A DNA stretch of 64,000 bases from Diphasiastrum complanatum (lineage: Eukaryota; Streptophyta; Lycopodiopsida; Lycopodiales; Lycopodiaceae). The position numbers were made by a program, and so were the translations under genes. The stretch spans positions 769,699-833,698 of the forward strand of contig CM055097.1 in assembly GCA_029204225.1 (NCBI GenBank). Direction: 5' to 3'. The notes beneath the pieces are model-generated. The model made no database searches and was not told the origin of the DNA. It saw only the letters and a program-made list of their open reading frames with translations. This document shows, piece by piece, positions 1-64,000 of the stretch. How positions within the stretch are numbered: the first letter of the stretch is position 1; each line of letters begins with the position of its first letter.

Positions 1-2
1 AA

Positions 3-1130
3 GTGTTCTTGAAATTGCCGCAACGTGACATTGTTGTATGGAATACAATGATTGCTGGTTTTGTCCAGCAGGAGCGTGGTCAGGATGCTCTCAACCTATT
101 TGAGAGAATGCAAAAGGAAGGCATGAAGCCAGACAACTTCACATTTAGCTCCATATTCAAAGCCTGTGGCAGCATTTTGGCTCTGGATCAAGGGAAGTTC
201 ATCCATAAACAACTTGAAGAAAGTAGTTTTGGCTTTGATCTTATTGTTGGCAACTCCCTTCTTGATATGTATGTGAAATGTGGAAGCATAGACGAGGCTC
301 GCAAAGTCTTCCTGAGTTTGCACAATCGTGATGTTGTGACATGGACCTCAATGATTGGTGGCTTTGCTCAAGTTGGTGGCCATGCACAGGAAGCTTTCGT
401 CTTCTTCAAGAAAATGCAGGAGGAGGGTTTCAAGCCAAACAAGGTGACGTTTCTGTGTGCACTGAAAGCCTGTAGCAGTGTATCTACCTTAAGCTATGGC
501 AAATTAATTCATGCCCAGCTGATTGATAATGGATTTGAAGCAGATTCGGTTATCGGAAATGCACTTGTACACATGTATGCCAAGTGTGGGAGCATAGATG
601 AGGCCCGCCAAGTGTTTTTGAAGTTGCCAAAACGTGATGTGATATCATGGAATGCAATGATTGATGGATGTGCTCAGCAGGGGTATGGTAAGGAAGCTCT
701 GCATCTTTTTGAAGGTATGCGGCAGAATGGTGTGGTACCAAATGAAGCAACTTTTGTTTCTGTTTTTGCTGCTTGCAGCCACACTGGCCTAGTTAGTGAA
801 GGTTATTCCCTTTTCAGATACATGCACAAAAATCTTGGCATAACTCCAGATATGAACCATTATGCATGTATGGTTGATCTTCTTGGTCGTGCTGGAAAAC
901 TCTCTGAAGCACATAGCTTCATTTTGAAAATGCCTGTGCAACCTACTGTTGTAGTATGGATGTCCTTACTTGGTGCTTGCCGAACGCATTGTAATCTGGA
1001 GCTTGGAAAATTATCCTTTGCGTCCATCTTAAAATTGGATCCTTCAAATGCTGCTGCTCATTCTCTGATGTCTAATATGTATGATTTACTTGCAGACCAG
1101 ACTGTGACACAGAGTCAGATAGTGAGATGA
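3..1130 (+). CDS. PLS-class pentatricopeptide repeat protein, 3' part
   Basis: The frame is already open at the left edge, so this is the C-terminal 375 residues of a longer protein. It is built of P, L and S type PPR repeats, with signatures such as VVWNTMIAGF, GNSLLDMYVKCGSIDEA and ISWNAMIDGC. PPR proteins of this class bind single-stranded RNA in plastids or mitochondria and usually direct C-to-U editing. After the last repeats an E1-type segment begins (VVWMSLLGACRTH, then LDPSNAAAHSLMSNMY). It ends about 15 residues later in a sequence unlike the usual E1/E2 continuation, and no DYW deaminase domain follows. The protein is either a short E-type member or has lost its C terminus through a frame-breaking change. 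The targeting peptide lies outside the window. The PPR identity is certain; whether it is functional is not. Confidence 0.9.
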   Translation: MFLKLPQRDIVVWNTMIAGFVQQERGQDALNLFERMQKEGMKPDNFTFSSIFKACGSILALDQGKFIHKQLEESSFGFDLIVGNSLLDMYVKCGSIDEARKVFLSLHNRDVVTWTSMIGGFAQVGGHAQEAFVFFKKMQEEGFKPNKVTFLCALKACSSVSTLSYGKLIHAQLIDNGFEADSVIGNALVHMYAKCGSIDEARQVFLKLPKRDVISWNAMIDGCAQQGYGKEALHLFEGMRQNGVVPNEATFVSVFAACSHTGLVSEGYSLFRYMHKNLGITPDMNHYACMVDLLGRAGKLSEAHSFILKMPVQPTVVVWMSLLGACRTHCNLELGKLSFASILKLDPSNAAAHSLMSNMYDLLADQTVTQSQIVR

Positions 1131-1443
1131 AGGGAAGGACAAATAATGGCAATTAGGAGTGTGTATGTTGATGACCAAGATTGTGCTATTGCTAGTTAAG
1201 ATCTACATCGAGGTTATCAACTTACACTTCAAAATATAGATATCATATTTCCTTAAGTTGGTCTCCAATGTTCTTCACTGGGAATGGCAAGCCAGACTTT
1301 GACGAGAGTAATTTAATGCTTTTCAATTTTGCTCTTTAGCGTCACCATGTTCGTGTCAGATGCTTCCCTTCACCCATGAACAAGAGTGAGAAATTCAGCC
1401 CATTGGTCTTTGTACAAATGTACCAAAGCTAATGCAATGTTTC
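1131..1443. other. 3' flank of the PPR gene, no gene seen
   Basis: AT-rich DNA with no open frame of coding character. It probably holds the 3' untranslated region of the PPR gene up to the LTR that begins at 1444. Confidence 0.5.
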
Positions 1444-2016
1444 TGTCATGTGCCAATCTTAGCATTCAAACATCTAATCCATTCATGAACATCAAATTAC
1501 AATGGAAATGCAAGAAATCAAAAAAATACTCAAGAAATCAAGAAACTAGATAAAGATAGCAAAACTTTACCAAATTAGGCAAAGTAAGCATTCATTGTTC
1601 ATGAATGGAGATCATTCAAAGGATAGGGGCTTGATTTTAGACCATGATCATAGCTCTCATGTGATTTTAGGCATATGAGCCACAAAGCATTCAAGAAAGT
1701 TCTCAAGGAGAAGTTTCAAGAACACAAGAGAACACCAAAAGGTTCAAAATTATGAAAATGAATAATAGCCTCCAAATTTAGCACGACCTCAGCTATTTAT
1801 AGTGGTCACTTGTGTCTCTACTATAAGTTTGGGCCTTATTTGGCTAATTTGGGCCTTACAACCATTATTACACATTCGCTATTCACAAATATAGCGAGGG
1901 TGTTCGAGCCTCTTTATTAACACTCTTACTGACTAATTCTAAACTAATTTAGTTCCATGGCTATTTTTGAAAATCCATTAGTAAGCTCATGGGCTAATTA
2001 CATGCAACACATGACA
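1444..2016 (-). repeat. LTR of a minus-strand retrotransposon (family A)
   Basis: The 573-bp unit has inverted ends, TGTCATGT at the left and ACATGACA at the right. A polypurine tract (minus strand AAAGTAGGGGGAG, 2017-2029) abuts its right end, as expected just upstream of a 3' LTR in a minus-strand element. A minus-strand TATA-like box (TATAAATAG) lies near 1793-1801. A diverged copy of the same LTR is at 16322-16602, next to a primer-binding site. The two ends are too different to be a recent pair from one insertion. Confidence 0.75.
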
Positions 2017-2424
2017 CTCCCCCTACTTTAAGCATTTTTGCTCTAAAAAATGAAGGTCATGTAGTCCTTGTTGAGTGCCATGTTTCGTGAATCCTTTGGC
2101 GGAAGTCGAGAAATATTTGGGTCACCTTGAGTGAGAAACATCTTTTCATGTATTATTCCCATAAATGGCCATCTTTTGTTTGTCAGATTTCATTGTCTCA
2201 GGTTCAACTTTCAGCTTCTTGTTGTAGAACAAAGTTACAATGGAATTTCTTTGGAAAACCTTTGATCTACAAATTGATCCCATAGATTTGATAAGATCAC
2301 TGAAGAAGAGATTGATGAAAAACAGGAAAGTTTCAAGTTGCATTAGTTTTCTATGGGTTGACAGGTTCCAAGCAACAGGACATTCGTTAGTCTTCTTCCT
2401 CAATATCTCTCTTGATTGGATAGG
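2017..2424. other. Polypurine tract and degenerate internal DNA
   Basis: It begins with the polypurine tract of the family A LTR element. The rest has short open frames on both strands that match nothing I recognise. Confidence 0.4.
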
Positions 2425-3052
2425 CTATCCAATTTCAGATGCATCTTTTCTTGTCCCTGCATCTGATTTTGTTGCCTTATGCATTGCTCCTTCATGTAGG
2501 ATGACAATATCCTTTTGTAACTCCAAAGCGTTGATTAGAGCAATGATTTCATCAAAGTTATTTGATTGAGCACTGGATTTTCCTCTTGCTGAATCAGTTT
2601 GAGCAAGATTGGTAACATTATCTCGCTGAAGATGAATGGCCATAGATCCATTGATTTCCTCTGAGAGTGAAGCGATGGGTATAGTTTCTAATAAATCAAA
2701 ATAGTAATGCTCCAAATTGAATAATTCATTGTCCAAATTTGGCCTGGGTATAGTTCCTGATAAACCAAAATAGTAATGCTCCAAATCGAATGATTCATTT
2801 TGTCTAAATTTGGCCACATTCTAGTCATTTCCAACTCGTCATTTTGTTCAAAGAGAGCGTCATTATGTTGGAATATGAACAACTCATATTCATTCTGTTG
2901 TAAGCAGCGATTATCCTCAATTTGACCCCATATATACAATGATAGTCGGTCATATCATTAAGCCCTAAAACTCTTGGATCAGTAATCTCAAAGGATATAT
3001 CATGAGCCACTTGTCGTTCATGTTGGGATTCAATTGGATGATTGGGAGACAC
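2425..3052 (-). pseudogene. Unknown disrupted gene, downstream part
   Basis: On the minus strand three overlapping open frames carry hydrophilic, protein-like sequence (for example RQVAHDISFEITDPRVLG at the upstream end, then ALINALELQKDIVILHEG near the stop at 2425). They are joined by frame changes around 2.94 and 2.82 kb. The upstream end stops exactly at the left LTR of the copia element at 3053. If that element and one target duplication are removed, the frame continues into the open frame at 8753-8941. A 69-bp tandem duplication (2677-2745, 2746-2815) lies inside it. I do not recognise the product. It may be an older transposon gene rather than a host gene. Confidence 0.45.
2677..2815. 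repeat. 69-bp tandem duplication
   Basis: Two adjacent copies of about 69-70 bp, both starting GGGTATAGTT and ending in TTTGGCC. The unit of 23 codons duplicates a segment reading LEHYYF in the minus-strand frame. Confidence 0.7.
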
Positions 3053-3700
3053 TGTGAAAGATTTTAGATTCTTAAGATCCAATCTACTTGAATGATCTTT
3101 GGTTAGAAAGAGAAATACACTACCAATTTCACCAATGTAAAAAAATCAGCATCTACACACAATTTGAGATGCAAACACTAATAGAACTTGATCAAACTTG
3201 AATGAAATGATTATGTACTATTGTTGTCCGTACAAAACCAGCAAGCTACTGTATTTCACGTGTGGATCCAAAAAGAGCAAATATAGATTATTCTACACAT
3301 AGAATTGCAAGCAATCACCAAGATAGTGCACCAATGGATAGTAGAACCCAAGAGAACCATGTATAAGCATGAAATGAGATAAAGAAGAGAGAAGATGACT
3401 CTCTCCACGAGTTACATTCTTTTATAGTAGGTCCAAACCCTATTTGGCCACTTGGCTTTCCCACCAAAATGCTAACCCTACCAATTTTGGGTCTAGATTC
3501 AATGTACCCAACTTATTGAAATTGAATCTACTCAAACTCGCATTCTATCTTTCCCACACTTTCAAAAAGTGTTTATTCAAATGAAATTTAGACTAATGAA
3601 CTTTGAAAAGTCAACCTCTAAGTCTAAAACAAGTTTTGGCCTCAATATGCCAAATATGAAAATATTGCAAAATGTGATGAAACTAGTTAAATCTTTCACA
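3053..3700 (-). repeat. 3' LTR of the copia element
   Basis: 648-bp direct repeat of 8098-8747 with TG...CA ends. A TATA-like box (minus strand TATAAAAG) is at 3419-3426, where LTR transcription would start. Confidence 0.93.
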
Positions 3701-3710
3701 CTCCCTCTTT
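3701..3710 (-). other. Polypurine tract
   Basis: Minus strand AAAGAGGGAG directly next to the 3' LTR; the expected primer site for plus-strand DNA synthesis. Confidence 0.8.
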
Positions 3711-4256
3711 AACTAGTTTTAGCATAGACTTTGATAGTACTCCAAGTGAAGTCCTATGCTTCATGAACAAGTCTTTTCCCAATGCTTTGGTGAAGATACC
3801 AGCTACACATTCCTTTGAAGACACATGTTAAAGCTTCACCTCATTTGCAATGACTTGCTCCCTCACAAAATGATATTGTATCTCAATATGCTTGCTCCTA
3901 GCATGAAAGATAGGATTGGATGCCATTCTTTGGGCTGATTGATTGTCACAAAAGATGATTGGGCTCTCTAAAAAATCCAGCAAGTGAAGATCCTTGATCA
4001 TCCTCTTGATCCATACCATCTCCTTTGTGCAATGTGTAAGAGCTTTGTACTCGGCCTCACTAGATGACAATGAGATAGTGGCTTGTTTCTTTGACATCCA
4101 TGTTATAGCTCTATCACCTATGAAAATACAATAAGCACTAATGGATTTCCTATCCATTACATCTCCAGCATAGTCCAAATCTGAAAATCCAAAAAGATTA
4201 GGTGATGATCCCTCATACAATATGCCAAAATCTCGAGTTTCAATGATGTACCTCAA
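3711..4256 (-). pseudogene. Copia RNase H domain
   Basis: The minus-strand frame contains the copia RNase H signatures in order: FSDLDYAGD, LSSSEAEYKAL, FCDNQSAQRMASNP and HARSKHIEIQYHFVRE. These hold the acidic metal ligands. The role is removal of the RNA strand during reverse transcription. A TAA at 3828-3830 interrupts it, but the same frame then reads on through the usual C-terminal tail (GIFTKALGKD) to the polypurine tract, so one substitution ended it early. Upstream (4257-4390) there is only a trace of the RT-RNase H connection and no palm or thumb sequence. Confidence 0.85.
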
Positions 4257-4390
4257 AACTTGCTTTCCTAGCTTCCAATGCTCCTAGCATAGTTTTTGCC
4301 AATAGAACTTTGATCCATCATAAGAATGATCTTCTTCCTAAGAATAGATCTCCTTTCAATGATCATGTAATGCTCAAAATAGAAACAATC

Positions 4391-5257
4391 TTAATTGATA
4401 TAGAGAATAGTGTCCACTTGGGATGCTTCACTATTTCTTACATCAATTTTACATGTAAAAATGTGACTAGAACATGAAGAATCAAATAGAATGTAAATGA
4501 AATGATTCCACCATGCTTCCAACTCTGAACTCTCTGGAAAAATACAACAAACAAACAATAAATGTGAGTGATCAACTTTTGCTTGCATGTCTTCTCCTTC
4601 TTTGTCCTTTGTTGCCTTGTATCCACCATGATACTTCATGAATGAGCTTCCATCTTCATCTTGCCACAAGAAACCATCAAACCTTGGAAATCCATGAGTA
4701 GGTGAGTACATAAATGATGCAAATCCAGCACCACATGACTCCATAAACCAAGTAGTTTGTACTAGTCCATCTTCAAGATCTACTTGACACAAGAAAATGA
4801 CTATGAATTCACCAAAAATTGACAATCTCCAAGTATTGGCACCAAGTAGCTCAAGACTTGAGAACTTAGCCATGGATGAGTGACATAATGAACCTCCAAT
4901 AGCTTCATTTCCATCAGCAAAATCAGCCAAGAATGCTAGTACGAATCCAACATAAAAACAATGCTCACCAATGTAGCTAGTTTTATCATATCTTGACAAT
5001 TTGCACACATCCACATGAAATTGCTCAAACATGAGATAGAAAAAGTAAAGTAAACTTGAACAACACTTCCTTGCTGCTCCTTTGACCTTACTTGAGTCTT
5101 CAATATGCTGCAAAAACAGATCCATAACACCTTTGCCAATTACCTCTCCTTTGATGTTTTTGACTAGCTCCAAATTGCCAACTTCCCTTTTGACTAGTTG
5201 AAGCGCTTTGAGATCAACCTCTTGATCTTCAACTTGATCATCAAAGTCATTGAACAA
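4391..5257 (-). CDS. 288-codon frame replacing the copia RT, unknown product
   Basis: This frame lies exactly where copia elements carry reverse transcriptase, yet it has none of the RT blocks (no YVDD, no LLYGLKQAPR type motif). It is rich in aromatic and cysteine residues, with hydrophobic stretches such as SLLYFFYLMF and YVGFVLAFLADF, and a segment reading FDGFLWQDEDGSSFMKYHGG. The start at 5257 is only the first ATG-like codon after integrase; the frame is open upstream for a short way. The 4440-4680 part matches DNA at about 11690-11900 in a second, independent copia relic, so the module belongs to an element family and is not a one-off insertion. It could be captured host DNA or an element-specific gene. 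The length argues against chance openness; the function is unknown. Confidence 0.5.
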   Translation of the reverse strand: MFNDFDDQVEDQEVDLKALQLVKREVGNLELVKNIKGEVIGKGVMDLFLQHIEDSSKVKGAARKCCSSLLYFFYLMFEQFHVDVCKLSRYDKTSYIGEHCFYVGFVLAFLADFADGNEAIGGSLCHSSMAKFSSLELLGANTWRLSIFGEFIVIFLCQVDLEDGLVQTTWFMESCGAGFASFMYSPTHGFPRFDGFLWQDEDGSSFMKYHGGYKATKDKEGEDMQAKVDHSHLLFVCCIFPESSELEAWWNHFIYILFDSSCSSHIFTCKIDVRNSEASQVDTILYIN

Positions 5258-5286
5258 ACTTTTTTTTCCAGGTCCAATACTTGATT

Positions 5287-6672
5287 TTACAGCAAGATAA
5301 CATCAATCATGCTTGAAGACACCTTTGGAATGTTTCCCTCATCAAAAATGACATCTCTACCAGCAATCACTTTGTTAGTAGAAGGAATGTAAACCTTGTA
5401 GGCTTTACTCACCTCACTATATCCAACAAAAATACCTCTTCTTGAAGATGGATCCTCCTTGGTCCTATCATCAAGAGTAATGTTGACATAGCATGTGCAT
5501 CCAAAGGTTCTTAGAAAGTTGACACTCGGCCTCCTCTTGAATAGCATCTCAAAAGGTGTCCTTCCATCCAAAATAGCACTCGGCCACCTATTGCACAAGA
5601 AATTGGCACACAACAAAGCTTGATCCCAAAATGGTTTGTCAAGATTAGCACTTAACCTCATAGCTTTAGCACTTTCACATAAAGTTCTATTCTTCCTTTC
5701 AGCCACTCCATTTTGTTGTGGGGTCCTTGATGTTGTATACTCCCTCTTGATCCCATGCTCATCACAAAAGGCCTTGAACTTGTTAGATATGTACTCACCA
5801 CCATTGTCACCTCTCAAGCACTTGATCTTTGTGAAAAATTGGTTCTCCCTTGCATTCTTGAACTTGACAAAGACATCATACACTTCATCCTTGCTCTTTA
5901 GTAGATAGATCCAACAAAATCTACTAGAATCATCAATGAATGTTACATACATCTTAGCTCCACTATTGCTAATTGTAGTAAATCCATGAATATCCGAATG
6001 TACAAGTTGAAAAAGCTTTGTAGATCTAGAAATAGATCTAGTATAAGGTAGTCTATGTGACTTAGACAAAGCACAAGACTCACAAACATGCTTGTCATTA
6101 CTTAAGAAACTTGTAAGACCAATCACAACCTTCTTCCTTGCCATTACCTCCAATGACTTGAAGTTGAGGTGTCCCATCCTTTTGTGCCAAACCTCTTGAA
6201 TAGAAATTTGCTCCCTTGCAACACATCCAACTTGGTTAGCAATAACACAAGCATCAAGTTTGAACAACTTCCCTTGTCTTTTACCTTTTTCAATCAAGAC
6301 ATTCTTCCTTTTGATCAAACAAGCATCTCCATCAAACTCCACCTTGAGGCCCTTACTTAGCATTTGACTTACACTAAGCAAATTCTTGGTAATAGATGGA
6401 ATAAACAAGACATCCTCCAAATGAACATTCCTATTTGTAGAGAGAGAAATAGGAATTGTGCCAATCCCTTTGATTGCACACTCACCATCATTGGCCGTGT
6501 AGATCACCCTCTTGTCATCTCCATATGCCAACAAGGAAGTGAAGTACTCTTTGTGAAAGGTCATGTGTGAACTTGCCCCACTATCAATCCACCAAGGATC
6601 TAGATTCCCATTATTAGCAAGCATACATGAAGACATCACAAAAGCATCATCATTTGCATCTTGCACATCCAA
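5287..6672 (-). CDS. Copia protease and integrase
   Basis: The minus-strand frame begins after the zinc knuckle of gag. It holds the aspartic protease active site (WWIDSGASSHMTF), then the GAG-pre-integrase zinc finger (HKRMGHLNFKSL and CESCALSK). The integrase core follows with its D, D, E residues in LVHSDIHG, FIDDSSRFCW and GVAERKNRT. The C-terminal part includes LRTFGCTCYV and RRGIFVGYSE. These cleave the polyprotein and insert the cDNA. It is in the same frame as gag, separated by one TGA at about 6709-6711; a CGA-to-TGA change would explain it. The nominal first codon at 6672 is therefore not a true start. The frame stops at 5287 soon after FDEGNIPKVSSS, where the usual linker to RT should begin. 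Confidence 0.92.
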   Translation of the reverse strand: MDVQDANDDAFVMSSCMLANNGNLDPWWIDSGASSHMTFHKEYFTSLLAYGDDKRVIYTANDGECAIKGIGTIPISLSTNRNVHLEDVLFIPSITKNLLSVSQMLSKGLKVEFDGDACLIKRKNVLIEKGKRQGKLFKLDACVIANQVGCVAREQISIQEVWHKRMGHLNFKSLEVMARKKVVIGLTSFLSNDKHVCESCALSKSHRLPYTRSISRSTKLFQLVHSDIHGFTTISNSGAKMYVTFIDDSSRFCWIYLLKSKDEVYDVFVKFKNARENQFFTKIKCLRGDNGGEYISNKFKAFCDEHGIKREYTTSRTPQQNGVAERKNRTLCESAKAMRLSANLDKPFWDQALLCANFLCNRWPSAILDGRTPFEMLFKRRPSVNFLRTFGCTCYVNITLDDRTKEDPSSRRGIFVGYSEVSKAYKVYIPSTNKVIAGRDVIFDEGNIPKVSSSMIDVILL

Positions 6673-6708
6673 ACCATCCTCACCAAGAGTAAGATTACCT
6701 TGCTTGTC

Positions 6709-7497
6709 TCATTGATCTCTCTTCTTCTTGTAGCACTCACTTGCAAAGTGTCTTTTGATGCCACAATAGAAGCATTTGAGCTTTGATCTATCCTTCTTTT
6801 TGCCACTTGAAGAAGCATCCACTTGATTTTGCCCTTTAGACCACTTGATTTTGGTTTTGCCCTTGAATTTGCCCTTTGTGAACATAGCATTCTCTTGAAG
6901 TGTTGATGTAGATCCACCTCTTGCTTGAAGTCTATATTCCTCATTGATCAAGATCTCTTGAAGATCCATCAAAATTGACAAAGTCTTTTGAATAGCAATA
7001 CTTTGAACAATGTTAGCATGAGCATCCAACAAGCCATTAAGAATCACTTGAATAAGCTCTCCTTCCTTAATGCTTTCATCTATGCAAGCTAACTCATCAT
7101 TCAATGCTTTCATTCTCAAAACAAAAGTACTTGGACTTTTTTCATTCTTTTGCAAACAAGAAAAAATTTGCCTTCTTAGAGTCAACACTCTAGAAGTAGA
7201 CTTGGATTCATAAAGCTTCTTCAATGAATTCCAAGCTTCCAAAGATGATGTGCACTTACCAACTTCCTTGAGAAGTTCATTGGTAACATTCATCTTTATC
7301 ATGTGTAGAGCCTTCTTGGCCCTCTTGTCATACCTCAATTGATCTTGTTGTGTTGCTGGTCTCTCCTCCAAACCTACAACAATATCCAAAACATCATTCA
7401 TCTCAAGAAGTGACTCCATCCTCACTTTCCATAATGAATAGTTACTTGAGGTAAGCCTATCATTGGCTTCCAACATGACTCCAATTGAGGTTGCCAT
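6709..7497 (-). CDS. Copia Gag
   Basis: I place the start at the ATG at 7497 (MATSIGVML) because plant copia Gag proteins begin close to the LTSSNYSLWKVRME motif; the open frame extends 26 codons further upstream without such similarity. The middle holds the UBN2-type Gag core (SLEAWNSLKKLYES, LQEILINEEYRLQAR). The C terminus holds a CCHC zinc knuckle, CFYCGIKRHFASEC, which binds the element's RNA. Gag forms the virus-like particle in the cytoplasm. The in-frame TGA at the end separates it from protease-integrase. Confidence 0.92.
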   Translation of the reverse strand: MATSIGVMLEANDRLTSSNYSLWKVRMESLLEMNDVLDIVVGLEERPATQQDQLRYDKRAKKALHMIKMNVTNELLKEVGKCTSSLEAWNSLKKLYESKSTSRVLTLRRQIFSCLQKNEKSPSTFVLRMKALNDELACIDESIKEGELIQVILNGLLDAHANIVQSIAIQKTLSILMDLQEILINEEYRLQARGGSTSTLQENAMFTKGKFKGKTKIKWSKGQNQVDASSSGKKKDRSKLKCFYCGIKRHFASECYKKKRDQ

Positions 7498-7575
7498 GTA
7501 GCAATGACCTGATCTTGTCTTTGAACTTGCTTCAATGCACAAAGCACTCCTTTGAACAACAACAAATGCTTTCAA

Positions 7576-8085
7576 AAGAAATCACCAAGATTTGAAACTA
7601 TCTCACAAATTCTCTTCTAGCACTTATCCAAGCAAATCAACAAATAGAATCATGGAATCTTGATCAACCTATGATCTATCCTCAATCTAATGACTTTTGC
7701 CACTTCCTAAGATTGAAACACACTCAAATGAAGTCCAGCAACCTCACTATCTAGAGATCCAATCAAAATTAGGGTTTTGACAAAATCACAAAAAATTGAC
7801 TATTCCAAATCTACATGCAAATGCTAAAAATTTGATATGCAATCTATAAGCCACCACTTAGGCTGAACCAATCATCCAAAAATCGGCCACATCCAGCATG
7901 TGAATTCAGAATTCGGAATTAAACAAGTATATTGACCTATTTAGTGTTTTGATCTACAAAACATCCAATCTACAAAAGCAAAAAATCCGATTTTGGTGTA
8001 GAATCCTCTCTAGCATGCTCTAGACTTGATATCTTCACCAAATCATTGATAGATCTGATTTCCTCCTTCATAACCTGAAACACAA
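7576..8085 (-). other. Copia 5' leader, no gene
   Basis: Untranslated leader between the PBS and gag. Several short stops in all frames; nothing else recognised. Confidence 0.6.
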
Positions 8086-8097
8086 GCTCTGATACCA
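8086..8097 (-). other. Primer-binding site, initiator tRNA-Met
   Basis: Minus strand TGGTATCAGAGC, complementary to the 3' end of plant initiator tRNA-Met, directly adjacent to the LTR end at 8098. Confidence 0.93.
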
Positions 8098-8747
8098 TGT
8101 GAAAGATTTCAGATCCTTAAGATCCAATCTACTTGAATGATCTTTGGTTAGAAAGAGAAATACACTACCAATTTCACCAATGTAGAAAAATCAGCATCTA
8201 CACACAATTTGAGATGCAAACACTAATAGAACTTGATCAAACTTGAATGAAATGATTATGTACTATTGCTGGCCGTACAAAACTAGCAAACTACTGTATT
8301 TCACACATGTGGATCCAAAAATAACAAATATAGATCATTCTACACATAGAATTGCAAGCAATCACCAAGATAGTGCACCAATGGATAGTAGAACCCAAGA
8401 GAACCATGTATAAGCATGAAATGAGATAAAGAAGAGAGAAGATGACTCTCTCCATGAGTTACATCCTTTTATAACAGGTCCAAACCCTATTTGGCCACTT
8501 GGCTTTCCCACCAAAATGCTAACCCTACCAAATTTGGGTCTAGATTCAATGTACCCAACTTATTGAAATTCAATCTACTCAAACTCGCATTCTATCTTTC
8601 CCACACTTTCAAAAAGTGTTTATTCAAATGAAATTTAGACTAATGAACTTTGAAAAGTCAACCTCTAAGTCTAAAACAAGTTTTGGCCTCAATATGCCAA
8701 ATATGGAAATATTGCAAAATGTGATGAAACTAGTTGAATCTTTCACA
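8098..8747 (-). repeat. 5' LTR of the copia element
   Basis: 650-bp direct repeat of 3053-3700 with the same inverted ends. A minus-strand TATA-like box lies at about 8466-8472. Confidence 0.93.
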
Positions 8748-8941
8748 AACACATGTTGTGATTCCTTAATTCCTTTCAATCTTTCATCCATTGAAGAATT
8801 TTCCTCTGAAATACTTTTGCTCAAAACCAACACCTTGGTGAGTTGTCTTATCCTTAGATCTTGAATCAGTGCCTTTTGCATTACATCTGTCAAAGTTGGA
8901 TTTACTTGAACTACTTTATCCAAATTATATAGTGGAAATTC
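8748..8941 (-). pseudogene. Unknown disrupted gene, upstream part
   Basis: The minus-strand frame (VVQVNPTLTDVMQKALIQDL, later DERLKGIKESQHV) runs directly into the copia LTR. Skipping the element, the next codons at 3047 and below continue in the same frame (SPNHPIESQHERQ). A stop at 8942-8944 and an A-run upstream suggest that an exon edge or decay lies there. Product unknown. Confidence 0.4.
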
Positions 8942-9076
8942 TTAAAAAAAAGAATTCGAACATTCAAGTGTAATTATTAGTACACTACCATGATAAATTG
9001 CAAATGTTTGTTATACTTGTTGTGTTTGTCAAATGTTTTTTTTTTAAATTTTACAATTGACTTTCAGGTTTAGAAT

Positions 9077-10066
9077 GTGTTATTGCATATCATGTGTGGT
9101 AGTAAAAGATCACCTCAAAGATCTGTATGTGTTATGTCATGCATTGGAGAATCTCTTAGGTCTGTTCTTCCAAAAAAGTCTATACGAGCATTAACGAATA
9201 ATGCTCGATTTGAAAAAATGAAGAATGAAATTATTGGAATGGTTTTAATTAAGGTTCAAACATTATTGGATGTGGTACAAGGAACATGTGATTATATTGG
9301 AATAAGCAAAAGTGCCTATCCAATGTTTTTTAGAATTGTGCAAGAAGAATTTGCTCAAGCAAATAAAAAAGACATCATATCTTCCTCGTCTGTTTTGAGT
9401 TCAATTAGCAAGAAAGTAGTCAAACCAAGTAATGTTTAAAGTGGTAGGCCAACATTTTGACATGACTGAATTATACAAATCTAAATACGATGATCTCAAA
9501 TACAATGATTGTTATAATATTTTTCTTGATCTTAAAAATATTCTTGCATATATGATCCAATTCTATATACTAAATGCAAATAAAAAAATTATGAAGTTGA
9601 TTATTGTAATAAAAGTAGATGAATCAAAGTCTACCAAAGGTCAAAAATTAGAATGCGTTAGCATCACTTTGATGAACAAGATATCCGATGACTGTGCATT
9701 TAGCATTGAATTGGAGAATCACATATGGTGGATAGCAAAATTTTGGGTACCTTTTTATGTGGTCATTGTTTTGTTTGAATTTTGTCTAAAAAAACATTGT
9801 GTTTGTACACATAATCACACAATCAAAAAAAAATTGTAGGTTTTGAAAGAAGATTATGAGAATTTTTCATGAATATTCTCATGGATAAATTATGACATCA
9901 TTATAAAAGAACATTTGCAAGGTCAAAAATTTATTGTTGAAAATCATGGAATTTTTTAAATCAAATGACACCTTGTAGGTGATCTAAAAACATTAAAATG
10001 TACATGTAATATTTCACATGGTGCAATTGCAAAACTCCATGTCTTAATCAATTGAAAGATTGTTAT
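9077..10066 (+). pseudogene. Decayed unknown gene, possibly from a DNA transposon
   Basis: Two plus-strand frames overlap at 9432-9439 and read as one protein after a frame change: SKRSPQRSVCVMSCIGESLR, IIGMVLIKVQTLLDVVQGTC, then HFDMTELYKSKYDDLKYNDC and KSTKGQKLECVSITLMNK. A third segment near 9972-10060, in another frame, reads HLVGDLKTLKCTC. From memory, a D-L-K-x-L block followed by a small-residue and Cys region occurs in long uncharacterised proteins of transposon-rich animals and plants, but I cannot name the family. Homopolymer A runs at the breakpoints fit decay. No intact start or stop was chosen. Confidence 0.4.
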
Positions 10067-10305
10067 GACATGAATGTGGAAGCATGTTGAAATTCCAATG
10101 TGAAAATGATTGTAATAGTAGGTGGTTTTGTGTTATGGATAGGCAAGCACTCATTAGCTTGACTTTCCCACTTTGGTCGAATGATAGAAAAGTCCAACCA
10201 CTACAGCTACACTTTATCATTATGTGAGTGCACCTCCCGTGAATTTTGACTTTGAGGTCCACCTTAAGGCAGCTGCAGCTCAGTGTTTGCAGCTCAGTGT
10301 TGTAC

Positions 10306-10311
10306 TATAAA
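10306..10311 (+). promoter_or_regulatory. TATA box of the lectin gene
   Basis: TATAAA about 97 bases upstream of the lectin ATG. Transcription would start near 10336, just before the CT tract. Confidence 0.6.
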
Positions 10312-10342
10312 GGCTTGTAGTATGTACCAAGAGCTTCACCAA

Positions 10343-10345
<3 letters not shown>

Positions 10346-10397
<52 letters not shown>
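10346..10397 (+). repeat. (CT)26 microsatellite in the lectin 5' leader
   Basis: Uninterrupted TC/CT tract ending six bases before the ATG. If the TATA box is used, the tract lies entirely in the 5' untranslated region. CT-rich leaders are common in plants and can affect expression. Confidence 0.9.
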
Positions 10398-10400
<3 letters not shown>

Positions 10401-10402
10401 CA

Positions 10403-10816
10403 ATGGCACGCTCTTTGCTGATCGAAGGCTTGATAGTGATGTTGTTGCCAGCTCTATGCATCGCCATGGATTCTCTGAAAGCGAACCTTAGGCTTCACTC
10501 AAACGAACAAGTCCAATCTGGAAATGGGTACTATTCACTTGTGATGCAGGGAGATTGTAATCTAGTGCTTTACCGAGTGTCGGATAGCCTCCCCCTCTGG
10601 AACTCGCAGACAGCTGGTAAAGGCACGTATTGCTTCACTTTCATGCAGGGCGATGGTAATTTGGTGGTGTACAGTGGTGCAAATCTACCAGTATGGAGTA
10701 GCGGTACAGCCCGCCTACAAGATGATTACAGGCTGGTTATGCAAAATGATGGCAACTTGGTGGTTTATACATCTAGCAATGTAGCCATATTTGATACTAA
10801 AACTGTCCAGCACTAG
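10403..10816 (+). CDS. Secreted GNA-type mannose-binding lectin, 137 aa
   Basis: The ATG at 10403 follows the CT leader and begins a signal peptide (residues 1 to about 21, hydrophobic LIVMLLPALCIA). The open frame extends further upstream only because the CT tract translates as Leu-Ser. The mature protein is one B-lectin domain with three copies of the mannose-binding motif QxDxNxVxY: QGDCNLVLY (49-57), QGDGNLVVY (82-90) and QNDGNLVVY (114-122). All binding residues are kept in each. Cys52 and Cys77 are placed like the conserved GNA disulfide. The protein ends soon after the fold (FDTKTVQH), without a long vacuolar propeptide, so secretion to the apoplast is likely. GNA lectins bind high-mannose glycans, often in defence. 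No intron is needed. An isolated gene between transposon relics; it looks functional. Confidence 0.9.
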   Translation: MARSLLIEGLIVMLLPALCIAMDSLKANLRLHSNEQVQSGNGYYSLVMQGDCNLVLYRVSDSLPLWNSQTAGKGTYCFTFMQGDGNLVVYSGANLPVWSSGTARLQDDYRLVMQNDGNLVVYTSSNVAIFDTKTVQH

Positions 10817-11639
10817 CTAGCTTAATGATCTATTCCACCTAATCTGCTAGAAGGCTTTTTGAGCTGCACGATGTCTCTTAGTTTCTACTGATTGTTCAAG
10901 GTTAAGTATGATCAAGCACTTGCAAGAAAATCAGATCCATCTTAGGGGTTAAACTTGCTGAAGTATAAGGATTTAGTTGTAGTGAGAAAGTATAGTACTC
11001 CTAGGAGTAATAATTACAGTGGATGCCATTGTTCAAAAGTTTACTTTTGAATGTAACAGCTTCTGAACTCCATCGAGATCATTATACAGTTATGCTCTCA
11101 CATGCGAGAATTTATTTGCTTGTTATGACAGAAGCAGTTTATTTGTTTCGTTATGAAACAAGAATAATCTTTATGGAAGGATGACTAAAGGTGTTTCTGA
11201 TTTCCACTCTTTATGTAAAAAGTCTACGCTTTTTTTCCAGCTGCTCGGATCTCCATTACATGCAGATTAGAGTTCTGAAATTCTATGTTCAAATTCTTAT
11301 TGAAGAAATAATTTTTTTTAGAATATCGATTAAATTTTATAGTACAATTATAGCATTTTTTTAATTTTAATACAAGCACTTTTATTAAGAAAAAGTTAAA
11401 ATCTTGAAATATTTGCTACAAATGAATTTTAGTATTTGTGTGATTAATGATTTTTTTGAAATTGATTTATATTAAATATTTACTAGTTAAAAGTTGTTAA
11501 TAATAATAATCCATTGATTAATATTTGGTTAATATGATTACAATTTTTAATAAAATATAATATTTTTTTAGTACTACAATATGTTTTTTGTAATTTATTT
11601 TTAATTTTAAAATCTAAAAAAAAAATGGGTCATGTTCTT
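10817..11639. other. Lectin 3' flank and AT-rich spacer, no gene
   Basis: The first few hundred bases probably include the lectin 3' UTR. From about 11280 the DNA becomes very AT-rich with no open frames. Confidence 0.5.
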
Positions 11640-13440
11640 TTTTTTTTGGTCACCATATTAAGATGAAAACAATACATGAAAAAGTGCACAAAATTATCTC
11701 CATGCTTCCACCTTTGATATCTCTATGAAATAACAACAAAAATGTGTAAAATCAAATGTATGAATGAGTATTTGCTTGCTCCCTCCATATTGCACTTGAT
11801 TTAAGATGATGGTTATATGAAATGCCATGAATGAACCTTATCGCCATCTTGCCATAAGATCTCTATCGCACGACTTCCTCTTATTTCATCATAAATGGTA
11901 GTTGAAAAAACTTTAGCAAAAATTGACTCTTGTCAACCTTGCTTCTTTCTGCTTTTTACGTCGAGCATTTGATACGACTTCCCACTCTATATACTTTGTC
12001 TTTGCAAGCTTTCGCCGTATCTTCTCAACCATATAACTTGTTGGCCAAGACTCCTCTTCTTGTCTATCTTCCTCTACATAAGTAAAATCAACAAAAGAAA
12101 TAAGGAAATCAAAGTTTGTACCTTCCACAACTTGCTTATATTTCTCATCATAGGTGATTCTTGATGGATTTTTCCTTTGCCTTGATGACCTTCTTGGATT
12201 TTGACCTGGAGAGGGGTTTCCATCATCACTAAGTGTACTAGTAGAATGAATATCTGAATGTACTAGTTGAAAAGACATACTAGATCATTCATATGGAAGC
12301 CTATGTAACAATACACAATGCTCACAAAATTTATATGCTAGAAAGAGACTTTGGAAGGCCAAGAACAATTTCTCTTTTTGTTGTTACCTCCAATGCTTTG
12401 AAATTGGAATGTTCCAATACCTTGTGCTAGATCTCTTAACTTGTTATTTTCTCTTTTGCCACAAAACTTTCTTGGTTAGCAATAACACAAGCATAAAATC
12501 TGTAAAGTTTGTCTTCTCTATTGTCTTTCGCAATCAAAGTACCTCTTTTGCTTATGAAGCAAGCATCACTAACAAACTCAACTTCTAGACTCGTGTCAAA
12601 ATCATTTGAATCACACTAAAAAGATACTTATTAATGGAAGGAATGAACGATAAATTCCCTAACTTGTCATTCCTATTTGTAGAGAGAGAAATAGGAGTGT
12701 TTTCAATGCCCTTTATGGCACATTCACCAGCATCGTTCGTGTGGATGGTCGTGTGGATGACCTTCCTTTCACCTTCATAAGTTATCAAGGATGAGAAGTA
12801 CTCCTTGCGCCTTCTCATGTAAGGTTGCTCTACTATCAATCCACCATGGATCAATATCCCCTTCATTGCTTAACAAACTAGAAGACCTCAAAAAAGAATC
12901 ACAAGCATTTTGTTCATTCTCATCTAAAGAGAGATTGCGTTGCTTCATTTCTTCTTGTTTTTTCTTCTTAAAGAACTCACAGTGATTACCAAAGTGTCCT
13001 TTTGTGCCACAATATTTTTTTTTTAGTTTTGACTTATTTCTCTTCTTACCATCAAAGAGAAAAACCAAACCATGATCCAAGATTGCCTTGCTTCATTTCT
13101 TTTTGTTTTTTTCTTCTTAAAGGACTCACTAGCAAAGTGTCCTTTTGTGTCACAATAAAAAAAACTTTAGTTTTGACTTATTTCTCTTCTTACCATCAAA
13201 GAAAAAAGCCGAACCATGATCCAAGTTATCTTTCTTGAACTCTTTACCTTAGCCTTTTTCTTTGAACTTGCCCTTTGAGAATAGAGTCTCTTCTCCTCCT
13301 TCATGATTAGAGGTCCCTCCACCTTTTGCTTGTAATCTATGCTCTTCAGCCACCAAGACCTCTTGCAAGTCTTCAACATTTGACAAAGTTTTTTGAATGG
13401 CAAAACTTTGTACAAGATTAGCATATCCTCCAATAAACAC
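11640..13440 (-). mobile_element. Ty1/copia relic with partial gag, protease and RT-replacing module
   Basis: Read on the minus strand: Gag C terminus (IQKTLSNVEDLQEVLVAEEH, 13440-13249), zinc knuckle with the first Cys lost (KKYCGTKGHFGNHC), damaged protease (WWIDSRATLH in place of DSGA), then protease frame ECAIKGIENTPISLS. The integrase core is deleted: the frame jumps from LVHSDIHS to a linker of the type RRSSRQRKNPSRITYD (12278-11913). Beyond it, 11900-11690 matches the RT-replacing module of the element at 3053-8747. No LTR was found at either end. Confidence 0.8.
12933..13225. repeat. 148-bp tandem duplication containing the zinc knuckle
   Basis: 12933-13080 and 13081-13225 are adjacent direct copies, both from GATTGC(G/C)TTGCTTCATTTC to CCATGATCCAAG, differing by a few substitutions and small indels. 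The copied segment covers the Gag zinc knuckle. Confidence 0.75.
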
Positions 13441-14265
13441 TTGATTGTTTCATTGACAAAATGTATTCCTCGATCACTGCTCTTGCTTCAACCCATTTGG
13501 TCATATAGTCCGTCGCTACGATAATATATCTAGCTTGAGTACCTCATGTCATAGGATGAATAGGACCAATATAATTAAGTCTCCATTTTTCAAACTGCAC
13601 TTGTGCTAAAACTGGATTCAAAGGCTCATAATTCTATTTTGTAGGACGACGTGCATGTTGACAAACATCAAAAGACTAAATATATTTTTCAGTATCTTTA
13701 TGAAGTGTAGGCTACTAACATCCTGATTGCAAAATTTTTGAACAGTGATATCAGATGAAAAATGCCCTCTTCCCATTCCTCCTCCCATTCCATCCTATGA
13801 AAACATAATTAGATTAGGTACTTCATGTGGTAAAAAACATCTTCTAAGAATATCATCAGCTCCATGACAATACAATTGACCACAACAATCAATTGATAAG
13901 GTTGTGCTTTTAAAATCAATCACCTTTGTTGAACTTTGGACAAGGATTCATTAGGTTGGCCCATCATTAGATATTCAACAATTTCTTCTGCCCACTCAGG
14001 TACTGCTTCAACATAAAATAATGCAGCATCCGGTAGTTCATCATCAACTAACTAGCGCTGTTTGTATTCTAGGAACATGATCGACAAGAGAATGTTGTTT
14101 GCCTTTCCGAACCACAACTCGAAAATCAAATTCAGATAGTAAAAGCAACCATCTTGCAATGGGTCTTGTATGGCATGTCTTGTTTACCAAATATAGTAAA
14201 GGCTAATGATCAATGTAAAAAGCAAAATGTGTCGCCATCAAATAATGTCAAATTTTTTGGTGATT
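13441..14265 (-). mobile_element. Ty3/gypsy relic: RNase H and integrase
   Basis: In minus-strand order: RNase H pieces (LLYLVNKTCHTRPIARWLL, then LSEFDFRVVVRKGKQHSLVD), the spacer with ADDILRRCFLPHEVP, and the start of the integrase core (FEKWRLNYIGPIHPM, then ARYIIVATDYMTKWVEA ending near 13450). Several stops and frame changes interrupt it. It abuts the copia relic on its left. A dead fragment. Confidence 0.75.
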
Positions 14266-14520
14266 TAATCATTGTATTCCAACAGCTTTAATTCACAAAT
14301 TCTCTATTATCTATGTATGTGTTAATCATACTTGAATGCTCTCTTATTGCTTCTCTGTCTAAATAAAAAATACTCTTATTCCATAGATTAACGTAGAATA
14401 TATGACAAAGAATGCATGGCTGTCATACATGCCCAAATTACTCACACTCTTTGTGGTTGTTGTTGACACCTATGTAAGATATTCTACTAAGTTACACAAA
14501 TGATCTAATTATCTAGAGAG
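14266..14520. other. Spacer, no gene
   Basis: AT-rich DNA between a minus-strand gypsy relic and a plus-strand copia relic; nothing recognised. Confidence 0.4.
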
Positions 14521-15260
14521 TCCTCAAACAATGCAAGAGAAGGAGCAGATGCGTGCGTATCCTTATTATTCAATAATAGGATCTCTTATGTACGTCATGA
14601 TCTGTACCAAACCAGACATAGCCTTTGCAGTCAGCTCTCTAAATCAGTTCATGACTAATCCTGGTATAGCACATTGGAAAGCTCTTGTTAGAGTTGTGAG
14701 ATATTTTTGAGCTACTATGGACTTTTGCATTTGTTATGGAACAATCAACAACAACAAACTCAATTTACTCAATGGTTACACAGATGCAAGGTGGGTAGGT
14801 GATGTAGACACTCATAAATCCACTTCTAGATTTACATTCTTCCTCAACAATGGTCCTATTTCTTGGAACAGTCGCAAGCAATCATCGGTAGCTCTATCTT
14901 CCACTGAATTAGAGTATATCACAGCCTCTCAAGCTACAAAGGAAGCAATTTGGTTGAGGAACTTACTCTCAGATATAAGTCAGAATCAATATGCTCCGAC
15001 GATTTTATTTTATGATAATCAAAGTGCCATTGCCTTATCGGCCAACCCTAGGTTTCATTCTAAGAGTAAGCACATTGAAATCAAGTATCACTACGTCAAA
15101 ATCAAATTTCTCGACAAAGAAGTTAACTTGTAGTACTGTCGAACACAAGATATGACAACAGACATTTTTACCAGAGCATTAAGCTTGGATACACACAAAA
15201 AGTTATGTGCAAAACGAAGTTTGAAGGTTAAGGCATTCAAGGATTCAGATTAAGGGGGAG
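14521..15260 (+). mobile_element. Ty1/copia 3' end: RT thumb and RNase H
   Basis: The plus-strand frame reads MRAYPYYSIIGSLMYVMICT and KPDIAFAVSSLNQF, then after one TGA (14708-14710) the RNase H: GYTDARWVGDVDTHKSTS, ALSSTELEYITA, FYDNQSAIALSANPRF, KSKHIEIKYHYVK. A stop at 15131-15133 is followed in frame by the usual tail (TTDIFTRALSLDT). The sequence ends in a polypurine tract (AAGGGGGAG, 15252-15260) directly before an LTR at 15261. The 5' part of the element is missing. Confidence 0.88.
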
Positions 15261-15890
15261 TGTTGGATTATTCTCCTACTAATCGTTTTTAATCTTCATC
15301 CAATTGATTATCCAGATCTACAGTTTTCATCGTATTTTTGCACAGTCTGTAGAACTACTCGAAAATGGTTCACAGGTGGTAATTGTCGCTTCAGCCACTT
15401 CGAAGACTTCAGACACTTTGGATTTTTCACATTTTTCAGCTTTCGCATTTTTCAAGAAAATGCGAATTGTGCGACAAACAGTTCATTTCTTCAGAGTGAC
15501 AATTAACATTCCGCTTGGAGTTAAAGCCATTGAGTTGCATTAATTTATCAACAAGTGAATTTTCGGAAAGTCCTAACTAGACAAATGCCATCACACCACA
15601 ACCAACCGGATGACGCAATTGATAACCTAATTTTTTAGTATAAATAGCTGATCATACTTATACGTTTTTAGTGAGATCAATTGAAGCGATAGTTAGCATC
15701 TCTCTCAAGCTTTCAAGCTTGGACACTCTTGAGTATTCTAGCTCAGTTCTTAGAGTTGATTTAGAGTTTGCTATTGTGTTTCCTGCTTATTAGCAGAAGT
15801 GCTCAAACATCTTCTCAGTTACTCAAAGATAGCTTAGAGTACGCGGCTTTGATCCGCAATCATTACAAAATGTATCACTCCAAAAAAGCT
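15261..15890 (+). repeat. 3' LTR of the copia element (family B)
   Basis: Starts TGTTGGATTATTCTCC right after the polypurine tract. A TATA-like box (TATAAATAG) lies near 15641-15649. The right boundary is not clear and is given roughly. A related LTR fragment lies in opposite orientation at 31056-31338. Confidence 0.65.
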
Positions 15891-16308
15891 TGATGTTGTG
15901 GACACAAAACCAACCACGATTGAATCCATTTTTTTTTTTCAGAAGATCGAAATGATAAAATTACAAATGTTAATATGAACAAAAATTTAGACAATAATTT
16001 ATGCTAGAAGTATAGCCAAAAATAGAGAAAAATAGGTAGCAAAAAATCTTAGCTAACTAAACTTAGAATGGTTTCACTATAATGGCCATAACTTTGTCAC
16101 TATAGCTCCAAATCAAAGTACTTCTTAGAAGCTAAGAGAAAGAGCTACCAATATAAAAGAATAAATCACATAAAAAATTAAAACTTAATAGATAAAAAAT
16201 AAAATCCAAACATTGTAAAAATTGAAAAACAAAGAAACTAGTGGAAAGAAACTCTACCAAATTAAAAGAAAAAACCACCAAACCTGATGGAAAAATGGAT
16301 CTAATATT
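15891..16308. other. Leader remnant of a family A LTR element, no gene
   Basis: AT-rich DNA to the left of the PBS at 16309. For a minus-strand element this would be the untranslated leader. No open frame is supported. Confidence 0.4.
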
Positions 16309-16317
16309 CTGATACCA
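16309..16317 (-). other. Primer-binding site remnant, initiator tRNA-Met type
   Basis: Minus strand TGGTATCAG, four bases from the start of the family A LTR copy at 16322. Confidence 0.6.
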
Positions 16318-16321
16318 AAAT

Positions 16322-16602
16322 TTTCATGTGCCAGTATTAGCATTCAAATATCTAAGTGATTCTTGAACATCAAATTACATGGTAAAACAAGAAGTCAATA
16401 AATAAAAAAACTAAACCTTCACCAAATTATGCAAACATTATTCATCATTATTGATCATTCAATGTGTTGGGCTTGAATCTAGAGCGTGATCAAATCTCTC
16501 ATGTGACTTTAGGGACATGAACCACAAAACACATTAAGAAAGCTCTCAAAGAGAAGCTTAAAAAACACTTAGAATTCAAAAATGACAAATGTGGAATAAC
16601 TT
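16322..16602 (-). repeat. Truncated 5' LTR, family A
   Basis: Diverged copy of the LTR at 1444-2016 (for example TTAGCATTCAAA and a shared block around ATGTGA(C/T)TTTAGG). It is cut at 16602, where a long LTR of another family begins. Confidence 0.65.
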
Positions 16603-19249
16603 TGTTAGCCAATAATTTCACATGGAAAACTTGGCTAATATTGAAGTGTATTTTTGCAAAACTGTAAAAGACAACATGTACAGCCTAGCTAATAGAGAAA
16701 AAATCGGCATAAAATTGCCTATAGAAATGATCCCAACCCGCTCTAAAAGTGGCTAGAGAAAATTATGCGGCCTTCAAAATGGCTGGTAAATATATTTTAT
16801 GGCTTTTAAAATTGGCCAATTACAAAACAATAGCCGACATAGCCGTTCTAAGATTTCACCATGTATTGAGTTAATTTCTACTAATATATAATTACCTAGT
16901 GTGTTTTTTAGAGAAACAATTTGTCGTTGGAGCCCTAGTCATGAATGTTGAAAAAAGTTAGATCGGTAAAAAAACCATTGAAAAAAAAAAATTCGTGCAA
17001 AAATGAGACCGAAAATTTTTTGGGCAATATCGAGGCATCATGGAAACCCTAAAGACAAAATTTGGACAAGTAAGCAAAATGTGAGAGCCGGGTCGGTAAC
17101 CCAGCCAAGCAAAAACCCAACGAATGGGCCAAGCGGTACACGCCATCAGAAAAGTCAAGAGAGTACTAAGAAAAATGAAGGCCACCTACAAGAATATGGG
17201 TTGACAAAGGGTACACCCAAATTTGGCTAATAATGGGCAAGAGACCTTGGAAGCTAAAGACCTATGAAGGGTACACCCACTAGCATTTCAAAAAAGTGAC
17301 CATTTATGTTACTTTTGTGTGTACCCAAGAGGAAGGCTTTGAATGCACCACTCGGGCCACTCCGAAGTGCATTAAAGTTGGGCAAAGCCTATCTTGAAGG
17401 GGGACCATTGGGGGTGGAAAGGAGTTTAGTCTTTGTATTTTTGTGGTTGGTAAATTTAGGATTCTTATTGTCTTGTTTCATATGAGTGCTTCATGTGACT
17501 TGTTTGAGAGTAGCTTGAATTTTGTTTAAATTGGGGTTGTGAGTTGTTTTCATAAATGAGTAGTGTGCTTCGCTTTGGAGTGATGATTCTTGGTTGAGGG
17601 TTGCCTCACTAGCATGCTTACTTCTTGGTTGAGAAATGATGGTGATTGAAAGTAGTTGAAGTTTTGTTGATGCATAATTGATTGTTGGGTTAAGCATGGA
17701 GTTGTTTTGGATTGTGGTTTTTGGATGAGAGGTAGTTCCATTTTGTTTGCTTCTTGTAGGTTTGCCTCTTGGGTGTGTGGTGAATGCTTGAGAGTGAATT
17801 ATAGTATGTTTGAGAGCTTGTGGTTGGAAGAGTGTGTTTTTAAGTGTTGCTTGTTTGAGGATGCTTGGAAGTTAGTGAATTGAAAGTGATGGTAATCATT
17901 TTTGAGAGCTTGCTTGCACTTGAGAGAGTCTCATTGTTGAGTGGTAGATGTTTCAAGATGGGATAGGTTGTGTTTCGGAGTGATTTTTTATGAAGGAGTT
18001 CGCTACTAAGTTCTCATGTTTACTTTCTTTTGATATGTGCGCATGACAAGTTGGGATCTTTAGCTTATGTGTGGTTGTTATTTTTCGATCTTATGAGAGC
18101 GTAGGTTTGGATCATAAGTTAAGAGACTAAGAGTCTTCTCTAATCAAATGATCATGTTCACAGACATTCACATCTGAGACAAACAATAGCTATTGCTAAT
18201 CATAGTTCTGTCAGCAAATTCTGAGATTTGGAGCTATTTTCATACTAACATTCTTTCGCACTTCAAGGCTTTTCTGAGTGCACCAGACACGGTTGGTTCT
18301 GAGCTCACTGCTTTAACCGAGCGATCACTTCTCATATTTGAATCCTTCTGCCTACGTTTTCAGATTTCACATACCTGCTTCGGCCAAGCATGGCCTACCT
18401 ACCCGGTTTGTGGCCTATCTGCGACCTAGTATCTGTCTTGGTGAGATCTGACCCTGCAGACCTCTGTCAAGCCTTCATTGAATCTCCTACATCTGGCTAT
18501 CTGGCATTTTCTCATATCTGCGGCCAGTAGACAGTTTCCGGCCAGGGTGCAGACTTGTGGCCCCCTTCTTACCTCTGTTTGCACTGTGGGAACCTACTCT
18601 GACGCTCCGTCTCGGCTTAATTCTTGCACAGTAACCTATACCAGGGTTTTCCAAGGCTAGCTCTCGGATCACGTTGTCCATCAGGAACTTGTGACTGCAA
18701 GGCAAACGACAAACAAATGCAGTATGGAGTTTGTAGCATCCCTGACTAGGGTTTCTACACATTCCGGCTACCTAATCGTATACTGAGGTATGATTTTACC
18801 TCATCTCTATTTGCTTCATCTCTATTGTTTTCTATAGTCCTGATTGTTCATAAGTATTTGTCTTCAATGGAAAAATGTATGCTTGATTTCTGAACTAATT
18901 TCCATCACAATGAATGAATGGGTTTCATAGTGTACTAGTGAATATTGTGCATTGTGGTTCTGAATACTTAGAATGACTACAAGTCGAAGTTGTGTTAAGG
19001 GTATTGTCAAGAGACATAAGCAAATGGAATGCATGGGCCACATGCTATCTTAAGATTTTCAGGGCTAGAGAGTGCTGAGGGAATCAATTTGTGAAGTTGG
19101 TAGAAGAAGTAGGCTAGTTCATGTCTATGTGTGGTTGGTTGAGTGGCTACTATCAACAAATTCTCTCCTTTGTCATTTTGATGTACTTATGAGATCAATG
19201 CAGTGAATCTTTTAATCTTTGTATGTTCTGTTTAGGTTTGAGTGTCACA
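16603..19249 (+). repeat. Very long LTR (about 2.65 kb), family C copy 1
   Basis: Starts TGTTAGCC(A/G)ATA, the same start as the repeat at 34289, and follows it for at least 1.3 kb with shared blocks (GTGGCTAGA, AAGCCTC/TATTTTGAAGGGGGAC, TTGAGGATGCTTGGAAGTTAG). It ends in GTGTCACA two bases before a primer-binding site. The 18.2-18.7 kb part is GC-richer, as in copy 2. It interrupts the family A LTR. Open frames inside it do not resemble proteins. Confidence 0.65.
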
Positions 19250-19251
19250 CT

Positions 19252-19263
19252 TGGTATCATAGC
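19252..19263 (+). other. Primer-binding site, initiator tRNA-Met type
   Basis: TGGTATCATAGC, one mismatch from the tRNA-Met primer site, just after the LTR end. Confidence 0.7.
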
Positions 19264-20329
19264 AACTGCAATCCAAGAAAAGACAATTTTAGCTCATATG
19301 TGTGAAAGGTGTAGAGGGAGAAATAACTTATATTAAAAAAATTTAGTCCATCTGTGATGGAATTTGGAAAGAGCATGTTTTTGAGGATTCTTCCAAAAAT
19401 TTCTATCGAATTAGTACATAGAAGGCAGATCACATGTTAGGGGTAAATCTGCTTCCTAAACAACTTGACCCAGTTGGGATTCAAAAGTACACCCTTGTGA
19501 TGTTTACAAATGCAGAGCTTATTTACTCAACCAACATTCATAGATAACCAAGATCCTCAACAACAGAGAATGTAAAATCTACTGCATCATTCGCAAATGA
19601 ACAAAGAACTACAAATCCATCACATTGGTAAATGAGACTGTGAACATGAGTCCACATCATATTACGGAAATCACTCCAACAGTTGGTTAACTTGACAATT
19701 TTGGTCTTACCCAAGGAAAATGCTTCTTGCAGACGGATTATATTTCGAATACACATATCCATCTCTACAACATCATCTCTATTTATCCTACTCTCCGTAA
19801 CAACTTGTAACCCAATAACTACCATTCACCTTTTTTCGAAGTTTGTCGTAAGGCACCTTCAAACGAATGCTTATGGTTGCTTCAAAACCTGTGCAAGTTC
19901 CTCCGAGCGTTCAAGTCCTCTCTTTTTTTCTTCTTAGATTGTATTGCACTACTTTCACTGTCATTGTCAGATCTGACGTGAATATTGTATCTGGCATGTT
20001 GAACACTCTCAGCATTAACAGTAAATTGTTTGAATGACTTGACAATGAAAGAAGAGCCAGGTCTCGCTGGCAACAATTGGGGTCCCATAGACTATATCGA
20101 TGTGCAGAAGCAAGATAGGTGATATCATCACTAATATCCTAATCACTTGTAACCTTAGAAACCCATTCCATACAGTGCGTTCCGGAACGTACTGGGTCGG
20201 AACATTTTTTTCAAAATAGAAAAAATAGGTTAAAGTGCTACCTGCTGGCCACAATCTTCCTTCTTTTTGATAATACATTGCGGGATGCTAGATATCAGAA
20301 ACGATGGAAAACATACAGTTCAAGCAGAA
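19264..20329. other. Decayed element interior, no recognisable gene
   Basis: A minus-strand frame at 19825-19538 (containing IVKLTNCWSDFRNMMWTHVH) has protein-like composition, but I do not recognise it. Other frames are short. Confidence 0.35.
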
Positions 20330-21050
20330 ACAATATTGAAGAATTTACTAATTATTTGACAACAATAGTTGCGATCATAAGATGAGCGACCTCCATGGCC
20401 ATCACTGGGACGATCATAAGTACCAGCTCGATATATCGGTTACCGTCACGTCCATCTTCCCTATAAAATCAAACTCCCATCTCTGAAGTGGTTTCACTGG
20501 CTGTAAGTGAGTCTAAGGAAAATCCATAGATGGTGTTGGTCTACCTTGTCTTTGACAAACATCACATACCTTACAATATTTTACAACATCCTTTGCAATT
20601 GTAGGCCACCAAAACCTAGATCAAAATCTTTTCTGAACTGGGATTGCCCCAGCAAAATGATCGCTAGCAAGACCTACATGAGCAGCCTCTTGTTTAGTTT
20701 TTGTAACTTGTAAACATCGGCGAAGAATGTCATCCTCTCCATGTTTATAAATTTGACCATCAATCAATTGAAATTCCATGCATGCCAAACCAGCCGACAA
20801 TCTTCTGTCTTCTTATAATTACCTCCATGCTAAAAAGTTGAGAACAACAGCATACCAGGAATCAATTATAGGCTCAGCCAAAAATAAATGTGCATCAGGC
20901 AATCCATCAATATCCTCTTCTGCAGTACCCGTAGAAATCTGAGACAACTGATCAAAAACCATAGTATGCAACCTTCCAGGTCGTATCCTAATGTCAAATT
21001 CAAATTCTTCTAACATTATAAGCCTCATATTTTTATCACCTCAATTTTAG
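20330..21050 (-). mobile_element. Ty3/gypsy relic: RNase H end and integrase
   Basis: Minus-strand pieces in order: RNase H C terminus (EEFEFDIRIRPGRLHTM, DQLSQISTG), the RNase H-integrase spacer (LPDAHLFLAEPIIDSWYAV), GEDDILRRCLQVTKTKQEA, the integrase zinc finger (FWWPTIAKDVVKYCKVCDVC) and the start of the core (WEFDFIGKM). Stops and frame changes show it is dead. Confidence 0.75.
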
Positions 21051-22821
21051 CTGAATCAATAGATAGTCATTCTTGAGATCTGTACCTTCTTGTGTGATTA
21101 TATATTTGTCTTTTAAGAGTTAAGTCAGTGCACTTCCAATGACAAATTTCCCCTTTTATATTTTTTCCATCAATGAATCGATTGTTCACATATTCTGTAG
21201 TTATAATGTACCTAGTTTTTCATGAACTAGTTCAATGTACCTTTTTGTCAACTCTTGAATAAACTCTTTATATGAAAAACAAGGTACATTCATTTTGGGC
21301 AAGCCATGATAACCTAACATGTATTTGAAATATGAATATTAATACTCCCGACATCCAAAATCGGCGTCTTTTGAAACTTTGTTACTATCACATACATGGG
21401 ATCACACGTGGGATGTTTGGTAGATTGACACTAAAGCTACACTCATTAACTCCCACCATCCTATAGCACTGACAAAGAAAATTCCTATTGGAGATAGGTC
21501 TCACGTTGTGAAGAGTATAACAGGTCTTGACAAATTTATCCATGTCCCTTAGCTTGTGGTTAAAGCCTCTTAACCAGGGTTAACTAGGGTCATAGCAATG
21601 CTGCAATCTAATTCTTTCTCTCGGCACATTGATGTTTGGTATACACAACTTCTTTTGCTTGGTATAAAGATCTGGTTACTTCAACAATATCTTTTGCAAG
21701 GTGTACATTTTGGATAGAACTTGCCTATTGAATATTTGTCACTAATCCCTCTGCCATACCAGCAGTGGTTGCTGATATGATATCTTCTTGCTGACCAAGT
21801 GCATTTGCTGCAATATCTTGCTGGTCAAACCTTCACATAATCATTGATAAGAAAGTTCACCAACTCATTTGCTTTGTCATCAAAGAATCTTATGTGTCAA
21901 AATACTTCGGGGGCACATTTTTACTAAACACTTTGAATGTCTTCTATGTAACTCACTTTCTCCAACTATAAGCCCTTCCTTCTAGTACATTATATATTTT
22001 TTATTCATGCATCGGCCACTTATTGTCCTAAATCAAACAAACTCCGTGGAAAATGTCGAAGTAATATTTGATCTTTGAAGGAAATACTTTTATATTCTGC
22101 AACCTGTCATATGACCCAACAGCTGACCTACTTCACAAAGAATATGCAAAAACTCCTCAGCAAATAATTGGGTCAGTTGTAAGGCCTTTTCATATTATCA
22201 AAACATAGGCTGGCAAGGGGATACCACATATTTGTTGAAGCTTCTTGCATGTAGAGAAGTTATCTTCTCGTATATGAAAGTTTATCTGAACACGGGTTTT
22301 TTGGAAGTGTGATAACATGCACATAGATGCTGTTAGTTAGTTTGTCCTCAAGATAATATTTGTGTGCTTCACAATGAATCTTGTGCTGAAAAAATCCCAG
22401 AGATGAGATTTTGATTAGAACTGACGACATTTTGCAGGGACCGGGACATAACTTCTATTCACTTCAAACTTGATTTGTCAAGGCTGTATGGAGGTTATAG
22501 AGATGGGACTTATCTTTCTTCTTTTCGTACCTATATATACTGATCCATGGTGAATTTTACTTGCTGTACATTTTCCCGTAACTCTTAGCACTAAGTGCAG
22601 GTAGGAAATTCAAAGCTTGAATCTTCTTCCTTGAATTTGGTTCGGACTACTTGGCCAAGGCTCACTTTCTTAGCCCTTTGGCCTTATATTCTTATGTTTT
22701 ATCTAAAACCCCATGATATGCTTACAACAGCTCTTTTGGTTAGGTCAGATTTTATAGACTAGTCCTACCTTGTTACGAAATGCTTCCAATAGGGCTGGGG
22801 TTTGTATACAAGAGGTAGAAG
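21051..22821. other. Upstream region of the P-class PPR gene, no gene seen
   Basis: No open frame of coding character on either strand over about 1.8 kb. The last few hundred bases should contain the promoter and 5' UTR of the PPR gene, but I see no clear TATA box. Confidence 0.45.
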
Positions 22822-24576
22822 ATGGGAGTGAGACAATTTAGTGCCTGTTATGCTGGATGGTTAACCCACATACATGGCATTCTAGATGTACATGTAAATT
22901 CTGTTCTTGGAGATCATTTTCTCTGTACACTAGGGCACTTTCATGTTTGGCACTTCTGCACCAAAAGTCATGGTGAAGCAAACATGATTAATTTTCAACG
23001 GAGCTCAGTAGGTACTGGCAAAACCCAAAGTGTGAAAGAAGTAGCTTGTGTTCTGTCAGATGTGTTAAGGACTCGGCATACAGACTTGGAAATGCACCTG
23101 AACAAACATGGTGCAATCCTAACACCACAAATTGCTGTCAGTGTTCTGAAGAATCTTATGGATGTGAAGCTCGCTCTGAGGTTTTTTAATTGGGCTAGCA
23201 GGCAAGTGGATTTCAAGCACACCACCTACACATACAATTGCCTTCTGAAGTTACTTGTGAAAGCTCACTGCCATCAGCAGACCTTTGAATATTATGATCG
23301 AATGCTACTTGAAGATTGCTCACCTAATAGCTATACCTTTTGCTTTATCCTCAGTAGTTTATGCCATGAAGGAAAGTTTGATGAGGCGCACAAGCTTTTA
23401 CTAGAAATGGAGAGAAAAGGCTGTCAACCCACCATATTTGCATATAGTACAATTGTTGATGGTCTCTGTAAGGCTGGGAAACTGGATCTTGCCCGAAAAC
23501 TTGTACAGGAGATGACTTCTAAGGGATGCGTTCCAAATATTGTTACATATGGGTCTCTTGTCAATGGATTTTGTAAAGCGGGTAATGCGGATGAAGGATA
23601 CAAGCTACTCAATGAAATGATTGAAAAGGGTCATGTACCTAACACCATTATCTTTAGTAATTTGATTGATGGCTTCTGCAAAATAGGTAAACTTAAGGAA
23701 GCCTGTCGTTGCATGGAAGAAATGATTGCCAGGGGTGCTGCTCCTGACATTGTAACCTACAGTTCTCTTCTCAAGGGCTTTTGTAGTGCTGGAAAGCTCG
23801 ATAAGGCCCTGGAACTTTTTAATAAACTTAATCAGAAAGGTTGTGTTCCGAATACTATAACATACAACACATTACTACATGGTCTTTGCAGGGTCGGTCA
23901 ACTGGAAGAGGCGAAGAAGCTTGTTCAAGATATGAATGAGAGGGGTTGTCTCCCAGATATTGTTACGTACAATGTCCTTATAGGAGGCTTCTGTAAGGCC
24001 AGCACTTTGGACAATGCTTATAAGCTTCTGGAAGAAATGTGCCAGCTTCATTTTTCCCCTGATGTTTGTACATATAATACCATCATTGACGGCCACTGCA
24101 AGGCCAACCAAGTTGAGAAAGCCCAAGCTTCTTTTCTAGAGATGATCAAAAGTGGGCTTTCTCCTGACATCTTTAGTTACAGCATCTTAATAGATGGCTT
24201 TTGCAAAGCAAATAAGGTAGATAGGGCTTGTGGGTATTTTCAGGACATGGTCAAGAGAGGATTTGTACCTGACATTGTTACTTATGGATCACTTCTTAAT
24301 GGGCTTTGTAGAGCAAATAGATTATTGGAAGCTTATGAGCTTCTGAAAGTAATGATAGAAAAGGACCGTATCTCTGATTGTATTCCATACAATAGTCTCC
24401 TTGTCAGGCTTTGTAATGCTAACAACGTCGAGGCAGCCCTTGAACTACATCAAAAATTGGATGAAAAAGGCTGTATACTTGATCTAGATACTTATGATCT
24501 TATAGTTGATGGCCTTTATAAGGCAGGTAAGAGTGCTGAAGTGCACGGGCTTTTGAAGAAAGTAAAGTTGTCCTAG
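22822..24576 (+). CDS. P-class pentatricopeptide repeat protein, 584 aa
   Basis: An intronless frame with about 13 tandem 35-residue P-type PPR motifs from residue 135 to the end (for example VTYSSLLKGFCSAGKLDKAL, ITYNTLLHGLCRVGQLEEA). There is no E, DYW or SMR domain. P-class proteins bind organelle transcripts and affect stability, processing or translation; the GxxxxLCKAG-rich form resembles the restorer-of-fertility-like branch. The first 55 residues before MINFQRSS could be an organelle transit peptide; an alternative start is the ATG at 22984. The RNA code residues (5 and 35 of each repeat) are N/N, C/T, S/N, G/N, S/D, S/N, N/D, N/D, N/D, S/D, G/D, N/D, which gives a readable binding prediction. 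Flanked by transposon relics. No sign of decay. Confidence 0.93.
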   Translation: MGVRQFSACYAGWLTHIHGILDVHVNSVLGDHFLCTLGHFHVWHFCTKSHGEANMINFQRSSVGTGKTQSVKEVACVLSDVLRTRHTDLEMHLNKHGAILTPQIAVSVLKNLMDVKLALRFFNWASRQVDFKHTTYTYNCLLKLLVKAHCHQQTFEYYDRMLLEDCSPNSYTFCFILSSLCHEGKFDEAHKLLLEMERKGCQPTIFAYSTIVDGLCKAGKLDLARKLVQEMTSKGCVPNIVTYGSLVNGFCKAGNADEGYKLLNEMIEKGHVPNTIIFSNLIDGFCKIGKLKEACRCMEEMIARGAAPDIVTYSSLLKGFCSAGKLDKALELFNKLNQKGCVPNTITYNTLLHGLCRVGQLEEAKKLVQDMNERGCLPDIVTYNVLIGGFCKASTLDNAYKLLEEMCQLHFSPDVCTYNTIIDGHCKANQVEKAQASFLEMIKSGLSPDIFSYSILIDGFCKANKVDRACGYFQDMVKRGFVPDIVTYGSLLNGLCRANRLLEAYELLKVMIEKDRISDCIPYNSLLVRLCNANNVEAALELHQKLDEKGCILDLDTYDLIVDGLYKAGKSAEVHGLLKKVKLS

Positions 24577-26886
24577 TGCAACTTTATAGCCATATTCCAG
24601 TTCTGAGTGTTGTTTTGAAGGTTATGGTTGGCATGAGGTTCATCCTGTGTCGAATTTGTTCTTTTCAAGAACATCTATCGTGATTTCATATTGCATTCAT
24701 AGAAACTGAAATGCACTCTTAAGGTTTCTTTTCTGAATCAGCATTGGAAATTGTGGATATCTGTGTGCAAACACTAAAAATTCCATTTGGCGAAATGTTG
24801 TGATTGGAAGTGCATAACAGTTTTCTTATATGCATTTCTGTCACAAACAAACTTCAAAACAGGTAACACTTCAATCTTATGATTATCCAAGCATATAGTA
24901 CAGTACACTATTGCAAATTGTTTTCAGTGAGAGAAGCTTTCTTTAATGATTTGGATTAAATACGATAGAATTGCTTTAGACCTCCCCAAGTGGTCAAACT
25001 TGAGCCTGTAGGTATTTATTGACATGTATCTGTTGAAAGGGAATTATCCCATGGCCACTCTATTGTATTGCTTAGGCCTAGGATTCTGTGAAATGGGCCT
25101 AAACTCGTGTAGTAGAAATTGGTTCATGTGTGTCTCCCCATCACACATGTGAAGTGAAGCGAGGTATAAAATTTTCTCCTACCTCTGGCTCAAGTTGTTT
25201 TTTCCCATTCCAGGGTTTGTTCAGGGTGGTCTTCCTACTGGTGAAGTGTGTGAGCAATAATTCCTTGTGGTTCTGGAGTTACTACATATGTGTGATCCAT
25301 CCATTAAGTGTTTGAGTCCACAAATTTTAACATTTTGGTTAGGAGAGCTTGTGCCTATGTGATCTGTTTGTAAGGCAGAAACCATGCTTGAGTGTGAAGA
25401 AACCAATTTTGTGCGTGGAGTTAATAAAAAGCATTGTTGTTTAGTTTTGTGAAGGAAAGGTGCTTTATTGCAGAAAAAAGTACGAAGAAAATTGCATTTT
25501 GCAGGTTGAAAGCAAATGTTTTAGACCAAAAACAACCCATATGTGTGTGCAAAGGGCAGGTACTAAATGGGGACATTACATATTGGTAGCAAACCTGAAA
25601 ATAATCATTTGCAGTCATTACTGAGAGAAGGTGTTCTTATTTGCATTACACAAAAAGTGTGGATGTGATAGATCATGCAAATGAAAGGGAGTGAGGTACA
25701 GCAGTACTGAAGGTTGCAAAAAAAAAGTACAACTCACACAAAGTGGAAAGTCAATTTGCAAGATAGTCGGCAGGTTGGTAAAGGCAAATTGCAGGTCATA
25801 AGAAATTATTGTAAGTGGAGAAATCATTTGAGGCGCAAACAAGATGGGTCTGTCTGCAGGCTGCATTTGTAATAGGCAGATCGTTAACAGTTTAAAAAAA
25901 GTGGTAGATAACTTGTTGCAGGCCAAAAATAATTGATTGTGCTAAGTGACACTTGTGAAGATACGAGGTACGAGACAAGTACAAAGGCAGCTTGTACCAG
26001 GGGGTCATCAAAATCTGATGGCAGCAGTTACAGGTGACAAACTCAGACTTTGTAAGATGACTAGGCAAGCACAAGTCATAACTTGTACAATAGCTATGAT
26101 TGCCACTGAAATGGGACAATCATTGATGAGAAAATAAGTTCAAGCCTTAATTGCAAGAGGAGATCAAATTGACAAAAAAATTGTTGGAGACAAAGACAGA
26201 CATGAAGTTTGAAATCTTAAGTGGTTTTTAGATGGCATCGCAGTATTAATGGAGAAGTAAATTCCTGGAGGAGATGGCGGCAAGATAAGTCAATGGAGAA
26301 TAGAACTCCAATCCCAACAAAGTGCTCTAATACAAGCTATGAACACACACATATGACGTATCACATGTGAAACAAGAGGCTGCAGATGATGAACACCAAG
26401 CAATCTCCAAGTAAGAATATTAAATGAACATTAGTCACAGCCAAGAAGATTGATTGAAGATCTTCGACAAAGAGCTACAGTGTGACCTCCTACAAAAGAC
26501 TCGAGAACATCAAATTAATCCACGATGTATGAATGATACTCCAACATAAATTGTTCTTGGAGGCTATTAAGGGACCTTTCCAAGCAACCACCACTATTGG
26601 GGCTGTCATATTCTAGGTCCATCTGGCTAGGCATCCAACAAGTCCTATGTTCAAGTCTCTGAAAATACCGAATGTATCTGAGGTGGGGGTCCAAATTCGG
26701 CCCAAAATGTCCCATAAACAAATCTTGAAACAAACTTGACCTTTTTTTATGAAGCTGGGTCCACAATATTATGTGAAGAAATCAAGTGAACTTAAGTGCT
26801 GAGAAATACTAGAATTGGGGTTTTGAACCAAAAAAATGAAAATAAAATGGGAAGCACATTTTATTGGGGAAAAAGATAGCGATAAA

Positions 26887-26888
<2 letters not shown>
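24577..26888. other. PPR 3' flank and spacer, no gene seen
   Basis: The first part is likely 3' UTR. From 25.4 to 26.8 kb several short frames occur on both strands, none with recognisable motifs. Confidence 0.4.

Positions 26889-26937
<49 letters not shown>
26889..26937 (+). repeat. (GA)n microsatellite
   Basis: Uninterrupted GA tract of about 49 bases. Its translation as Leu-Ser or Glu-Arg repeats explains apparent frames across it. Confidence 0.9.
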
Positions 26938-26938
<1 letters not shown>

Positions 26939-27341
26939 ACTTGGGCTTTAAACACACAATATACAAGAGAGGATTTCTTTCATGTTTTTTAGCGTTTATA
27001 TGAAAAGTGTGGGTTGCAAAAATCAATGAAGTTTTTTCCTATATTAAAATTAGAGATTATGAACCTCATTTGGATTTCTAATCAATGATCAAGCATCAAG
27101 GATTGCACTTAGATTGAAAGATATCAAATCTACCTATTTTGCATCTAATTTGGCAATTGCCTTTGAACACCACAATCAAATTAGCATTGACTGATCCTCA
27201 CGGCCCTTCACACATGTGGATAGTATGGTATTGTTATCAGGTTCAGATCTATTCGATAGACACAAAAAAACATCACATTAGTCAAGCATGTATTCCTCTT
27301 GCAAGAGCAAATTTGCCAAAATTACCATCAATCTTGATATC

Positions 27342-27512
27342 TCAAAAGTGTATGTACAAATGAGCTCCAAATCTAAACTTAACAAATGATGCTTTTAACA
27401 ATGGTTTGGTAAGAATATCAGCCACACAAAGTGAAGTGTCCACATGTTCCAATTTGATCTTCTTTGCTTGGACCTTTTTTCTCACAAAATGGTGAGCAAC
27501 TTCGATGTGCCT
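27342..27512 (-). pseudogene. Copia RNase H, C-terminal half (outer element)
   Basis: Reads RHIEVAHHFVRKKVQAKK and CVADILTKPLLK, the usual end of copia Pol. It is the continuation of the RNase H frame broken at 29571 by the nested element; Arg-His codons occur at both edges of the break. Confidence 0.8.
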
Positions 27513-27625
27513 AATAAATTGCATGACCTAGCTATGGAGTATCTTAACTTCAATACTAGATCAACTATGAAAGCTTGAGAGACTTAGCTATGGAAAACAT
27601 CACATACAAGGAGAATTGCATAAGC

Positions 27626-27664
27626 ACCTCACAACACCAAAAGTTAGAAGAGGAAATAAATTGC

Positions 27665-27704
<40 letters not shown>

Positions 27705-27936
27705 GGCGTGGGTCCTCCAAGTCTCTTGTCAGGCAAGCACGTCAAATACATGCATGGAAAGTCTAGGTGTCAACCATAGGAGTGAGCTACTTGGCCAAGT
27801 GGGTCACTTGCACTAATTTACTCAACTTACAAAAGGGGGGTCTCATGTATTTAATTTATAACATGCCCCATGAGTTATGTCTTACAACTTAACTAGTGCT
27901 TAGCGGAAGGGGTAAAATAGGCATTACTCTTCAACA
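27626..27936 (-). repeat. 3' LTR of the nested element (with long GA tract)
   Basis: Matches 29306-29568 from ACCTCACAACACCAAAAG to ACTCTTCAACA. It contains a GA tract of about 34 bases (27667-27700), where the other copy has only about 10. Confidence 0.8.
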
Positions 27937-28058
27937 CCTCTCCTTAATGGCAATTTTATTCAAGCTGACACCCAACAGAGTTCTGAATTTTTCAAACTTA
28001 TCTTTACTAAGTGGTTTAGTAAAGATATCAGCTATCTGGCCGTTGGTGTTGCAATAAA

Positions 28059-29228
28059 CTAGCTCAATCTCCCCATTGCCCGTATGAAGTGCTGGTCCAC
28101 CTCTATGTGCTTCGTCCGTGCATGATAGACTGGATTTCTCGCAAGCTGAATGCAGCTTTGGTTATCACAATGCAACAATGTAGGTCTTACTTGAGCAATC
28201 TGCATGTCCTCAAGTAGACATCGTAACCAAATAGCTTCACAGGCGGACCTTCTAGTCGCCCTGTACTCAGCTTCGGTAGATGATAGGGCTATAGTAGGCT
28301 GCTTCTTGCTACACCAAGATATAGCCTCTGAACCTAGGCTAAAGCAATAGCCTGTCGTCGATCTCCTATTATCTCTATCACTTGCCCAATCAGAATCTGA
28401 ATAACCTTCCAGTTGGAAGTCACCATCATCAGTGTATCCAATCCCATAAGTCATCATCCCTCTCACATATTGTAGGATCCGCTTGGCTACCTTCCAATGT
28501 GCTTCGGTAGGCTTACTCATGAATTGACTTGCGATCCCAACCACATAAGCAATATCTGGCCTGGTGGTAGTAAGGTAAATCAGGCTGCCCACCAATTGAC
28601 AATAGAGAGTCTCATCTACAAATGCTGGACCATCATCTCTTGATGGCTTGTTGCTTGCATCCATGGGTGTGCTAATTGGTTTGCTTTCTTGCATGTTAAA
28701 CCTCTTCAATAATTTTTGTGCATACTTTGCGTGAGAGATAAAAAAGCAACGCTTCCCTTTCCAAATCTCAACTCCTACCCTACTTGGTGATTGCTTATGG
28801 TGAATGCTTGATGTTGCATATCTGATTCTTGACAAACCTATAACTTGCACCTGCTGCTCCAAGCTTTGCTTTAAGTTCTTTCCTTTGCCTTTGTCTTTCT
28901 TCTGAAAGTTCTGCTTCTTCTTAGAAGCAAATGCATGTTCTGGATTATCTTCCCTTTCAGAAAGATTCTTTCTTCTCATCTCCTCTTGTACAAGAAGACC
29001 ACATATCTCCCCAAAGGTCGGGAGTTTCTTTCTAGTAGAACAGAACATCACATAGTCTTGATAGTTGAATAACAAGCTATTCAAAACTGTGGGGACAATA
29101 CTCCTGTCACTTACTGTCTCTCCAACTGAAGCAAGTTGGTCCATAAGGTCCTTGACCTTTGTGATGTGATCCAATTGTTGCACCTGCTTCCATCTTGAGA
29201 GTATGTAACATGTTTTGCAAATACACAA
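28059..29228 (-). CDS. Copia Gag-RNase H fusion frame, 389 codons
   Basis: The first part is copia Gag (TKVKDLMDQLASVGETVSDR, LPTFGEICGLLVQEEMRRK, then a lysine-rich tail). Near residue 130 the sequence jumps to the very end of RT (FFISHAKYAQKLLKRFNMQ, PISTPMD) and a complete RNase H: GYSDSDWASDRDNRRSTTGY, ALSSTEAEYRA, LHCDNQSCIQLARNPVYHA, TKHIEVDQHFIRAMG. Zinc knuckle, protease, integrase and most of RT are gone, yet the reading frame stays open across the junction. This is an internal-deletion (non-autonomous) form. The frame is open upstream of the given start, so the first residues may belong to a longer gag. The original initiation codon is not evident. Confidence 0.85.
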   Translation of the reverse strand: MCICKTCYILSRWKQVQQLDHITKVKDLMDQLASVGETVSDRSIVPTVLNSLLFNYQDYVMFCSTRKKLPTFGEICGLLVQEEMRRKNLSEREDNPEHAFASKKKQNFQKKDKGKGKNLKQSLEQQVQVIGLSRIRYATSSIHHKQSPSRVGVEIWKGKRCFFISHAKYAQKLLKRFNMQESKPISTPMDASNKPSRDDGPAFVDETLYCQLVGSLIYLTTTRPDIAYVVGIASQFMSKPTEAHWKVAKRILQYVRGMMTYGIGYTDDGDFQLEGYSDSDWASDRDNRRSTTGYCFSLGSEAISWCSKKQPTIALSSTEAEYRATRRSACEAIWLRCLLEDMQIAQVRPTLLHCDNQSCIQLARNPVYHARTKHIEVDQHFIRAMGRLS

Positions 29229-29305
29229 ACCTGGCTAAATCCACTGTTTTAAACATAGACTTCAAAATATTTCAATCCTCCACTGCATTCTTTGCATTGC
29301 AAAGA

Positions 29306-29568
29306 ACCTCACAACACCAAAAGTTAGAAGAGGAAGTGAATTGCTAGAGAGAGAGGTCCCTTGTGAGGCAAGCACCTCAAATACATGCATGGAAAGTCTA
29401 GGGGTCAACCATAGGAGTGAGCTACTTGGCCAAGTGGGCAAAATTTTACTCAACTTACAAAAGGGGGGCCTCATGTATTTAATTTATAGCATGCCCCATG
29501 AGTTATGTACAACTTACAACTTAACTAGTGCTTAGCCAAAGGGATAAAATAGGCATTACTCTTCAACA
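29306..29568 (-). repeat. 5' LTR of the nested element (short GA tract)
   Basis: Direct repeat of 27626-27936, ending TCAACA. It lacks the GA expansion and a few other short segments. Confidence 0.8.
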
Positions 29569-29570
29569 AT

Positions 29571-29973
29571 GCCTGCTTATAGCATGAAAGATTGCAAGGC
29601 TTTGAGCTAATTTGTTGTCACACTTGAAAAGAGGAATGTCTTTAGATCTGATGATTTTGAGCTCCACCAATAGCCTTTTGATCCACAAGATTTCCTTTGT
29701 AGTGGATGTTAGTGCCTTGTACTAGGCCTCAGGTGAAGAGAGAGACATGATTTCTTGCTTCTTTGAGAGCCATGAGATGCCTCTTTCTCCAATGAATATT
29801 GCATGTGCACTTATTGATCTTCTATCCACCTTGTCTCCAACAAAGTCTAAATATGAAAAACCAAGCAAATCAATGTGATCACCTCTATACAATATGCCAA
29901 AATCTAGTGTGCTATAAATGTATCTAAGTACCCTTTTGGCAAGCTTCCAATGATAAATTAAGGAATATTGCAT
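29571..29973 (-). pseudogene. Copia RNase H, N-terminal half (outer element)
   Basis: Frame with YHWKLAKRVLRYIYSTLDFG, GFSYLDFVGDKVDRRS and MSLSSPEA, ending in a TAG, then further in frame toward CDNKLAQSLAIFHA, where the nested element interrupts. Confidence 0.8.
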
Positions 29974-30152
29974 AAATTGGCTTAATCTAATAGCTTAGAT
30001 TTGGTCTAGATATGGTAAGCCAAAGCAAAGAGCCTATGAGATTCTCATAGAGAGTGATGTCCTTGAAGGATCTTTTATCATCTCCACTAGGATCTCTTAC
30101 ATGGTGTTCCATTGGAGTTTCTACTTTTTTGCATATATCCATAGTGAATGTT

Positions 30153-30809
30153 TTAAGAATTGAAGTATCTTACTTGGATTGACAAAAAGCTATAATTGCA
30201 AGTTCTAACTACTTCAATACCAAAAATATAGTGCAAGGAGCCCAGATCTTGTATTTTGAACTCTTTACACAATGCCATCTTGGTTTCATCAATTAGATCA
30301 ACATTGTTTCCACAAAAAATGATATAATCTACATGTGTTGAGAGAATAACTATATCACCATCATAGAATCTAAAGTACAATGAAGGATCTAAGTCAGTTA
30401 GAGTGAATCCAAGTGAGATGAGAATAGAATTCAATCGATCATGTCATGATCTTGGTGCTTGCTTCAAGCCATACAAGAATTTCTTGAGTAGGCATACTTT
30501 GTCTTTAAATCCGAGTTTGATGAAGCCCTTGGGTTGTTCCATGTAAATCTCCTTCTCAAGATAGCCATAAGAATGCATTAGACACATCCATCTGAAAAAG
30601 CCTCCAATTAAAGTGTGAGGATAGGCAATCAAGATTCTTATTGTAGTCATCTTAGCCACGCGTGCAAAGGTCTCTTCCAAACCTTTGATTTGTGCATAGC
30701 CTTTTGCACATAGCCAAACCTCGATCTTGTTGATTGATTCATCTTGATTATATTTGGTTCTTAAAAGCCATTTACAACCAGTTGCTTTCTTGTTAGATTG
30801 GAAGATCAA
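30153..30809 (-). pseudogene. Copia reverse transcriptase (outer element)
   Basis: Contains the copia RT landmarks GCKWLLRTKYNQDESINK, RLCAKGYAQ-like LCAKGYAQIKGLEETFA, EIYMEQPKGF and LLKKFLYGLKQAPRS, then a stop at 30444-30446 and the continuation FTLTDLDPSLYF. The catalytic YVDD is changed to HVDY, so the enzyme would be dead even without the stop. Confidence 0.87.
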
Positions 30810-31055
30810 TTGCCAAGTATAATTTTCAATTAATGTATTGTATTCTAAGAAGGTTCTTCAAGGAAGTTTAGAATTTTGACAAGTGTACGATTTTTATGTT
30901 CAGCCACTCCATTCAACTGTGGAGAATAGCTGGTGGTATACTACATAAGAATGCTATGAGTTTTGTTGTGATCTTTAAATTCAGTCGAAATGAATTCGCC
31001 TCCATTATCAGTCAGAGTTGCCTTGATTTTCTTGGAAGTTTGATTCTTAGCTCAA

Positions 31056-31338
31056 ATTCAAAATAATAGAAGTATGATAAGCTATTTATACTAAGCAAAT
31101 GTGGCTAGTCCAGTAGGACAACTAATTAGGTCGTTGATCTTAATGACCAGTTGGCCATAGTGAGCTGGCATCCATCCAGTTAGTACTTCTTGGAAATTTA
31201 CTTGTGGAATCCAACTGTGAGCGATTTTCGTGTATTTTTGCAGACTGTGTAGAAACATGCATAAAACTGCAGAAGTGGATAATAAGTGGATGAAGATTAA
31301 AAGATTGATTAGTCGATGATCAGGAGAATAATCCAATA
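31056..31338 (-). repeat. LTR fragment, family B, inverted relative to 15261
   Basis: The minus strand starts ATTGGATTATTCTCCTG and follows the LTR at 15261 with clear similarity, including AGTATAAATAGCT near 31066-31078. It is truncated where the integrase relic begins. Confidence 0.65.
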
Positions 31339-31740
31339 CTTATTGCATTCAGTATCATGTTAGAATGTATGCTTCTTTGTAGTCATTTGTAACTGATAAA
31401 TCTCTTATTGTTTCGTCTGATTTGTTGAACACTTCAATGCTGCAATATTCTATACATCACTTCGCACTCTGAAATTGTTTGGCTACGAAATCACTTTAGT
31501 ACTCATGATTTCAAAGTTAGTTGCTAAAAGATTGAACATGACTTCTGTCATTATAGCTTTGTTCAATTATTGATAGGCGTAGTCATGTACTAGGAAAGAA
31601 GGCTCATTTTGTTGCGTTCGATAGTTCATCCATAGACTTCTACTTATTGAATTGTTATTCCTTCTTCCAACACTATCTACTAACAAGATTGTGTTGAGTA
31701 AAGATGTGATTTTCCATTAAAGAAAATTCTTAAAGCTTGA
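31339..31740. other. Spacer, no gene
   Basis: AT-rich, no open frame of interest. Confidence 0.4.
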
Positions 31741-32345
31741 TGAGGATGAGGGTGCTCAAATTGATGAGGACAAGGGTGCTCAAATTGATGTTGGATCCAT
31801 GAAGCTACCTATTCTTCAAGAGGATGCTAGAGAGGCCCCTTGAGGAGGAAATTTCTCAATCCAAGACTCCAAGAAGATCTTCAAGGGACAAGACTGAGCC
31901 ACTTAGGCTCACATACATTGACAAAGGGAAGCAAGCTGAGCTGGGTAACATTGTCATGCACTTTTCATCTCCTTTAATGAGACTTCTTGTGTAAAAGATG
32001 CATTAGAATCAAAGGTTTGGCATGAGGCAATGTCTTTGGAGTTTGATGCTTTGATTTCAAATCATACTTGGGAGTTGGTTGATCTTTCACCTAACAAGCA
32101 ATTGGTTGTAAATGGGTGTTTAGAGTCAAATATGATCATGATGGTTCTATCAACAAATGGAAAGTAGGCTTTGTGCAAAGGGACAAGCTCAAGTCAAAAT
32201 TCTAGATTATGATGAAACCTTTGCTCCTGTGGCAATGACTACCATCAAGATTTTTATTGCCTTGTCATCTTATTTCAATTGGTTTATGTACCAAATGGAT
32301 GTGACTAAAGCTTTTTTCAATGGCTATCTTGAGGAGGAGATCTTG
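31741..32345 (+). mobile_element. Ty1/copia RT N-terminal relic
   Basis: Plus strand pieces of the integrase-RT linker and RT start: TPRRSSRDKTEPLRLTYID-like sequence near 31865, VKDALESKVWHEAMSLEFDA, NHTWELVDLSPNKQLV, then YDETFAPVAMTTIKIFIAL and MYQMDVTKAFFNGYLEEEI. Several frame changes. A 24-bp tandem duplication (GGTGCTCAAATTGATG) is at about 31741-31788. Orientation is opposite to the relic on its left. Confidence 0.78.
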
Positions 32346-33089
32346 TGGGTAGCTTATTGGAAGGTGATACAAAACTTGGACGTATTCTTGTCCCAAGTAC
32401 TATAAGCCATGGTGATGAATTCCATATTTATTTTATTAGAAAAGGCACGCTCGTGGATCCCCATTGCGGTGAGCAATCAGCAAGATTCATCCATTCAACC
32501 ACCCTGCTTGTGCTAAGAAATGCCATGATGTCCATTGCAGATGGAACATCATGTTCAACAATAAAGCGAGGTGAATTAATGGTATCACTAGAAGACATGA
32601 TGGACAAAGGTAGAAACTGGAAGTAAAATAGACTTAAGAGTGTATCAGAAAGCTTGTATGAAAGTTTGGGAAAGTTCGGGCACGGGAAAAATTTGCAAGA
32701 GCTTCGCTAGCACAAGTGAGAAATTAAATCGAATTCAATTTTTTTATAGGCTAATTTGGAGGGTCCATTAGACTAAGTACTAGTTTGGCACATCAGTTCT
32801 ACACAAAAATTTGTAGGCATCTTTAATACTGTAAAAATAGCTTCCAAAATTCTTGGCGAAGGTTCCTGACCAATGATGTAGCTAGGCGAAGGTTTTGAAG
32901 GTTTGCAACTCTCGCCTAAGAGCATCCTTTGCCTAGGTATTGCATTTAATAAAATTTTTTAGGATCTAAACCTATGTCCAGCCTAATTTTGAAATTTTGA
33001 ATCCATCTATCATGTCGGTGAAGGTTCATAATGATGGTAGCATGCTCGACGAAGGTTCCCAAAGTGGTAGGCTTCTGAGATTTTTCATT
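32346..33089. other. Spacer, no gene
   Basis: Short frames only; no recognised motif. Confidence 0.4.
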
Positions 33090-33420
33090 CCTATACGCCT
33101 TACAACACAAAGAAGTATGTTCATCTTGGTGATGATAGCACTCACACTATCGAGGTGAATGTACTATAAGATTGAGGTTCCACCATGATCAATTCAAACT
33201 ACTGTCAAAAGTCTTGTATGTTCCTAAACTCTCTACAAATATGTTATCAGTAAGTAGAATTACAGATTTAGATCATAAGGTGGATTTTGAGCCTGATTAA
33301 TGCAGAATTATCGATAGGAGTAATAAGATCCTTGCACTGCAAGATAAGCTTCGCCCAACTCAATATAGATAAATCTTAAGTAGATGTATGGTTTGGCAAC
33401 TTGACAAAAGTTCCTATCTT
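33090..33420 (+). mobile_element. Ty1/copia protease and pre-integrase relic
   Basis: KKYVHLGDDSTHTIEVNV, then in other frames LYVPKLSTNMLSVSRITD and KVDFEPD: the protease C terminus and pre-integrase start of a copia element, with several stops. Confidence 0.6.
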
Positions 33421-33639
33421 TGTTTGTTCAATATCTGACTCAAAAAGTGATTTTTTAAGTCATTTTTCATCAAAATTTGATTTCTGAAAATAATTTCCTT
33501 CCTCTTTTTCTTATCTGGTGACTTTTTTGACTTTTGCTCATCCTTTTTTTTTTTTTGATACTATCTTTTCCAAAAAAAGAATCAACAAGTAGTGTAAAAC
33601 AACAAATTGTAAAACAGCAAAAGTAAAATTGAGGAGATC

Positions 33640-34288
33640 TTCAATCGGGGTGGTAGATTTGGCTGCCAATCAAAGGGATTAACCTTTGGTTTGCATTTAG
33701 CTCTCTTACAAGAAGACAATGACTTCTCATAATTCTGACTTGAAGAGTCATCCTTGACCTTCTCTTTTCCTTTATCCAATAAAAGTGGTACATTTTTAGG
33801 AACAGTTTCTTGTGGTGATCTTTCTCATTTCAGGACCATATTATAATATTGCTTAGCTTGTTTCTTCGTCATTGGTCCTACGGTCTTTCCTTTATTCAAT
33901 ATAACTGCTTTCGGCGACTTTATTGTCGGTTCATCTGGAATCTTTCGAACTCCAAACCTTGTAGGATCCATGTGATCTAAAATCTGCTCATCTGTAAGTT
34001 TTGCATTCTCATCATAAGACAGGGCATGACTAACATGAATGAGTTCATCTCCAAGAGGATCTAGAATTGGATCGGTTGATATCCAAGCTACATTCATCAT
34101 ATTCACTGGGAATGTGCAGTGTATCCAAAGTTCGATAAGGTAAAGGAATCTCGCTCAACTTTGATTGATCATCACGTTGACACATATAGCCTGTTGTACA
34201 ATCCATTATTGCAAGAGCTTGATTCCAATTAACAATAACTGTTTGAGAGTCATAATCAACTCCCAAAGTTATTACTTGTCAATCATAG
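33640..34288 (-). mobile_element. Ty3/gypsy relic: protease-RT linker
   Basis: Minus-strand frames with VIVNWNQALAIMDCTTGYMC, MMNVAWISTDPILDPLGDEL and MTKKQAKQYYNMVLK. The first two parallel 53300-53400 in the gypsy relic further right (INWIHSLATIDCMNADYC, LLNVAWLPTDE), so this is the same region of a related element. It is cut at 34288 by the long LTR. Confidence 0.65.
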
Positions 34289-37097
34289 TGTTAGCCGATA
34301 TTTCCGCACGGAAAATCGGACTAATATTGAGGTTTAAGTTTGCAATAATTGAAAAAATCAGCATGTAAAACCCGGTTATTAGAGAAAAATCGGCACAAAT
34401 TTGCCTTTGAATTGGGTCCCAGCCCGTCCTAAAGTGGCTAGACACAGTTTAAAAGTAAGAAACTGTCTTTCAAAAAAATCGTCAAAAATATTTTGTGGTC
34501 AAGTTTTGTAAGACCGAGCCAAAAGTGCCGGTCCACCTAGAATTGGGTCCCAGCCTGCCCTAAATGAGGCTAGAGCAGATTTTGTGGTCTTAGAAATGGC
34601 CGGTAAATATTTTACGACTTTTCAAAAAAATGGCCAGTTGTAAAAAAAATAGCCGGTATGACCGTGCTAAAATCTCACCATGTACTGAGTCCATTTTTAC
34701 TAATATATGATCACTCAATGTATTTTTCAGGGAAACCGTGTTGTCGTGGGAGCCCTAGTCATGAATGCCAAAAAAGTCAACCCTAGTCAAGGAGCCATCA
34801 AAGAAAAATATTTATCGGGCTAAATCCAAGCTGTGAATTGTGGGCAATACTTAAAATTGGCAGAAACCCTAACGAGCAAAATTAGGCAAATCACGGGAAA
34901 TGGGCAAAGTACGCAAATCAGTCGGTAATCCCGAGAAACCAAAAACCAAAAGTCGGGCTGTGCATACTACAAGGAAAATCAAATGAAAAGCCAAGAAAAA
35001 TGGAGGACCGAGGGAAATAGAGGACACCTAACAAGAGAGAGAAAGGTTGGCAAGAGTCTTCAACAACCTTTTGGATCATAAATGCAAGAAGGCCTTAGAG
35101 GCTAGCAAAGTTTGGTGGATACCTCCTCTAGCTATTGACAAAAGAAGCATCTTGGCTAGTTTTGGAAAGGGGCCTTAAATGGCACCAACCCCTACACCCT
35201 CAAGGAGGCCACTTGATGTACTTGCCAATGGGGATTGGACAAATGGAAAGAAGGCTAGAAGGGCATGAAAATTGGCAAAGCCTCATTTTGAAGGGGGACA
35301 CTTGGGATTTACTATAAAAGGAGGCCACTCTTTGTGTTAAGATATAGTTGGATATAGTTGGCTAATGATTTGATAGTTTGAGGTGATAGTTGGATAATGA
35401 GATGATGTTGATAGTTTCTAAGTTGAGAGTGGAGAGTTTGATGTGATAGTTTAGATGTGATGTTGGTTGAGAGTCTTTTTGAGGAGAACTTGCTTGCTTG
35501 AGGATGCTTGGAAGTTAGTTCCATTTTGATGTTAGTGATTGTGGATGTTGTTGCTCCATGATAGAGTCCGCTATGGGAGTTGGTGGTTATTGCTTGAATC
35601 TCATCTCTAGTAGGAGTGCATCATGGAGTGTTTGATTTTGCATTGAGAAAAGAAGTGAGTACTTGGTGTGCATACCTTTTGAGTGCATTGAGTGGGTAAC
35701 ATCGGAGTTGGAGTGATTGCTTATATGATCTGGTTGTGCATGGTAAGAAAGACGTCTTTTGATTGATGATTGATTGAGGGATACTAAGGATTTGCTAATG
35801 GTTGAATGATGGAAGTAGGTTGATGGTGTTTGATTCTTGTAGTTGGATGATGGTGGATGAAAATTTAGTAATGCTTGCTTCCTACTTGGTTAGTTGATTG
35901 AAGAGTCATTATTGGGTGATTAGGCTATTATTTCTCGCTTGGCTGGACTCTTGTTAGGATTCTTGTTTCAAGAGAGTCATGACATTGGTTTTTGTGAACG
36001 AAATTGAACGTGTTGGTTTGTTTGAGAAGAAAAGGGTGTGAGGGAGTGAGTTTATCGGTAAATACTCAGAGAGGCTTGTTGAGTTCTGATGTGAAGAAGG
36101 AGAGTAATGTGATGATAACTCATTTTTGTAGCTGTGTGAGCACCACTAGTACATTTACTCAATCAAACAATGAGACAGAGACGACAAGCGATGAAAGGAA
36201 CCACTGTTGGCCTCTGATCGCTACTCATAATATGCAAAGGACCTGTCAAGCACTGTACCCTCGTTGCACCTGCGATCCACCTGCCTCACCTACGGTTGCT
36301 CGCTGCCTCATCAACTGCCATTGCCATCTGCCTGTGTAGCCTCTGTAACTCCTCGCTACCTGTCCGTGGCTGCACACCTGCCTACTGGATCTGCGGCCTA
36401 CTGTGAAGAGAACCTGCGGCTTGGGAACCATCAAGAATCAGAGATTCTAAAGTTCTGATCACTGCCTACTGCTGGTTGAAGCTGGTTCTGCCTTGACTGA
36501 CCTGTCTAAATCGTTTTCCTGGGGATAGGACAGTAACCAATTACTTGATACTACGTGATTTCTAGCATTAGTCACTCTGTGCTAAAATCTCCGTTATTAC
36601 ACTATTTGAAGTTTCCAAGTTGAAATCATTTTGTGACTCTATTATGGAAAGTGTTAATTGGGCCCGACCTCTGTGAAACACCAGAGCGGGTAGTCCGCCG
36701 GAAACAACTGAAATACACTGTCACGGTTAAGTCGCAAAGTAAGCACACCATTTCCGGTACTGTCTAGCAAAATACCTAGATCCGAAATCTGGGAAACGCT
36801 ACCGTCCAGTGAACAGGATGGCACGCATAATGTACTCACCACATTTCACTTGACCTACCCCACTTAGGAAAATAGTGTTTAGGGTGTCCAATAAGAACTG
36901 AACAATTTCAATGGATATACCCTTAACAGTCCTAGGACTTTAGTAGACACCTAACCTAATGTCAAAGGAGGGGTCTAGAATTGAGATAATAAAAACAATG
37001 AGTTGGACCCCGTATGATGGGAGAAGAGGGTTAGTTCCAACCTGCACGTAGTGACATCTGTGACGGAACCAACCCCTCGTCCGAAAAACCCCTAACA
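34289..37097 (+). repeat. Very long 5' LTR (about 2.8 kb), family C copy 2
   Basis: Starts TGTTAGCCGATA like the repeat at 16603 and ends CTAACA right before the PBS. Similarity to copy 1 is best over the first 1.3 kb and looser in the GC-rich 36.2-36.5 kb part. A possible TATA region (CTATAAAAGG) is near 35310. Frames inside it are not genes. Confidence 0.65.
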
Positions 37098-37116
37098 TTG
37101 GTGTGTCTGCCGGGAG
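37098..37116 (+). other. Primer-binding site of the gypsy element
   Basis: TTGGTGTGTCTGCCGGGAG, similar in layout to the TGGCGCCGTTGCCGGGGA sites of plant gypsy elements but diverged. The primer tRNA is not certain. Confidence 0.5.
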
Positions 37117-38020
37117 TTACCTGATAAGAGATATTGCTTGAAGGGTAGTCATACTACCAGTGGCCTACAAATTTCATACGTCTCAGATTGCATATGTTGT
37201 GAACAATTCTACTGTTTAGACTGTCAACCGCAAGATAGCTTAGTTGTGCAAGCTACTAGTGCACACGTTGTTTTTAGAAAACCGATATCAAGTATCACAG
37301 GTTGAAGTGGTTACCATCACACAGTGATGTGTGTTGATCCCACACCTAGAACATACGTTATGAGTTCACAATCCAACCCTAGCTACATGTGATCCGACTT
37401 CGCCAAGGCCATTCTATTTCCAACAGTTTGGAATACAGTTTGGACTAGAGTACATACAATTTTCACCAGCAGGGAGTTTAGGCTGTGATGCCAAGTACTA
37501 CTAGAAATCTTTCATAGAGTGATGGGACAGGTCAGAGAATGGGGTTTCATATGAAGCCTAGGGTGAAAGTGAAAATCAGAGCCCTGAGTTGAAAGTCATT
37601 ACCCTACGACCCACCAACCCTAGCATCCCGTAGAGACGACACCTGGTACAAAGAACCAAGAAAAACTGTACATGTGTATGGTTGGATTAGGATTGAGCAG
37701 AAAAACGACCAAGTAGAGTTAGTTAGGTCGTATGCAGTATTAGTGGACGAAGGATGGATGACCTATGAGATAACGTGGGAAAATCACAAAATGCATGTGC
37801 AACGACAGTTGATTGCTATCCGTAAGTAAGAAACCTATTATGCAGCAATCATTAGTGTCACCCTAGACGAGACATCATAGGTATACCAAGGAAACCTAGG
37901 TCTAAGGGAGCACCGCACAGAGAGACTTCAAATCCCCAGAGAGAGCGTTTAGGGCTTAGAAGAAGCCATCGTGGGTTTCTTGTCCCACCAGTCTTAAATG
38001 ATGAGTCTCACCCACCTATA

Positions 38021-39203
38021 ATGGACTTGGATGATACGTTGGAACCTATAGAAGAACTACCAGAACTTGAGCCAACCGACACTACAGAACCACCGTTAGT
38101 GAACGTAACACCTGCTGCTACAAAACCTGTTGCCAACAGAATGGCACGACGTTTGACTGAACCAATCGTAGTACCCCCGGAGACAGGAGGACTACCCAAG
38201 CTTAGGGGATCCACTCCTGAGTTTCATGGAGCACCGTATGAAAGTGCCAAAGAGCATATTGATGCTTTTTGGACCACCTGCTTTACCAGTGCCATCACAA
38301 ACCCACATCATGAAATGATGTTTTTCGCCATCACTTTATCTGGAACGGCTAGGCACTGGTATCATAGTCTGCAGAGAGGCTCAATTCACACCATTGAGGA
38401 GTTCCATAGACTGTTTCTAATTGAGTATGCTCCCCACCGAACGGCTGATGGCCTACTGTTCACACTGACTTCCCTACAACAAGGAAGTAACGAAACCATC
38501 CGACAATATTGGCATCGTTTGACAGAGTTGTCACGCCAAGTGGAACCCACTGTGTTACTACCACCCCTATTACTACTGACCTTCTTTCTGCTGAGGCAGT
38601 AGAGAAGGCAATCATGGTAGAAGACACACAGATTGTGGTTGCCCACGCATCCCACCTATTGCAAGCAGTGAACAGCTTGAACCTAAGTCCAGAAATGTGG
38701 AGAGGAGGCCCAATCATAGCTATAGGAGCACACCCCATAGTGGAACCCCGTCAAATACAGGCTATTGGACCTCGACAAGGCAGAAACATGCAAACACAAG
38801 ATGCACGAAGGCTCCAGGCATAGATGCTCGATAGAGGCTATGAGAGCACAGGCTCTAACGCAGAACTAGGCAATATGTGAGCTATGCTAAAGGGATACAT
38901 GGACGTGATGAGTGAGAATATGCAGACCTTAGCAGTAGATGTAAATTTTCTCAAATGGCACCAAAATTTGTTGGGTCAAAGACACCCCATAGAAGGACCG
39001 AATCCCTTAGTGTGTAGACACTGTAGAGGGAATCATTTAAATCGAAATTGTCCCAACCAAGTGTGTGGGTACTGCAAGAGGCCTGGACACTTGGAGGATA
39101 GATGCTGGGTACGTAGAGACACATTAAACACTGGGAATAGGACAGAACGGCGGGGCCATCAAGGCCACCTCAATACATACAACGGGAACCCAGGATTAGC
39201 GAG
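38021..39203 (+). pseudogene. Gypsy Gag with two zinc knuckles
   Basis: The first frame (38021-38602) holds the retrotransposon Gag domain: STPEFHGAPYESAKEHIDAF, MFFAITLSGTARHWYHSL, FHRLFLIEYAPHRTADGL, NETIRQYWHRLTELSRQV. A frame change near 38560 moves it to the frame ending at 38823 (SAEAVEKAIMVEDTQIVVAH). After a stop, a third piece (38884-39249) carries two zinc knuckles, CRHCRGNHLNRNC and CGYCKRPGHLEDRC. Gag would coat the RNA and form particles. Broken here. Confidence 0.85.
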
Positions 39204-40439
39204 GTGGATAAAGGGAAGGCATGCAAGGAAGATGACCGACCACCCATGAACTTCATCGTCGTGGAGACACTAGAGGAACCCATGAGCAGGAAAGAGGTTT
39301 TAGTAGTGACCTGGAGTAACCTCCAGACGAAGCTACCTCCCAGGAAACCCAAGCCTACACCAAAACCACCACCGGAGGTAGATAACCCAGTGGTCATTGA
39401 GAAGTCAGTATTCGAACCTACACCCATCTACAAGGATCCACTGCCCAAAGAGCAAGGTGAGGTTAGCATCTTGGAAGGGCGTAGACATCCCAGATTCCTA
39501 GGACCGAGAAAAGGAAAAACCGGCCTAGAAACTAAGAGAACCATGACCCGAACGTGCAGGTTTAGCAAGGATATAGACCTAAATCTGAAGAGAGGGAATA
39601 TTGACCTAGGTCAAGCCCTAGAGAATCTAAAATTGGAAATAGGGCTTTGGCAACTAGTACAGTTGTCACCCACTATTAAACGCACAGTCAAACGATTGAT
39701 GAGACCACCCACGAACAGAACACTGGAGCCACCTACAATAGGGAAAGTAGATGCAAATTTGTTAGATCGCTACTGCCCTAAGGTAGATGTACTCATAGAT
39801 GGCCTAGTCATTTCAGGGGCCATAGTTGATGCAGGGTCGGCAGTTAACATCATAAGTCTAGAACTTTCAGACCGCCTTGGTTTTACTCTAGAACCCGCTA
39901 CCTTGACAGCCCTAAAGCTAGCCAACAACTCTATGATCAAACTAGAGGGCGAGCTTAAGAATGTACCCATTACCGTGGCTAACAAGACCATTCAAGTGGA
40001 CTTTTACGTCATGAGGATGTACGCCGGGAACCGGGGGTACTCTATACTGCTAGGACGGCCATGGCTCAGGCTTAGCAACTGCACAGTCGACATCCCCGCA
40101 GGAGTACTGATTTTTGGAAGGGGTAGAGAGCGTACCATAGTCGACGGTTATTCCGAGGTGCCTCAGTCAGAAAGAGCACCCATACCTTCATCTGAGTGGG
40201 AGGAGGTCATGAGTAGTGAGGACGATGGTGATTCCACTACGAGTGAAGATGAACCAAACTTGAGATCAGTTTTGGACATAGAGTGGAACACTCCAGAAGA
40301 GCGGCCTCCCAAAGTTCGAGACGCCGATATTTGCCTGATAAACCTAGGAACTCTAGAAGAGCCCAAGAACATCAAAATAGGTGCTTCCCTAGGCATTGGA
40401 GAAAAAGAAGAGTACGAACGGCTGTGTAGAAAGTACTAG
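39204..40439 (+). CDS. Gypsy aspartic protease region, 411 codons
   Basis: Open frame following the zinc knuckles. The N-terminal 180 residues are a proline- and charge-rich linker. The retropepsin-like domain follows: VDVLIDGLVISGAIVDAGSA with active site DAGSAVNII, then RLGFTLEPATLTALKLANNS, and GYSILLGRPWLRLSNCTVD near the end of the fold. An acidic tail (SSEDDGDSTTSEDEPN) precedes RT. It would cut Gag-Pol. The start codon at 39204 overlaps the previous frame and was probably not an independent start in the living element. Confidence 0.85.
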   Translation: MDKGKACKEDDRPPMNFIVVETLEEPMSRKEVLVVTWSNLQTKLPPRKPKPTPKPPPEVDNPVVIEKSVFEPTPIYKDPLPKEQGEVSILEGRRHPRFLGPRKGKTGLETKRTMTRTCRFSKDIDLNLKRGNIDLGQALENLKLEIGLWQLVQLSPTIKRTVKRLMRPPTNRTLEPPTIGKVDANLLDRYCPKVDVLIDGLVISGAIVDAGSAVNIISLELSDRLGFTLEPATLTALKLANNSMIKLEGELKNVPITVANKTIQVDFYVMRMYAGNRGYSILLGRPWLRLSNCTVDIPAGVLIFGRGRERTIVDGYSEVPQSERAPIPSSEWEEVMSSEDDGDSTTSEDEPNLRSVLDIEWNTPEERPPKVRDADICLINLGTLEEPKNIKIGASLGIGEKEEYERLCRKY

Positions 40440-41108
40440 CATATTTTTGCCTAGGACTACTCAAATTTGAAGGGGATTCCACCCGATCTAGTGACTCATA
40501 CAATACCACTGAAGGAGGGAGCCAAACCTATACGACAAAAACAACATCGACTACCCTACCACCTAAAGGAAGGAGTATATCCCGAACTCTAGAGACTTCG
40601 AAATGCTGGTCTGATATTTCCGGTAGAGAACACTGAGTGGTGCTCCCCAATAGTACCTCGCACCAAGAAGAACTCTACACGCATTCACGTATGTGTGGAT
40701 TATAAGAGGTTGAACAAACAGACTAAGAAGGACTACTACCCATTGCCATTCATAGACCAAGTCCTAGAAGAAATGGCGGGAAGAGACCAGTACTCTTTCA
40801 TGGATTGTTTCGCGGGCTATGATTAGATAGCCATAGCAGAAGAGGATAGATTGAAGACTACCTTCACAACCACATTTGGGGTTTTCGCTTACCACGTCAT
40901 GCCCTTTGGGTTGACTAATGCCCCTGGAATCTATCAGAGGTTTATGAACAAGCACTTTGAGGATATGTTAGACGAAAATCTCAAAATTTTTATAGATGAC
41001 CTCTGTGGGGCAGCCACTGTCCCAGAACATCTCACCATGCTAGGGAAGTGTTTTCAGAAGTGCGCAACAACCTGTATAACTTTGAATGCTAACAAGTGCC
41101 TATTCGGC
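40440..41108 (+). pseudogene. Gypsy reverse transcriptase
   Basis: One frame with RT landmarks: AGLIFPVENTEWCSPIV, RIHVCVDYKRLNKQTKKDYY, PLPFIDQVLEEMAGRDQYSF, TFGVFAYHVMPFGLTNAPGI, and the catalytic FIDDL in ENLKIFIDDL. Two in-frame stops: TAG at 40590-40592 and a TAG in GYD*IAIAEE near 40825. The frame ends at NANKCLFG* and the following DNA is already the region before integrase, so RNase H has been lost by deletion. Confidence 0.88.
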
Positions 41109-41110
41109 TA

Positions 41111-42318
41111 GAGACACCCAGCAGTATGATGATTCCAGAAAAACAAAAGCTACGTCTACAAGCCCTAAAGTTCGCTTTAATAGGGGGCACACTGTATAGA
41201 CGAGGTGTAGAAGGGTTGTATCGAAGATGCGTCACTCTTGAAGAAGCCAAATTTATACTAGAGGAGTGTCACGATTCTGCCTGTGGGGGCCACTTTGCCG
41301 GCCAACTCACAGGGCAGAAAATTCTGAGGGTGGATTACTGGTGGCCGACACCATTCCAAGATGCTCATTTACATGCCCGGAACTGCAACACCTGTCAACG
41401 AGTTGACAAGACGGATAATAGGGTGCGATCGTTAGTTCCAATACAGGCATGTCTCCCTTTTGAAAAATGGGGCATCGACTTCGTTGGCCCAATACACCCA
41501 GCTTCATCTAGCCGAAAACATTATATCATAGTGGCCATTGACTATTTCACAAAGTGGGCCGAGGCATGGGTTATGGCCAAAGACAATGCAAAAGAAACCG
41601 CCTGGTTCTTACTAGAAGAGGTGATAGGCCGGTTCGGTACACCCAGAGAACTCATCTCTGATGGGGGTACCCATTTCCTAAACAAAACTATCAAGGCTTT
41701 GACCGATCAGTTGACGATCAAGGCACCGAAAAAGCACACCCTACCACCCGCAAGCCAACGGTCAGGCTGAAAGCACGAACAAACAACTAGTGAGTATTCT
41801 AAGGAAAACCGTATCAGACCGAGAGAGGGATTGGGACAAAAGATTGTACTCGGCATTGTGGGCATATAATGCCACCTATAAGACCAGTACCAACCACACG
41901 CCCTTTTTTCTAGTGTATGGCCAAGAATGTGTACTGCTAATAGAAATAGAGCTCCCATCCTTGCGGTTTGCCATGAAGCACGACCTAGGAGAGAAAGAAT
42001 CAATACAACACCGACTGGACACTTTACAAGACCTGGACGAGCACCGAATAGCTGCCCTAAATCACCAAGAAACCCAGAAAAGACGCATGAAGGAGATTAT
42101 GATAGGAACATGCGCGATTATCAGTTCAAGCAGGGGCAGTTAGTGTTGTTCTACGATGCTAGACACGAGCTGATGCCTCAAAAGTTGGGGCCACGTGGAA
42201 CGGTCCATATGTAATAGTGAAACTGTATGAAAACAACATGGTTAAGCTAGACGAGTTGAACGGTGAAATGTTTAAGCACCGAACCAACATAAACAAGATA
42301 AAAGCTTACCGTAATTAA
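41111..42318 (+). pseudogene. Gypsy integrase with frameshifts
   Basis: HHCC zinc finger (ECHDSACGGHFAGQ, NCNTCQRVDK), core residues D in KWGIDFVGPIHPA, D in ELISDGGTHFLNK, and E in NGQAESTNKQLVS. A frame change near 41735 separates the second D from the E. A further change near 42100 leads to YQFKQGQLVLFYDARHEL, and another near 42195 to WNGPYVIVKLYENNMVKLDE, the GPY/F module, ending KIKAYRN*. Dead copy. Confidence 0.87.
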
Positions 42319-43083
42319 AGAGAAGCCGAAGTCACTTGTACAGTATGTAACACCTTTTCTTGTTCACCTTCTAATCCTCTTTTAGAGATACCTTGGAGTG
42401 ATATAGCTAGGAAGTCGTGTAAAACTTTAATTGTCTTGATGGATCTTTAAGAATGCCAACCCCACCAATAGGAACGAGTGTGAGACATCAATTGCAAATG
42501 AGCTTTTCTGGTGTTGGTTGAGTTGTCAAGGTCTATGTGAACTATTCTGAATCAAAGGGAGTAAGTCCAAGACAATTTGAATCTGAACTATCGGATACAC
42601 TTTCCCTAGGCCAGGGTGTACGGTTTGACTAATAAAACATCCTTAGGATTGTTCAATTACCCTTAGTTACCGAAAATGTCCAACCATCCTCGTAATGGAA
42701 TGACACAATAGATCAGTAGTGTCGTATCCCCATCATGCCATTTTTTTGGACTTGATCCTCCGTGGAAAAACCATGTAACATACCATCGCTTATTTTTGGC
42801 TCTCTCCTACATGTGTGTAGAAATTGTGGTGTAAGCTTGATGTATATAGAATTTGTGAATGAATTAAGTGCATTTATGCAATTGTATGGCCTATTTACAA
42901 AGGCTAATCTTCATATATGAGTAGGTTTCAAGTTTCATTTGATTGTATATGCATTTTGTTAGTGCTAATTTGATCAAATTAGCAAGCTAACGAGTGACTA
43001 GTCTTCTATTTGTTGTTGGTGTTGTCATTCTTGGCCTAGATCTAACATTTTGGATCATCTTTAGATTTGAAATTTCATAGGCC

Positions 43084-43087
<4 letters not shown>
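42319..43087. other. Spacer, no gene
   Basis: The remains of the gypsy 3' region may lie here, but no polypurine tract or LTR could be recognised. Confidence 0.4.

Positions 43088-43123
<36 letters not shown>
43088..43123 (+). repeat. (GA)18 microsatellite at the edge of the duplicated block
   Basis: GA tract followed by DNA also found after the (GA)30 tract at 61721-61780 (ATGTTCTTTTGCCCTATGA). Confidence 0.9.
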
Positions 43124-43125
<2 letters not shown>

Positions 43126-43735
43126 CTCACTCGTGGTACTCATGGACCAAATTCTCCTCGTTGAGCTGAGCGTACTCCTTCCATTAGGATTGTCCTACAC
43201 TCCTTTGATGGCTAGTCCTATGCCCTTCATTTCTCCTATGCCCTCCACTTCCACTATGCCCTCTCCCCCATTCGCTTTTCTTGGACATAATGTTCTTTTG
43301 CCCTATGACATAGGTGTTGATCTTATTGACCTTACAAATCCAACAATTATTTATGATTTCTTACAAATATCCTACTTTTTCAAATGTTTCAAATCATGAA
43401 ATTTAATCCAACATAGGCTAATTTCTTAGAATCTCAGAACAACGTCATGCACAGCTGAATTTACCACAAAGCTTGTCTTGATATTGGAGATCACCCTCTT
43501 TTATTCCATGCATGTGCCCAGACATACTGTTTAAAAGTTAATCAGACTGAAAGTATTTTTTTCCTGTAGATCTCAAGCTCTTTCTAACATCCACTAAGCG
43601 TCGAGGCACACATACGTATAAAACGTTCAGATATCTTAGATTTCATGATTCGAAGTTTTAAAAGCATCTATGAATTGCGTGACTGTAGTATATCTGAACT
43701 GATTTTTCCCATCAATTACTTTACAACATCTTCAA

Positions 43736-44404
43736 TCAAGAGCTGAACTTAGACTTTAGGCTCTCAACTTGCTTGTTGCCAATGCTAAACGCCTTCTCAA
43801 GCACTGCATCACTAATGTCACTGCCAAACAATGCATTGGGTATCAATTGAACTCCAGGATTTTGACTATTCAAGGCGGCGATGGCTAATGCGGGTACCTT
43901 GCCTACGTTGAGCTGAAAGTGCAGAAGACCTTTGGGAAAAATAAACAAGTCTCCTTTCCGTAGAGTTTGAGCAAACAAAGTGTTTGCTGTGTCCACAAAC
44001 CCCACATAAAGAGTACCTTCAGCAAGATACAGGACTTCCGTAGCGCGAGGGTGAGTGTGGAGAGTCACCAGTCCTCCTGGTGCAAAGTCCAGACGTGCCA
44101 TAGAGAGGCCGAGAGTGTTAAGAGCGGGGAATTGGGCTGCGAAAGCAGGAGTTACTGCAGACCCGGCTTTGTTAGAAGTGCTACCAGGCTTGCCTAACCC
44201 ATGGAATGCGAAGTCCGAAGCATTCACAGTTGAGGGATCTTTGCAGATGAGACCATTCAATAGGATTGTGCTCTGTTGTGCCACACAAAAGTCCTGCAGC
44301 GGGTCAGCGTCGTTTGCAAGGACTGGGACAAGAGTGAGGCTGACAAACATGACGAATACGCAGAAGCCGGACTTCATAGTTCCTCGAGCTGAAGAGCTGT
44401 TCAT
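43736..44404 (-). CDS. Germin-like protein 1, 222 aa
   Basis: Single exon. I chose the ATG at 44404 because the second copy starts at the same place and a signal peptide follows (residues 1 to about 30, ending VPVLA). The open frame extends 50 codons upstream without support. Cupin fold with germin box 1, GLVTLHTHPRATEVLYLAEG, and box 2, GDLFIFPKGLLHFQLN. Metal ligands are His116, His118, Glu123 and His162, all present, so Mn binding is likely. Cys40 and Cys54 match the conserved N-terminal disulfide; Asn61 is a possible glycosylation site. Germin-like proteins are hexameric cell-wall enzymes with superoxide dismutase or, in some, oxalate oxidase activity; the activity here cannot be told. 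By my count 10 residues differ from copy 2. Looks functional. Confidence 0.93.
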   Translation of the reverse strand: MNSSSARGTMKSGFCVFVMFVSLTLVPVLANDADPLQDFCVAQQSTILLNGLICKDPSTVNASDFAFHGLGKPGSTSNKAGSAVTPAFAAQFPALNTLGLSMARLDFAPGGLVTLHTHPRATEVLYLAEGTLYVGFVDTANTLFAQTLRKGDLFIFPKGLLHFQLNVGKVPALAIAALNSQNPGVQLIPNALFGSDISDAVLEKAFSIGNKQVESLKSKFSS

Positions 44405-44870
44405 TGCAGCAAAAGCGATTGCAGTCGGAGTGATTAAAGATTGCGAGTCACAAGAGGAACCAGAATTTGAAGGCAAGCGATAACCAAAGTGATTTTCAGA
44501 TGTGGAGATTATTGATTCTTGGTCAGTTGCTGAAACGGCTTGATTAGCAGTCACTTTCTAAACCGCTTTAAGCTGAAATTTGAGATGATATCTACTGCTT
44601 TACAGTAACCTAACTTCCTTTGCAGGGTTTTCGATGTCGATACTTGACTGCTAACATCAAAGCTCAGGAGCACAAAGAGGACATCCAAGAAAAAACTCCT
44701 TGCAGAGGAAGAGTCGAAGGGTGATCGTGACACTCTGTCTCCGAAATGCAGCTGCTCTTGTTGTCGAAACTTGCACTCTAGGGCTTTTAAGTACATGGCC
44801 ACGGACATCGTCAACCAACAAGACCGCGTCCTTCAAGTGACCGAGGACTCAGGAGTTTAGCGTCTTTTGC

Positions 44871-45241
44871 TGTGGGTCACAACCAACTTCAGGCGGCAGC
44901 CACCTCCAATCATTTGTCGGAGTAGACTTTTTATTCATCGTCATTGTTCTCGGCTTTGGAAAACTAGCGAAACGAACAGTGAACTATAGTCATCACCATT
45001 CAGATCTTTTCTATGGCAAGCCTTGGATGTAACTTCAAATTTTAGCTGCAGCTAATTTCTGAATTGACTTTTCAAAGCATATATCTAATCTGAGGATGCA
45101 AACAACACAGTTCGCTTAAAGCTTGGAGCATGAAACTGTCTTGCTACTAGCTAGTGGAAGAATAAGATAACGTTTAGGCATCGTTGCAGCTGAATCGCTC
45201 TCTAGTCAGCTGAGAGTCTGATATCCGGGGCGGGCTGATCA
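44871..45241. other. Spacer, no gene
   Basis: Moderately GC-rich DNA upstream of the germin-like gene and of a short plus-strand frame. A shared promoter region is possible but no element is clear. Confidence 0.35.
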
Positions 45242-45379
45242 ATGGCAAGCAATGATTCCCGTGTTTTGAAGGCGTCAAATGACGACCCAGAAGCAATGTC
45301 AAAAGCAATTGCGATCATCGCGGACGCGGTGCTCCAGGAGAACCTCGAAAGTGAAGCAAAGAAGAAGTTAAATAAATAA
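45242..45379 (+). CDS. Possible 45-aa small protein
   Basis: ATG to TAA frame of 46 codons: starts MASNDSRVLKASNDDPEAMS, then a helix-like AIAIIADAVLQENLESEAKK. The DNA is GC-richer than its surroundings, and the composition resembles a soluble helical protein. No homologue is known to me, and nothing like it lies near germin-like copy 2. It could equally be the first exon of a lost gene or chance. Confidence 0.3.
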   Translation: MASNDSRVLKASNDDPEAMSKAIAIIADAVLQENLESEAKKKLNK

Positions 45380-45684
45380 AAAGAGTTTGCTTAGTCTGAA
45401 CTAAAACGCGTGAGGAAGGAATACGTGCTTTTTATCCTGTTTTTCATGTTTCCTCACACAAAGTTTCATTAGTGTTCTTTTCCTGAAAAATAATTATCTC
45501 TGATTTTATTAAAAATGATGATAAAACCCATGATCAAACAAGAAGATTAAAGTATTTAAAATAAAATATCGTAGAACGGCAGAAATGAATAAAGCTACCT
45601 AAAAGCTAAGTAAAACTTAGAATAGTAAGCTAATTACTTAAAACCAACTCCCCGATGTAAGTCAGAAATTAAATATTAAACTAA
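45380..45684. other. Spacer, no gene
   Basis: AT-rich DNA with poly-A like stretches, next to the 3' end of the non-LTR element. Confidence 0.4.
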
Positions 45685-47005
45685 TTACTCAAAACCAACT
45701 GGTTGATGTAAATTACTAAGTAAAGTAGATCCAGTAATAGGTAATGCAGGAAGCTTTGAAGCAGCCGCTCCTGCAAACTGAGCTCGTCGAAGAATTGAAA
45801 TCGCTTGTGAACGTTGTAATGCTATAGAAATACGCTGGTGGTAGAAAGAAATAATGACGGAAGGTAAGGTAATACTTTGTCCTTGGCGTTTCACCATAAG
45901 CTCCGCGCATAAAGATAAAAATTATTAAATTTCTTGTAAAGACAACCATAAGTTTCCAAGGCAAAGGGGATGAAATCTTCACCGGGTGCACGATCATTAT
46001 AATCTGTTCCTTTTCTTGAGCTGCTTGAGATGCAGCGGCCCCTGAGTGGTGGATGAACGACGAAGAAGGTCATGACGAGAGGGATCGGCAATTACAACAT
46101 CTCCCAGAGTACGAATTCTATCACGCGAGAGAACAAGGTCAACTCGTCGTCGGGTAGATTGCGAAGAAGGTCCTGGTAAAATGTGTGTCTGTTCTTGAAC
46201 AACATGAAATCCACTATCATGAGCAATAGCAGTCAGGGCATCACAAATGGAATCATGTGAAACAATACGTTCTTCACCTGATGGACAACGCATAAGATGA
46301 GTACCCAAGACATCCAATACATGCCCACATGAACACTTAGAAATTCCAATTAACATTGGATGTGGAAGTCCCAATCTGGTTCGAAGAGCAGTTATAAACA
46401 AGTCATTATTGAGTTTCAATAGTGGAAGAACTGGACGTGCAACCAACCAAGCCCCTGCAGCTGGACCAACACAAGAAAGAGGACGAGCTCGAACTGCATC
46501 AAAAGATGAATCTTTGATAAGTTGACCAAAGGAATAAGAGTGAAGATGCTCCATAATAGTCTTCTGAAAAACTCGTTGTTGATTTGTCACCAAAGATTCA
46601 AAGGGAGGCACAAAAGGCTGTACAAGTGGTGGAAGTAATTCTCGAGCAGTGCGTAGAGCTTGTTGAAAAGCAAAATTGCCAGTCTCCACATGAGCTACCG
46701 AATCAAGAAGAAGAGGCTGGTTACCCTGCTGAAACTTGGAGACTAGTGCAGAGGCAACAAGAGTCCAACTTCCAAGAAAAGCAGCTGGTGCAATGCAAGC
46801 ATTAGATACAAGGCCAACCCCACCAAAGGAAGCAGGAAGAGAAATTTGCCGCTTAGAAAACTGACCTTCACAAGTGTCAAAGGTTCCTGGCCCCAAAAGA
46901 TGACCAAATACGCCCAATAAAGTATCATCAAAATCCCGAAGTAAGGATATTATATCAGGTGAAGGAGATACACAACGTAGAAGACGCTCTCCCTTCTCTC
47001 AAAAA
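45685..47005 (-). mobile_element. 3' end of a non-LTR retrotransposon
   Basis: The minus-strand main frame (46917-45997, open upstream to about 47000) is the C-terminal part of a non-LTR type polyprotein. It holds a post-RT segment (LPASFGGVGLVSNACIAPAA), a Cys-His cluster CSCGHVLDVLGTHLMRC followed by H in ERIVSHD, then RRRVDLVLSRD and TLGDVVIADP. That order fits the zinc knuckle plus restriction-like endonuclease found at the C terminus of early-branching non-LTR elements. Two frame changes (near 46.05 and 45.9 kb) continue into DYNDRAPGEDFIPFALETYG and ARSLW/ALQRSQAISILRRA. The RT itself is absent, as expected for a 5'-truncated insertion. I recognise the arrangement from memory only; the clade is uncertain. 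Confidence 0.65.
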
Positions 47006-49139
47006 AGACACAACAAGACCCAATGGACCAACATACACATCCTGAACTCCCAGAAGATTATCCATACGAAGGTCCCCTACAGCTGAACAAATCAAATGTC
47101 ATAGGTTCTACCGAATGCGGTCCCAACTGTACGAGCCATCCACAAACCCATTCAAGGGACAAGAACCTGATAGAGCCGAGTCCTCACGAGCCAGAACCCA
47201 TGTTCATGGAGTTGAAACATCCCATGTCAGAACACACCTGAATGGAGTTTCTGCTACCCACAGTGCTCATCATGAGAGATGTACACCCAAGTTAGATCTA
47301 ATAATTAAAAATTTTATGGCATGGCTTGGGGGCTAGATCCAGTTTTGATCTAGGATTGGTTGGGCGGTTTGGCTCCATAGTGTGTTCTATTGTGTTTTCC
47401 TATCCTCATCTTAGGAGCAATCTTTTAGGGTCTTTATATTGGTCTTATTTACCCAACATGTCACTCATTGGAATCATGTATGCATGTAAATTAGCAAAAG
47501 ACATTTGTAGAATGGGAATTTTCTTTTTTGTTTAAGATCATGCACGAAAGGTGCCTCATGCCAAAAAAAACTTTTATTTAATATGCATGAGCCTTTCATG
47601 GAATATTCTAAAACATGACTACATGGTTGTCATTTGCATGCATGTATTAAAATTCTGATGCAAGTGCAATCAGATGAAATAGCAAATTCAATGTGTAGTG
47701 ACTTAAATGGTAGCATGACAGGCCAAAGTGGAATGCAATTTAAAAGCAATTTAAGACAATTTGGCCAAGCTCTACATTCTTTCATCTTTTTTCATGCATA
47801 CATGTTTTTCATTGATGAATTTGTTGTCGGCTAAAAGCATGGTTTGGTGGTAGAAAAAAAGAACCCATTTTTCATTGTACCTTTTGGTAGTACATTTCAT
47901 TGTTTGGGGGTTTGGGAGGGAGCTTGATAGATGCTACCCACGAGTTAATGCAACGAAGCGTCTCTAGTAATGATGGGCCTACCCTCTTGGAGTATTGGGG
48001 GGTAAGTTGTGGGACTACTCTCTCTCCTCCAATAAAAAACATAAATACATTTCTACCCGAAAAAGGTATTTCCTTGACAATCCATGTTGTAACACCAAAC
48101 CATGCTTTTGGACCATCCATTTGCGAGCAAAGTATGGGGATTCAGTGTCTTCATGTGCTTGGTTTTCTAACAAAAGTGCATATAGAGTTGATCCTCTCTT
48201 TCAATCAGAAAATAGTTCATCGTGGCAAAAAGGAATCATCAAGTTATTCTACATGAATTGAATTCTTGAAATTGACTATGATATAGCTTTGTGTAAATAC
48301 ACTTTCAAGGATTCATTACACCCGCTAATGTTGGAGATGATTCTCTCTTTCTCAATATGACATCAACATTTGCCAAGTAAGGCTTTGAGCTATTTGAAGT
48401 TATGCATGAGCTTCTATCCATTTAGTTTGAGGGGACCATTTCGTTATGGATATGCCTTTTGCTATTCAAGGAAGATACATCCAAAACATGTCAAGGAATA
48501 CTCGCCACTTAGTTTTAAAAAAAAAACATGCCAAGGAATGGCTGATGTATTGTCATTCTTTGTGGCAAGGAAAGGTGCATTACTTCATGCATGATGTGGG
48601 AGGGATTGATTCAAATATTGAAAGCATTTTTCAGCCTATGGTAGGACAAAGCTTGAACATTCTATAAATATAGTAGACATAAAAAAATTTCAAACTTTTT
48701 ATAACAGCCAATATCTAGCACTTGTTAAAATATGAACATTTAAGGACCTTGAATTGATCTATTATGATCTATATGCATAAGAGATTTCATATTACCAAAT
48801 CAATCTTCTCGGATTTTACTATGCTATCAAACAAGATTTGGATCTTGGCAAGAGCTCTTACACACAAAAAGTAATCATCCATCAAAGACAAGCAAGTTAC
48901 ATAGATATGAGTGAAAAAATTAAGTGTTACTTAAGATTTAGAGAAAGAAAATAATCCAACTCTCAAGTAGAGAGAAAAAAAGTATGAGCTTTCAAGTAGA
49001 AAAAGAAGATGCAAGAGTTTGAAAACACCAAAACAATTTTTTCTCTCAAAAGTGTAATGAGCTCAATTTTGGAGAATTTGCGAATATCGAGACAACCCTA
49101 ACCCTAGTTAATAAATGAGAGGGATTTGGCACCCTGCGT
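47006..49139. other. Long spacer, no gene supported
   Basis: Several plus-strand frames of 60-118 codons occur (for example 47023-47241 and 47900-48256), but none shows a motif or a partner exon. Likely old element DNA. Confidence 0.35.
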
Positions 49140-49771
49140 GTGTAACTTTAACCCGATGATCACATAGTTATTTGATTAGTTACAAGTCAAGAAAAGGACT
49201 TTAGGCCTTTTTTGTGGAACTTTTAATGTCGTAGGGCCTAATAGTCAAGTTAGTAAATAAAAGGGGCTTCTACCAATTTTCAAGTTGGTTCCATCCAAAA
49301 TTCAATATTTTTAGATAGGGAGGTAGAAATTGGCCAATAGGATTTGAGGCCAATCCACTATATATAGTGGTAATTTCGAATCATTTGTATATGTTTTCTT
49401 CATTTCAATACAAACAGGTTAGCCCTCTTATGAAATGGATATGGAATCTCCTTGCTCTCCAACTCTCCTCCTCTAACTCTCATGTTTCTTTGGATTTGCT
49501 ATTTGTCGGATTTGACGCTTACTGGGATTGAGTGTTTTTATGTTTTTTGTGAGAGAGAAAAGGAGAGAGAGAAGAGTGAGTTTCTATCATTGTGGAATTA
49601 TAGTGTTAATGCTTAGTGTTAATAGATCTTAGCGTTAATATGCACATGTTGGATATTGAAATATGCTATCGCTCTCATGGGACCGAGCCTCCGTGTGACA
49701 ACTAGCTTCATCTCCTTGATGCTTGTGTGCTTGGATCTAGGGTTGAGGGTAGGATATGAAATGCCCACTAC
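49140..49771 (+). repeat. Putative gypsy LTR
   Basis: Inferred from the PBS just after it (49777) and the end CACTACA. A TATA-like stretch (CTATATATAG) is at about 49359-49368. The left boundary is a guess. Confidence 0.45.
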
Positions 49772-49776
49772 AATTT

Positions 49777-49795
49777 TGGTGCCGTTGCCAGGGAG
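49777..49795 (+). other. Gypsy-type primer-binding site
   Basis: TGGTGCCGTTGCCAGGGAG, close to the plant gypsy site TGGCGCCGTTGCCGGGGA. Confidence 0.7.
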
Positions 49796-51204
49796 CTACA
49801 CCAATTATTTAGTTTTCAACATGTTTTGGATGGATGTTAGCTTGCATTTAGGCATTTTGTTTTGGATTTTGCTGATTCAATGTTGTGATATTATTAAGGC
49901 TAGGGAACTTATACATCTCTCAACAAATACTCTTTTTTATAATGATGGTATGTCTCTCAAATTATAGGCTACCCTCTTATAAAAACTCCTCAGACTCACT
50001 CTTAATAGTGATAGTATATACCCCCTGGCCATCTCGGTTTTCAGCTGTCTGATAGTGCATGATTTTTAGCTAGTAATGGCATATTCTAGGCATGTTGAGT
50101 ATATACATTTCTCTTGTATTCCAAAGAAGAAAGGTCAAATCCACATTTCTTTATAATATCATAAAGCACTTTTCATTCAAAAACTCAGAGTCTAGAGTTG
50201 TATGATAAAAATAATGATTTGTTGGATACTAGCAAACTCATATGTGAGTGTGTTTCTTTTTAAAAGATACACTTGCTAAACCGCTATGAAGTCAACTCTA
50301 CAACTCATGATATAAAACGATAAAGTCCTTCCAAAAGCAATGGACATAAGTTTTTCACTTTCTAACTCCATACAATTTTCACTCCTCAAACATTGGTCAA
50401 AGTTCTATCTCAAACATTCCTAGAGTAGTAGTGAATAGATTCTTCACTGAATCCCGTAGATTTTTTATCAATATCACACTACATATTTTGATTCTCAATG
50501 ATCATTCATTAGTGGGTATGCTATGACATTGAAATTCCAAGGTGAAATTCAAGCAAATCACTAAGAATTGTAGAATAGACTTCTCAAAACCATTGACAGT
50601 ATTAATCAATGATAAATATTGACTAATACCGTCATGTTGTTGGAAGTAAATCTACTCCACTAGGTGGCTAGGTCTAATGAAGGTGCGTAGTATAGTGGTA
50701 GACCGGTCGTCCACCTTCTAAGATCTACAAAGCTTAAAATTGTGAAATGAAAATATAAATGAAAAGGAGCACCAAGGCTTCCCATGGAATGGAATTAACT
50801 AACTTGACTAAGGCTTCCCAACTAGCCAAAAATAACAAAATAACATGATCTTGCTAAGGCGGCACCCAACTAGCAAGATGTTTACACTAATTCTAATCTA
50901 GGAAATTGGAAGTATAAATTGTGCCTAAATAAAACATAAAGCAATATAACGCATGCCACAATAGAAACCTATGAAAAGGAGACAAGAGGAGGCTCGAGCA
51001 CCTTCCCTCAAGCTATGCACCTTTCCAAAGGGAATACAAGTGAAATAGCAAGATATCTCCAAATAGAGAGCAATTTAGCATAACCTCAAAAGTGTTGCCT
51101 ACATGAGAAATACCTGTCTTCCTATAGCAAGGAGGGCCTTCCATAAGCATCCACTAGCTTATGGTTTTAGTTCTAAACTAGCCATTCTAAGGCCTCTAAA
51201 AAAC
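49796..51204. other. Spacer, no gene
   Basis: Degenerate internal DNA after the PBS; no gag or pol motif seen. Confidence 0.4.
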
Positions 51205-51352
51205 TTCTAACTTAGAACTTAGAACTTAGAACTTTAGAAGTTTCTAGCTTGGGACTTAAGATAACTTAGAATCTTTCTAAGCTTAAGTTTCTTAAGTCTA
51301 AGTTCTAATCTTAAGTTTAAGTTATTTTATTATTTTAAGCTTCTACCCACGG
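51205..51352. repeat. TTAGAAC repeats with a foldback
   Basis: Tandem AACTTAG units at about 51209-51236, with an imperfect inverted partner (CTTAAGTCTAAGTTCTAATC) at 51292-51311, plus several CTTAAG palindromes between. The transcript could form a hairpin with a loop of roughly 55 bases. Confidence 0.5.
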
Positions 51353-51685
51353 ACTTACAAAGCACATGCCATAGTCGAAGTTTATTGGCAAATACTCATA
51401 CGTGGGCTTACAAAACACATGCCACAGAGTTTTATTTCTTTTTTTATATTTTTCACTGTGTTTGGACAATTGCTAACATTATCCCCTTCCTTATTGGATT
51501 GGTGGTCCCACACCAATCGAAGCTTTTTCTTCCTGGATCTTTTGAACTTCTTGGTGGCAGGATTGTTGTTGTCAGGATTGGTAAATCTTGTTGCCGATGC
51601 CCTCCATCATTTGCCATTGTAGTTTGTTAAGGAAGGGCATGGGTTTGTAGTAGTGGAACATACCCTAGAGAAAGTTATGGGTTTT
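51353..51685. other. Spacer, no gene
   Basis: Contains an imperfect duplication of about 24 bp (ACTTACAAAGCACATGCCA at 51352 and CTTACAAAACACATGCCA at 51404). Confidence 0.4.
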
Positions 51686-51957
51686 TCACAACTTTAACAT
51701 ATCAATGTGTAGTGCCGAAGTGAGGGCTGCCCGATAATGAAGCCGCACTATGTTGATGTGGTCGTCTTGTGTTTGTAGAGGTTTATTGATATTAATGGCT
51801 ATTGGTGGTAGCCCTTGATCCCAATAACCTTTGAGCTCTGCCAAAAATGCCACTTGGCTGTAATTATCCGAAAAGTACCATACGTCGCGATCAAGGTTGC
51901 CATGGTGCTTTTGGTAAAATGCACAACAATTGGTGACCATGTCATCCACTGGGTTGC

Positions 51958-52441
51958 TCAAAAGGCATGATTTTCCAACAAAAAAATTTCCCATTCTGTG
52001 GCAAAAGTGATTTTATGTTGATCTTCTTTAACAATTTGAATCATATTGTATCCGCTAAAGCCATCTAAGAAAGAGTAGGCCTCATCTCCTACTAGATTTT
52101 CTAAGATAGATTCTCCGAAAGGTAATGGAAAATGATCATGTTCTGTGACAACATTAAGTTTCTTTAAAGTCGACACAGATGCGGAGTTTTCCATTTTTCT
52201 TAGGCACAATGATGATTGGCGAGACCCACTCAGTATGTTCGCTTTCATAGATGAATCCTGTATCTAACAAGCATTGTAATTCTTCTTTGATTTTTGCCTT
52301 GTAGATCGGATTACATCTGTAGGGATGGCTAGTAGTTGGTCTCGCACCCGGTTTAAGGGGAATACGATGCACAACTACTTGGGGTGAGACTCCTTTCATG
52401 TCTTTATAGGACCAAGCAAAGACATGTCGATATCTGTGCAA
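51958..52441 (-). pseudogene. Gypsy RT, N-terminal half
   Basis: YRHVFAWSYKDMKGVSPQVV, KEELQCLLDTGFIYESEHTE, WVSPIIIVPKKNGKLRICVD, then after a stop and frame change DHFPLPFGESILENLVGDEA, YSFLDGFSGYNMIQI. The catalytic YxDD region is missing. Confidence 0.85.
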
Positions 52442-52542
52442 AAGCTTCTCAAGCCTTCACGTTGTTCCCGATTGAGATGAGCCCCGACATGGACAATGTA
52501 TTCGTTACTTTCATTGGGCTCACTCAAGGAGAGAGTGATGGT

Positions 52543-53815
52543 TCAGACATGGCCTTCATAGGGTGAATTACCATTTGGCTCATGTTGAGCTTGTAATAAT
52601 TGGATGGTCACGTCCTCAATCATATAGTCTTTAAAATATGCAAGCACATCATGTGCTGGAGACTCAAGGGGGGCCTTGCCTTTCAATTGTCTGGATGGTG
52701 ACTTGGGAGGTTCGGGGATTGGCGTATGAGCGGATGCAATATTAGGAACTTCTCTAGCAGTGGTAAGGTCTCTAGGCGGCTGGATTTGAAGGGGTTTCTT
52801 CATCTTGTCTTTCATGGTATGGCCACGACATTGTGACTTTGGAGGATGTGAGGTGTGCAGATGAGGAAGTGGTGGCACATCATGGAGAATCTTGTCATCG
52901 ATTTGAAAAATTGTTTCCTCCTCACATAGGTCCCATGGATAATTTGGTTGTTTGACACGGTATAGCTTGGTATCAGGTTTTTTGATTGTAACCATGGCAA
53001 CTGGTTCCACTTTGGATGAACACTGCGGGAAGACTTTGAGTGGAAGTGCCTCCATGTAGTTGAGGATCTGAATATCAGAAATGTCCAAATCTTATGGGCA
53101 ATTTTGAATTTGTAAAACATTGTCATCATCTATGAATAATTTTTTTGATTCATCGGTAGGTAGCCATGCAACATTTAACAACTCATCACTGTGTGGAAGA
53201 ATATCAATAAAATTAATATTAATTATAGGTGTGTCTAGATCAAAAAATTGTTCGTTATCGGCCAGAGGAGTATAGGTACAATCATCTTGATGTTGAGCAC
53301 AATAATCGGCATTCATACAATCAATAGTAGCCAAACTGTGAATCCAGTTTATGATATCAGTAGATTCAACATAATGACCTTTTTCTTGGGTGGATTGATA
53401 TGGCTCAAACACTGAATTAGTAGTAGATGATCCCTTGTCGTAAAAACGTGCGGGTTTGAGTTTTCCAGACAATGGTAACAGAGCTGTCTCTATTACCAAA
53501 GGTGATGTGTCCTTTGCTCTTTGTGAACGACTCTTGCATTGGTGAGCCATGGATGACCAAGTAGTAATTTGTAGGAATAGGCATTACTAGGGATATCGAG
53601 TACAACTAAATCTATAGAAAATATCAGGCCTCCTAGTTTGATCAGAACTTGTGAGACAAAACTGATAGGTCACACTTTGATCAGCCATCTTGAGCATATA
53701 ATCAATTAGTAATTATAATCTTGATTATATGATTCACTAATTGAGTTTGTCTCTCAGATTTCATTCTAGCATGAGGGATGTGAAAATGATGTTGACACCT
53801 GAGCCACCATCTAGT
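52543..53815 (-). pseudogene. Gypsy protease and protease-RT linker
   Basis: Protease start LDGGSGVNII (53810-53780; DGGS where DxGS is usual), later LDIPSNAYSYKLLLGHPWL (near 53560-53610) in another frame, then linker frames 53550-53092 and 53088-52543 (DIINWIHSLATIDC, LLNVAWLPTDE, ILNYMEALPLKVFPQCS). In the linker the frame changes at about 53090. It parallels the relic at 33640-34288. Confidence 0.7.
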
Positions 53816-53996
53816 ACAACTAAGACTTCGCGAGATTGGTGATGAGTAGCTGGAATCTTGATATTGTCCCTTTTATTGAGCGGATTTGTGAGGTGTAATG
53901 GCATTTCGGGCAGCTCGTCAGGGGTGGTGGTTTCGGTGGATTGGATTTGTTGTTTTCACTTACCTGCATATTTCCAGAGAACATGGAAAGGGAGAG

Positions 53997-54981
53997 TCAC
54001 ATTAGCTTGTAATAGATCCCCCAAACTTCAGTGCCTTCAAGGGTTTTGTTCTCAAAACGCATGTGAGGTACTTTATGGGAGCTGGAAGAGTGTTGGTATG
54101 CATTTTGAATCTGATGTCGATATTGGTGATGCAACCTAATTTCTTCGGATGGGTGAGGATAGACAATGTGTGTCAAACCTTCACTTGGAAGTACATTACG
54201 CTGCTGGGTTTTGCTGGGTGCAATGATAGGGCTCGACGTTGGGTTTGTGCATGTTTCAAGACCCATGCTAGATGAGTTTCAACTGACAATGTCTCAACTT
54301 GCACGGAATAGGTAGGAGCAGCTGGTTTAGATTGGGAAAGACAATCCTTCACATAGTGTTCAATGCCACAATTTTCACAAGCTAGTGAAAATCAAAGTTT
54401 ATTAGGGAAGCAAATACTAGGATGCGTGACAAACACAGCTTGGTTATGATCACAAGTTTGGGCATTGGGGTAGCATTACAATCATACGCATAATAAACAA
54501 CTGTCTCAATGGTGTACCCTAGTTGAGTAGTGTCTTCCACATAATAAGTTGTCGGATCGATGGTATTGGAATCAAGATAGTGGACAACTTGTTGTGGGGC
54601 AGGTTGATTAACGACGAACTATTGACACGGTGGATATTGATTGGGTGCAGCTGGTCGTGGTTGATAGACACCTTGTCGTGGCATGCACTATTTGTAAGCA
54701 CAGTATTGCCAATAAATGAGTCTTTCAATTGGGGACATTCATTGGCAATGTGGTTTTGTGAACAGATAGAACACCATATATATTTTCTTGCTAGAAAAGA
54801 TTTATCAGCAATATTTTTCATGGTGGTTTGGAAATCAGCAACGAGTTTATCCATATGGGTTTGTTGAGCTTTCTGCCAAGTTTTTATTTGTTGTAGAAGT
54901 TCGAAAAAAATGGGCAGTATTTTCGAACTTTGTTGGGGGTATTCCTGACATATTGTAAATAAATAATAACGACCATTAAAA
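53997..54981 (-). pseudogene. Gypsy Gag C-terminal part
   Basis: Contains ELLQQIKTWQKAQQTHMDKL, the zinc knuckle CSICSQNHIANEC, and a second knuckle near 54350-54375 (CGIEHYVKDC), followed by a His-rich segment (HPSEEIRLHHQYRHQI). Several stops. Confidence 0.75.
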
Positions 54982-55755
54982 TGTGTTGCAAGGGCATGGC
55001 ATCTTGCGCGTATAAGCCCATGGCCCAATGAGCACGCAAGTTGAGTTGTAAATAGAATAATAGACTTGGGCCCCTTTGTATTAAAATAAAACTTGAGGCC
55101 CAAAGTCATTTTAAACTTAGAAGTCTATTATTTTAGAGTTGGGTCCAAAGGGAGACTCACATGAATCATGTGAAATCCAATGTACTTTTTTGAGACCTTT
55201 GGATCAAGTTGGGTCCAAGATGAATGGATAGGATTAGTGTACATATTAGCCAATAGTATTTTGGGGCAAGGGCCTTTCCCATTTATAAAAAGGCACCTCA
55301 TGTACTCTATTTTGGATGCTTAATGAGAAGGAGGAAACTCTACCATTTTTGGAAGAGCAACATCCTCATTTGCTATTCAATGCTTGCTATTGCTATTGTT
55401 GCTTCCTATTTGCTTTCAAATACATGCTTTCTTGGTTTCCATAGTTAATGTTTCTCCTTTAGCAAGTAAAATGAGCATTTGGGCTAACCTCCACTCTCAC
55501 TCTCACTCTCTATCTCACTCTCCCTTTCTTCTTCTCTCAATCTCTTCTATTCTTCTCTTCTCATTCACCAAAAACCATGATGAAGGTAGTTTAGGGGAGT
55601 AGACTTAGGGGTGTGTAGTGTTAGTGGTGGTAGAGTTAGGAAAAAGTAGGGAACTAACTAAAAGTAGCATCTATTCATAGTTAGGCACCTATCCAGTGTT
55701 CTAACCCTTGTTGACAAGTGGGAGGGCTATACTACGAGAGATCTTCGACCCTACA
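54982..55755 (+). repeat. Gypsy LTR inserted in a minus-strand gag
   Basis: Ends CCCTACA just before the PBS at 55757. TATA box (TTATAAAAAGG) at about 55283-55293 and a CT-rich stretch at 55494-55560. The left boundary is inferred from where the gag frame is lost. Confidence 0.55.
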
Positions 55756-55756
55756 G

Positions 55757-55772
55757 TGGCGCCATTGCCGGG
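55757..55772 (+). other. Gypsy-type primer-binding site
   Basis: TGGCGCCATTGCCGGG, one base from the plant gypsy consensus over this length. Confidence 0.8.
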
Positions 55773-56507
55773 TATAGGTTTCCACTAACTTGAGCAATAA
55801 TCAGCTCTTGCTACAACTTTGTGATTTTTGCTCACAGCTGGGTGTTGTTGGTTGCCAAATGGAGTACCCAGCTGTCCAATGAGGCCCTAGTTATTACCGC
55901 GTCCTGGATGAATGTTCCCAAGGCTTGGTAGGTCGTCGTTAAGTCCATTGGAGTAGCTAGTACATTGACGCTTGTAGGAGTTCGTGTGCTAGTGGCCCCG
56001 ATGACCTGTACAATGCCGTTGTCGTCGTCTTCAATGAGGTTCTCCGGTTATCCATTAGGAGATATTAGAACTCAAAAGGGGCCCTTTGTCAAGATGTTGT
56101 TTTTGACTTCACACGCTTTCAACGCTTATGTGTCCCAATGAATGGTGTCCATCTGTGATGAACTGTAATAGTGGTTGACGGACGAAAATTATATTTAACT
56201 TTCCTGGCCAAATTTTTGTGATTTTCAAATATCCCGTTAGGCTGAACAAACAATTGTGATTGGACCACAGTTACTGCCCGAATACTCATATGCTGCCCAT
56301 CATTGTACCCTCGAGGTTGATTTGACGTCAATAGTCGTAAACTATAGTTAACTAATCCTTATAGTTTAGGAACTTCTTGTCATTCATAGGTATACCTCTT
56401 ATTTTCTTTATTCTATCTCTTATTTTGGATTGTCATTCTTAGGTCTACCTCACTTTTTTTTGCTACATTCTCTCCGTTCTCAGCTTGCGTACTCGTATTT
56501 TCGACTA
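55773..56507. other. Spacer, no gene
   Basis: Remnant of the interior of a plus-strand gypsy element, then the upstream region of the gene at 56508. No motif recognised. Confidence 0.4.
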
Positions 56508-57845
56508 ATGGCTACACATAATCGGAGACCAAGAGGATCCATTGATGCAATCAATATTTGCAATGAAAAAAATGCAGAAGATCAATGGATACCAAGAATA
56601 TATCGAAAATATCAATGGATCTTGATGCATCCCTCTGCAAAAGGCTCATTCCGAAAAAGAAAAAGATCGGATTACATATATGAAAGCTCTTGAAAAGGCA
56701 GGATAATGGATTTTAAAGTATCACCTACCAGTTAACCTATCACTGAAGTTTTAGTTTAACATGCTTATCTTCACAATGAGCTCAACATTCATGATTTGAA
56801 TCCAAATGATAGAAAAAAATGCAATTGTAAGTTTTCAGATTTAATTTCTTTAGAGTTAGTATTTTCTTTAGATTATATTTTTCTTGTGATATTTTTGTTG
56901 GTTTTGCATATTTGTATCCATCAAATTTCGTTGAATGGCAAACAATTCAATCGATTGTAGGAATAATCAATGTCATACATTCGGATATCGGTATTTTACA
57001 ATATAAAGGTCGTTCTTCAAAATCACTTCAGGAGTTTTCTTTTATGATCACATCTATTTTCCTGAAAAAAATGGTTTAGTTGGTAGATTAGAGCCATATC
57101 CTTTACCAGATTTTTTGAGTGAGGAATGGATTTATTTTGATGCAGCAATTTCATAAAGTTTCCGATCTAGGCTATATATAGATATTCAGAGTATATTAAA
57201 ATGTAGCACTGGATCAAAGAATAATAGATTAAATTGGTATCTACCTTTTAATATTTTTCTTGATTTTTTTTTCAAATGCAATGTTCAGAGAACAAAAACA
57301 ATGTTTATTTGTAAGGACTTGAGTGCCGAAATAATCGTCGAGTTGTTGGATGATGGTTGGGATACAAAACAAAATCAGCAAGTTGAGTGTAGAGTATGTT
57401 ACTCATCCATGACATTTAGATATCACATTGAAAAACAAATGCTCACTTTGCTGTTGTATTATAGAAGATGGATAAAATGCAAAAATGTTTGGAAGCCACT
57501 TGATCAAGATTTTGGTATAAACCCTCAAGAGCAACTTCAGATAACAGTGAAAAGAAATGACAACATTCTTGCAATGGTTGAGGTTGAGGAAGATTGGTGT
57601 TTTAATCACATTCGATCAGAACTAGACATGTTGCAATTCGATCTACTTCAGTACTATCAATTTCGATTGAATGGTGTAAAGGTATGTTATGCCATATAAA
57701 AATATTTTTTTTTCTATTTCTAAGTGAATCAGTTTCATAAAATATATTAACTAAAATAATTTCTCTTGTGCAGGTAAGAGTAAGGCAAGAAGAACATATA
57801 AAACGCAAAGATATTGGAACATCCATTGAAATTGAAGATCCATAG
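56508..57845 (+). pseudogene. Decaying intron-containing gene, unknown; pair member 1
   Basis: The ATG at 56508 opens a frame with WIPRIYRKYQWILMHPSAKG followed by FRKRKRSDYIY and a stop at 56693. The same motif is in the minus-strand gene at 59656-59369. Downstream pieces are protein-like: FAYLYPSNFVEWQTIQSIVG (from about 56905), then with a frame change near 57035 DHIYFPEKNGLVGRLEPYPL and PDFLSEEWIYFDAA, a TAA at 57154-57156, and an open run to 57681 (LSAEIIVELLDDGWDTKQNQ, WCFNHIRSELDMLQFDLLQY). A clean GT-AG intron (57682-57773, phase 0) joins FRLNGVK to VRVRQEEHIKRKDIGTSIEI and a stop at 57843-57845. The end (IR-E-D-QFDLLQYYQFRLNGVKVRVRQE) has the rhythm of a ubiquitin-like beta-grasp fold, which is inference only. 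Function unknown. Confidence 0.55.
57682..57773 (+). other. Intron
   Basis: AAAG|GTATGT donor and TTGTGCAG| acceptor, 92 bases, T-rich before the acceptor. Removal keeps the frame in phase 0. Confidence 0.65.
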
Positions 57846-57954
57846 ATTATGAACTATGGAATTTTGTATTACGTAATACAATTTTTTGTATACATCATTT
57901 ACCACTTTTTTTGTGAGGCTCTTTCATTTCTATGATCTCCATTTCCATGGTGCA

Positions 57955-58090
57955 AAACACAATGTAATTGCAATTGGATAATATGAGTTTTCGATATTGT
58001 CTCCATTTATTGTCTCTTGTAGGATATTGACATTATCTCCATTGGGGAGATCTTCAGTCACTTGAACTCCATTGACCACTACAATCAGAT
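57955..58090 (-). repeat. Copy of the terminal exon of the Ulp1-like gene
   Basis: The minus strand reads EDLPNGDNVNILQETINGDN then IENSYYPIA, parallel to SPTEIMHFR, ETIKLVIENSYPVVV at 58660-58500. The DNA similarity covers roughly 100 bases. It suggests a tandem duplication of the gene's 3' end. Confidence 0.5.
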
Positions 58091-58612
58091 ATCGAATCGA
58101 TGCTTGCCCTTGTTGATGTCTCGTATATATCGATTGTATTTTTTGTCTTCATTGCCTTGGTCTGTATTGTCCTTGTCTTGGCGTATTTGGATTTGTTCAG
58201 AAGATGTTCTGATCAAAGCTTTGTTGTAACAAATCTAAGTTTGTTGCATGTTTGGATTGGTTGTGGCAAAGGTTTGATCAAATCATCTTTCTAAACTTAT
58301 CCAAAAAAAAACCATGGTAAAGGCAAGACAGACCAAGGCTATGGAAAATCGTAGAAATTGAAGATGAATGAATCATAACATGAATTAATAATAAAAAAAA
58401 AACAAGTAAGAACAACCATAGAAAACTGTATATATATCTCCATTAAAATTTTCTGTACATGTGTCTCATCCACATCAAGTGAGACAAATACTTAATCAGT
58501 ATCAACTGTCTATGATCTCTAAATCCATTTCTCTAGTTGGAAGTAGCTTGGGTGGAGAACACTCGACCACTACAACTGGATATGAATTTTCGATCACAAG
58601 CTTTATGGTCTC

Positions 58613-59656
58613 CTACCTGAAGTGCATTATCTCCGTTGGGGAGACCTTTGGGCATTTAAACTGAAAAAAAATATAAACAGAGTGAAATGTAATTAATCAA
58701 AGATTAGTAAATATGAATTTGAATACGAAAAAAATAACAACACAATTAAAAGTTATTAATCGAAGATTACCTCTTCCAGATTTGGAAGTCCGACTTGTAA
58801 TGCAAGCCAATCAAAAAAGTGTTTGGTATTGCATATGGTATACCAACCACAACTGACAGAATCAACCTGCTGGGAGGACTGCAGAATCCAAATTTTAACA
58901 TTATGAGATATCGGATCAACGCGCATGATGTTATAATTAGATCTACAATGAAAAAAATACGCGTCAAACCGATATCCAAAAAATATTGTTTGAATATCAG
59001 ATCAGCACGCACATTATGAAAAGAAACCAAACAATAACTAAAAGGGCGCGTCAAATCGATATTGATAAATTTTTACCTCTGCATCAACAAATTTTAGCTT
59101 CGTATATGCTTTTGCATTTGGTACTAGAAAGAGTTCCAGTATTTTTTGGATATGGCTCCTAGCAATTTTGTGTGTGTGTGTGTGTAATATTAGAGTTCAT
59201 CTTTAAACAAACTGGATTACACACACCCTCATCATTGACGTATAAGGACAACACATATAAGCTCCAATGATCACTGCACTCAGAAATAATAAATTTATGA
59301 GAATCAATGTGAAATCAAAATTCATATGAAAAATTCAATATAATAAAATCTGTAAAAAAGACACTTACTTTGTTATGTATGACAGCACGAGAATTGGAGT
59401 CCCCAGTCTAACGTATTGGAACATATCATATGAAATCCAAAATTTTGACCTTCCAATAAGATCGAAATGATAGTTTTGACCTTTTGCTTTTTTGAAATGC
59501 TCCTCTTGATGATGGATGCATCAAAATCCAAGAGTTTTTTGAATATTTTCTTGGCACCCATAATCCATTATCATCTTTCTCGTTGATTAGAAGCACATAG
59601 TTGATTGAGGAGCACGGCTTCCTTGATGGCACCATTCGTAATGTGCATGCAAAAAT
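58613..59656 (-). pseudogene. Ulp1-like (C48) cysteine protease gene with introns, decaying; pair member 2
   Basis: Four exons on the minus strand: 59656-59369, 59273-59077, 58878-58771, 58660-58613. Introns have GT-AG ends (GTAAGT/TGCAG, GTAAAA/CTGCAG, GTAATC/TTTCAG). Exon 1 carries LWVPRKYSKNSWILMHPSSR as in the plus-strand partner, then in the +1 frame FWISYDMFQYVRLGTPILVL. Exon 2 continues with the catalytic histidine motif (ITNDHWSLYVLSLYV, phase 2 junction), then CLKMNSN where the family usually has LDS, then ARSHIQKILELFLVP. Exon 3 holds the oxyanion Gln and nucleophile in QVDSVSCGWYTIC. This layout is that of SUMO/ubiquitin-like proteases. Damage: the exon 1 frame shift, a frame-breaking (AC)8 tract, Asp replaced by Asn, and a TAG after IMHFR. 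Plants also carry Ulp-like genes inside transposons, so a mobile origin is possible. Confidence 0.68.
59170..59185 (-). repeat. (AC)8 microsatellite inside the protease exon
   Basis: Eight AC units on the coding strand. Upstream and downstream protease motifs are in different frames; one more unit would align them. Confidence 0.85.
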
Positions 59657-60099
59657 CTGAAACACTGAAATATGAATTTGAAAATCATGCGTAGACAAAA
59701 AGCCATGAATATGAGAAAATATGTTGGCATAACTTTAAAACACTGATCTATTTGGAGCCACGAATTAACTTCGGTTAACCCTGTTAACCATGACTTGACA
59801 ATGCATATACATTAATGGTACATCGATTTTCTCATCTCAACCATCTATCATATTCATTTTCAATATTTTTGGGTCTCTTTAGGCAGTGATGAGCTGGAAG
59901 GGCAGGCCTCATCAACCAATAACATTTCCAGATGCTTTCCGATGAAATAGCAATATATATTAAAAGTTTTTATTTTATTTATAAAAAAACATCTTTTTCA
60001 AAAGCCCTCTTCGGGCTCTAGGTTTCTCTAATGTTAGACAATTCCCCACTTGAAATCTAGTCTCAATCCCCATGTCCATCATTCCGATGACAAAAAACT
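59657..60099. other. Upstream region of the Ulp1-like gene, no exon identified
   Basis: A TTTCAG acceptor-like site at 59657 suggests an earlier exon further right, but none could be recognised. Confidence 0.35.
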
Positions 60100-60972
60100 T
60101 ATTCCAGGTACATATAAGACTTCCATCAGCCAATCCATTTGTGTTTTACTAATTACAACAAGAACTTGACCTGTTCCTTCTGCTACAATAGGCTTGTTAT
60201 TGCCCACAAAGATGCTAATAGGAGGATCCAAATACTTGAAATCTCGAAGCATAGCATGTCCTCTCAGTCTTCTTTTGGAACTCCCTTTTTCCCTTGGTGT
60301 ATTGCTTCTTTGTTTGCTTCTGTCAATTTTGGGTATGATTTCATTGAGATGTCATGAGCAAAGCCATCTCTTGGTTAGATTGTCCTACCATTTTGCTTCT
60401 TCTTATCTGCATGATTCTTGCCATTGCTATCTCTAGAATTAATAAGTCTTATTTTTCATTTGCATATTGAGCTTTTATAACAACAATGGTGGTCTCAAAG
60501 GATTCAGGTAATCCTACAAGAAACAATACAGCTACATCCTTCTCTTTCATGGAAAATCCTAATGCTCCTAGCGCCTATGAGCATTCTTGAATCTCCTTAC
60601 ATAGGAGGTGATTGATTCGCCTTCTGCTACTGCCATATGTGTCAGCTCTTTCTACAAAACAATCCTGGAGGTCACTCCTACTCCATGATATAGATTCTAC
60701 AAAGTCTTCCAAACATCTTTGGGTGTTTTCATGTCTCTGACCTGTGCTATCTCCCAGAGACAGACAAATGATCGAGAGAGCCTCTTCATTCTCTCCTTGA
60801 ACAATCTCCTTTTCTCCACTATGTTAATCGACGTGCCTTCTTCGATTATCGCTTCTGTCTCGATGCCTGAGACAAGATCCCAGAGTCCTTTCTCATCTAG
60901 GATCAGCTGTATTTTCAATGACCATACATCGTAGTTTTCTTCTTCCAGCTTTTCAACTTGCCTTGTCTCCAA
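60100..60972 (-). mobile_element. Ty1/copia relic: Gag and protease start
   Basis: Gag N terminus KLEEENYDVWSLKIQLILDE, KGLWDLVSGIE, MKTPKDVWKTL (60972-60697), then in other frames AVAEGESITSYVRRFKN, and a protease piece VAEGTGQVLVVIS, MEVLYVPGI near 60100-60190. Many stops. No LTR seen. Confidence 0.75.
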
Positions 60973-61717
60973 CTATGAGCCATCCTTATTGGCGCTACAC
61001 TGCTTGTCGCCTTTTTGCTGATTTGATAGCAGTAATGATGAACAATCCTTTACAAAAGATTGTTCGCACTCAATCCAATTAAATAATGTCAAGACTCTTA
61101 GAAAGTGCAACACACGTTTTGTGGGCCCATAACCCTTGTTGAGTGCTCAAGCATGCAATGATTAACTAATGATGCAACCAAAAGATTCACACATAAATTG
61201 TAATCATGCATCAATCTCTACAGCAAAATATTATAGTACTAAAAGACCTTTACATTAAAAAAATAGTACATAATCACTTCAGTGATGATTGCCAGCACAT
61301 GCAATCTCGATACACCATCTCTTCAGTACTCATCAAGAGGCATACACAAACTGCCAGGACATCACATATTTATCTTCTAGTTAACATGTTGCTACCACCT
61401 ATTACTCGCATCATTTCAGCCTAAACACAATCACATTATCTATCTAACTACCAACCACCTAATATGTCAACTGATCCTGAAACTACTCTTAACTAAATGA
61501 TCTACCAGAAAAATGTTCATTGATCTATGGCCTTAACAAAATTTTAGTAAAAAACCATAAAAAACTAGCAATCTTTGACTAAAACTCGTGAAAGAGAGAC
61601 ACGAGAGTCCCCTCCCAAAGATGGATATGCCCTCCTCGTAGGAGTCGACTTGGTACATCTTGTTGTATAGGTGGTGATCATGATGTGACCTCTCCATCTT
61701 GTATAAGGCCATACAAG

Positions 61718-61720
<3 letters not shown>
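60973..61720. other. Spacer, no gene
   Basis: AT-rich, short frames only. Confidence 0.4.

Positions 61721-61780
<60 letters not shown>
61721..61780 (+). repeat. (GA)30 microsatellite at the edge of the duplicated block
   Basis: Counterpart of the (GA)18 tract at 43088-43123; longer by about 12 units. Confidence 0.9.
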
Positions 61781-61781
<1 letters not shown>

Positions 61782-62532
61782 GCTTCTATTGTGCTAACTC
61801 CCCCCTTCATTTCTCCTACACTCGATGTTCTTTTGCCCTATGAAATAGATGTTGAGGGGCACATCATGAAGGATGAGGCCAATGGTTGTGTGATCACTCG
61901 AAACTTTAGTAAGTAGTGAACATACTACTATTTTAAACCACCAAATAACATCCCCAAATTCAACAACACTTTCACAAAAGAACAATTCATGCCACTACTA
62001 CACTAAGATTTCAAATCTTGCAAGATTGATTTGTAAAGCCAATAGTTCAAAACACAAACGCGCTCTATAATGGGTCTACATACACCATCAAGGCTTTCTC
62101 ATTGACCTTACAATCCCAAGTTCCAACATCTCTTTATTATTTCTTAGAACTATTGTGCCCTTTCAAATGTTTCAAATCATGAAAGACTAACAACCAACAT
62201 GCACAAAACCAACAACTACCTACAGCAAAGCTTGCCTTGATATTGGAGATCACCCTGTTTTATTCCATACATGTGCACAGACATACTGTTTAAAATTACA
62301 TTCAAAATATTTTCTCCTGTAGATCTCGAGCTCTTTCTAACATCCACTAAGTCTCGAGGCACACATACATATAGAAGTCCAGATATCTTACATGTTACGA
62401 TTGGAAGCTTCAAAAGCATCCATGATTTGCATGACTGTAATACATCTGAGCTTATTTCTCCCATCAGTTAGTTACAACATCTTTAATACATCTGAACTTA
62501 TTTCTCCCATCAATTAGTTACAACATCTTTAA

Positions 62533-63201
62533 TCAAGAGCTGAACTTAGACTTGAGCCTCTCAACTTGCTTCTTGCCAATGTTAAACGCCTTCTCAAGTA
62601 CTGCATTACTAATGTCACTGCCAAACAATGCATTGGGTATCAGTTGAACTCCAGGATTCTGACTATTCAAGGCGGAGATGGCTAATGCGGGCACCTTGCC
62701 TACGTTGAGCTGAAAGTGCAGCAGACCTTTGGGAAAAATAAACAGGTCTCCTTTCTGTAGAGTTTGAGCAAACAAAGTGTTTGCTGTGTCCACAAACCCC
62801 ACATAAAGAGTGCCTTCAGCAAGATACAGGACTTCCGTAGCGCGCGGGTGAGTGTGGAGCGTCACCAGTCCTCCTGGTGCAAAGTCCAGACGTGCCATAG
62901 AGAGGCCGAGAGTGTTAAGAGCGGGGAATTGGGCTGCAAAAGCAGGAGTTACTGCAGACCCGGCTTTGTTAGAAGTGCTACCAGGCTTGCCTAACCCATG
63001 GAATGCGAAGTCCGAAGCATTCACAGTTGAGGGATCTTTGCAGATGAGACCATTCAATAGGATTGTGCTCTGTTGTGCCACACAAAAGTCCTGCAGCGGG
63101 TCAGCGTCGTTTGCAAGGACTGGGACAATAGTGAGACTGACAAATATGACGAATACGCAGAAGCCGGACTTCCTAGTTCCTCGAGCCGAAGAGTTGTTCA
63201 T
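62533..63201 (-). CDS. Germin-like protein 2, 222 aa
   Basis: Intronless, same length as copy 1 and about 95% identical in protein. Starts MNNSSARGTRKSGFCVFV with a signal peptide to about residue 30. The germin boxes and all four metal ligands (His116, His118, Glu123, His162) and the Cys40/Cys54 pair are unchanged. Substitutions cluster in the signal peptide and in the C-terminal helix (SNAVLEKAFNIGKKQVERLK here). An upstream minus-strand TATA-like stretch (TATTTAAAAG, near 63553-63562) is matched by TACTTAAAAG in copy 1; if it is the promoter, the leader would be over 300 bases. Both copies look usable. Role as for copy 1. Confidence 0.93.
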   Translation of the reverse strand: MNNSSARGTRKSGFCVFVIFVSLTIVPVLANDADPLQDFCVAQQSTILLNGLICKDPSTVNASDFAFHGLGKPGSTSNKAGSAVTPAFAAQFPALNTLGLSMARLDFAPGGLVTLHTHPRATEVLYLAEGTLYVGFVDTANTLFAQTLQKGDLFIFPKGLLHFQLNVGKVPALAISALNSQNPGVQLIPNALFGSDISNAVLEKAFNIGKKQVERLKSKFSS

Positions 63202-63650
63202 TGCAGCAAATGCGATTGCAGTCGGAGGGATTCAAGATTGCAGGTTACAAGATCAGGAACCAGAGCGCGAAGGTAAGCGATAACCAAAGTAATTTTTAGA
63301 TATGGAGATTATTGAACCGTGGTCAGTAGCTGAATTAACGGCATTAGGTAGGATATCGACCGTTTCACAGTAGCCTAACTTCCTTCGCAGGCTTAATTGT
63401 GATGTGGATACTTTGACTGCTAGCATGAAAGCTCAGGAGCACAAAGAGGACATCCAAGAAAAAACTCCCTGCAGAGGAAGATTGCAAGGGTGATCGTGAC
63501 ACTCTGGCTCTGAAATCAGCTGGTCTTGTTGTCGAAACTTGAACTCTAGGGCTTTTAAATACATGGCCATGGAGTCTGGGCATAGTCAACCAACAAGACT
63601 GCCTCCATGAACGAAGTGTTTAGTGTCTTTTGCTGTGGGTCACAACCCAC

Positions 63651-64000
63651 TTTTTTCACATTCATGCTCACTTATTGTAAAGGAATTCTCGGCCTTGCCT
63701 CTATGCAACCTAATGTGAGGTCATGTGAAAATGTGATGAAATATGCTCCCTCTAGCTGACATCAATATCTATTCCAAAAGGCAACTTACAAAACCACCTT
63801 GGCTGCTTTCAAGAGCAAATTAACTATCAAAAGGGCAGAGCCACTCAGGAAAATCCAAAAAATAGGCTTGCACCCAATACAACAACACCTAGTACAAAAC
63901 TTAGTCTAGACTCTCTACTATCAACATCCCTTCACCGCCCCTTTATCAAGCACCAACTAAAAGGTGGTTTTAGACAAACCATATACACACACACACACAC
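63651..64000. other. Right edge, no gene
   Basis: No open frame of interest. It ends in an AC microsatellite (63984-64000) that continues past the window. Confidence 0.5.

Follow-up and report, generated by a model that had tools for sequence, protein, structure and literature searches.

A histone H3-like and Ulp1-like fusion gene, probably an accessory chromatin protein gene of a high-copy inverted-repeat DNA transposon in Diphasiastrum complanatum

In the stretch of DNA that we have analysed (64,000 nucleotides, G000:C6:769699-833698, hereafter called the window), the minus strand between positions 59429 and 58613 very probably carries the 3′ half of a gene that belongs to a DNA transposon of high copy number with terminal inverted repeats (TIRs), most likely an accessory gene whose product would be a chromatin protein. 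As reconstructed from its copies in the genome (1.74 Gb searched), this gene joins in a single frame an H3-like histone domain, a linker rich in Pro and Ser and the beginning of an Ulp1-like domain, which later exons complete; that the encoded protein acts against silencing is possible, and we propose it tentatively, by analogy with known systems.

The exons of the gene in the window, all on the minus strand, are the last part only of exon 1 (59429-59369, DMFQYVRLGTPILVLSYIT, about 20 codons); exon 2 (59273-59077, DHWSLYVLSLYVNDEGVCNPVCLKMNS..., containing DHWSLYVLSLY...), which holds the His position of the Ulp1-type active site and has Asn where Ulp1 has Asp; exon 3 (58878-58771, SSQQVDSVSCGWYTICNTKHFFDWLALQVGLPNLEE, i.e. 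SSQQVDSVSCGWY...), which holds the Gln and Cys positions; and exon 4 (58660-58616, FKCPKVSPTEIMHFR), supported by the sequence and by the same exon in other copies, with the stop codon TAG following it in the sequence (58615-58613). The borders of exons 2, 3 and 4 are GT-AG with matching phases, the introns being putative, and exon 2 of the window copy is frameshifted in a CA repeat, where it reads in two overlapping frames (59272-59174 and 59181-59077). A sequence-only reading of this DNA had proposed four GT-AG exons that reconstruct HWSLYVL...QVDSVSCGWY: exons 2-4 have been confirmed in that order, with their borders and phases, and they are more than a chance arrangement because the same exons recur in other copies, while from exon 1 the last 20 or so codons hold and the rest of the proposed N-terminal part does not. 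The H3 domain and the linker that precede this part of exon 1 in the better copies are missing from the window copy, and no H3 match occurs anywhere in the window. Beside the protease gene, at 58150-58343, lies an imperfect palindrome (70% over about 197 bp against its own reverse complement), a stretch with inverted-sense matches in several other copies.

The H3-like domain is recognised by the core histone family PF00125 over residues 35-130, with 67.9 bits against a cut-off of 26.4 (E 1.3e-18), the sequence tested being the reading of one copy (L014/L029 region). The search of the PDB with this domain returned 174 distinct sequences at E <= 0.001; the best 60 of the 174 are all histone H3 or H3 variants (E 3.7e-17 to 1.3e-15), aligned mostly over residues 36-130, and the identity of the fold to one PDB H3.2 is 35 of 95 residues. 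A centromeric H3 (CENH3), which is distinguished by a gap at loop 1, has been rejected: the matches listed are ordinary H3s and the alignments listed have no gap at this loop.

The connection of the two domains is seen in the 22 loci that were fetched through the protease part (L004-L016 and L018-L026, where L024 and L025 are near twins): 14 of these loci have the H3-like domain, equally oriented, ahead of the position that corresponds to 59429, and no H3 match was found in the other eight. The frame that runs from the H3 domain through the end of exon 1 is free of stops over 417 aa in L083 and over 427 aa in L082, although L082 has lost the Met codon at the start position; therefore, the H3 domain, the Pro/Ser-rich linker and protease exon 1 form one frame. 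The genome search with the H3 reading has matched 150 of the 150 places scored, out of 9349 candidates, at 82-93% identity (E <= 2.0e-76). Locus L015 was considered as a spliced retrocopy and rejected: a deletion has brought its exons 2 and 3 next to each other, and this deletion also removes coding sequence. In L081 (2457-5117, plus strand), a polyprotein, which we take to be copia-type by its likeness, stands in frame behind the H3 domain and gives a 558-aa open frame.

The Ulp1-like part is less easily assigned. Ulp1-type proteases have His, Asp, (Gln) and Cys at their active-site positions; in most copies, HWSLY provides the His position, SQQ the Gln position and CGWY the Cys position, while the Asp position reads Asn, mostly as LKMNS, wherever it is readable, and Asp occurs in no copy compared. 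Against Peptidase_C48 (PF02902), the reading joined from several copies scores 12.1 bits, with a gathering cut-off of 20.7 (E 0.17), and single copies give sub-threshold matches in four of eight (best E 0.014). The HMM check proposed by the sequence-only reading, i.e. its spliced window exons against PF02902, returned no match at E <= 10, a null to be read with the fact that HMMER discards most matches above about E 0.1; the test has turned out divided, with the window copy failing to match and the better copies matching below threshold. A profile of eight copies found two PDB matches at E <= 10 (E 0.47 and 0.48); both are SENP8 sequences, and the part that aligns is the Gln...Cys-Gly region. 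C48 membership is, therefore, weaker than had been assumed: the score lies below the Pfam cut-off, the PDB profile matches are weak, and the active site reads Asn for Asp; going by its sequence, we call the domain Ulp1-like and keep it outside the C48 family, and because of the same substitution catalysis may have been lost.

The genome also holds a full C48-type protein of its own, its best PF02902 match, in an unbroken 257-aa frame (L001, 1333-2106, plus strand), which presumably resembles DEN1/SENP8. It aligns with the Ulp1-like part over the Gln...Cys-Gly region as well, with a pairwise score that was reached by 40 of 2000 shuffles; the hhalign comparison with the protease profile gave a probability of 1.9%, and for this reason no claim is based on it.

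The coding frames of the fusion gene show constraint. In frame, the pooled pN/pS of the H3 part is 0.435, calculated from 136 pairs of 17 copies (median dN/dS 0.398), and that of exon 1 is 0.436, from 253 pairs of 23 copies (median dN/dS 0.394), compared with 0.648 and 0.809 in the shifted frames of the H3 part and 0.692 and 1.036 in those of exon 1; when only the H3 fold is compared (19 copies), the ratio is 0.457 in frame and 0.617 and 0.761 in the shifted frames. These ratios support the view that selection at the level of the protein probably acted before the copies decayed. The test is a modest one: its pairs are non-independent, some of the shifted frames give values that are not close to 1 either, and mutation driven by methylation could distort the ratios. 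The decay itself, which the sequence-only reading had suspected, is evident: the 17 H3 copies contain 19 stop codons, with a stop in 12 of them; 10 of the 23 exon-1 copies contain a stop; the window copy carries its frameshift in exon 2; and no copy with every gene intact was found among the copies read.

The decay of individual copies would also be expected of captured cargo, i.e. of pieces of a host H3 gene and of a DEN1/SENP8-like protease gene that were transduplicated in the style of Pack-type elements and have no function, and the H3 sequences of fungal hAT elements are described, in the available part of the source, as mostly truncated and inactivated (PMC6710886). We consider this explanation unlikely: the in-frame ratios of the H3 part and of exon 1 (both about 0.44, whereas the shifted frames range over 0.62-1.04) and the recurrence of the H3-protease architecture in 14 of 22 loci speak against it, as does the low identity of the fold to canonical H3 (35/95), which fits a long evolution as a protein and not a recent capture.

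The element that carries the gene has been delimited by its ends and by the endpoints of its copies. Its right terminal inverted repeat is located in the window at 56053..56087 on the plus strand (CATTAGGAGATATTAGAACTC...), as seen from copy endpoints and 25-mer matches; the alignments of 38 other scored copies start at 56047-56055 in 31 cases and further in for seven. Read inwards, the right repeat (CATTAGGGGATATTAGAACTCAAAATGGGCCCTTT) gives a 25-mer with 923 genome matches, and the left repeat (CATTAGGGGAAATATGGGCTCAAAATGGGCCCTTT) a 27-mer with 748, both at one mismatch or fewer and both with controls at 0. The look for terminal repeats that had been recommended has thereby given a positive answer, and the idea of a mobile-element family has been borne out, the protease exons being part of a high-copy TIR DNA transposon.

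Two further genes belong to the element. Gene B (56508..57824, plus strand, MATHNRRPRGSIDAINICNEKN..., located by tblastn) is convergent with the protease gene and is broken by stops and frameshifts in the window, where its pieces are 86%, 87% and 95% identical to a reading joined from other copies, with one overlapping piece at 54%; the left gene is presumably transposase-like, judging from its look. For neither gene B nor the left gene did any Pfam family score over its cut-off. A relative of the transposase-like gene is found elsewhere in the window as a remnant with stops (9176-10034, plus strand; protein identity 53-56%), and a DNA match at 9404-10079 is 68.6%. The long copy B (C10) has 13.2 kb, about 3 kb of which were not found in L048; another long copy (C3:74360848-74372714; 11,867 bp) has, judging from the coordinates of the ends, an equally long twin at a distance of 48 kb, and in the former copy the H3 part is absent and a long unrelated stretch stands in its place.

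Target-site repeats have been searched for in seven left-right pairs of ends among the matches listed (100 of the 923 right and 100 of the 748 left matches), the pairing excluding a twin of exactly the same length and a pair separated by 45 kb. Just one base past the right end, two of the seven paired copies carry a repeat of 5 bp (CTTGG, CTTCG), which the other five lack; in 42 crossed pairs of ends, there was no repeat at the same offset, and one 5-mer and one 4-mer occurred at other offsets. We describe the element as a TIR DNA transposon and assign it to no superfamily. For a MULE of the KIU-type VANDAL group, no Mutator or VANC Pfam match over the cut-off was found in the readings scanned (for VANC, provided that Pfam has a model of it), and inverted repeats are present; a single DBD_Tnp_Mut match in a window frame reached 12.9 bits against 25 (E 0.092). 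Transposons of the CACTA (En/Spm) type have CACTA termini and target duplications of 2-3 bp, and this class has been rejected, the ends reading CATTAG here; a Helitron reading of the 3′ CTAAT was dropped, both ends being inverted repeats. A left end at TGTAGAG, taken from copies A and B, was withdrawn because copy B, L044, L048, L049, L053, L064 and L067 share sequence beyond this motif, which is merely the place where copy A is cut.

In copy B, one pair of inverted repeats encloses both the gene of the H3-Ulp1-like protein and the transposase-like gene, and a module that binds nucleosomes could direct integration; the protein might, then, be a part of the transposition machinery that directs the transposase complex to nucleosomes, with no anti-silencing role. 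We hold this to be unlikely, though the evidence fits it and the anti-silencing reading alike. In the two copies that show a target duplication, the ends are just 1959 and 3434 bp apart, which speaks against it, although other copies could have supplied the proteins. Among the functions that we have weighed for the fusion gene, we retain anti-silencing as the tentative one.

The window copy of the gene owes its unusual appearance to the junction at 59429..59431, where two repeat families meet, as the endpoints of their copies demonstrate. On the protease side, 40 of the 3205 candidates found with the query 59700-58500 were scored (41 rows, with one short extra piece): the 39 other copies start exactly at 59429 in 33 cases, at 59428 in one, at 59448 in three and later in two, so that the three that start at 59448 extend 17-18 bases beyond the junction. 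On the opposite side, 40 of 1832 candidates were scored with the query 59760-59425, and the 39 other copies end exactly at 59431 in 34 cases and within 2 bases of it in five. Because this query ran only 6 bases past the junction, the better evidence comes from the fetched copies L033-L037: all five lose the match to the window at 59431 although the query continued, and beyond this point four of them still match one another as far as the fetched piece reaches, or nearly so, and the fifth does so for about 300 bases. From these sharp endpoints at 59429 and 59431, it follows that two repeats have been brought together.

The sequence that lies beyond the junction, at 59431..60033 on the minus strand, appears to belong to a related element: it contains the start of a gene B paralogue (59626-59432) and a CATTAG terminus of its own. 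Its open frame (59734-59429) ends at the junction, differs from the frame of the protease exon, and is 48% identical over 65 aa to the start of gene B (E 8.9e-16). The terminus-like sequence CATTAGAGAAACCTAGAGCCC is found at 60033, with CATTAGAGAAAC(C/T)TAGAGCCC common to the window, L034 and L035; L033, L036 and L037 lack it at the corresponding position, where they may have been cut. The CATTAG ends at 56053 and 60033, together with the junction of the repeats, make the locus a mosaic, in which the window copy has lost the 5′ half of the gene and has been joined to the fragment of the related element by a rearrangement that none of the other copies scored from either side displays. The N-terminal segment that the sequence-only reading had attached to the protease (LWVPRKYSKNSWILMHPSSR, about 59563-59504) is located inside this fragment, is reached by none of the 39 other scored copies of the protease repeat, and is, therefore, a foreign repeat in another frame and no part of the protein. 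A separate C48 protease family defined by this segment is practically untenable: the segment does sit upstream of the exons in the window, but the sharp junction, the different frame that ends there and the match to the start of gene B, a gene encoded on the opposite strand of the element, refute the fusion for the copies scored. The architecture reported earlier is an artefact of the junction, and the gene that underlies it is more unusual than the one reported.

The surroundings of the locus offer some further observations. About 113 kb away, L084 (G000:C6:713900-716100) is a twin of the flanks (57430-61514; 98.7-99.5% identical) without window positions 58613-60460 (the break being uncertain by 36 bases), i.e. 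without the entire finding, and the twin region also matches window 55300-57700 at 100% (rounded). On the minus strand of the window, a frame at 60700-60972 (LETRQVEKLEEENYDVWSLKIQLILDEKGLW...) resembles, as we take it, copia gag, and a 232-codon open frame at 62536-63231 presumably encodes a germin-like protein.

In histone H3, Lys9 and Lys27 carry silencing marks and Lys4 carries active marks. The tail of the best copy, L038 (MARTKQTARGHPGG), starts with MARTKQTAR, like canonical H3, and close variants of this start occur in other copies. Among 17 copies, numbered without the Met and counted after the removal of 8 loci that duplicated others or were nearly identical to them, Lys stands at position 4 in 14 of 15; position 9 is Gly in 13 and Val in two, with Lys in none of the 15; all 16 copies readable at position 14 have Ile there; and Lys has not been seen at positions 18, 23, 27 or 36. 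From about position 24 to 37, the tail is rich in Pro and Arg.

These features suggest a possible course of anti-silencing. The H3 part would bring the protein into nucleosomes or next to them; its tail would keep Lys4 yet could not carry the Lys9 and Lys27 silencing marks; the Ulp1-like part would act on silencing factors that carry SUMO, NEDD8/RUB or a similar ubiquitin-like modifier, which it would remove or bind; and, as an outcome, the transposon would escape silencing. The binding to chromatin, the action on SUMO or NEDD8/RUB and the benefit of escape are all steps that we infer by analogy. A bolder version seems quite improbable to us: here, the element would supply its own H3 variant, paired with H4 in the nucleosomes at its copies, with a tail that accepts the active Lys4 mark and no Lys9 or Lys27 methylation, and the Ulp1-like part would strip the modifier, leaving a patch of chromatin that cannot be silenced.

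The closest known systems share one half of the architecture each. An Ulp1 domain occurs in some VANC anti-silencing genes of eudicot VANDALs, where its precise function is described as unknown, and VANDALs that carry KIU induce the hypomethylation of related copies, according to the accessible portions of PMC13317346 (for VANC, see also the portions available of PMC5735166 and PMC10398659). The likeness to VANC-Ulp1 (KIU/Kaonashi), which belongs to VANDAL, a non-TIR MULE, is a transposon-encoded Ulp1-like protein; here, in contrast, there are an N-terminal H3-like domain, CATTAG inverted repeats and no known transposase family over the cut-off. In Dothideomycetes, a hAT element, a TIR DNA transposon of about 9.5 kb, has amplified an H3-like sequence to hundreds of copies, and the main text of this source, where the H3 is a transduplicated copy, contains no occurrence of Ulp1 (PMC6710886, in part); the amplification of an H3-like sequence by a TIR DNA transposon is common to both, whereas here the H3 shares its frame with an Ulp1-like domain, and its coding sequence is under constraint. 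SENP8/DEN1, the NEDD8-specific C48 protease, is the only protein whose PDB sequences were matched by the eight-copy profile, and it differs in the weak scores, in the Asn for Asp and in the H3 domain that stands in front. With canonical H3, the domain shares a gapless alignment of the histone fold, the tail start in L038 and the HAKRVTIMPKD motif; unlike it, the domain has diverged in its fold (35/95), lacks, in the copies compared, the tail lysines 9, 14, 18, 23, 27 and 36, and has a Pro-rich tail and a long C-terminal extension. No description of an H3-Ulp1 transposon gene was found in the open-licence PMC literature, as far as titles and the starts of abstracts go.

Since all 150 H3-like places scored fit the H3 of the transposon at 82-93% identity, a large number of the sequences in this genome that resemble H3 or Ulp1 are genes of the transposon and not of the host, which calls for care in annotation. 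To our knowledge, transposon-encoded anti-silencing factors come from few families. If the proposed function is true, a transposon protein that is part H3, lacks the silencing lysines and bears an Ulp1-like domain would be a direct counter-measure at the level of chromatin, and it would provide a testable link between modifiers of the SUMO/NEDD8 type, the marks of histone H3 and the escape of transposons.
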